This document shows positions 1 to 33,343 of a stretch of DNA of 33,343 nucleotides, one piece after another. The DNA comes from a virus: IMG/VR virus record IMGVR_UViG_3300045921_000781, positions 1 to 33,343 of that record; one strand, written 5' to 3'. Under the pieces are notes generated by a model. The model did no database searches, was not told where the DNA came from, and saw nothing but the letters and a program-made list of their open reading frames with translations. Both the position numbers and the translations under genes were made by a program. Every line of letters starts with the position of its first letter. Positions within the stretch are counted from its first letter, which is position 1.

Positions 1-2
1 AT

Positions 3-170
3 CATTTGCGTAATTATATCAAGCAGTTAGATAACCCCTTTGGCTTTCTTTTTCAGTTAAAGTACAAACATAGGGGGCTTTTTAAGGATATATCTTGCGC
101 AAATAGGCTTTATTATGTAGAATTAGATAAAAGAAATGAAAAGATGGGATTGACAAAAAAGGAATGGTAG
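3..170 (+). CDS. 3' end of an unrecognised gene (5' truncated by window edge)
   Basis: An open frame enters from the left edge (first full codon at base 3) and reads 55 codons to TAG at 168-170. The visible C-terminus is basic and aromatic, with RLYYVELDKRNEKMGLTKKE near the end. No motif allows a function call. The other two forward frames have stops within the first 30 bases, and the tight packing with the next gene supports coding. The possible SD of the next gene (AAGGA, 159-163) lies inside its last codons, the usual arrangement here. Confidence 0.5.
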   Translation, partial: HLRNYIKQLDNPFGFLFQLKYKHRGLFKDISCANRLYYVELDKRNEKMGLTKKEW

Positions 171-177
171 TCCGAAA

Positions 178-348
178 ATGACAACGACATGGCTTTTGAT
201 TGTATTTTTAAGGGCGGGCAATGCTGGCGGAAGCCAAGTGATCGGAAACTTTTTTAGTTTACAGTCCTGTTCGGCTGCTGCCAAGGAAATAAAGGCGGAT
301 ATGGGCGCGATATATGAGGCACATTCTTGTGTGCAAGTTAATAGGTAA
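178..348 (+). CDS. small phage protein with hydrophobic N-terminus, unknown function
   Basis: A 56-residue frame runs from ATG 178 to TAA 346-348. It begins MTTTWLLIVFLRAGNAGG, a short hydrophobic stretch, followed by a polar part with SCSAAAKEIKAD and a final HSCV. This layout (short hydrophobic start, 'C-AAA-I' helix, second Cys near the end) resembles a class of tiny phage proteins I have seen but cannot name; a Cys-Cys disulfide after export is possible. The best SD candidate, AAGGA at 159-163, is 14 bases away, so initiation is weak or coupled to the gene ending at 170. No function is inferred. Confidence 0.55.
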   Translation: MTTTWLLIVFLRAGNAGGSQVIGNFFSLQSCSAAAKEIKADMGAIYEAHSCVQVNR

Positions 349-391
349 GGTATTATTGATTGTTTTGATTAGCATTGCAAGGGGAATTGGT

Positions 392-1021
392 ATGGAATTG
401 GAAAACTATATGGATCGATACGGCAGAGTTCATGACGAAATAACCACAAATGGATCTGCTTCATCAAATAACGGCTGGTTATTTACGGCAGTGGCCCATA
501 AGCTTGGGGCTGACTTGAATATCGACCCTGTAGCTGCCCGTTGGTGTGTAGAAAAAAAGGAAAGACACCCGTTTGTGTCAAAAACCCCGCCTATTTCGCG
601 TGACGAAGTTCTCGGCCTTGTCGCTCTTGGGTTTATGACCAAAAAAGACCTAAAGGATTGGAATTTCAGCCCCTACAAAGTGCCTAAATTTAGCTTGCAA
701 AATCTTTTGCTACAAGCAATTAAGTTGGTAGACTGGAAAAAGCTCAAGCTCAAGCATAGAAATACCTTTTGGAAGGAAGGGTATGACCAAATCTATAGAT
801 TTGCTTTTTCTGTGCCGCTTTCTGACCGTCATTTTATTTTAAAAAAGTCTGGAAAGTATAATTTTTTCTATCACATGATTCATATTGCTGCTCATTTCAA
901 GCAGCCTTCTGATAGGTCGGCTCGACTGCTTAGATTTTTAAAAACAGGCAAGGACAGGACTGCCGTATTAAATTACTTTGGGCCAGATCACCCCTTAGCA
1001 AGGATGTCAAATGCTTATTGA
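392..1021 (+). CDS. hypothetical phage protein, ~209 aa
   Basis: The frame is open from an ATG at 314, but ATG 392 is preferred because AGGGGAA sits just upstream (380-386) while 314 has no SD and overlaps the previous gene. From 392 the product starts MELENYMDRYGRV and is about 209 residues. It is soluble, with a basic C-terminal half (DWKKLKLKHRN, LLRFLKTGKDR) that may touch nucleic acid. No recognised domain. It overlaps the next gene by 11 bases. The longer form would add a hydrophobic leader (VLLIVLISIARGIG), so a membrane-targeted version cannot be excluded. Confidence 0.65.
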   Translation: MELENYMDRYGRVHDEITTNGSASSNNGWLFTAVAHKLGADLNIDPVAARWCVEKKERHPFVSKTPPISRDEVLGLVALGFMTKKDLKDWNFSPYKVPKFSLQNLLLQAIKLVDWKKLKLKHRNTFWKEGYDQIYRFAFSVPLSDRHFILKKSGKYNFFYHMIHIAAHFKQPSDRSARLLRFLKTGKDRTAVLNYFGPDHPLARMSNAY

Positions 1022-1454
1022 AGAGTTTAACAGTATTATAGCCAAGCACAGGCTACATGCGCCCGCAGGCACCGAAGTTCGCATCCTTAGGGAAATGGGC
1101 GGAGAGGTTCAAGTTGAGATTATGGGCAAAAAGGTTTGGGTTGAAAAGCGACTAACCAAACCTTACACACCTGAACATAGTAGGTCAGAGTTTGAGCCGC
1201 AATGCTCTCTTGATTTGGATGATTTTCAGCTCCCTGCTGGGCCATTTAAGCTTTTAATGTGGATTCGCCACCTAGAGCAGCCCGTATTTAGCGGCAAGCA
1301 TGCGGAAAGATCAATTAATATGGCATCTAGAACGGTTAGGGACAATCTAAAATACCTAGAGCTAGCTGGAAAGATTTCTGTTCAGCATTTTGCAGGTCGA
1401 GGTTACAAAGTCACCTTAAAGGAGGAAAACAATGACAAAGCCAAAATCCACTGA
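1011..1454 (+). CDS. probable winged-helix DNA-binding protein
   Basis: 147 residues. The N-terminal half (residues 1-60) is a small beta-rich region with no known name. The C-terminal half (about 78-137) reads as a winged helix: an N-terminal helix (FKLLMWIRHLEQ), then SGKHAERSINMASRTVRDN as the helix-turn-helix, the helix LKYLELAG, and a beta wing (KISVQHFAGRGYKVTL). This is the pattern of a phage transcriptional regulator, inferred from pattern and not from a family match. SD AAGGA at about 1000 fits ATG 1011. It overlaps both neighbours (11 and 23 bases), so it is co-translated with them. Confidence 0.6.
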   Translation: MLIEEFNSIIAKHRLHAPAGTEVRILREMGGEVQVEIMGKKVWVEKRLTKPYTPEHSRSEFEPQCSLDLDDFQLPAGPFKLLMWIRHLEQPVFSGKHAERSINMASRTVRDNLKYLELAGKISVQHFAGRGYKVTLKEENNDKAKIH

Positions 1455-1797
1455 AGAAATTGTCAACCCCAACCCCGAGGGGCTGGAAAAAGCACAGAAA
1501 ATTGTTAAAGACTTGTATAATCACGAAGTATCAGAAGAGTTTCTTAGGCAAATGGAAGAGTGCCTTATTGAAGATCGTTATTTTCTAGCGGATTCAGAAA
1601 AAAAAGGGCGACTAATGGAGTCTGGATTTTACTTGAATCAGCAGGGCAACCTTGCAATTGTTTATCCTGACCAATCAACAGAGGTGTGGGTAGACACAAA
1701 CGATCAGGTCTATTTTAATGAGAACAATTGGATGAAGTTTAAAATGAATGACTTCTACGCTAGCTTTTTTAATTGGGAGTTCTTATGTCCACTATGA
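1432..1797 (+). CDS. hypothetical acidic phage protein
   Basis: 121 residues from ATG 1432, preceded by a full-strength AAAGGAGG SD inside the previous gene. The first 55 residues are predicted helical and acidic. The rest alternates aromatic and polar residues (FYLNQQGNLAIVYPDQ, VWVDTNDQVYFNENNW), suggesting a small beta domain. No family recognised. The strong SD suggests good expression. It overlaps the next gene by 13 bases. Confidence 0.65.
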   Translation: MTKPKSTEEIVNPNPEGLEKAQKIVKDLYNHEVSEEFLRQMEECLIEDRYFLADSEKKGRLMESGFYLNQQGNLAIVYPDQSTEVWVDTNDQVYFNENNWMKFKMNDFYASFFNWEFLCPL

Positions 1798-2099
1798 ACG
1801 AAGAAGGAAGTGTTAAATGGTCTCTTTTGGTTGTTGTCTTAGCTCTTACAATTGCAGAAAGCTTAGATGAAAAGCGACCACAATTAGAGTATGAGGTGGA
1901 AGTGGCTGAAAAGATTGAGGATATTCCTAAGCCAGAAGAGCTGCGCGAGCAAGTTACGGCGCCAGATGTAGATCCGCAGCCAGAAGAGCTGCGCGAGCAA
2001 GTTACGGCGCCAGATGTAGATCCGCTCACCCCACCGCTTAAACCATGTGAAATAGACCCTAAAAAGATAGAATGTGTGTTGGAGGCTATGGAGCTATGA
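1785..2099 (+). CDS. secreted or membrane-anchored protein with a duplicated 16-aa repeat
   Basis: The start is ATG 1785 (MSTMNEEG), seven bases after GGGAG; an upstream TTG at 1773 in frame is less likely. 104 residues. Residues 12-26 (WSLLVVVLALTIAES) form a signal anchor. The rest is acidic and proline-rich, with two copies of a 16-residue unit containing PEELREQVTAPDVDP. The DNA repeat is perfect over 47 bases (1930-1976 and 1978-2024, period 48), implying a recent duplication. Two cysteines near the C-terminus (CEIDPKKIEC) could pair in the periplasm. The proline-rich stalk resembles spacer regions of envelope-spanning proteins. Function unknown. Confidence 0.6.
   Translation: MSTMNEEGSVKWSLLVVVLALTIAESLDEKRPQLEYEVEVAEKIEDIPKPEELREQVTAPDVDPQPEELREQVTAPDVDPLTPPLKPCEIDPKKIECVLEAMEL
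1930..2024 (+). repeat. tandem direct repeat, two copies, 48-base period
   Basis: Bases 1930-1976 and 1978-2024 are identical over 47 bases and in frame (48 = 16 codons). The unit encodes the acidic PEELREQVTAPDVDP stretch of the host gene. Lack of any mismatch points to recent slippage or duplication. Confidence 0.9.
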
Positions 2100-2308
2100 A
2101 CCCTCAAAAAGAACTTGATATTTTTTTAAAAAACAATCCGCATTTGATGCCGTTCCAACATCGTATTAGTAAAAAATTAAATGAAGTGCCCGAAGAAATG
2201 CGAATTATCGCCCTTAGCCAGCTTTTAGTAGATAACCTTCAGGAGTTAGCTACAGAACTAACGCTTTTGCAAATAAAAATTGAGGAATTAAATGCTTCTC
2301 AAATATAG
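2096..2308 (+). CDS. small helical hypothetical protein
   Basis: 70 residues from ATG 2096, overlapping the previous stop as ATGA. GGAGG at 2081-2085 fits this start better than an in-frame ATG at 2072. The sequence (MNPQKELDIFLKNNPHLM, then FQHRISKKLNEVPEEMR, then LQELATELTLLQIKIEEL) is almost all helix, with a C-terminal heptad-like leucine pattern suggesting a coiled coil. No membrane segment. Function unknown; possibly a small oligomerising partner of one of the adjoining membrane proteins. Confidence 0.65.
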   Translation: MNPQKELDIFLKNNPHLMPFQHRISKKLNEVPEEMRIIALSQLLVDNLQELATELTLLQIKIEELNASQI

Positions 2309-2879
2309 ATTTTGGCTTACCGTTGTAATTCTTTTTCATCTTGCTTTTGTAATTGGAATGGGCGATAAGGGCGATGGTGACGGTCAAAATGAAGGTCAGA
2401 AGCAGGAGCAAGGGGGCGGAGGAAATCAGGATGAGGGGAATAGGCTTTATGATGCTGAAGATGACAGGTTTGGCTCGTTCATTAATAAACCCGAAAAAAG
2501 AAAGTCTATATCTAAAATAAAAATCCATTTTGAAGATGTAGGTGAAAAGAAGGCGGACGAGAAAGAGGCGGAAGAAGCAAAAGATTCGTCAAAGGAATGC
2601 GGTAAAGATTTCTATTACGGCGTCGGGGTACAATTTGATTATAACGATACAATACTTGAGGTAGGTCAAGGCTATGCGGCCGATAGAGCTGGGCTGAAGA
2701 AAGGTGACAAAGTGTTGGGGTATGTTGACCATGCTAACCCAAAGGTGTTTGTTGAGGGAATTAACTTTAGAGGTACAGAAGGTGTTGGAATTGATATTTA
2801 CGTTATTCGGAACGGAGAGAAGCTAAAATTTAGTATGGTTAGGGAAAAAATTTGCTACAACAAAAAAGATACCCCATAA
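2292..2879 (+). CDS. membrane-anchored or secreted PDZ-domain protein
   Basis: 195 residues. Residues 4-22 (KYRFWLTVVILFHLAFVIG) are a signal anchor or signal peptide. Residues 24-100 are a low-complexity Gly/Gln/Asp/Lys/Glu linker. Residues 108-187 form a PDZ domain: carboxylate-binding loop FYYGVGVQF, then GYAADRAGLKKGDKVLGY (typical of bacterial HtrA/Ctp-type PDZ domains) and a last strand IYVIRNGEKLKF. There is no protease domain, so this is a peptide-binding PDZ alone, most likely displayed on the periplasmic side of the inner membrane. SD AGGAA precedes ATG 2292, and it overlaps the preceding gene by 17 bases. It could recognise C-termini of host envelope proteins; that role is inference. 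Confidence 0.8.
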   Translation: MLLKYRFWLTVVILFHLAFVIGMGDKGDGDGQNEGQKQEQGGGGNQDEGNRLYDAEDDRFGSFINKPEKRKSISKIKIHFEDVGEKKADEKEAEEAKDSSKECGKDFYYGVGVQFDYNDTILEVGQGYAADRAGLKKGDKVLGYVDHANPKVFVEGINFRGTEGVGIDIYVIRNGEKLKFSMVREKICYNKKDTP

Positions 2880-2881
2880 GG

Positions 2882-2889
2882 TGGTATAT
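2882..2889 (+). promoter_or_regulatory. TGGTATAT motif, candidate extended -10 element
   Basis: TGGTATATAACAT lies between the PDZ gene and the HTH gene at 2909. It fits TGn followed by a TATA-like -10, and no convincing -35 is visible. The same 8-mer occurs in the two divergent control regions near 12 kb and 23.6 kb. A start about 7 bases downstream would put the transcript start next to the SD AGGAG (2899-2903), so the leader would be very short. Confidence 0.35.
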
Positions 2890-2908
2890 AACATAAAAAG
2901 GAGATTTT

Positions 2909-3094
2909 ATGCCAAGCACAAAAAATGGAACAGCAACACGACGCAACAAGAAACTGACAAAAGGATCGGTCAATTTTATCGTTAAAAATGCAGGCAAGCT
3001 TTCTGGACGTGCGATTGCCAATATTCTTCACCGCCCTCTTAAGACGGTACAGAGCGTTGCACACCGAAACGGTGTTAGCTTGAAGGTAGGCTAA
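2909..3094 (+). CDS. small helix-turn-helix protein
   Basis: 61 residues from ATG 2909 with AGGAG SD. The N-terminus is very basic (TRRNKKLTKG). Residues about 18-58 contain an HTH: SVNFIVKNAGKLSGRAIANI then LHRPLKTVQSVAHRNGVSLK, the 'S-x-x-IA-x-x-L-x-R...V-x-x-x-A-x-x-x-G' pattern of Myb/SANT-like and sigma-region-4-like phage HTH proteins. It probably binds DNA; its target is unknown. Its own TGGTATAT element upstream makes it a candidate phage regulator. Confidence 0.7.
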   Translation: MPSTKNGTATRRNKKLTKGSVNFIVKNAGKLSGRAIANILHRPLKTVQSVAHRNGVSLKVG

Positions 3095-3228
3095 TGAATA
3101 TTATTGGCTTAGAAAACTTAACTACGGGAGCAAAGATTTATATCGGTTTTCAACTTGTGTATTTGGCGTTGGGGCTGTTTTACACCTACGTCCAAGTACA
3201 GATTTTGAAAAATTTGAAAAATAAATAA
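3094..3228 (+). CDS. 44-aa single-TM peptide
   Basis: Starts at ATG 3094 in a TAATG overlap with the previous stop, with an AAGG SD about 10 bases upstream. The product has a short N-terminus (MNIIGLENLTTGAK), a TM helix (IYIGFQLVYLALGLFYTYV) and a basic tail (LKNLKNK), giving N-out/C-in topology by the positive-inside rule. No family recognised. It is one of several tiny membrane proteins in this block. Confidence 0.6.
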   Translation: MNIIGLENLTTGAKIYIGFQLVYLALGLFYTYVQVQILKNLKNK

Positions 3229-3229
3229 T

Positions 3230-3349
3230 ATGCTTAACAAGAAGGTTTTAGAAAAAGCCAAGAAATTAGCTATCATAGCTGGAATAATAGCCCTGCCCGG
3301 CGGGGCTATTATAGCCATAGGCTTGTTGCTAAAAAAGAAGAAAAAATGA
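3230..3349 (+). CDS. 39-aa single-TM peptide with basic ends
   Basis: ATG 3230 follows the previous stop by one base, and TGA 3347-3349 overlaps the dCMP deaminase start (ATGA). The product has a Lys-rich start (MLNKKVLEKAKK), a Gly/Ala/Ile TM segment (LAIIAGIIALPGGAIIAIGL) and a terminal KKKKK. No clear SD, so translation is probably coupled. The GG-centred TM helix with charged ends is compatible with a small pore or holin-like peptide, but nothing proves this. The message would form a strong hairpin at 3284-3312. Confidence 0.5.
   Translation: MLNKKVLEKAKKLAIIAGIIALPGGAIIAIGLLLKKKKK
3284..3312. other. perfect 10-bp inverted repeat (GC-rich hairpin) inside a small gene
   Basis: ATAATAGCCC (3284-3293) pairs perfectly with GGGCTATTAT (3303-3312) across a 9-base loop. 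There is no T-run after it, so it is not a classical terminator. It sits 34 bases before the dCMP deaminase start and may tune translation or RNA decay. The repetitive Ile/Ala coding could also produce it by chance. Confidence 0.45.
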
Positions 3350-3798
3350 ATTGGAGCGAATACTTTACAAATTTATCCGAAGCGGTCTCAAAAAAGTCAA
3401 AAGACCCCTCCACAAAAGTCGGAGCTGTGATTGTTGACCAAAACAACACGGTTGTGTCTGTCGGATATAATGGATTTATCCAAGGATGTGATGAATCCAA
3501 GCTATCTTGGGAAAGACCGCACAAATATTTGTATGTAATTCATGCAGAAATGAATGCTTTACTCTTCGCAAAACGAAATTTACAAGGTACTAAGATGTTT
3601 TTGACGGACGCTCCGTGCGATAACTGCCTGAAACATTGCCTTCAAGCTGGAATTAGAGAAATTTATTATAAATCTGCCGACGTTATGGCTCAAAGAGGTA
3701 GCCAAGATCAAAAAAATGCCATCAAAAAGCTAATTGAAGCAACTGGAGCGAAGGTGGTTAACGTCATAAATGGCAAAAACATCGAGGAAGAGCTATGA
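3346..3798 (+). CDS. deoxycytidylate (dCMP) deaminase
   Basis: Converts dCMP to dUMP, feeding dTMP synthesis in the cytoplasm. The zinc site is clear: HAEMNAL (His66, Glu68 as proton shuttle) and PCDNC (Cys91, Cys94). The N-terminal SKDPSTKVGAVIVD and GYNGF are typical of the dCMP/ComE deaminase family. At 150 residues it matches phage dCMP deaminases, which are usually 150-190. ATG 3346 overlaps the preceding stop, and the SD is weak (GAAGAAAA). It belongs with the dNMP kinase (7538) and the MazG-type enzyme (9457) as the nucleotide-pool set of this phage. Confidence 0.92.
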   Translation: MNWSEYFTNLSEAVSKKSKDPSTKVGAVIVDQNNTVVSVGYNGFIQGCDESKLSWERPHKYLYVIHAEMNALLFAKRNLQGTKMFLTDAPCDNCLKHCLQAGIREIYYKSADVMAQRGSQDQKNAIKKLIEATGAKVVNVINGKNIEEEL

Positions 3799-3953
3799 AA
3801 ATGCTTAAATTATTGGTTTTATTGGTCATTTTTGGGTGTTCAACGCCTCAACAAGCCCCCTCCTGTTATGGGCAGATTAATCGTGAGCTTGAAGAGTGTC
3901 TTCATTGGCAACGAACAGCTCCCTATAACGGTTCAAGAGATTTTTTGCCTTAA
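3795..3953 (+). CDS. 52-aa lipoprotein, possible outer-membrane spanin-like protein
   Basis: ATG 3795 overlaps the dCMP deaminase stop (ATGA). The N-terminus MKMLKLLVLLVIFGCSTPQQ is a signal peptide with lipobox IFGC (Cys15). The mature peptide is about 38 residues, with two further cysteines (Cys24, Cys35) and several prolines. Size and lipidation resemble Rz1-type o-spanins. A possible partner with an N-terminal TM helix plus coiled coil lies at 4500-4709, but the two are not adjacent and no endolysin is visible, so the spanin idea is only a suggestion. The lipoprotein call is solid. Confidence 0.7.
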   Translation: MKMLKLLVLLVIFGCSTPQQAPSCYGQINRELEECLHWQRTAPYNGSRDFLP

Positions 3954-3956
3954 TTC

Positions 3957-3986
3957 TTGACACTTTTATACTCTTTGCGCGATAAT
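3957..3986 (+). promoter_or_regulatory. sigma70-type promoter
   Basis: TTGACA (3957-3962) is a perfect -35, separated by 18 bases from GATAAT (3981-3986, 5 of 6 to TATAAT). The predicted start near 3993 falls at the SD AAGGAGG (3993-3999) of the gene at 4004, so the leader would be about 10 bases. It sits in one of the few real gaps of this block (3954-4003), right after a stop. Host RNA polymerase should recognise it, suggesting early or constitutive expression of the genes from 4004 onwards. Confidence 0.75.
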
Positions 3987-4003
3987 ATGTGCAAGGAGGA
4001 TTT

Positions 4004-4180
4004 ATGGAAAACAAAAAATTGATTGATTTTTATTCTAAAAACTTAGAAAAACTAGATAATGAGTGGAAAAAAAATTGCTTTGACGGTAAAAGATCAATAA
4101 AAGAAAGTGGAGACTTATATTTTAACAGTAAAGCTTTTTGGGAATTTGTTGTAAAAAAATTTAGAAAAAAGCATGAATGA
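4004..4180 (+). CDS. 58-aa basic hypothetical protein, first gene after the promoter
   Basis: Start ATG 4004, five bases after AAGGAGG; an in-frame GTG at 3989 would sit in the promoter and is rejected. The product is charged and probably helical, with a basic end (FWEFVVKKFRKKHE). No membrane segment and no known motif. Short, highly charged proteins directly behind a strong host-type promoter are often early host-interaction proteins in phages; that is inference. It overlaps the next start by 8 bases. Confidence 0.65.
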   Translation: MENKKLIDFYSKNLEKLDNEWKKNCFDGKRSIKESGDLYFNSKAFWEFVVKKFRKKHE

Positions 4181-4319
4181 TTACGAACAAGAAAGATTAA
4201 GATACGAGGAGCAAAGACTGCAGCTTCAAAAGCATGCGCTTAAATTGCAGGTGATCCAAGTTCTTGTAACTATGGGAATTCCCTTTGTTCTTTTTATTTT
4301 AGGAAGGATTTTTAAATGA
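4173..4319 (+). CDS. 48-aa tail-anchored membrane peptide
   Basis: ATG 4173 lies inside the end of the preceding gene; TGA 4317-4319 overlaps the next ATG (ATGA). The N-terminal half is an amphipathic Arg/Glu/Gln helix (YEQERLRYEEQRLQLQKH) and the C-terminal half is a TM segment (VIQVLVTMGIPFVLFILG) followed by RIFK. So it is C-tail anchored, with a cytoplasmic coiled-coil-like part. No recognised family. The next gene also encodes a coiled coil, so the pair may interact. Confidence 0.55.
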   Translation: MNDYEQERLRYEEQRLQLQKHALKLQVIQVLVTMGIPFVLFILGRIFK

Positions 4320-4522
4320 AAGATCTTAAAAACGAAATTAATCGTTCTTTTACAGGGGTAATGACTAAGGTTGATCTTTTGGCTACACTCACAACGGAAG
4401 AGATTGCCAACTTAAGTAATAGAGTCCAAATGATCGAAAATGCTCTATCTGTAATGCAAGAGGCTATGCTTAGAATGGAGCAAGCTATAAAGGAATCCAA
4501 TGAGTTATCAAAGCCAGATTAG
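4316..4522 (+). CDS. 68-aa coiled-coil protein
   Basis: SD AGGAAGGA at about 4301 serves ATG 4316. The sequence is helical throughout, with hydrophobic heptads from about residue 25 (EIANLSNRVQMIENALSVMQ, then EAMLRMEQAIKESNEL). No membrane segment. Function unknown. Its position between two membrane peptides with charged helices suggests a structural or scaffolding role in a small complex, inferred only from context. Confidence 0.6.
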   Translation: MKDLKNEINRSFTGVMTKVDLLATLTTEEIANLSNRVQMIENALSVMQEAMLRMEQAIKESNELSKPD

Positions 4523-4709
4523 CAATTTGAAGCGACAAAATAAAGCCCTTATCTTTGGGTTGGCTTTGTCAATTGCAATTAATATTTTTGTTAATGTAAA
4601 AAAAGATAAGATTATCAAAAACAAAAACCAACAAGTTGAAAGATATACTGACGTTAGTTTAGAACTTATTAAAGATTTGGAAAGATGTAAACAGCAAATT
4701 AAAGATTGA
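4500..4709 (+). CDS. 69-aa protein with N-terminal TM helix and coiled coil (i-spanin-like layout)
   Basis: ATG 4500 with AAGGA about 10 bases upstream. Residues 1-15 are polar and basic (ISNLKRQNK), 17-33 form a TM helix (LIFGLALSIAINIFVNV), and 34-69 are a charged helix ending ERCKQQIKD with one cysteine. This type II topology with a coiled coil and a single Cys matches the plan of Rz-type i-spanins, though it is about half their usual length. The lipoprotein at 3795 would be the matching o-spanin. Alternative: a generic small membrane protein. Confidence 0.55.
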   Translation: MSYQSQISNLKRQNKALIFGLALSIAINIFVNVKKDKIIKNKNQQVERYTDVSLELIKDLERCKQQIKD

Positions 4710-4718
4710 GGGTTCAAG

Positions 4719-5426
4719 ATGGACTTTACCTGTCCCGTATGTCTGGGTTCTGGAAAAAGACTCGATCTTATTTGCGGGTGGTGTAATGGTTTGGGGTTTG
4801 AGCGGAAAATCTCAAAAAAAGAAATGATAGAGTTTATTAAAAACGAATGCTCTAAAAACAACATTGATCTCAAAATAGAAGAAGGCGCTGAAGTTTATTG
4901 TGGAGATATAGAATGCGCCGCTTATTTTTCAATTGAAAATAAAGAAATAAAAATAGCCAAAAACACTGTTCACTTTTTTGAAAACCTTTTGCATGAATTT
5001 TGCCATTTAAGGCAATATTTGTGGCAAACCAAGGCGTGGAAGGAAGCTGTTGTAAATGGAAGAGACGCTGCTGACATTATTGATATGTTTGTTCTTAATA
5101 AAAAAAATATTTCTTTAGAGGATTTTAAAACAGCAATCCAAAAAACTATTCAGTTGGAGTGGGAATGTGAAAATATGGTGCTGGAATACTTGCGCCATAT
5201 TAAGGACTACTCAGAGCAGAGAATCGAATCTTATAAGCTTAACGCCTACGTTTATATGAGATTTTACAGAGGAGTTGAGCACTTTAAAAAGTGGCATCTA
5301 CCTAACAAAAACTACCAAAAAATGGGGATTCATGGGCAATATGTGGAGCGTTTAAATTGTCTCCCTGCCTATGACGACCCGATTACGGATCAGGAAATTG
5401 AGATTGTAAAGGGGTGTTTTGAATGA
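4719..5426 (+). CDS. zinc-finger plus HExxH putative metallopeptidase
   Basis: 235 residues; SD GAGGG before ATG 4719. Residues 5-26 hold two CxxCxGxG-like knuckles (CPVCLGSG and CGWCNGLG), as in the DnaJ central zinc domain, binding one zinc through Cys5, Cys8, Cys19 and Cys22. Residues 92-96 are HEFCH in a helix (LLHEFCHLRQYLW), the gluzincin/SprT-like active-site pattern. Acidic residues on a later helix (Glu147-Glu151, LEWECENMVLEY) could supply the third ligand. A cytoplasmic zinc hydrolase is likely and the substrate is unknown. The DnaJ-like finger may hold peptides or nucleic acid. It overlaps the next gene (ATGA). Confidence 0.7.
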   Translation: MDFTCPVCLGSGKRLDLICGWCNGLGFERKISKKEMIEFIKNECSKNNIDLKIEEGAEVYCGDIECAAYFSIENKEIKIAKNTVHFFENLLHEFCHLRQYLWQTKAWKEAVVNGRDAADIIDMFVLNKKNISLEDFKTAIQKTIQLEWECENMVLEYLRHIKDYSEQRIESYKLNAYVYMRFYRGVEHFKKWHLPNKNYQKMGIHGQYVERLNCLPAYDDPITDQEIEIVKGCFE

Positions 5427-5881
5427 GAACGATTAAAATTTATTGGGAAATGATTTGCCGAATGGTTTGGTGGGGCTGGAACATGCGCCATAGCCATGAT
5501 TGGGACTTTGCCTACCTATACCGCACTATGTATTTAAAGCTTAGCAGAATGGAAAAAACGCTATTGTCCAAAAACAGCTACGCTCTATGGACAACCCAAG
5601 AAAAAAGCAGGATTTACAGATCCTTGCAGGAAGCAACGGAGATAGCCAAGAGACTAAGCGAGGGCGAAGAAGACTCCCGATTTACCATGCAATTCTTTGA
5701 AAAATACGGGTTTAGAGGCAGCCTTGCAAGCTTGGTGGATGGAGAGGTTGAAAAAATACCCGAAGCAAGATATAATCAGATGTACAGAGCCGCAATAAAA
5801 AAGGATAAGGCTCATTATGATGGGCTTAAAAAAAGGTTCTACTATCTACTGAGCACTTTTGGCGAAAGATGGTGGGATTAG
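5423..5881 (+). CDS. Trp/Arg-rich phage protein of unknown function
   Basis: 152 residues, ATGA overlap with the preceding stop. The first third is striking for Trp and aromatic content (MVWWGWNMRHSHDWDFAYLY), then RTMYLKLSRMEK. I have a memory of this 'W-W-x-W...HDWDY...KL-RM' block in other phages but know of no assigned function. The remainder is helical and charged, and no TM segment is predicted. Adjacency to the metallopeptidase-like gene and the phosphoesterase suggests the same early transcript. Confidence 0.7.
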   Translation: MRTIKIYWEMICRMVWWGWNMRHSHDWDFAYLYRTMYLKLSRMEKTLLSKNSYALWTTQEKSRIYRSLQEATEIAKRLSEGEEDSRFTMQFFEKYGFRGSLASLVDGEVEKIPEARYNQMYRAAIKKDKAHYDGLKKRFYYLLSTFGERWWD

Positions 5882-6508
5882 ATGAAAAATAGAAAGGCAA
5901 TTTTCTTTACCTCGGATTGGCATATTGGGCATGCTAATGTCCTAGCTTTCGATAATAGGCCGTTTAAGGATCTTGACGAAATGCACAAGGCTCTTGTACG
6001 AAATTATAACGCAACCGTTCCTGAATGCGGCGTTTGCTACTTTCTGGGCGATATTGGCATGGGAACCGTTGAGGTTGTTAGAGAGGTTATTTCTCAATTA
6101 AATGGAATTAAAGTTTTAGTCAGGGGAAACCACGATCGTAAAATGCACTCTTGCTATGAGCTGGGTTTTGATGTAGTATTAAATGAGGCCGCCATTTATA
6201 TTCAAAATGAGCGTGTAACTATGACACATTGCCCACTAAGAGGTACGTTTAGAGAAGACGTTATGGGTATGAAAGGGATTGTTGGGACTGAAAACTGGCA
6301 TGGAGAGTATAAACAAAAAGAATTTTCGATTGAAAATCGAGGGCAGTACCATTTGCACGGGCATATTCATAGCCCAAATGGTGGTAAAAGCCAGAAAATT
6401 CTTGGGCGTCAATACGATGTGGGGGTGCCAGCCAATAGATACAGACCAGTAAGTATTTCCGAGATTGAATCTTGGATTGTAAAAACTAAAGGAATGAGAA
6501 ATGTTTGA
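5882..6508 (+). CDS. calcineurin-like metallophosphoesterase
   Basis: 208 residues with the full set of metal-binding motifs in order: SDWHIGH (Asp12, His14), GDIG (Asp57), RGNHD (Asn83, His84), a later His116 (MTHCP) and HGHIHS (His159, His161). Such enzymes use two metals to hydrolyse phosphomonoesters or diesters, and several phages carry them near nucleotide-metabolism genes. The substrate cannot be told (RNA 2',3'-cyclic ends, nucleotides or phosphoproteins are all possible). ATG 5882 follows the previous TAG directly with only a weak SD (GTGGG), so translation is probably coupled. Confidence 0.9.
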   Translation: MKNRKAIFFTSDWHIGHANVLAFDNRPFKDLDEMHKALVRNYNATVPECGVCYFLGDIGMGTVEVVREVISQLNGIKVLVRGNHDRKMHSCYELGFDVVLNEAAIYIQNERVTMTHCPLRGTFREDVMGMKGIVGTENWHGEYKQKEFSIENRGQYHLHGHIHSPNGGKSQKILGRQYDVGVPANRYRPVSISEIESWIVKTKGMRNV

Positions 6509-6689
6509 GGTAGGTGACAAGGTGGCAGCCTTTGGTAATCAAGGGGTTGTACATTCGATTTCATCTAACGGTATGTTTTTACATGTCAAATTTAAAGAAT
6601 TTGAATCTTTGGTTGTTTTTAATATCGACGGGAGATTGTTTAAATGGAACAAGAAGCCGACACTCAAAAAAGTCAAGTCAAAAAAATAA
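6501..6689 (+). CDS. small SH3/KOW-like barrel protein
   Basis: 62 residues from ATG 6501, with AAGGA inside the preceding gene, which it overlaps by 8 bases. The sequence MFEVGDKVAAFGNQGVVHSI and following strands (MFLHVKFKE, SLVVFNIDG) fit a short beta barrel with a VGDxV...G.V..I start, as in KOW or SH3-like modules. The C-terminus is basic (LKKVKSKK), so nucleic-acid binding is plausible. No family can be named. Confidence 0.65.
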   Translation: MFEVGDKVAAFGNQGVVHSISSNGMFLHVKFKEFESLVVFNIDGRLFKWNKKPTLKKVKSKK

Positions 6690-6844
6690 CACAAGAGCCA
6701 GCTTTTATTTTCTGGCTTGGAATGGTATTCGGCATGATAATTACAGCGGGCGTGTTCGGGCATGATGTTGTACCAAAAAGTATGCTTAAAAAGAAAAGTT
6801 TTTATATGGACGGTAAATATTATGAAATAAAGGAGTTAAAATGA
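6644..6844 (+). CDS. 66-aa single-TM protein
   Basis: GGGAG precedes ATG 6644, which lies within the end of the previous gene (46-base overlap). Residues 1-18 are charged, 20-39 form a TM helix (FIFWLGMVFGMIITAGVFGH), followed by a short basic and aromatic tail (KKKSFYMDGKYYEIKEL). Function unknown. The long overlap with a different frame is unusual, but the SD and the ATGA link to the next gene support it. Confidence 0.55.
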   Translation: MEQEADTQKSQVKKITQEPAFIFWLGMVFGMIITAGVFGHDVVPKSMLKKKSFYMDGKYYEIKELK

Positions 6845-7005
6845 AACTGCAGGTAGAAATTAAAGCTATTCTAAACGAGGAAGATCCATCTTATCGAACT
6901 ATTACGACACTTGGCATTGAAAAGGCCGTAGAAAAGTTTAAAAAAGATCTAGAGTCTAAAGGTGTGTCTAGCCTTGAACTTAAAATTACGGAAGTAAATG
7001 AATAA
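6841..7005 (+). CDS. 54-aa hypothetical protein
   Basis: ATG 6841 overlaps the previous stop (ATGA), with AAGGAG just upstream; the stop is TAA 7003-7005. The sequence has a beta-alpha-beta pattern: MKLQVEIKAILNEE, then helix GIEKAVEKFKKDLESKG, then LELKITEVNE. Its size suggests a ferredoxin-like half or a small inhibitor-type fold. No recognised family. Confidence 0.6.
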   Translation: MKLQVEIKAILNEEDPSYRTITTLGIEKAVEKFKKDLESKGVSSLELKITEVNE

Positions 7006-7010
7006 TATTT

Positions 7011-7370
7011 ATGAAGTTTACGCAACATGATATTGTCCTTTACAGAGGAAACAGAGCAAAAGTTTTAACTGGTTGGCATTCTATCTCTGGCAAGCCTAAG
7101 TATCGAATCGAGATACTTGACGGCGCCGCCAAGGGCATGTCCCTTGAAGTGGTAGAAGATAGGCTTGAAAAAAGCAATGATTTGTGGGATGCAGAGGATA
7201 AGTCGAACTATATTTTAGGGGTAGATACTGAAAAAAGATGCCCTTCCTGCGGCTCCAATTGGGTGGTAACTAGGTTTAACGGTAAGGTGTGGTATGACTG
7301 CACATATTGCAAAAAAACCAAGGAAGAAATTATGAAGCAGTATCCTCCTAAATTTAACCACCGCCCTTAG
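7011..7370 (+). CDS. SH3-like + C-terminal zinc-ribbon protein
   Basis: 119 residues. The N-terminal part (residues 4-50) resembles a small beta barrel (HDIVLYRGNRAKVLTGWH, YRIEILDGAAKG). Residues 77-100 form a zinc ribbon with CPSC and CTYC pairs (Cys77, Cys80, Cys97, Cys100). Such proteins usually bind nucleic acid or join transcription complexes. The SD is weak (a TAA-rich gap of five bases after the previous gene). The role is unknown; the ribbon itself is convincing. Confidence 0.65.
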   Translation: MKFTQHDIVLYRGNRAKVLTGWHSISGKPKYRIEILDGAAKGMSLEVVEDRLEKSNDLWDAEDKSNYILGVDTEKRCPSCGSNWVVTRFNGKVWYDCTYCKKTKEEIMKQYPPKFNHRP

Positions 7371-7379
7371 GAGAATTAA

Positions 7380-7541
7380 GTGCCTATTTTTACCGTAGAG
7401 TGTGTTTTGGGCTGGATATTTTTATTAATATTTTTATACCATACCCATTTACAAAACTTTCAAGATGGGATATTCTTTGGTGCGGTAGCTTTTGTTCTGT
7501 TCGTGGTAGATATAATTAAGAAAATATGGAGGATTAAATGA
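7380..7541 (+). CDS. 53-aa two-TM membrane peptide, GTG start
   Basis: GTG 7380 follows a good SD (AGGAGA) and the TGA (7539-7541) overlaps the dNMP kinase ATG. The product is very hydrophobic: TM1 about residues 8-20 (CVLGWIFLLIFLY) and TM2 about 31-46 (IFFGAVAFVLFVVDII), ending KKIWRIK. It is a hairpin membrane protein. A two-TM peptide of this size could be a small holin or antiholin, but no lysin gene is nearby. Confidence 0.6.
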   Translation: MPIFTVECVLGWIFLLIFLYHTHLQNFQDGIFFGAVAFVLFVVDIIKKIWRIK

Positions 7542-8188
7542 AAAAGCCAATTGTCATTGGAATTGTAGCGCCAAAGCAGGCAGGCAAGTCAACCACCACC
7601 AACATGATGGCTGAGTTTGCTAATGTAAAAGAATCAGCCTTTGCCGATAAGCTTAAAAATTCCTGCGCCAAAGCTTTTGACATCCCTAGACATCATTTTG
7701 ACGATCAAGACAAAAAAGAGACTCCTTTTGAAACGCCTAAAAAGCTGGATCTTGACAAGATTAGCTCTATTTTGAAGGATTATGACGCTCCAATGAATAG
7801 TCAAACGGTAAAATCCAAAATTGTGGGTATGGAGCTGTACACCCCGCGACACATCGCCCAAATTGTTGGCACAGAGCTTCTTCGTGATGGCGTGTCTAAA
7901 AACATTCATATTGATAATGTAATTATTTATCCAGAAGCAATTACCGTAATTAGCGATACTCGCTTTGAAAATGAATATGAAGTGATGAAGCAAAGAAGCG
8001 ATATTGAGTATCACGCCGTTTATGTTTATAGAAAACAAGCGGAAGATGCGGCAAGGATGTCAAATCATCCGTCTGAAACGGAATTTTTTAAGTTTAAGGA
8101 TAAGTGCCACCTAATTGACAACAATGGGGACCTAAGAGATCTAGAGCTTAATGTTAAAAAGTTTCTAGATAAAATCTTAGTTAAATAA
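7538..8188 (+). CDS. deoxynucleoside monophosphate kinase
   Basis: 216 residues, GGAGG SD before ATG 7538. The P-loop is APKQAGKST (11-19); its first Gly is replaced by Ala, which is tolerated in some phage kinases. The core TPRHIAQIVGTELLRDG, the strand ISDTRFENE (Asp140, Arg142, Glu144) and the lid-like HPSETE are features I associate with T4 gene 1-type dNMP kinases. It phosphorylates dNMPs to dNDPs for phage DNA synthesis. It fits with the dCMP deaminase and the MazG-like enzyme. It ends one base before the next gene. Confidence 0.88.
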   Translation: MKKPIVIGIVAPKQAGKSTTTNMMAEFANVKESAFADKLKNSCAKAFDIPRHHFDDQDKKETPFETPKKLDLDKISSILKDYDAPMNSQTVKSKIVGMELYTPRHIAQIVGTELLRDGVSKNIHIDNVIIYPEAITVISDTRFENEYEVMKQRSDIEYHAVYVYRKQAEDAARMSNHPSETEFFKFKDKCHLIDNNGDLRDLELNVKKFLDKILVK

Positions 8189-8189
8189 T

Positions 8190-9464
8190 ATGGAAAAAAT
8201 GACAAAAAAAAGAGTCAATAGGATAAAAAGCAAACATCTTATTAATGTTGAAGATGTTTTTGTTGAAATGGAGCGCAAATATTACGCAAAAAACATCAAT
8301 AAAAACGACTTCTTACTGAAACTGGAAGGCTTAAATCCTTTTAAGAAGGTCGTAACTGAAGGGACGGACTACTATTATGAAGGGGTTGATAGCGTGGTTC
8401 GTTACAGAAACAGTGAGGACTGCAAAGAGCTTACAATTAAAAATAGGCTAAGTTCTAAAACCATACTCTCTAGAAAAGAAGTTGACCTTGATGTTTTTAA
8501 TAACCTTGAACTAAACGTATTTACCTTTTTAAAAGCTTTGGGGTATAAAGAATCTTTTAAAATATATAAAAAATGCGACATTTACTGGTTTAGGGATGAA
8601 GGAGTAGAGCTAAATGTTGTTTTTTATACTGTTTTTAGCGATTTTAAAGATCCAATTGATTTTATAGAGATAGAGGTAAAAAAGGGCACTAATTACAAAA
8701 CAGGAAAAGCCATAATAAATAAATGGGAAAAAAAGTTAGGACTAAAAATTGGATGGAGAGTTTGTAAAAGTCTTTATGAGATATATTCTGGGAAATTAAC
8801 ACCTTTTGTTAACAAGTCTGATTTCTTCTGCGGATCTTGCGGTACAGTAAAGACCGAAGATTCTTTTTATTTAAGAGAGAGCGGTAAGCCAAAACAGGGC
8901 GATACGTGCATTGAATGCGCACAAAAATACTGGAAATCCGAAGAGGGTAAAGCAAAAAAGAAAATCAAAAGATCCCGATACGCATCGAAAATAGCAGCCT
9001 ATAATAAAAAATATAGAGCAGAAAATAAAGAAAAAATAGTAAAAAGAAGAAGGGTTTATCTTAAAGAAAAATATCAAAAAGATCCTATTTTTAAAATTAA
9101 AACTGCCCTAAGGTCTCGAAATCTTTTGTTTTTAAAATCAAAGAAAATAAAAAAAACCAACAAAACCTTCGATATTTTGGGCTGTTCTGCTGAGTTTTTT
9201 AAGTCTTATATAGAATCTATGTTCTATGACCATCCAGTTACAGGAGAAAAAATGACATGGGAAAATAGAGGCAGAGGCCCTGACAAATGGCAAATAGATC
9301 ATATAGTTCCTTTTGTTGATATCGATGTAACGAATGAAGAAGATGTAAAAAAGGTTTGCAACTATAAAAATATGAGACCCCTATGGGGAGATGAACATTT
9401 AAAGAAAAGTATAGAAGAAAGAAAAAAAGGTTTTAAAATACTAAAAGGAGCGGAAAATGGATAG
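8190..9464 (+). CDS. CYTH-domain / zinc-finger / HNH endonuclease fusion
   Basis: 424 residues in one frame. Residues 20-190 read as a CYTH (triphosphate tunnel) domain: EMERK (26-30, the ExExK signature), DYYYEG, RYR (71-73), LTIKNR, RKEVDL (95-100), FLKALGYKES, and IEIEV near 159-163. Residues 214-243 are a CxxC...CxxC finger (CGSC, CIEC) followed by a Lys/Arg-rich helix. Residues 327-406 are an HNH nuclease: LGCSAEFFKSYIES, MTWEN, WQIDHIVPF (Asp370, His371), then NYKNMRPLW (Asn394) and His403. Finger plus HNH is the usual plan of free-standing phage HNH homing enzymes; fusion to a CYTH domain is not one I know. No Met lies near the junction (about 205-213), so the second half is not a separable gene. 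AT-rich like mobile genes. Weak SD at ATG 8190. Confidence 0.85.
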   Translation: MEKMTKKRVNRIKSKHLINVEDVFVEMERKYYAKNINKNDFLLKLEGLNPFKKVVTEGTDYYYEGVDSVVRYRNSEDCKELTIKNRLSSKTILSRKEVDLDVFNNLELNVFTFLKALGYKESFKIYKKCDIYWFRDEGVELNVVFYTVFSDFKDPIDFIEIEVKKGTNYKTGKAIINKWEKKLGLKIGWRVCKSLYEIYSGKLTPFVNKSDFFCGSCGTVKTEDSFYLRESGKPKQGDTCIECAQKYWKSEEGKAKKKIKRSRYASKIAAYNKKYRAENKEKIVKRRRVYLKEKYQKDPIFKIKTALRSRNLLFLKSKKIKKTNKTFDILGCSAEFFKSYIESMFYDHPVTGEKMTWENRGRGPDKWQIDHIVPFVDIDVTNEEDVKKVCNYKNMRPLWGDEHLKKSIEERKKGFKILKGAENG

Positions 9465-9906
9465 TAAAACATACCTAAAAGAATCAGCAAGAACAGTTAG
9501 CGGTGACTATGATGCAATTGGAAGCAGAATGTCTCCTCCAAAACATATACATGTTATTGATGAGGATGAAATTAAAGATATTATCCCAAACCCTCAAAAA
9601 CAAAAAATAATTGATCTTCAGCATGCGGCCCTAGGTATGGTGACGGAATCGGCGGAGTTTGCCGACATGCTTAAAAAGCATTTGTTTTATGGAAAGCCAT
9701 TGGATGAAGTTAATTTGGCCGAAGAAATTGCCGATAATCTGTGGTATTGCGCCATGGCTCTTCGTGCTCTTGGGACTGATTTTGAAACTGTTATGGAAAG
9801 AAACATTGCCAAGCTAAGGGCTAGATATCCCGAAAAATTTACCGAAGAGCTTGCAGAAAACCGTAATTTAGAAAAAGAAAGAGCTATTTTAGAAGGAAAA
9901 GAGTAA
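9457..9906 (+). CDS. MazG-like nucleotide pyrophosphohydrolase
   Basis: 149 residues, strong AAAGGAG SD; it overlaps the preceding gene by 8 bases. The all-alpha NTP-PPase signature ExxE-(about 22)-ExxD is present: MVTESAEFADMLKKH (Glu64, Glu67) and EEIADNLWYCAMAL (Glu90, Asp93). It hydrolyses (d)NTPs to the monophosphate and PPi. In phages such enzymes are thought to clean nucleotide pools or lower (p)ppGpp. The N-terminal 45 residues precede the domain, as in other phage MazG-like proteins. It is the last gene before the virion block. Confidence 0.88.
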   Translation: MDSKTYLKESARTVSGDYDAIGSRMSPPKHIHVIDEDEIKDIIPNPQKQKIIDLQHAALGMVTESAEFADMLKKHLFYGKPLDEVNLAEEIADNLWYCAMALRALGTDFETVMERNIAKLRARYPEKFTEELAENRNLEKERAILEGKE

Positions 9907-9916
9907 TCTTTACAAT

Positions 9917-11236
9917 ATGTTAACTCAACCACAAAGAATTGAAATTTCCAAGAAAATAATTTCGATCCCTAAGCAGATTGCGGCTGCCACAGAGGCTAAA
10001 AACCTTATTCAGACGGTAGATCTTCCAAAGGCTCAGGATCTTGATAATGGGAATAAGTCTCTGATTGATCAAAGAAAGCCGTTGATCGACGGATATCAGG
10101 CTGAACTTCAAATGCTTGACGGAAATGGCAGAACTGTTTTGGTTGAGCAGGACTATTTGGATGCTTCGGTCAGATTGCTTGGCAATAAGTTTTTTTACAA
10201 TCAGCCGTCAGTTCCCACCCCTTCAATGCCAGACGGGGTGTGGAAAAACCTTATTCCTTTCCTAAAGGGGTTTGGTATTGGGAAAAACTATAACGAAGCT
10301 TATTCTGTTGTTCAAAAAGAGCAGGATTTGATTGATGCGTTTGACACTGCCGTAACTGCGTTTGAGACGTTTCATCCAATGGAAAGATGTACGGGTCAGA
10401 GAGCAATTGCAAACCCCAACCCTCCTCCTACAGATCTCATTCAGACATACGCCGCCGTACAGACTGCTTTAACCAATCTAATTACTGCAGTTAACAACTA
10501 TGACGCGTTTTTGACGGCACAATCGGCTATTATTTACACGTTAGATTCAAACCTGACCAGACAGACTCAATCCAATGCCGCAAAGAGCAATATTGATACA
10601 ATAATTAAACCAGCAATTGCTTTATGGCTTAGCTATAACAATTACAACACTTCGCACGGACAAACGACGATTGCTGGATTCTATGCGTATGATACAACTC
10701 TATTGGCCCCTACTAAGGGCAACCCGCTTCAGCTTAACGTATTAAAGGCGGCGGTTGTTGCAAGAAAAAACTTTATTGATAATACTAGAAAGCCGCAATT
10801 GCTTGGCTATCTTGGCAACGTAACTCAAGCAACCAATGGAGAAATTACGGCTCAATCGGGGCTTTATGGGGAGAGGGCTTTGGCGATTGTGCTAAGGCTT
10901 AATACAATTGGCGGGTCTTTGGCTAATATTGAGGGTCTGAAGAAGGCTATTCAAGCTCAAGATAATATTATTCAGTCTGGAAACTTGTCTTCTCAGGCTT
11001 ACGATTTAGCCTTAAAGGCGTCTAAATTTATAGCGCCAGCCAACGGCACTAAGTCTATTCATGTGGAAAATTCTGGGATTTTCTCTGTTGGGGATTCGGT
11101 TTTTGTTTGCGCAGACGAACAGGCTGAGCTTTCAGGAACAATAGTTCAAATTGCTGGAACAAGAATTGATTTAGATTTTGAAGTGCCTCAAAAATATACC
11201 GCATTGAATAACTCCCGTCTTTATAAAGTTATTTAG
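9917..11236 (+). CDS. presumed virion structural protein, unknown family
   Basis: 439 residues from ATG 9917 (no strong SD). Ala/Gln/Asn/Thr-rich, with long helical stretches in the first 370 residues (IEISKKIISIPKQIAAATEA, TYAAVQTALTNLITAVNNYD). The C-terminal 70 residues form a beta module (SIHVENSGIFSVGDSVFVCA, AELSGTIVQIAG). It has no signal peptide and one short Pro-rich segment (NPNPPPTD). It lies directly upstream of the baseplate genes and has the same codon and composition style, so a tail or baseplate component is likely. Its 3' end overlaps a leftward gene by 8 bases. No family recognised. Confidence 0.7.
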   Translation: MLTQPQRIEISKKIISIPKQIAAATEAKNLIQTVDLPKAQDLDNGNKSLIDQRKPLIDGYQAELQMLDGNGRTVLVEQDYLDASVRLLGNKFFYNQPSVPTPSMPDGVWKNLIPFLKGFGIGKNYNEAYSVVQKEQDLIDAFDTAVTAFETFHPMERCTGQRAIANPNPPPTDLIQTYAAVQTALTNLITAVNNYDAFLTAQSAIIYTLDSNLTRQTQSNAAKSNIDTIIKPAIALWLSYNNYNTSHGQTTIAGFYAYDTTLLAPTKGNPLQLNVLKAAVVARKNFIDNTRKPQLLGYLGNVTQATNGEITAQSGLYGERALAIVLRLNTIGGSLANIEGLKKAIQAQDNIIQSGNLSSQAYDLALKASKFIAPANGTKSIHVENSGIFSVGDSVFVCADEQAELSGTIVQIAGTRIDLDFEVPQKYTALNNSRLYKVI

Positions 11237-11495
11237 TTCTGGAGACGTTCTCCATTTTTTCCAACATTTTAATTCTGATCTTGCCAAACTCAGCGTCGTA
11301 ATCATTGGATGTAATTTTGTCTCCAGTCATCCTTTTGATGTCAAAATAAAGTCCAAGATCCTCAATCATTTTGTTGTACTCGTCGTTTAAATATTCAAAA
11401 ATCACATCTTTTAGTTTTTCTCGGCCTATTTCCGAGTAGTATGGGCCACGAGTAATGTCATCTACAATTTTATCCGCTAACTTGTAAATTTCCAT
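11229..11495 (-). CDS. 88-aa hypothetical protein, second gene of leftward cassette 1
   Basis: The frame is open further upstream, but that part overlaps the metallopeptidase gene. The true start is ATG at 11495, one base after the metallopeptidase stop, with GGAG upstream. The product is helical and charged (MEIYKLADKIVDDITRG, LKDVIFEYLNDEYNKMIED, FGKIRIKMLEKMENV). No membrane segment. Its stop (11229-11231) lies inside the end of the convergent structural gene. Unknown function; it may assist the lipoprotein peptidase with which it is co-transcribed. Confidence 0.65.
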   Translation of the reverse strand: MEIYKLADKIVDDITRGPYYSEIGREKLKDVIFEYLNDEYNKMIEDLGLYFDIKRMTGDKITSNDYDAEFGKIRIKMLEKMENVSRTK

Positions 11496-11496
11496 T

Positions 11497-12039
11497 TTAA
11501 TCTTTTCTCCATAAAATTGATCTGTATGATTCTGTGTCCGCCCTTCCAAAAAATTCTTCGATGTAGTAGATGTAGTGCTTGTTAAAGCAGTACAGTCCGA
11601 CTTCATAGGGGTGCATGATCGAGGATGGGCACCCGTCCCATAGATCATTTTGGGCTTTAAATATACCAATGTCAATAAAAAAATCGTGAAAAATATCATC
11701 TTTAGTATCCGTATGGTATCTGTATAAAACACAGTGTCCAATTTCGTGCATTAAAGTCTCCATCCGTCTTTGGTAGGAGGAATATTTCCAGAACTTCCTA
11801 TCTATATCTATTTCTTTGGTTATTAAACTGCAACGACCAACAACTGGCGATTCTAGATCGGAAAATCCAATAGTTAGGTATTTTAACTGGCTTTGTTTGA
11901 TGGAGCCTTGGGAAAACTCAATAATTTCAGACATATACGGTTGAAATTCAGAGTCTATTCCTTTATGTTTTTTGAATCCATACAAAGAACTGCAGCCACT
12001 CAAAAATAACACAAGCAACAATGTAAGTTTATTTTTCAT
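11497..12039 (-). CDS. lipoprotein zinc metallopeptidase, first gene of leftward cassette 1
   Basis: 180 residues from ATG 12039; the longer frame to 12111 is rejected because MKNKLTLLLVLFLSGCSS is a clean lipoprotein signal with lipobox LSGC (Cys16). HEIGH (98-102) follows MEIL-type helix residues ETLM and precedes CVLYRYH (His109). SSIMHP further on resembles a metzincin Met-turn. The strict HExxHxxGxxH is not met (His109 is one residue late and Gly is absent), so the third ligand is uncertain. It should sit in the outer membrane or periplasm and cut an envelope or external protein. Encoded opposite to the baseplate genes, it looks like a moron expressed on its own. Confidence 0.8.
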   Translation of the reverse strand: MKNKLTLLLVLFLSGCSSLYGFKKHKGIDSEFQPYMSEIIEFSQGSIKQSQLKYLTIGFSDLESPVVGRCSLITKEIDIDRKFWKYSSYQRRMETLMHEIGHCVLYRYHTDTKDDIFHDFFIDIGIFKAQNDLWDGCPSSIMHPYEVGLYCFNKHYIYYIEEFFGRADTESYRSILWRKD

Positions 12040-12046
12040 GGTATAT
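12039..12046 (+). promoter_or_regulatory. TGGTATAT motif pointing to the baseplate gene at 12114
   Basis: TGGTATATATTAAAG overlaps the start codon of the leftward metallopeptidase gene. Read rightward it is TGn-TATATA, a possible extended -10. A start near 12053 would give a leader of about 60 bases for the gene at 12114, including the hairpin at 12049-12074. Confidence 0.4.
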
Positions 12047-12048
12047 AT

Positions 12049-12074
12049 TAAAGATTGCGAAAAAACAATCTTTA
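12049..12074. other. perfect 9-bp hairpin in divergent control region
   Basis: TAAAGATTG (12049-12057) and CAATCTTTA (12066-12074) pair fully around the loop CGAAAAAA. The hairpin lies exactly between the two inverted TGGTATAT copies. It may be a dyad operator that controls both directions, or a leader structure. There is no U-tract for termination in either direction. Confidence 0.55.
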
Positions 12075-12078
12075 TTAC

Positions 12079-12086
12079 ATATACCA
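12079..12086 (-). promoter_or_regulatory. TGGTATAT motif pointing to leftward cassette 1
   Basis: On the minus strand GTGGTATATGTAA lies 40 bases upstream of the metallopeptidase start (12039). It is the inverted partner of the copy at 12039-12046, so the two candidate promoters face each other across the hairpin. Confidence 0.4.
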
Positions 12087-12091
12087 CCCCC

Positions 12092-12108
12092 TCCTTAAAA
12101 ATCAAGGA
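12092..12108 (+). promoter_or_regulatory. SD of the 12114 gene within a small stem
   Basis: The SD AAGGA (12104-12108) can pair with TCCTT (12092-12096) across a 7-base loop. The stem could hide the ribosome site of the baseplate gene. It is short (5 bp), so the effect would be modest. Confidence 0.3.
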
Positions 12109-12113
12109 CATTC

Positions 12114-14747
12114 ATGAGCAAGGGTTTATTTCCCAGCGTTGATAATTTTATCAAGAAGCAACAGGGTATAACAGATGTGTTGGGACGCAAGATCGCCAAC
12201 CCTGTCTACCCTTGGAGTGATGCTGGCGGTCTCACGCCCGGCGATGACGTGTTCTTCCCGACACAATACATAGAGACTGAGAAATGGGATCAGGTCTTCC
12301 CTTATCGCTTGGTTGTAATCGACGCCAACAAGCCCGGCAACCCCATTGTCAATGGATTAAAAGGAACAAGTACAAGTCCAGTTAAAACCTCCTCTTTTAA
12401 GTCTGGAACTGACTATATCATATCTATATCTCCACAAGATAGGCAGTGGGTTTTTGAGCTTCCTATTACACCTCAACAAATTCAAATAGTTGACCAGTAT
12501 GCCATTAACACTACAGCGACTGCCCGAGGCATTCTGGAAGAACATAATGGCGTTACATACAAAATGATTTCTATTTCGGCAACTACGGGTATTTTTCCGA
12601 CCAGATCGACAACGGCTGGCGGAATTTCTTCGCCAAGCAATTTCGGATCTGTTTTTGGTGGAACACTTGAAGCCGCTCAAAACCTTAATAGAAGCCTAAA
12701 AGGGCTATTTACGGGAGAGGGCTCCAGCTCCTCTCAACCCGCTGGAAGGGTGAGTCCTACTGAAACTGGCTACTACAAGGCTATGTTCTTGTCCAACTTC
12801 TTGGAAAGATATGCGCAAGAAAAGAAAAAGCCCGAAAATAAAGGTTGGAGGCTTGTTCTAGATATTCCTAAAATGAGCACCTCTTATGTAGTTACGCCTG
12901 TTACGTTTGCTTTACAGAAGTCAGTTCAATCTCCAAACGAGTTTACTTTTTCATTACAGCTAAAGGCTTGGAAACGCGTTAAAATTAACCAATCCGAGTC
13001 TCCACAAAAAGAAGCTGCAAAACTTAAACCAAATGACTTTCAAAATATCTTAAGAAAAATTAGGTCTGCCCGATCCGTCCTTGGCAATACCATCAATCTT
13101 CTAAAGGCTGTAAGGTCTGATTTCCGAACTCCCTTTGAGGCTTTAAGGCAGTCGGCTTTGGCTGTTAAAGATTTGGCAGGTGTAGTTTATACTGCTGCAG
13201 ATTTGCCCGGCAACATTGTTAACGACATTAAGTCCTCTATATCGGACTCTTTAAAAATTGTTTCAACGGCTTTCATCCGTGGCGCTGGTCGTCCTGCTGT
13301 GCCCGTAGTTATTCCGAAACCAAAATTAGGCTCCACCCCTCAAATTAAAATGGATTTTATCGCTTCGTCTATTAGATCAGAAAATATTAATAATGAAGGT
13401 CTTAGCCTAGCTCAAGTCAATGCGGGCGACTTAGGCAGTGACGCTAGAAATGCCGCGATTTTGAACGGCAGTAATGAGCTTTTTCAAAATCCAGAAGAAT
13501 TTTTTGATCTGCTCGATTCTATAAATATTGATTCTTTAACATTAAGTCCTGAGCAAAGAGTTAGAATTGAAAATGAACTTAAAAAGACATCTTTGATTAC
13601 AGTTGAAGACCTCAAAAATTATAAAAATAATTTACTTGAAACCGCTTTGCTGATTTCTAACAACTACGGAGCGGGAGATGAGCTTTATTCTCAAATTTAC
13701 GGACTTCCTAAACCAAAGAAAAGAGTTCTTCCCTTGACAATAGAAGAAACAGAAGTGATTAGTGCTATATTTGAGGCAATTGAGGCCCTAGATCTTTTGA
13801 CGTCAACACAATTTGTTGATAATGTTAAGATTCAGAACCCCCTAGAGTTTGTCGGAGGATTGGCAAATGAAGCTGAAATTGATTTTGCGGATGCTGACGG
13901 CAAGATTATTCAGCCCGTACCGTTTGGTCTGACTATTGAGCAAATCGCCGCTCGATACCTTGGGGATGCAAACAGGTGGCTAGAGATTGTAACTCTTAAT
14001 AAGCTAAGGTTTCCTTATATTGATGAAGAGGGTTTCACCTACCCATTGTTGTCAAACGGAAACGGTAGGCAAATTAACGTAAATGACCAAGCTAAAAATA
14101 TTTACATTGGCCAAACCCTTTACCTAAGCAGCAACGTTGTGACGCTTTTTAAAAGAAAGGTTATTAATGTGGAGAGAATTTCCGACACCAACTACCTAGT
14201 TACTTTGGACGGAGATGCCAATCTTGACAATTTAACCACCCTCCAAAAGGCAAAGGTTAAGGGGTATAAGGCCGGCACTGTTAATAGTCAAAACCAAATA
14301 TTCATTCCAGCCACAGGTGCTGTAATTGAGGATGATTTGGTCACTATCCCTAAAAAGTTTAGACAGGACAATTTGGCAAAAATCAGTAAAGTTGATTGGC
14401 TATTAGACGAAAACGGCGATTTAGCTATCAATGAAGCGGGAGACATTCAGCTTGCAGCAGGTCTTACAAACCTTATTCAGGCTCTAAAAATCAAAATTAA
14501 AACCAGAAAGGGGTCGATTTTGCAGCACCCTGAGTTCGGCCTAGGTATTCAGCATGGTATATCTTTGGCAGACGTAGAGTCTGGAGAAATTTTGCAATCT
14601 TTTACTAAATTAATACAAGACGACCCTAGATATAGCGGAATCAATAGATTAAATATTAGACTTACAGGATCTAATACTTTATTTATCGATCTTGCCGTTA
14701 ATTTGCCCAATGGGGCAGGGATCTTACCAATTACTTTTGAGGTTTAA
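12114..14747 (+). CDS. baseplate protein with LysM and gp25-like domains
   Basis: 877 residues from ATG 12114, SD AAGGA. Residues about 112-165 (VFELPITPQQIQIVDQYAIN onward) form a conserved tail-hub-like N-terminal block. The middle is long and helical with a Ser/Gly-rich break near 170-215. Residues about 600-640 (VPFGLTIEQIAARYLGDANR) fit a LysM module as in gp53/XkdP-type tail proteins. Residues about 761-877 contain LIQALKIKIKTRKGSILQHP followed by EFGLGI, the gp25/GpW baseplate-wedge pattern. Separate genes in T4 and P2 (gp53, gp25) thus appear joined. It should nucleate the wedge with the baseplate J protein encoded next. Bases 12181-12360 are notably GC-richer (about 53%) than the flanks (about 37%). 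Confidence 0.8.
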   Translation: MSKGLFPSVDNFIKKQQGITDVLGRKIANPVYPWSDAGGLTPGDDVFFPTQYIETEKWDQVFPYRLVVIDANKPGNPIVNGLKGTSTSPVKTSSFKSGTDYIISISPQDRQWVFELPITPQQIQIVDQYAINTTATARGILEEHNGVTYKMISISATTGIFPTRSTTAGGISSPSNFGSVFGGTLEAAQNLNRSLKGLFTGEGSSSSQPAGRVSPTETGYYKAMFLSNFLERYAQEKKKPENKGWRLVLDIPKMSTSYVVTPVTFALQKSVQSPNEFTFSLQLKAWKRVKINQSESPQKEAAKLKPNDFQNILRKIRSARSVLGNTINLLKAVRSDFRTPFEALRQSALAVKDLAGVVYTAADLPGNIVNDIKSSISDSLKIVSTAFIRGAGRPAVPVVIPKPKLGSTPQIKMDFIASSIRSENINNEGLSLAQVNAGDLGSDARNAAILNGSNELFQNPEEFFDLLDSINIDSLTLSPEQRVRIENELKKTSLITVEDLKNYKNNLLETALLISNNYGAGDELYSQIYGLPKPKKRVLPLTIEETEVISAIFEAIEALDLLTSTQFVDNVKIQNPLEFVGGLANEAEIDFADADGKIIQPVPFGLTIEQIAARYLGDANRWLEIVTLNKLRFPYIDEEGFTYPLLSNGNGRQINVNDQAKNIYIGQTLYLSSNVVTLFKRKVINVERISDTNYLVTLDGDANLDNLTTLQKAKVKGYKAGTVNSQNQIFIPATGAVIEDDLVTIPKKFRQDNLAKISKVDWLLDENGDLAINEAGDIQLAAGLTNLIQALKIKIKTRKGSILQHPEFGLGIQHGISLADVESGEILQSFTKLIQDDPRYSGINRLNIRLTGSNTLFIDLAVNLPNGAGILPITFEV

Positions 14748-14749
14748 AA

Positions 14750-17700
14750 ATGGCAACTCCAACACCACAATCTTACGAGCAACTCATTTCTCAAATGTAT
14801 GCCGCCTACCAGTCACGAATTGGTATCAACGACATCAATGTTGGATCTGCAGTTAGTTCATTTTTTGAGGTAGTGGCACAAAAGATTTATTTAGCAAACG
14901 CCTCAAATTTCTCTATTCTTCGAGACTACAATTTAGACCGAGCTTCTGGTGAAGCTCTTAAGAGGATTGCCGCTGAAGACCGAGTATTCCCCCTTCCAGC
15001 TAGGGTGGCAACGGGGCGAGTGAATATAACCGACTCCTCTTTTACAAAAAAATCTACTAAAGTTTATGCAGGTGCTGCCGCCCCAAACGTTGGATCGACT
15101 GTTATTAAGGTTTCCGACGCCTCAGGGTGGCCCAATTCTGGCGCTATCTATATCGGTCGCGGAACAAACAACATTGAAGGCCCAATCTCTTACTCGTCTA
15201 TTACTCAGCTAGGTGGATTCTACCAGATCACCCTCGTCACCCCTACCACTAAATTCCACAACATTTCAGAAAGCGTAATCCTTGCGCAGGGCGGAAACCG
15301 ATTTGTTCCCGCAGGCTCCGTAGTAATCGCCCCAGCATCTGGCGGAGCTGAAGACGTTAACTTCACAATCACTCAATCCGTCACAATGCTTGACGGGGAA
15401 AATGAAATTAAAAATGTACCCGTAGCAGCTCAAAAGCCGGGCGCCGAAGGGAACGTGCCAAGAGGAGCGATTAAGCGCTTCATCTCTCCCCCGTTTACTG
15501 GCGCTACCGTCACAAATGCAATCCAATTTACCACAGGTCGCGATGAGGAGTCCGACCAAGAATTGAAAGCTCGAGTTAAGAGAGCAAGACTTTCTAGAGG
15601 ACTTGGTACTGCAATTGCCGTTCAAAATTCCGTGTTGGGGCAACAAGCCCCTGACGAAGCGGCTACGGTTCTTTCGGCAGAAATCTTTTCTTCTGCAGAT
15701 GAGACCGTACTGTATATTGATAACGGTCAAGGCTATGAAGAAAAAACAGAAGGAGTTGGGGTTGAATTTATTGTAGATGAAGCCTTGGGTGGTGAAACTA
15801 ACTTCCAACTTGCAACTGGCGGTCAGCAATCATCTGTAGCCAAAGCTTTTATTGAATCTAACGCTGTAGCTCCTTTCGCTATAATAGGCGGAGATAGACT
15901 CGCCATCTCTGTTGGCGGAGTTATTACCGAACACGTATTTAAAAATGAAGATTTCAGATCGCCCGGCGCAGCTACTGCCTATGAAATCATTTCCAGTGTT
16001 AACGCAAATCCTGATTTGAATTTCTCTGCTAGAACTTCAGAAAACGCCACAAAAGTTACGTTTTTTGCTAAAACTGAGGAAAGAGAGTACATTCAAAAAA
16101 CCGAACCGTCAACAGGAAGGGATGCCGGATTTATTCTTGGACTTCCAGTTAACGAAGTAGAAACATTAAGACTTTATAAAAATGGTCAACTTCTTTCTAA
16201 AAACGGAAGATTTGCCACAATAGAATCTCAAAATCAACAAACTTGGTCTCCAAGCATTGCTTCTGGAGACACCCTTAACATTTCTGTTGACGGAACTCAA
16301 TTTATCAACTATACATTTACGGACGCCGACTTTGCTAATGAGGGGACGTTCACTACAGTTAACAAGAACAACACTCTACAGTCATGGTGTAATGTCATCA
16401 ATAATAAAATTGTAGGTATTACAGCGCTTCCAGCAGGAAATAAAATCAAAATTACATCGAATTTAGGGGCTGATAGCAGAGCTTCAATAGATATCAACCC
16501 TCTTTCAACATTAGTAACCAAGGGAATGTTTGCCCCTACTGGACTTTCGGTTAAAGGTGCGGCTGCTGACTTTAAACTTAGTCGCAATACTGCTCAATTT
16601 AAGCTTACTAAACCTCTAACCGCAGGCGACAGCTTGTCTGCTGGTACAGAAAGCACCAAAGCTAACATTTCCTCGGGCAATATTGTGGGAGGAACCGTTA
16701 CGCTCACTCAAGACGGGTATTTCTGGTTGTTAATTGATGATCCGACTGCTAGCATTATTCGCACTGGAATGGCCGCTGACGTTCTTTTGAATGTACTTAA
16801 GCCCTCTGCAAACATTGTTAGATACCAGTCTTTAACTCCTGCAGTTTTCAACGCTGTTCAGGTGGGGGATTGGGTAATTGTAAGGTCTTTGGAGTTAAAT
16901 GCAAACAACAGGTTAGAAGGTAGGGTACATGCCGTTACTCCTACTACCCTAGATATTTTAGTCACAGCCACTGAATATGCTGCTGCGGTAGCTCAAGGGC
17001 CGATCCTATTCCAAGATGGTTTTATTGTCGTAAGAACAAAAAGAGCCGTTCAGAAGCTTGCTATTTCAGCGGGAACTTATAACTTATTCCAAATTTCTGA
17101 ACTTATTAACGCTGATTTGGTTGGAGCCACATGTTCAGTTTTGAATGATAAAAACTTAATTATCACCACCAAGACTGAGGATATAACAGGATCAGTATTG
17201 CTTGTTGATATTGACACTCAAGCTAAAATTTTGAACTTCACTTCGGGACAGTCTTCGGTTTCTGACTTCTCATTGTTTGGATTTTATGAATCTCAAAATA
17301 AAGAAAACAGCTTCCCTGCCTTTGTTCATTCAGAAATTTCTGGCGATGAGCCTGCCGATCCACCATTAACTTATATTACCTCTTTTAACTCTAGCGAAAA
17401 CTTGGGCACTCTTGGTGTGTCAAAAAACTTGTTGGTTTGTGGCGCTGAGCCCTTTGACGCTCCTAAGGACAGTGTTATTAAAAATGAGGTCTCTCAAATT
17501 AGATTAATTAACGGTACTACGGTCGATATCACACAGACACCTATGTTTAGAAGGATGAGAACTGGCGATCGATATTTCTTGTGTACGCCCTATGACTTTT
17601 CTGAAGCGGATAATATAGTAGTTGTTTTGGATAATGACGTCACAAATAAGTCATTTCCCATACCCTTAAACAGAAAAGCTGCGACCAACCAGACCACTAC

Positions 17701-20653
17701 TATTTCTAGTATTTCGTTTAGAGCTTACGACATTGAATCTGGCCCTGCTGTTGAGTTCTCTCAATATTTTGGTGCTGATTTTGATTTTTCAAACTACAAA
17801 GTTATGATGCAAGCTAGAGGTGTAATCCACCCTACCTATACACTTGTAGATGAAGACGCGGTATTGATTAGATCTAAAAGTCTCGGCTCATCTGGTAATA
17901 AAATCAGGGTTTCATACGAATATCCAACTCAGCCAAATCAAGGAATTACAGATACTGTTGCAGTTAGCGAACTGACAAAAATCTCTATCTTCTTAAAATC
18001 TGGAAATCCAGTTTCAAATACAATTGACGGGACAACCGAGTGGAACGTAACCATCACACCTATGGTTGGCTACGATCAAGTGACATACACTTGGAACGGA
18101 ACTGGAACTAACCCAACAATTTCTGGAGCGCTTTCCTCTGGCGGATACGCGACCATTACTGCCGAAGGTGAGTTTTCTCCTCAAAACATTGGAACGTTTA
18201 GGGTTGTATCGGCAACCGCGACATCTTTTACAGTCGCAAGACCTACTGGTGCGGCGCTTGCTGAATCTAATGTTGCTACATTAACTAGCACCACCATAAG
18301 ACTGTACGAGTCTGACGACACAACCGCGCAAGAAATAGTTGACTACATTAATGATAATCTTGCTGATTTTATTGAGGCGTCAATTATTGATGATAACGGG
18401 ACTACAGGCTCTGGTGTTATTGATAAGTCCACATTTGAGGATTCTTTCTTTACTTCAGAGAGCGTAGCGCTAGTTGACGGCGAAAACTATATCTTGAGTA
18501 GCAACCTTACGGCGGTAGCTCCAAACGCTCAATTCACCTTTAAAACGCCATTGACAATGCCTTCTTTCTCTACTGCAACGCCAAACGCTTACGCATTTAA
18601 CAATGGTGAGGTTATTAAACTTATCCCTACCACAGCCAAACAAGTAGAAGATTTTGTAAATGTTCTCGCGGTTTCTGGCGTTTCTACTGTAGGAACAATA
18701 AGGGCTGTAGCAAAAGAAAGCAGGGTTCAAATAAGGTCGGACGTTTTAGGATCGTCAGGTTCGGTTCAGGTTGCTGGTGGAAGGGGTAATCTTTCTACTG
18801 CTGAAGTTCAGCAAGCGGCAATTAAAATCGATGATCAATACGCTAAAGTGGTTGTTGAAAGATCATCACTCCTAGGCTTCCATGGCGGTCAATACGTCAA
18901 ACTTAAAGCTCAAAACCTTCAGAAAAAAGATACAGAGTTTAGTGACACAAGCGTACTTGATGTCACCCCAAACTCGCCAATTGCTGGAAAAACTTCTATC
19001 ACTATATCTAACAAACAGGCCCATGAGCTGTTTTTTGGTAAGCCCAAAACATTCATTCGCGATATAGGCACTACTTTTAGGGTAGAAAAACACGGTATTT
19101 TGACTGCAATTATTGCAGATCCCGGCACAAACAACCCACACTTCGAGAAAGATGTTGAATTTAACGATGTTTCGGGCGTTATTAATGTTTCTTACAACAC
19201 AAACACTGGATTTGCAGAATATACCGCAACTTCTCCGCAAAGGAATTTTTCAGAAGTTCCAATAGGTGCAAAATTGACAATTTCTGGCTTTACAAATCCC
19301 GAAAACAACGGAACTTTCACTATTGTGGGTGTTTCTTCAAACAATAAGACCTTGGTGGTTGAAAACCCCGACGCGGTTTCGGAGTCTGGAACTACTATTT
19401 CTCCTGCCAATATATCTATTGCTGCAGAAGTAGCGGAAGGCGACACAGTTATTATTGATGCTCCATTCTCTGTTTTGAATAGAGGTACATTTAAAGTTAT
19501 TAGAAGATTTGAGAATACCATTTGGATTGAAAACCCGTCCTCAGTTGAGGAAGATGTTGCTGTTGTTGCAAACGCAGTACCACTAACTTTTAACGGATCT
19601 ACCCAATTTGATCTAACTATGGTTGATAACGGATTGAGGATTCAGTGGAACGGAAACGGAGCTAACCCATCCCTTTCGCTCGCTAAGGTAGGTCAGATAG
19701 CAACGCTTGGAACTGACTTTCATCCTAATAACCAAGGTAGCTTCTGCATTGTAGCTAAAGGTACAAACTTTATTATTGTGGCAAACGCTTTGGGTGTAAA
19801 CGAAACTGCTATTCAGATATCTAACGTCTTCCAAATTCATAAGCCTTCTTTAAGGTTTTACGAATACGAGTCTACTGTTGAAAACGACACTTTTGTGGTT
19901 GGTGGGGATTTGTTGGGTGAAGCAAGTATTGGGCTTTATAAAGTTTTTGAGGTTTTCTCCGAAAATCGAATTATTGTAGATGGAATTATCGCAGCTATAT
20001 CTAACTTCTCGTTGGGTAACAGAGCAGAAGAGATTTATGTTCAAGAACAATCTCCTTACTATGGTTATAAGAAAGTTTATAATAAGGCCGCAGACCCTGC
20101 AAACCTGAACCAAGGAATTTTGGTGTTCGACTCTGCTAATCAATATTTGAAGATCAATAAGGATGCGGGGGCTGTTAAGATATATTCTATGTCTAAGCTT
20201 GAATTCCCTACCAATATTAAAAAAGGGGTAGACTCTTATAGATATAACATAGGCCTTATTCGACAAGCTAACAAAGTTGTCTATGGCGAGCCAAGAGGTG
20301 GGGAGTTTGAGGGTGTTGCTGCTGCAGGAGCTGAAATCTTTATTCAGCCGCCACTAATTAGACGTATCCAAGTCTCAATTGTTGTAAGATTGAACACGGG
20401 CGTTCCTTTCACTAAAATTATTGAAAGGGTGAGAGATAGTGTAGCTTCGCTTGTTAACTCTACAGGTATCGGGCAGAGCATTCCTCTGAGTGACGTTGTT
20501 TCTACGGTTAACTCAATACCCGGTGTATTTGCCGTATCAATTGCGTCGCCATCTTACAGCCCAAGCCTCGATTTGCTTGTGGTAAATCCATCAGAGAAGC
20601 CGCTAATTATTGACCCAGTTGCGGATATTATTGTTTCTAAGGTTGGATCATAA
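14750..20653 (+). CDS. giant baseplate J-like (gp6-like) wedge protein
   Basis: 1967 residues; SD GAGG, two bases after the previous stop. The N-terminus (GINDINVGSAVSSFFEVVAQ, LDRASGEALKRIAAEDRV) and residues about 185-300 (FVPAGSVVIAP, PGAEGNVPRGAI, GRDEESDQELKARVKRARLS) are classic baseplate J. The C-terminal hundred residues (IQVSIVVRLN, TKIIERVRDSVASLVNSTGI, GQSIPLSDVVSTVNSIPGVF) complete it. Between them lie over 1400 residues of inserted beta modules in two recurrent types: a 'GDxLxIxVDG...F' type (about 379-465 and 505-600) and an 'NxGTFxIV...NPxAV' type (about 1141-1178, 1487-1548, 1571-1604, 1621-1690). J proteins are usually 300-700 residues. It forms the wedge ring; the inserts probably decorate the baseplate rim or bind fibres. 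Confidence 0.88.
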   Translation: MATPTPQSYEQLISQMYAAYQSRIGINDINVGSAVSSFFEVVAQKIYLANASNFSILRDYNLDRASGEALKRIAAEDRVFPLPARVATGRVNITDSSFTKKSTKVYAGAAAPNVGSTVIKVSDASGWPNSGAIYIGRGTNNIEGPISYSSITQLGGFYQITLVTPTTKFHNISESVILAQGGNRFVPAGSVVIAPASGGAEDVNFTITQSVTMLDGENEIKNVPVAAQKPGAEGNVPRGAIKRFISPPFTGATVTNAIQFTTGRDEESDQELKARVKRARLSRGLGTAIAVQNSVLGQQAPDEAATVLSAEIFSSADETVLYIDNGQGYEEKTEGVGVEFIVDEALGGETNFQLATGGQQSSVAKAFIESNAVAPFAIIGGDRLAISVGGVITEHVFKNEDFRSPGAATAYEIISSVNANPDLNFSARTSENATKVTFFAKTEEREYIQKTEPSTGRDAGFILGLPVNEVETLRLYKNGQLLSKNGRFATIESQNQQTWSPSIASGDTLNISVDGTQFINYTFTDADFANEGTFTTVNKNNTLQSWCNVINNKIVGITALPAGNKIKITSNLGADSRASIDINPLSTLVTKGMFAPTGLSVKGAAADFKLSRNTAQFKLTKPLTAGDSLSAGTESTKANISSGNIVGGTVTLTQDGYFWLLIDDPTASIIRTGMAADVLLNVLKPSANIVRYQSLTPAVFNAVQVGDWVIVRSLELNANNRLEGRVHAVTPTTLDILVTATEYAAAVAQGPILFQDGFIVVRTKRAVQKLAISAGTYNLFQISELINADLVGATCSVLNDKNLIITTKTEDITGSVLLVDIDTQAKILNFTSGQSSVSDFSLFGFYESQNKENSFPAFVHSEISGDEPADPPLTYITSFNSSENLGTLGVSKNLLVCGAEPFDAPKDSVIKNEVSQIRLINGTTVDITQTPMFRRMRTGDRYFLCTPYDFSEADNIVVVLDNDVTNKSFPIPLNRKAATNQTTTISSISFRAYDIESGPAVEFSQYFGADFDFSNYKVMMQARGVIHPTYTLVDEDAVLIRSKSLGSSGNKIRVSYEYPTQPNQGITDTVAVSELTKISIFLKSGNPVSNTIDGTTEWNVTITPMVGYDQVTYTWNGTGTNPTISGALSSGGYATITAEGEFSPQNIGTFRVVSATATSFTVARPTGAALAESNVATLTSTTIRLYESDDTTAQEIVDYINDNLADFIEASIIDDNGTTGSGVIDKSTFEDSFFTSESVALVDGENYILSSNLTAVAPNAQFTFKTPLTMPSFSTATPNAYAFNNGEVIKLIPTTAKQVEDFVNVLAVSGVSTVGTIRAVAKESRVQIRSDVLGSSGSVQVAGGRGNLSTAEVQQAAIKIDDQYAKVVVERSSLLGFHGGQYVKLKAQNLQKKDTEFSDTSVLDVTPNSPIAGKTSITISNKQAHELFFGKPKTFIRDIGTTFRVEKHGILTAIIADPGTNNPHFEKDVEFNDVSGVINVSYNTNTGFAEYTATSPQRNFSEVPIGAKLTISGFTNPENNGTFTIVGVSSNNKTLVVENPDAVSESGTTISPANISIAAEVAEGDTVIIDAPFSVLNRGTFKVIRRFENTIWIENPSSVEEDVAVVANAVPLTFNGSTQFDLTMVDNGLRIQWNGNGANPSLSLAKVGQIATLGTDFHPNNQGSFCIVAKGTNFIIVANALGVNETAIQISNVFQIHKPSLRFYEYESTVENDTFVVGGDLLGEASIGLYKVFEVFSENRIIVDGIIAAISNFSLGNRAEEIYVQEQSPYYGYKKVYNKAADPANLNQGILVFDSANQYLKINKDAGAVKIYSMSKLEFPTNIKKGVDSYRYNIGLIRQANKVVYGEPRGGEFEGVAAAGAEIFIQPPLIRRIQVSIVVRLNTGVPFTKIIERVRDSVASLVNSTGIGQSIPLSDVVSTVNSIPGVFAVSIASPSYSPSLDLLVVNPSEKPLIIDPVADIIVSKVGS

Positions 20654-22257
20654 TGGACTCATCAGACATTAAAAAAGATTTAAGAAAAGCGCTTAACCCT
20701 ATAATTAAAGGGCCAAAAACCGACGCTATTTTAGAAGCGTTGTCCTACCCGCTGTCTAATTTGGTAAAAAACGCAGAGTCTGTTAACAATATGCTCTATC
20801 TGGTAACCGCCGAAGAGCAATATTTGGATCAATTGTTGTCCGCTAAAGGCCTCAGAAGACCAGAAAACGTAGGTCTTTCAGATGAAATTTTTAGACAAAT
20901 TGGTATTGAGATTGGCAATAGAAAGCAGGTTAGAAGCCTTTTAAACAAAATTCTTAATATTATTTTTGGAGAAGAATATGTAAGTGCGACGATTGATTCA
21001 AATTTTCCTCAGCCGTATGCGTTAGAGGATGGAGATACTTTAACTTTTGCTTTTGACGATGGCGAATCAATGACGGTTGTTTTTAAAACCTCTCAGTTTG
21101 CAAATATCGGTCAAGCAACGGCGGCGGAAGTAGCTGATGCTATTACTAAAGAAATTAGACGACTTGGTAGAAATGGAGCGGCAATCACGCTGGATTCTGG
21201 TAATGATGTGTATGTTCGTCTTATTTCTCAAACAATCGGCCCATCTTCTACTGTTAAAGTATTGGGCGGTAAAGCTCAAAACAAGCTTCAATTCGATCGA
21301 GTTGTTCCGACTTCAGGACTTCCAACTACCCAATGGACTGTTCAAAAACAGTCAAACGGAAATATAAGATTGATTTGGTCAGCAGGCCCTAATCCCAACA
21401 TTGGACTTATCAACAAAAACGATTACGTTAACATCTATGGCGCATCATTTCAACAGGACAATAGAGGGACGTTTACAATTGTTGCCGTTAAAAGTGGTTC
21501 TGTTGGCAATGCTTATGTAGAGTTTCAAAACCCAATTGCCGTTAACGAAATCGTTCTTCAAGGTACTTCTGACGGAGTTCTCTTTTTTACTCCAACTCGA
21601 AAGATACTAAGCAGTAAACGGACTTATGCTGCTGTTTATCAAACTGAATCCAGATTAATCGAAATTTTTATGCCCGCCACAACTAAGGTTGTGCGAAGGG
21701 ATAATGTTGGTGCGTCTTATTTTCAGCCTCAACTCCCTTCTCCTGACAATATCAAAGGGCCATATCTCTGGGATCTTTCAAAAGAATATCTTATTGGCGA
21801 AGAAGAATGCAACACTACACAAATCATCGACTCCAACACGGAAAGTATTGTTTTTGTAGATGACGCATCTGAAATACCTGACGATCAAGGACACCTGATT
21901 TTTGGTTTTGGAACGGATAAGGAAGAAGGCCCAGTACCGTATCTTGGTAGGCCTTCCTCTAACTCTCTTATTATTAACCCAACTTATAACTTTAAATTTG
22001 TACATGATGTAGGAACAAACATCTCATACGTAACCCAAAACTTTCCATACACCCCTGACGCCGACGGATCTGACTTCGGTCTTTATTTGACTGACGAAGT
22101 GAGCGGTAGAATTTATGCGGAAGAGTTGATTGAGCTAGTAAAAGCGACAGGTATAAGAATTGCAATTACTATTCTTTATCCAAATGATGAGGGGTATGGT
22201 AAGTGGGGTACGGAAAATTCCGAAATTAAAGTTATTTTTGGGCCAGATCCAGAATAG
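20653..22257 (+). CDS. baseplate/tail protein next to J (gpI/gp7-like position)
   Basis: 534 residues; ATG 20653 shares a base with the J stop (TAATG). The N-terminus (residues 1-110) is helical, YPLSNLVKNAESVNNMLYLV then EEQYLDQLLSAKGLRRP, as in tail proteins that follow J in many myoviruses. Residues about 126-215 are a 'GDTLTFAFDDG' module and about 228-301 an 'NRGTFTIVAV...NPIAVNEI' module; both types also occur in the J protein. The C-terminus (TGIRIAITILYPNDEGYGKW) may contact fibres. The exact homology (gpI or wedge gp7/8) cannot be settled by eye. Confidence 0.7.
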   Translation: MDSSDIKKDLRKALNPIIKGPKTDAILEALSYPLSNLVKNAESVNNMLYLVTAEEQYLDQLLSAKGLRRPENVGLSDEIFRQIGIEIGNRKQVRSLLNKILNIIFGEEYVSATIDSNFPQPYALEDGDTLTFAFDDGESMTVVFKTSQFANIGQATAAEVADAITKEIRRLGRNGAAITLDSGNDVYVRLISQTIGPSSTVKVLGGKAQNKLQFDRVVPTSGLPTTQWTVQKQSNGNIRLIWSAGPNPNIGLINKNDYVNIYGASFQQDNRGTFTIVAVKSGSVGNAYVEFQNPIAVNEIVLQGTSDGVLFFTPTRKILSSKRTYAAVYQTESRLIEIFMPATTKVVRRDNVGASYFQPQLPSPDNIKGPYLWDLSKEYLIGEEECNTTQIIDSNTESIVFVDDASEIPDDQGHLIFGFGTDKEEGPVPYLGRPSSNSLIINPTYNFKFVHDVGTNISYVTQNFPYTPDADGSDFGLYLTDEVSGRIYAEELIELVKATGIRIAITILYPNDEGYGKWGTENSEIKVIFGPDPE

Positions 22258-22265
22258 GTGGAAAT

Positions 22266-22688
22266 ATGCCAGTTTTAACAGTAACGGGTGCATCGGTTAA
22301 GATTTATATCGGCGGTGTTCTTTTTCCAGAAGCTCAAAGTTTGAGCTGGGCAATAGATTATGGGGAAGACCCCATTTACGGAATTGATTCACCATTTCCG
22401 CAGGAAATTCGCCAAACAAGAATTTCCGTTCAAGGTCAAATAAGCGGGATAAGGCTAAGGCTTTCTGGCGGAATACAATCTCGAAACGCAAGAACTTTAA
22501 TTAAAGACTCCCTTCAAGCGCCGTACACTTCTATACGCATAATAGACAGAGCGACCGACGAAGTATTGCTTTTTATTTCTCAAGCAAAAATTACCAATCA
22601 GTCCTACTCAGTCAGTGCTAAGTCTATTATGCAGATTAGTTTTGGATTTAAAGGGATTATTCCTCTAGAGGCTAACGACCTTGCCTGA
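22266..22688 (+). CDS. small tail structural protein, possibly tube-like
   Basis: 140 residues, SD AGGTGGA. All-beta pattern: VKIYIGGVLFPEAQSLSWAI, RQTRISVQGQISGIRLRLSG, RNARTLIKDSLQAP, YTSIRIIDRATDEVLLFISQ, then a strand pair ending ISFGFKGI. The order of strands and a single helix resemble the tail-tube / Hcp-like fold found in tube and hub-collar proteins. Located after the wedge genes, it could be a tube initiator or minor baseplate protein. Its 3' end overlaps a leftward gene by 17 bases. Confidence 0.55.
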   Translation: MPVLTVTGASVKIYIGGVLFPEAQSLSWAIDYGEDPIYGIDSPFPQEIRQTRISVQGQISGIRLRLSGGIQSRNARTLIKDSLQAPYTSIRIIDRATDEVLLFISQAKITNQSYSVSAKSIMQISFGFKGIIPLEANDLA

Positions 22689-23067
22689 GATCGCACCAAC
22701 TAGAGTGCATGCTAAGTGAAGACTTTTTGCCATAAGCTTTCCAAGTCCCACAAGTGCAAACAGGTTCTATAGGTTTAGCTTCCATTTTTTCCTTTTTTGA
22801 ATCAAAAGAATATGGAAAACCTTTAAATTCTTCAAAATTAAAATCTTTAGGAAAATTTATCATCGAATACTTAAGAGCGTCGACAAAGTGGGAATCATCG
22901 CCGTAATTACTGTCGCTTCCGTAACTATCTCCACTAAGATTTGCCGTACCAAAATCATCGTCAGAATCTTGGTTGATAAGGTTTATGTAACCTGCCGTAA
23001 TTATGTCGGAAAGGCTATGGATTTGTTTGCTAATTTTGGCCCATTGAGATGCTGTTATTTTTTTCAT
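22672..23067 (-). CDS. 131-aa protein with C-terminal CxC...H...C zinc site, leftward cassette 2
   Basis: Residues 33-60 are a low-complexity Asp/Ser/Gly segment. Residues 104-125 carry CTCGTWKAYGK, then HSSWCDL: Cys104, Cys106, His121 and Cys125 can hold one zinc. I have seen this CxCGT-x-x-YG...HS-x-WC end in other phage proteins without a known function. No SD is visible before ATG 23067, which is 12 bases after the preceding stop, so translation is probably coupled. Its stop lies within the convergent tube-like gene. Confidence 0.65.
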   Translation of the reverse strand: MKKITASQWAKISKQIHSLSDIITAGYINLINQDSDDDFGTANLSGDSYGSDSNYGDDSHFVDALKYSMINFPKDFNFEEFKGFPYSFDSKKEKMEAKPIEPVCTCGTWKAYGKKSSLSMHSSWCDLRQGR

Positions 23068-23079
23068 AATATAAAAATA

Positions 23080-23604
23080 TCATATTTTTTTGTAAGGGTC
23101 AATATTCCAACCATCATTATTTAATATTTTTAGTAATTCTAAGTAGTTATCCATTAAGGTACTGTCTTTGGTGTTGATTGTTTTAAACTTAAAACCCAAA
23201 GCAATATTCATAGAGTCGATTTTTTCAAATCCTTCGCAACCACCAAAATCCTTGTTTATAAGAAGAATATTGGTCATTTTACATTTTTGCTTAATTGATT
23301 TGTAAACCCTTGAAATTTCTTCATAATCATGAAAAACTGAGTGAATTTGCTTTTTTTCTTCTAAGTCTTTAATTATTGGCTCAGCAATACCGCCAACAAT
23401 AAAAATTAAGTTATTATCTTTTTCGAGTAAGGTGTTGATTTCATTGAGTTTTTCTAATATATGGTTTTTGTTGCAAGTAGAATTTATGTAATATTTAGAA
23501 ATTTGCAAATTATCATTAAAGTAAATTTGTTTAAGTTTGTTAAAGTAGAATTCTGCTTCAAAATCCGAGTCGTAGTTTCCATCAATCGAGAGTAAATAGT
23601 TCAT
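23080..23604 (-). CDS. 174-aa hypothetical protein, first gene of leftward cassette 2
   Basis: Start assigned to ATG 23604 (MNYLLSIDGNYDSDFE). An upstream in-frame ATG at 23649 would add 15 hydrophobic residues and is possible; neither has an SD at normal spacing. The sequence is AT-rich in codon use (many Lys, Asn, Ile) and alpha/beta in pattern: NNLIFIVGGIAEPIIKDL, TNILLINKDFGGCEGFEKID, DNYLELLKILNNDGW. It could be a small Rossmann-like or nuclease-like fold but no active site is clear. A TGGTATAT element lies just upstream on the same strand. Confidence 0.6.
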   Translation of the reverse strand: MNYLLSIDGNYDSDFEAEFYFNKLKQIYFNDNLQISKYYINSTCNKNHILEKLNEINTLLEKDNNLIFIVGGIAEPIIKDLEEKKQIHSVFHDYEEISRVYKSIKQKCKMTNILLINKDFGGCEGFEKIDSMNIALGFKFKTINTKDSTLMDNYLELLKILNNDGWNIDPYKKI

Positions 23605-23610
23605 ATACTT

Positions 23611-23618
23611 ATATACCA
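23611..23618 (-). promoter_or_regulatory. TGGTATAT motif pointing to leftward cassette 2
   Basis: Minus-strand TTGTGGTATATAAG begins 14 bases upstream of ATG 23604. If it is a -10 element, the transcript would start at or near the ATG (leaderless), which also explains the missing SD. Confidence 0.4.
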
Positions 23619-23653
23619 CAACAAAAGCAATCTTAAAAATATAACCCATCTTA

Positions 23654-23661
23654 TGGTATAT
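23654..23661 (+). promoter_or_regulatory. TGGTATAT motif pointing to the fibre gene at 23695
   Basis: TATGGTATATATC, about 34 bases upstream of ATG 23695. A start near 23668 gives a leader of about 27 bases containing a CCTCCC tract like the CCTCCTT upstream of 12114. It probably restarts rightward transcription after cassette 2. Confidence 0.4.
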
Positions 23662-23694
23662 ATCTACAAATCCTCCCTTAAATAGGCATAGAAA

Positions 23695-26472
23695 ATGGCA
23701 GTAAGAAGAAGTTATAACGCTTTGAATCAGGTCAGGGTTTCAGTACCTGATATTAAAGGTATAGAGTCCGCAGTACGTTCTGATTTTGACGAATTACTTA
23801 AGGGCTTGGTTACAGGTCTTAGCAAGTCTTATGTTGTTAAAGGGTTTGAAATTGAAATGGCTGGAAGTATTGGCTCTAGCGCCACCAGCCTTCAAGTTAT
23901 TGTTGAAAACTCAACCATTTTAAATGGAAATTCAACCACTTCTGGTACTTTTTATGTAGTTCCGAGCGGCACTCCAGCTCAAACGCTAAGCTCGACCATC
24001 AATCCAAAAGTTGTTGGCTCGTTTACGCCCGGCTCGCAAAACTACATTGGTCTTGAATATGTCCGTCAAGTAGATAACTCTACCTCCATCCAGCGCTATT
24101 TTTGGTCTCCCGCTACTAAATCTGAGTTTGTTAAGACGGCGCCTCAAGCCGAGCTGATGGATTATAGATTTATTATTTCGTCCTCTATTTTTGCACCAAA
24201 CGTTCTTCCTATCGCTATTGTTGAAACGGATAATGCTAATAACGTGCTATCTGTCGAAGATAGAAGACCTATGCTTTTCCGTTTGGGGACTGCTGGAACT
24301 CTTCCTCCAAATCCCACATATCAGTATCCATGGAATAATCATGTAGAGGGGCGAGCAGAAAACGTATCCAAATCAACATCGTCCAACGTCTCACCTTTCC
24401 GTGGTGGTGATAAGCAAATTTATAGCCTAAAAGAATGGATGGATACCGTCATGTCCTCTTTCAAAGAGTTGAAAGGGACGACGTACTGGTATTCTCCAAA
24501 TGTTGGCGGATCTATAGTTAAGCTTCGTCAAGATCTTGCAAACACGGTCATTACTGGTCGCGGTCAAATATCTCATAGCAGCACTGTTGCTGGTCGAATT
24601 AATTGGGATCAGCCAATTCAAATTGCTCTTGTTGGATCAAGGCTTTCTTTTCAATTATCCGCAAACCCTTCAAGCAGTGATATTACACTTTCTGACGAGC
24701 AAGTTGCGTATGTAAATTTAATACGCGGTGTTAACATTACGCCAAACCTCATTTTTGTAAATGGAAGCACAACTGTCACATCTGTCGGTGGAGTGTCTTG
24801 GACAGCTTTGCTACAGGCTGGCGACTGGATTAAATTAGCTGTCGATGACGATACAAAGTATTTAAAAATTCAATCTGTAGATTCGGCTTCTCAAGTGACT
24901 CTTAGCACTGCCTATCCCTACACATCCACAGGGCCTTCTGGAGCTAAGTCTCAGTATGCTTTTGGGGTTTACCAAACTCATCCATCCCCCTCGACAGATC
25001 GACACATTCGAGTTGCCAATAGAAAAGATGTTCCCTTTACAGAAGACATTTTCTGGTTTTTGTTGAGGTCGGACAACGGCGGATCAATGCCCCGAGTTTA
25101 TGTTCGGTTTATCGGTTCCGAGCTAGAACAGGGCGAAGATAGAGATATTTCTGACAATACGTCAAAAGATATTCTAACATATATCGGTTCCAACAGTGAA
25201 ACGGACAATTCTCCCGAGTATTCTAACAAGCTAGGCGCTTTAGTATCTGAAGTTACAGATATTACTGTCCCAGCGGCCTCCTCCATCACTTCTGGCCAGT
25301 ACATGCTAATTTATAGCGGCCTTGACCTTAGCGAATATTATATCTGGTTTAATAAGGACGGTTTGGGTGGAAACCCTAATGTTATTGGTAAAATACCGAT
25401 TGAAGTTGCTATTTCCACAGGTGATACTGCTAACCAAGTAGCTGCAGCCCTACAAACCGCAATAAACGGCGTTTCCGATTTTAACGCAACTGTTTCTGGC
25501 GCTACTGTAACAGTTACCAATACTGATGCTGGCGAAACTACAGACGCCTCTAACTTTAACGTATCTGGAGCTACGGTTACAGTTGTAACGCAGGGTGATG
25601 GCGCTCCAAACAATTACATTAGTGACGGCGACAATCTCACTTTGTCTATCAAAAAGCTTGATAAAAAACTTAAAGAGCTTGCGGGCAATGAAATTAAGAT
25701 TTACGAAGAAGTTTTAAACGTTGTTTCTGGATCACCTGCTGACGATAATGAGGTTACAGGGCCCATCAATTCAGGCACTAACCTAACTCTTCCTTATGAC
25801 TCTCACCAATCTAATGCAGTTAACGGATATGTAGTTGGCAGAGCTGATCTTGAGGTTTTCTTAAATGGTCAAAGGTTAGTTGTTGGCTCGGATTATTCAG
25901 AGGTTGGAACGCCAAATACTGAGTCGGTAACTATCCAAATCTTGCAAAACCTTGTGGTCGGTGATCAGCTTCTTTTCCGCGTTGACCCGGGCAAGGCAGC
26001 GGCTTCAGTTGGAGGTTCTGGAGAAATTAATACAGGTTCAAACCTTGGCTCTGGAGCTTCTGTATTTAAAAACAAAACAGGCGTAGTTCTTAACTTCCGT
26101 AGAATTCAAGCAGGATCTGGCGTAACTGTAACTGAAAATGCAAACGATATTACGATTTCTGCTGCTCCAGCAGCTCCAACATACAATGTCGTAACGGTTA
26201 CAGGCACAAACTATTCCGCTACTGCTGCCAACGATTACATATTGGTTAATAATTCTGGTGCAAACAGAACTGTAACTCTCCCAACCGCCGTTGGTAACAC
26301 TGGAAAGCAAATTACAGTGAAGAAAATTGATGCGGGTAATACGTTATTTGTAGCAAGTATTTTAAACCAAACAATTGATGGAACTGATGCTACCGTCACC
26401 CCCTATTCAATTATTACTCAGTACGAAACCCTTACGCTTTTAAGCGATGGAACAAGTTGGTGGATTGTTTAA
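23695..26472 (+). CDS. tail fibre protein (large)
   Basis: 925 residues; weak SD (AGG, 23684-23686). The N-terminus (NALNQVRVSVPDIKGIESAV) is typical of fibre or baseplate-attachment regions. Beta modules follow: residues about 230-370 with strand-rich Ser/Thr/Gly segments, about 540-650 (TANQVAAALQTAINGVSDFN, a common phage fibre repeat), about 669-770 (VVSGSPADDNEVTGPINSGT, paralogous to the whole protein at 28911), and a C-terminal domain (ANDYILVNNSGANRTVTLPT, then LLSDGTSWWIV) seen at the end of many phage fibres. It likely attaches to the baseplate and contacts the host. Confidence 0.8.
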   Translation: MAVRRSYNALNQVRVSVPDIKGIESAVRSDFDELLKGLVTGLSKSYVVKGFEIEMAGSIGSSATSLQVIVENSTILNGNSTTSGTFYVVPSGTPAQTLSSTINPKVVGSFTPGSQNYIGLEYVRQVDNSTSIQRYFWSPATKSEFVKTAPQAELMDYRFIISSSIFAPNVLPIAIVETDNANNVLSVEDRRPMLFRLGTAGTLPPNPTYQYPWNNHVEGRAENVSKSTSSNVSPFRGGDKQIYSLKEWMDTVMSSFKELKGTTYWYSPNVGGSIVKLRQDLANTVITGRGQISHSSTVAGRINWDQPIQIALVGSRLSFQLSANPSSSDITLSDEQVAYVNLIRGVNITPNLIFVNGSTTVTSVGGVSWTALLQAGDWIKLAVDDDTKYLKIQSVDSASQVTLSTAYPYTSTGPSGAKSQYAFGVYQTHPSPSTDRHIRVANRKDVPFTEDIFWFLLRSDNGGSMPRVYVRFIGSELEQGEDRDISDNTSKDILTYIGSNSETDNSPEYSNKLGALVSEVTDITVPAASSITSGQYMLIYSGLDLSEYYIWFNKDGLGGNPNVIGKIPIEVAISTGDTANQVAAALQTAINGVSDFNATVSGATVTVTNTDAGETTDASNFNVSGATVTVVTQGDGAPNNYISDGDNLTLSIKKLDKKLKELAGNEIKIYEEVLNVVSGSPADDNEVTGPINSGTNLTLPYDSHQSNAVNGYVVGRADLEVFLNGQRLVVGSDYSEVGTPNTESVTIQILQNLVVGDQLLFRVDPGKAAASVGGSGEINTGSNLGSGASVFKNKTGVVLNFRRIQAGSGVTVTENANDITISAAPAAPTYNVVTVTGTNYSATAANDYILVNNSGANRTVTLPTAVGNTGKQITVKKIDAGNTLFVASILNQTIDGTDATVTPYSIITQYETLTLLSDGTSWWIV

Positions 26473-26496
26473 TATTTAAATAAAGAGCATTGAAAT

Positions 26497-26946
26497 ATGA
26501 CATACAGACCGTATTCAGCAATTATAGCAGAAGCCCAAGCTTCAAACTCCAATTTGGTGGCGCAAATGAAAAACCAATCTGGTTCTACAATTGCCGCCTT
26601 AATGCCCGTATCTGTTGATAATAATGGATATATCGTACCAATCGATGTTTCCGATGAAGATACAATTTTTTCAGTAGTAGGGGTTACTCAAGCTTCTATT
26701 GCAAACAACGCTTTAGGATCTGTTTTGTTGGCAGGAAGAATTGAAAACATATCCATATCTTTTGCGCATGGCGACAACGTTTACGTATCCAAAACTGGAG
26801 ATTTGACTAATCAAACACCTCAAATTGGAATTAACGGTTTTGTAGCGGGAGATGCCATTATAAGGGTTGGGGTTATAGCAAGAAATACAAACACACCATC
26901 TAACAAAGATTTGTTGGTAAAAATACAACTAGTAGGGAAGCTATAA
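26497..26946 (+). CDS. small beta-structured fibre-associated protein
   Basis: 149 residues. Strand-rich with GD and V/I repeats: IFSVVGVTQASIANNALGSV, GDNVYVSKTGDLTNQTP, AIIRVGVIARN and a final QLVGKL. The last 115 residues match in order the C-terminal domain of the fibre at 27201 (FYVIGIAFSSSAVSAGD, GKPVFLTASGAF, VRIGLVQN, QVIGVL), so the two share a fold. It could be a fibre tip, a decoration-like protein or a trimerisation cap. The SD is weak. Confidence 0.65.
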   Translation: MTYRPYSAIIAEAQASNSNLVAQMKNQSGSTIAALMPVSVDNNGYIVPIDVSDEDTIFSVVGVTQASIANNALGSVLLAGRIENISISFAHGDNVYVSKTGDLTNQTPQIGINGFVAGDAIIRVGVIARNTNTPSNKDLLVKIQLVGKL

Positions 26947-26949
26947 GTT

Positions 26950-27177
26950 ATGGAAAGAATTAGAAAAATTGATATAGAGTCTGTTTCCGAAGAGCAGTTT
27001 TTGGAAATCGAAAAAACACTAAAAAAGAAAGTAAAAGAAATAATCGATCAGTCTGTTTCTGAAATGAATAAGTATTTGAATATATATGGGCTAGAAGTGC
27101 TTTTAGCGGTTCAAATAGTGAAGCAGGGGGAAAGCAATCTTTTAAAAGAGATGAGTAAAAACACATCATTTGAATAA
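26950..27177 (+). CDS. 75-aa helical protein between fibre genes, possible fibre chaperone
   Basis: SD GGGAAG before ATG 26950. Two or three charged helices: SVSEEQFLEIEKTLKKKVKE, SVSEMNKYLNIYGLEVLLAV, QIVKQGESNLLKEM. It has no beta content, unlike its neighbours, so it is not a fibre piece. A small helical protein within a fibre cluster could be an assembly chaperone or a linker; this is inference. Confidence 0.6.
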   Translation: MERIRKIDIESVSEEQFLEIEKTLKKKVKEIIDQSVSEMNKYLNIYGLEVLLAVQIVKQGESNLLKEMSKNTSFE

Positions 27178-27200
27178 AAAATTTATAGGAGGGATAAGTA

Positions 27201-28898
27201 ATGGATATTTCAAAACTTTCACGATTAATAGGTGGCATTCACAGAGATGTGGATCTTACCGCCAACACGCTTGTTATGCAAAACATCAAGTTGAATCTTG
27301 GTGGTGCAAACAATGTGACTTTTGCGGGATCTTTAACTGCAAACCGCACAATTACAATGCCAGACGCCAACGTCAACTTAGGGCATATCTCTGCGCTCTA
27401 TACTTTGGCTGGAGTTACGGCTGGTGACGTTGATCTTGGTTCGTTTACAGGAACTACAATCCCTAACAACTCAACAATCAAATCGGCCCTCCAATCTTTG
27501 GAAACTGCTATTGAAAACGTCAGCGTTTCCCCTGATTTCTTGGATAACGTCTTCAGAATTTCAGACGACGTAGATAATACCAAAAAGATCGCATTCCAAG
27601 CTTCTGCAATTGCAACTGGCACTGTTAGAACAATTTCAATGCCAGATGCTAACGTTAACCTAGCTGACGTTAACGTTGCCATTCTGCAAGACGGCTCTCG
27701 TGCGTTTACAGCCAACCAGTCAATGGGTGGCTTTAGGCTAACAAACCTTGCCGCTCCTATTGCTAGCTCTGACGCTGCGACTAGAGCTTATGTAGATAAT
27801 GCAATTGAAGGTGTTAAACCTAAGGAAGCTGTTCGTGTTGCTACTACAGCAAACATCACCCTTTCAGGTCTTCAAACTATTGACGGCATCACTCTTGTTG
27901 CAGGCGACAGAGTTCTTGTTAAAGACCAAACCGCTCAAGCCGAAAACGGTATTTACGTTGCCGCGGCAGGCGCTTGGTCAAGAGCTGCAGACTTTGATCA
28001 ACTCACCCCTGTTAACGAAATTAAAGGGGCCTATGTCGCCGTCTCTTCTGGTAACACTCACGCAGGCAAGGTGTTTGTTTGTAACTCTGACCCATCTACT
28101 TTAGATACAGATCCTATCACTTTTGTATTCTTTAACTCTATCGCAGCCCTTAACGCTGGCGATGGTATTTCTCTTGTAGGTACGACCATTGAAGTTGATC
28201 ATGACGGTCAAGGTCTTCAGTTTGTATCTGGACAGCTTGCTCTTGAGCTTGACGGCTCTACTCTTTCTAAGTCTGCTTCAGGACTTAAAGTGGCTGATGC
28301 AGGAATTGCTGCTTTACAATTGGCTGCAAACTCTGTCATCACAGCTAAGATTCAAGACGGTGCTGTTACCGAAGATAAGCTTGCCGCTTCTGTTGCGGGC
28401 GCTGGTCTAACTGGTGGTGCAGGATCTCCTCTGGCTGTTGGCGCTAACGCAGACGGTTCGATCCAAGTTAACGCAAACGATATTGCTGTTAATAGCGCTC
28501 CTCTTATCCGTAGAACCATGGTTGCAGGTGAGGCGTTTGCTGCCAACACAACATGGCTTGTAAGACTTGCAAGAGGAGGTGAAACTGCTGGCAGAATTTA
28601 CAAAGCAGATAAAGACGCTTCCTCTAACGATAATTTCTATGTTATCGGCATTGCTTTCTCTTCATCTGCGGTTTCGGCTGGTGATAATATTACAGTTATT
28701 ATGCTTGGCGAACACTCACTGCAAACTTCTGACTCCGCCTTCTTGGCTGCCGATATTGGCAAACCTGTTTTCTTAACTGCTTCAGGTGCTTTCTCGGTGA
28801 CTGCCCCAACCGCTAACAATGATGCTGTTGTTAGAATTGGTTTGGTGCAAAATACAGATCGTTTGTGGGTACAGCCTCAAGTTATTGGAGTATTATAA
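27201..28898 (+). CDS. tail fibre protein
   Basis: 565 residues, strong AGGAGG SD. N-terminal repeats (NRTITMPDANVNLGHI and TVRTISMPDANVNLADV) are tandem copies of a short fibre motif. Residues about 170-310 carry the widespread tail-fibre block GFRLTNLAAPIASSDAATRA then LSGLQTIDGITLVAGDRVLV and NGIYVAAAGAWSRAADFD. A middle region with short repeats (ISLVGTTIEVDHDGQG, VITAKIQDGAVTEDKL) follows. The C-terminal domain (about 450-565) is shared with the protein at 26497. An adhesin with a trimeric shaft is the likely form. Confidence 0.85.
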   Translation: MDISKLSRLIGGIHRDVDLTANTLVMQNIKLNLGGANNVTFAGSLTANRTITMPDANVNLGHISALYTLAGVTAGDVDLGSFTGTTIPNNSTIKSALQSLETAIENVSVSPDFLDNVFRISDDVDNTKKIAFQASAIATGTVRTISMPDANVNLADVNVAILQDGSRAFTANQSMGGFRLTNLAAPIASSDAATRAYVDNAIEGVKPKEAVRVATTANITLSGLQTIDGITLVAGDRVLVKDQTAQAENGIYVAAAGAWSRAADFDQLTPVNEIKGAYVAVSSGNTHAGKVFVCNSDPSTLDTDPITFVFFNSIAALNAGDGISLVGTTIEVDHDGQGLQFVSGQLALELDGSTLSKSASGLKVADAGIAALQLAANSVITAKIQDGAVTEDKLAASVAGAGLTGGAGSPLAVGANADGSIQVNANDIAVNSAPLIRRTMVAGEAFAANTTWLVRLARGGETAGRIYKADKDASSNDNFYVIGIAFSSSAVSAGDNITVIMLGEHSLQTSDSAFLAADIGKPVFLTASGAFSVTAPTANNDAVVRIGLVQNTDRLWVQPQVIGVL

Positions 28899-28910
28899 AG
28901 GTATTAACTA

Positions 28911-29240
28911 ATGGCCCGTTTTACTCGTATTGTTAATGGAGTGCTAAGATCTTTTGATGAATCGTCGAGCCCGACAATATACGATGAATATCTTCTCGTT
29001 GTGTCGGGCTCCCCATCAAACAACAACGAAATTACGGGCCCAATAAACGCTGGTGTAAACGTCACACTCCCCAACGGTGGGCAATACACTGACGACGAAT
29101 TGATGGTTGATTTAAACGGTCAATCACTTGAAAATGGATTTGATTTTAACTATGTTGGGACACCTCCTAGAACTCAGGTAGCTTTTACCTTTCAGCTCGT
29201 GGTCGGTGATAGGTTATATTTTAGAAAACATAGGAACTAA
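28911..29240 (+). CDS. stand-alone fibre module (paralogue of a domain in the 23695 fibre)
   Basis: 109 residues, AAGG SD. It has the same order of elements as residues 669-770 of the protein at 23695: LVVSGSPSNNNEITGPINAG versus NVVSGSPADDNEVTGPINSG, then LMVDLNGQSLENGFDFNYVG versus LEVFLNGQRLVVGSDYSEVG, then QLVVGDRLYFR versus NLVVGDQLLFR. So a fibre domain exists here as its own gene. It may cap or join fibres. Confidence 0.75.
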   Translation: MARFTRIVNGVLRSFDESSSPTIYDEYLLVVSGSPSNNNEITGPINAGVNVTLPNGGQYTDDELMVDLNGQSLENGFDFNYVGTPPRTQVAFTFQLVVGDRLYFRKHRN

Positions 29241-29249
29241 GGGGTTTAA

Positions 29250-31139
29250 ATGTCTACCAAGACTGATCTTAGGCAAACAAAATATGTTGGCGGAATTGAT
29301 CAACTAGCTACCACTCAGACAACTGAGGGTGACAATATTGTACAGTCAATTAACAGCGAGCTTACACCTCTACTCCGCTTATCTGCAAGCTCCCCCGTAT
29401 CTCTAGTTGTTAACGTAGGCGGTGGCGATCTGTTAAACGCCGAATCAAATCGTCGTAGAGCTATCCCTCATATTGGAACAGCCTATGTTCAGTTCACCTC
29501 TGGCACTGTAACCTTCCCTGCCTCTTCTGGTGGAAACATCACATGCTCTCCCGGCGGCACCACAGTGCTTAACGTAGCTAGCGGTAATTTTGCGGCAGTT
29601 CTTGTTTATCTTGATGGAGCTGGAAATTTAAACACTGTAGTGGGAACTGACGCTGCTACGGAATCCGCAGCTATCACTAACCTTCCACCTGCTCCAAAAA
29701 AGACTTTAGCTGCAGGTTTTGTAGTTGTACAGAATGTAGGTGGAACCATTCAGAATATAGCGCAAAACAACATTCGCCAATTTGGCGCAGGTAGCGGAGG
29801 AGGAGGCGGTTCAGGAGATGCCTCTGGTCTTTTAGAAGATTTTAAAAATCAATTAGTTGATTCTTATTATAATTTTTTATCTGCTGAAGATTTTGGAAAT
29901 ACAACAGATCTTGTTGATTCAGGAAATACTACCGCCGTGTATAATTTGCTATCTAGCTCCTATCACATGGCAACAGGTCAAAAACTTACAACTGAAAATT
30001 TATTAGATAGCGGCTTTTTTGATTTTAAGCAAGATATTGACCAAGCTATGGTTACTTTACGGTATGTGGATGGGTATGTAGATACAAACCCAACCGTAAA
30101 ACTAACAAGAAATAGCGGAGTTACTTGGCAAACCGTCACAATGTCTAGAAACGGACAGACAGAAGAGCTTAGCGGGGTATTGGATTTTGCAAACGAAACT
30201 CTCACACAAACTGCTACCTATACCGTAACAGGCAACAGAACCTTAAATACTAGCTCACAACAAAAGCTTGCTCAAATTTTAACTATTCCAGCCAATACAT
30301 TAAAATTAGTAAAAGACTTTACTTTTAATGTAACTAAAACAGGCAGCCCCAATGGAAAGCTAATAGTTAAGCTTGTAAAAGAGGTTTCTGGCAACCCCTC
30401 TCTTTTAGATGCCAACCTTATTAGCACAGTAGAAAAGGATATGTCAACTATCTCAACAGGCACTGTGACTGTAAACTTCGGAAACCAGATACTTAAGTCA
30501 GGAAACTATTACCTTCTTTTTGAAACCAATACGGCTTATCAAAACTCTTTTGTGTCTGGCACTACTGAATTACAAATTAGAACAAACACGATAACTCCAG
30601 ATGCCAAGGCTTACAACGGAACCTCTTGGTCGGCAATTTCTGGCGAGTCAATTCAGTATAGATACACTTATAAAGACATAAATCTAAAGCTGGAAGTAAC
30701 CGCAAGTGCCGCCAGTAGGCTGCTTGGGTTTGGAGTTTTATATCAAAAATTAAATGAACTTGTTTCGCCAGTATCTTACGACCAAATTATAGTGGGAAGC
30801 TCAGCTCAAGTAGACGCAGGGCTTGCCACACACTCATCTTTACAAGACGCGTTAAATAGTGTAGGATTTAATAAAAGAATAAAAGTTTTAGCCGAAACTA
30901 TTTCTGAAAACGTAACATTATCGCAAAACGACGTGACAATTGAAGGAGACGGTAGAGGTTCTGTTTTATCTGGAGATTTGACAATATCTGGAAATAATGT
31001 GGTTATTGAAAAAATGAGAATAACTGGAGATGTAACTATTAGCGGAAATTCTAATTTCTTAGATAAAGTATGGTTAAGTAATAGCTCAAATTTGACTGAT
31101 AATGGCGAAAACAACTCTATTACTGGAATTTTGGAGTAA
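29250..31139 (+). CDS. tail fibre/tailspike-like protein with C-terminal beta-helix
   Basis: 629 residues, SD AAGGGG. The N-terminal 180 residues are a beta-rich attachment part (SRRRAIPHIG-type region, PKKTLAAGFVVVQNVGG). A glycine-rich hinge follows (GAGSGGGGGSGDASG, about 179-193). The middle is a jelly-roll-like region (SNGKL-type strands, KLVKDFTFNVTK, SGNYYLLFETNTAYQNSF). The C-terminus (about 550-629) has stacked strands NVTLSQNDVTIEGDG, SGDLTISGNNVVIEKMRITG, DVTISGNSNFLDKV, typical of a right-handed beta-helix or pectate-lyase-like turn. No catalytic residues were recognised, so enzymatic activity is unproven. Confidence 0.75.
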   Translation: MSTKTDLRQTKYVGGIDQLATTQTTEGDNIVQSINSELTPLLRLSASSPVSLVVNVGGGDLLNAESNRRRAIPHIGTAYVQFTSGTVTFPASSGGNITCSPGGTTVLNVASGNFAAVLVYLDGAGNLNTVVGTDAATESAAITNLPPAPKKTLAAGFVVVQNVGGTIQNIAQNNIRQFGAGSGGGGGSGDASGLLEDFKNQLVDSYYNFLSAEDFGNTTDLVDSGNTTAVYNLLSSSYHMATGQKLTTENLLDSGFFDFKQDIDQAMVTLRYVDGYVDTNPTVKLTRNSGVTWQTVTMSRNGQTEELSGVLDFANETLTQTATYTVTGNRTLNTSSQQKLAQILTIPANTLKLVKDFTFNVTKTGSPNGKLIVKLVKEVSGNPSLLDANLISTVEKDMSTISTGTVTVNFGNQILKSGNYYLLFETNTAYQNSFVSGTTELQIRTNTITPDAKAYNGTSWSAISGESIQYRYTYKDINLKLEVTASAASRLLGFGVLYQKLNELVSPVSYDQIIVGSSAQVDAGLATHSSLQDALNSVGFNKRIKVLAETISENVTLSQNDVTIEGDGRGSVLSGDLTISGNNVVIEKMRITGDVTISGNSNFLDKVWLSNSSNLTDNGENNSITGILE

Positions 31140-31142
31140 AGT

Positions 31143-32264
31143 ATGAAATTTAAGATTAATAACGGCATCATTGAAAATTCTTCAAAATTTTCAGGAACAG
31201 ATGTTGGTGATATGTTTAAAAGTATTTCCTATGTAACAAATAGGAATTACAAGTTTAACACAATTAAGACTGGGTCTACCGAAACGCCTTCAGGTTCGTA
31301 TCCGGGGGGTACTTCTTTTGCCGGGGGAGTGCTATTGCCTGATGGTAAAGTATTTTGTGTACCTTATAGCTCAACCACGGCTAGAATTTATAATCCAGCA
31401 ACTGATACTTTAACTACTCCTTCTGGTACATATCCAGGATCTTTTGCTTTTGTTGGAGGAGTGTTATTACCAGATGGAAGAGTATTTTGTGTACCTAATA
31501 ACTCAACTACAGCTAGAATTTATAATTCAGTAACTGATACTTTAACTACTCCGAGTGGTACATATCCGGTATCTGAAGCTTTTCTTGGTGGAGTATTATT
31601 GCCTGATGGAAGAGTATTTTGTGCACCTTTAAACTCAACTACAGCCAGAATTTATAATCCAGCAACTGATACCTTAACTACACCAAGCGGGACATATCCG
31701 GGATCTGGTGCTTTTTCTGGAGGAGTATTGTTACCAGACGGAAGAGTATTTTGTGTTCCTCGCAACTCAACTACAGCCAGAATTTATAATCCAGCAACTG
31801 ATACCTTAACTACACCAAGTGGGACATATCCGGGATCTGGTGCTTTTTCTGGAGGAGTATTGTTGCCAGACGGAAGAGTATTTTGTGTTCCCCTTAGCTC
31901 AACCACGGCTAGAATTTATGATCCAGTAAATGATACCTTAACTACTCCTTCTGGTACATATCCGGGATCTCAGGCTTTTGGTAGCGGGGTATTATTGCCT
32001 GATGGTAGAGTGTTTTGTGTGCCTTATAACTCAACTACAGCTAGAATTTATAATCCTGTAACTGACACTTTAACTACTCCTTCAGGTACATATCCGGGAT
32101 CTCAGGCTTTTTCTGGAGGAGTATTGTTACCAGACGGAAGAGCATTCTGTGTACCTCTTGCCTCAACCACAGCTAGAATTTTGTCAGGCAGTTTTGATAA
32201 ATATACCAACCCTAACCAACTTCCTCTTCATATTTTGCTATCACCGTATTTAAACAAATTTTAA
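31143..32264 (+). CDS. seven-repeat kelch-like putative beta-propeller receptor-binding protein
   Basis: 373 residues: a 47-residue N-terminus, seven tandem 44-residue repeats (48-355) and an 18-residue tail. Consensus parts are TPSGTYPGSxAFxGGVLLPD, GRVFCVPxxSTTARIYNP, xTDTLT; the 'LPDGRVxxxP...ARIYNPxTDTLT' core resembles kelch and galactose-oxidase propeller repeats. Seven repeats equals the blade number of a closed seven-bladed propeller. Variation is concentrated at unit positions 10, 13, 28 and 29, plus 39-40. No signal peptide. Its place at the end of the fibre cluster suggests a receptor-binding tip, inferred from location and fold pattern. No SD close to ATG 31143, which is four bases after the previous stop. 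Confidence 0.8.
   Translation: MKFKINNGIIENSSKFSGTDVGDMFKSISYVTNRNYKFNTIKTGSTETPSGSYPGGTSFAGGVLLPDGKVFCVPYSSTTARIYNPATDTLTTPSGTYPGSFAFVGGVLLPDGRVFCVPNNSTTARIYNSVTDTLTTPSGTYPVSEAFLGGVLLPDGRVFCAPLNSTTARIYNPATDTLTTPSGTYPGSGAFSGGVLLPDGRVFCVPRNSTTARIYNPATDTLTTPSGTYPGSGAFSGGVLLPDGRVFCVPLSSTTARIYDPVNDTLTTPSGTYPGSQAFGSGVLLPDGRVFCVPYNSTTARIYNPVTDTLTTPSGTYPGSQAFSGGVLLPDGRAFCVPLASTTARILSGSFDKYTNPNQLPLHILLSPYLNKF
31284..32207 (+). repeat. seven tandem 132-base repeats coding kelch-like units
   Basis: Period 132 bases (44 codons). The protein framework is nearly constant while synonymous sites differ between units, except for some near-identical pairs (units 4 and 5, around 31680-31880). This shows both selection on protein and local homogenisation. 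Confidence 0.95.
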
Positions 32265-32277
32265 AAGGAGAAAAAAC

Positions 32278-32487
32278 ATGAAAACATTGAAAGTATTTAA
32301 TAATATAGCAGAAATCATAGATAACAATATTGTCGAATGTCGCCTTAGCAGGCAAGACGAAAAAAGCGAAGAGCTTGTTCAAGAAATGATTTCTTCTGGA
32401 GAATATAATGTTATAAACATAAACCAATCACCAGATTTGGCTAATGTTCCAGAAAATTTTGATTGGACGCAATCGTTAGAAAATTAA
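32278..32487 (+). CDS. 69-aa acidic protein between the two kelch-like genes
   Basis: Strong AAAGGAG SD at ATG 32278. Acidic, with MKTLKVFNNIAEIIDNNIVE at the start, a helix SRQDEKSEELVQEMISSG and a Trp near the end (ENFDWTQSLEN). No family known. Lying between two repeat genes, it may be a dedicated assembly partner or a tail-fibre chaperone; that is inferred only from place. Confidence 0.65.
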   Translation: MKTLKVFNNIAEIIDNNIVECRLSRQDEKSEELVQEMISSGEYNVININQSPDLANVPENFDWTQSLEN

Positions 32488-32509
32488 AATATAAGTAAAG
32501 GATATTGAC

Positions 32510-33343
32510 ATGTTGAAAATAGTAGGAAACCTTTTTCAAGGTTTAAGCTCTAAAACAAGTGAGCTAAGGCCTGATATTACTAAAATTTTGCGCACTGTTA
32601 CAAAAAGAAATAGGGATCACACTGGTCAATACTTTAACGCTCAAAATGCTTTTGTTGAAACTCCTGCTGGTACATATCCGGGATCTCTTGCTTTTGCTGG
32701 AGGGGTGTTGTTACCAGATGGAAGAGTATTTTGTGTACCTAATAGCTCAACTACAGCTAGAATTTATAATCCAGTAACTAATACTTTAACTACACCAAGT
32801 GGGACATATCCGGGATCTAATGCTTTGGAGGGCGGTGTATTGTTACCCGACGGAAGAGTGTTTTGTGTGCCTCGTAACTCAACCACAGCTAGAATTTATA
32901 ATCCAGTAACTAATACCTTAACTACACCAAGCGGTACGTATCCCGGATCTGATGCTTTTATTGGCGGTGTATTACTGCCTGATGGAAGAGTATTTTGTGT
33001 TCCCCTTAACTCAACCACAGCCAGAATTTATAATCCAGTAAATGATACCTTAACTACTCCTTCAGGTACATATCCGGGAACTGGCGCTTTTGTTGGAGGA
33101 GTGCTATTACCTGATGGTAGAGTGTTTTGTGTGCCTTATAACTCAACTACAGCTAGAATTTATAATCCTGTAACTGACACTTTAACTACTCCTTCTGGAA
33201 CATATCCGGGTTCTGGTGCTTTTGCTGGTGGGGTGTTGTTACCTGACGGAAGAGTATTTTGTGTACCTTATGCCTCAACTACAGCTAGAATTTATAATCC
33301 TGTAACCGATACTGTAACTACCCCTTCTGGTACATACCCGGGA
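32510..33343 (+). CDS. second kelch-like repeat protein (3' truncated by window edge)
   Basis: ATG 32510 with AAAGGA SD; the frame stays open to the last base (278 codons). The 50-residue N-terminus (MLKIVGNLFQGLSSKTSELR onward) is unlike that of its neighbour. Repeats start at residue 51; five complete 44-residue units and the beginning of a sixth are visible, with the same framework. An 86-base tract (33110-33195) is identical to 31998-32083 of the first gene, showing recent exchange or duplication. It is likely a second receptor-binding propeller with a different attachment end. Its full length is unknown. Confidence 0.8.
   Translation, partial: MLKIVGNLFQGLSSKTSELRPDITKILRTVTKRNRDHTGQYFNAQNAFVETPAGTYPGSLAFAGGVLLPDGRVFCVPNSSTTARIYNPVTNTLTTPSGTYPGSNALEGGVLLPDGRVFCVPRNSTTARIYNPVTNTLTTPSGTYPGSDAFIGGVLLPDGRVFCVPLNSTTARIYNPVNDTLTTPSGTYPGTGAFVGGVLLPDGRVFCVPYNSTTARIYNPVTDTLTTPSGTYPGSGAFAGGVLLPDGRVFCVPYASTTARIYNPVTDTVTTPSGTYPG
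32660..33343 (+). repeat. five-plus 132-base kelch-like repeats, continuing past the window
   Basis: Same unit as in 31284-32207. Five complete units span 32660-33319 and a sixth starts at 33320. Confidence 0.95.

Follow-up and report, generated by a model that had tools for sequence, protein, structure and literature searches.

Point mutation, gene swapping and retroelements are known sources of variation in phage adhesins, and those diversified by diversity-generating retroelements (DGRs), such as the tentaclins, reportedly pair a fixed scaffold with a set of variable positions. Beta-propellers serve as phage receptor-binding domains in the phi11 receptor-binding protein and PRD1 P2 and have been suggested, as speculation, for PhiKZ gp131C; they are described as single 5-bladed or 7-bladed domains (PMC4901313). 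Highly repetitive propellers have been amplified from single blades in every major lineage, including viruses (PMC9218822). In the fungus Podospora anserina, the HNWD NOD-like receptors (het-d, het-e and het-r) carry propeller repeats that evolve in concert with high internal identity, and a few of their codon positions are under diversifying selection and map to the interaction surface (PMC12222747).

Two adjacent genes, A and B, are described here from a viral stretch of 33,343 nucleotides (IMG/VR record IMGVR_UViG_3300045921_000781, positions 1 to 33,343; hereafter the window). The locus and its relatives bring together tandem repeats, positional variability, a predicted propeller, homogenisation within genomes, one conversion-like tract and whole-gene swaps.

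Results

Gene A (31143..32264, + strand, 373 aa) consists of a short N-terminal anchor, seven 44-residue blades and a C-terminal tail ending in LSPYLNKF. Its N-terminal segment (31143..31283, +) is gene-specific and orthologous to that of A in two other phages, L003 and L007, and its blade units A1-A7 (31284..32207, +) measure 132 bp (44 aa) each, A7 lacking the outer strand. Gene B (32510..33343, +, 278 aa) starts with a different N-terminal anchor, followed by five complete blades and a sixth that breaks off after 8 residues, where the reading frame runs open into the contig end (33343); its complete homologue in L003 has 374 aa and 7 units. Units of both arrays are spaced at exactly 44 residues, with a 132-bp period in both (Tandem Repeats Finder), and the open reading frame translations bear out the twin genes of 7 and at least 5 such units that had been noted from the sequence. 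A 69-aa open reading frame absent from that earlier description (32278..32487, +) separates A and B. The upstream neighbour (29250..31139, +, 629 aa) has no clear family match and occupies the same place in L003. Elsewhere in the window, a 48-bp direct repeat is present in two perfect copies at 1930-2025.

IMG/VR protein and profile searches returned 18 loci and then 75 loci, and removal of near duplicates left 72 non-redundant viral proteins with 263 core units. Most complete viral homologues have exactly seven units, a number that recurs in dozens of independent contigs, and a few have 4, 5, 6 or 8 (examples of other counts are L084:4651-6594, L012:9899-10729, L038:5866-6864 and L069:5875-7122). 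The six-unit type is probably real because it recurs in three related contigs (L038, L039 and L040). The C-terminal part of the four-unit L084 protein gave a poor monomer model (pLDDT 52.6) from a shallow alignment, and this four-blade form may be an assembly collapse or may need partners. Some phages carry three consecutive propeller genes (L003:8457-12502, L011:9689-13843 and L013:7830-12343); the third in L003 has a different, longer N-terminal anchor and blades homogenised with those of the other two. At their extreme C-terminus, nearly all members conserve an LS-x-x-x-N-K-(F/L/Y)-like motif (32238-32261 in the window) whatever their N-terminal anchor, with propeller closure, an oligomer contact or a chaperone site as candidate roles. 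Propeller arrays with a similar C-terminal motif also occur in metagenome bins labelled Afipia, Planctomycetaceae and a proteobacterium (L094:5656-7044, L095:5773-7080 and L096:40-1434), which are possibly phage or prophage contigs and would in that case hint at hosts.

Across units A1-6 and B1-5 taken together, amino acid identity averages 91.4% in the framework (outside positions 10, 13, 28 and 29) and only 13.3% at positions 10, 13 and 28; blade-to-blade identity is high, with medians of 0.84 (A1-6) and 0.86 (B1-5) at the amino acid level. In the same 11 units, with A7 left out, 16 of 34 minimum replacements fall on these three positions (P ~1e-5 under an even spread). Silent sites hold many differences between units (82% nucleotide identity), and the framework is rich in synonymous codon differences along its whole length, which argues for a framework held by purifying selection and not for a fresh copy. 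The uniform protein sequence is, on this codon evidence, maintained by selection and homogenisation and does not itself point to a very recent duplication.

The sequence-only reading named positions 10, 13, 28 and 29 as variable. Over the 263 core units, the highest entropies are at positions 13 (3.49 bits), 28 (3.40) and 10 (3.25), followed by 9 (2.27), with 3 (2.24), 29 (2.22) and 39 (2.12) at similar levels. Within proteins, the amino acid differs in 84% of blade pairs at position 13, 79% at 28, 76% at 10, 55% at 29 and 53% at 9; at most framework positions fewer than 20% of pairs differ in amino acid, and the differences are largely silent. Conservation of the ring positions in homologues would have counted against that reading; instead 10, 13 and 28 are the most variable positions there, while 29 is only moderately so, being no more variable by entropy than 9, 3 or 39. 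Eight residues were counted at position 10 in the window, in agreement with the figure of at least eight given earlier. A restriction of position 28 to Y, N, L and R holds in the window and fails in the homologues, which use 17 residues there, so the apparent restriction is a small-sample effect. Variability at 10, 13 and 28 could arise partly from relaxed constraint.

An AlphaFold2 monomer model of the gene A protein, built on a homologue alignment of 20 rows (pLDDT 90.4, pTM 0.89), is a seven-bladed propeller in which every unit folds into four strands: a (positions 12-17), b (23-27), c (34-37) and d (42-44). Foldseek against the PDB gave beta-propellers as top matches, including galactose oxidase and kelch proteins, and the seven-bladed virginiamycin B lyase Vgb aligns with an rmsd of ~3 A and a TM-score of 0.84-0.87 normalised by target length. 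The four-stranded blades are predicted to stand in a closed circular array, closure being judged from the Foldseek matches, and the propeller first proposed from the repeats is predicted with high confidence and with seven blades. Galactose oxidase and kelch-domain chains also rank first in a profile search of the PDB (1e-11 to 2e-9). Among Pfam kelch models, Kelch_6 matches 2 of 20 homologues (best 6e-6) and Kelch_1 matches 1 of 20, with no match in the window proteins. A WD40 identity was rejected, since the phmmer match to 2ymu (6e-34) pairs two repetitive sequences and the profile search favours the galactose oxidase and kelch chains. Matches of the window proteins to DUF4651, Parecho_VpG, ETM and other Pfam and PHROGs families were set aside as scattered, low-complexity artefacts of repetition; no single stretch of these proteins passes alone in the Pfam and PHROGs scans. 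The best structural match among viral predictions is Hokovirus HKV1 A0A1V0SG21 (rmsd 1.9 A, 338 columns, 27% identity), a giant-virus protein whose name refers to collagen repeats.

Positions 9-10 lie in the connection from strand d to strand a, position 13 comes second in strand a, and the b-to-c loop holds 28-29. In established propeller topology the d-to-a and b-to-c connections are on the same face. Strand order combined with this general topology would place the variable positions on one face of the propeller, with 10/13 and 28/29 together, consistent with the expectation that they align as a ring outside the core.

Phages carrying both A and B (the window, L003 and L007) were compared. 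N-terminal anchors are up to 72% identical between A genes, up to 70% between B genes and 17-33% between A and B, which marks A and B as separate, older lineages. The blades group by genome and not by gene: their nucleotide identity is 0.82 between A and B of the window versus 0.69 when window A is compared with the orthologue in L003, and 0.756 between A and B of L003 and 0.836 between A and B of L007 versus 0.685 between the A genes of these two phages, the orthologous gene in another phage giving 0.67-0.73. Same-index blades are hardly more alike than others, and across 29 seven-unit genes within-gene blade identity exceeds same-blade identity between genes in 372 of 406 pairs. In runs tests for blade exchange, P by permutation was below 0.01 for 8 of the 12 genes that could be tested and 0.015-0.017 for the window arrays taken together. 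These comparisons show concerted evolution of the blades, both within genes and between them.

A sister contig, IMGVR_UViG_3300044941_000368, is the same as the window over 33,305 overlapping bp except for nine substitutions within 57 bp. These fall in gene A at 31397-31453, inside a tract (31380..31456, +) whose counterpart in the sister contig reproduces 77 bp of gene B exactly. The donor-like stretch spans part of blades B4/B5 (33152..33228, +) and has the same sequence as the sister contig's gene A. The window's own version of the A2 tract has no close match among the other window units. In the sister contig the residue changes are F to G at A2 position 10, V to A at A2 position 13 and A to V at A1 position 39. 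Outside the substitutions, the identity of recipient and donor extends for 17 bp at the left junction and 3 bp at the right, and because only 3 bp are shared at the right junction a chimera of de Bruijn (k-mer) assembly is unlikely. The B-to-A tract has the appearance of a conversion-like event, a single clean case seen in metagenomic assemblies. Other close pairs were rejected as clean conversions: L053/L055/L056 and L080/L082 gave short or no exact donors, and L025/L028, with a 67-bp exact donor for one tract, adds no clean event.

Receptor-binding genes are commonly exchanged as cassettes. The propeller genes of L004 and L043 are 20.6% different, versus 1.05% elsewhere in the two contigs, with sharp borders and flanks that are ~99% identical, and L026 and L028 have the same propeller gene (0.3% different) in divergent flanks. 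All differences lie inside the propeller gene in some very close pairs (14 of 14 in L053/L055, 12 of 12 in L053/L056), and about half of the very close pairs show no excess there, some having no differences in the gene at all; hot-spot character is thus not universal.

Genes A and B close a contractile-tail structural module. Its upstream part encodes baseplate proteins, a protein resembling a fibre or decoration protein and one that weakly matches a sheath, and L003 has similar-sized genes in the same order. Pfam and PHROGs scans gave no tail-fibre family match to the window proteins themselves; the features of a tail-fibre or receptor-binding protein (tail module, anchor and chaperone) are found in the homologues and the gene context, with no such domain in the window proteins. 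The homologue in L084 is fused to a tail-fibre-type N-terminus (phrog_1640, 1e-26), that in L016 to a tail protein (phrog_6616, 2e-22), and in L026 a tail-fibre-assembly gene lies directly downstream of the propeller gene (phrog_4912, 7e-17), an arrangement typical of tail-fibre and chaperone pairs. A distant relative in a Vibrio phage, annotated as WD40/YVTN, sits beside a pectin-lyase-fold protein and behind tail genes. The fusions, the assembly gene and the whole-gene swaps support a role in host recognition, and A and B are most likely receptor-binding tail proteins, as far as homology and gene context indicate.

Discussion

Genes A and B probably encode twin tail-tip propeller adhesins with a variable ring for host contact, diversified by mutation, gene conversion between blades and gene exchange. 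The gene-specific N-terminal segment would attach each protein to the virion, and the remainder would fold into a closed seven-bladed beta-propeller that displays, on an almost fixed scaffold, a ring of ~7 x 3 variable side chains (positions 10, 13 and 28), with positions 9 and 29 as lesser contributors. The ring would contact the host surface, and changes in it would then alter host specificity. The ring positions may change by point mutation, under selection that is either relaxed or diversifying; gene conversion among blades, within one gene or across the twins, may hold the scaffold constant and bring ring residues into new combinations; and whole propeller genes also pass between phages.

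The propeller might instead be a virion structural or decoration protein, or resemble a lyase or oxidase, with weakly constrained surface sites and with blade uniformity arising from recent amplification only. Kelch-like virion structural proteins do occur in jumbo phages, the Foldseek matches include enzymes (Vgb lyase and galactose oxidase), and position 39, on the opposite face, is also moderately variable. However, an enzyme would be expected to have catalytic residues at unique sites and not repeated seven-fold, and weak surface constraint fits poorly with other positions in surface loops, such as 20 and 21 in the a-b loop, which are nearly fixed compared with 76-84% of blade pairs differing at 10, 13 and 28. 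Homogenisation of the twin genes and whole-gene swaps are, moreover, as expected for receptor-binding genes, and we regard this explanation as unlikely. That short-read metagenome assembly produced both the uniform repeats and the A/B tract as artefacts is less likely still: although both contigs end inside the gene B repeats, as happens when repeats break assemblies, and although the 4-6 units of a few homologues might be collapses, the silent-site divergence of the blades gives assemblers unique k-mers, seven units are found in contig after independent contig, and the short match at the tract's right junction argues against such an origin.

Mutagenesis of the variable positions by a DGR, or by the relic of one, would account for their codon usage, in which NNY codons encode 79-92% of degenerate residues (92% at position 29) and valine is GTY in 98% of cases versus 41% in the framework, a pattern that fits AAY-templated mutagenesis. 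Nevertheless, no reverse transcriptase (RVT_1) was detected in any of 16 contigs of up to 217 kb, which may be incomplete, and the window, a partial genome, has no template-repeat-like copy of a unit outside the arrays. Framework differences are also not limited to adenines, all 12 tandem units vary, and ordinary first- and second-base mutation among NNY-encoded residues explains the codon pattern equally well. The missing reverse transcriptase and template repeat favour ordinary NNY interchange, and a retroelement is very unlikely, the least probable of these explanations. The NNY codon memory at positions 10, 13, 28 and 29 of the homologues may be a general signature of residues that turn over rapidly.

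The twin-adhesin reading can be extended, tentatively and with rather less than even confidence, to a process like antigenic variation, in which tandem adhesin genes would act as mutual donor libraries and retroelement-free blade conversion would yield host-range variants in otherwise clonal populations. Conversion would then have to be continual and its rate high enough to produce such variants. A repeat propeller whose scaffold and contact residues follow opposite rules, with recombination carrying them from blade to blade and from one twin gene to the other, would add another route of adhesin variation, with a parallel in fungal self-recognition receptors. The window and its sister contig form a natural phage pair that differs, across the 33 kb shared, in one blade region only. 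The ring can be read from sequence as ~21 residues per propeller, a simple code for comparison with host range.

Like the HNWD receptors, A and B combine blades evolving in concert with a few hypervariable positions, here assigned to one face by strand order. The HNWD proteins are WD40 propellers with about 10-11 reported repeats that act as intracellular incompatibility sensors, whereas A and B are kelch/galactose-oxidase-like, lie in a phage tail module, mostly have exactly 7 units and occur as twin or triple genes; no NACHT match was found in the window proteins, so they do not qualify as WD40/NACHT receptors. A and B thus work like HNWD repeats but belong outside the HNWD family. With recently amplified propellers they share a high median blade identity (84-86% amino acid), but their blades are diverged at silent sites, have variable positions in common and are homogenised between two genes. 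Unlike in DGR adhesins, every blade takes part in the variation and recombination transfers it, and neither of the DGR components sought was found.

The sequence-only reading knew of no described phage adhesin of this form. Propeller receptor-binding proteins are in fact known, and near-identical blades, a variable ring and blade exchange are unreported for phi11 RBP, PRD1 P2 and PhiKZ gp131C in the passages on these proteins (PMC4901313). A search of the open-licence literature found no phage kelch or hypervariable propeller adhesin with such behaviour, and in this respect the form appears to be undescribed in phages. The parts themselves are of already known kinds, and what appears to be new is their evolution, by a variable ring and the copying of blades.
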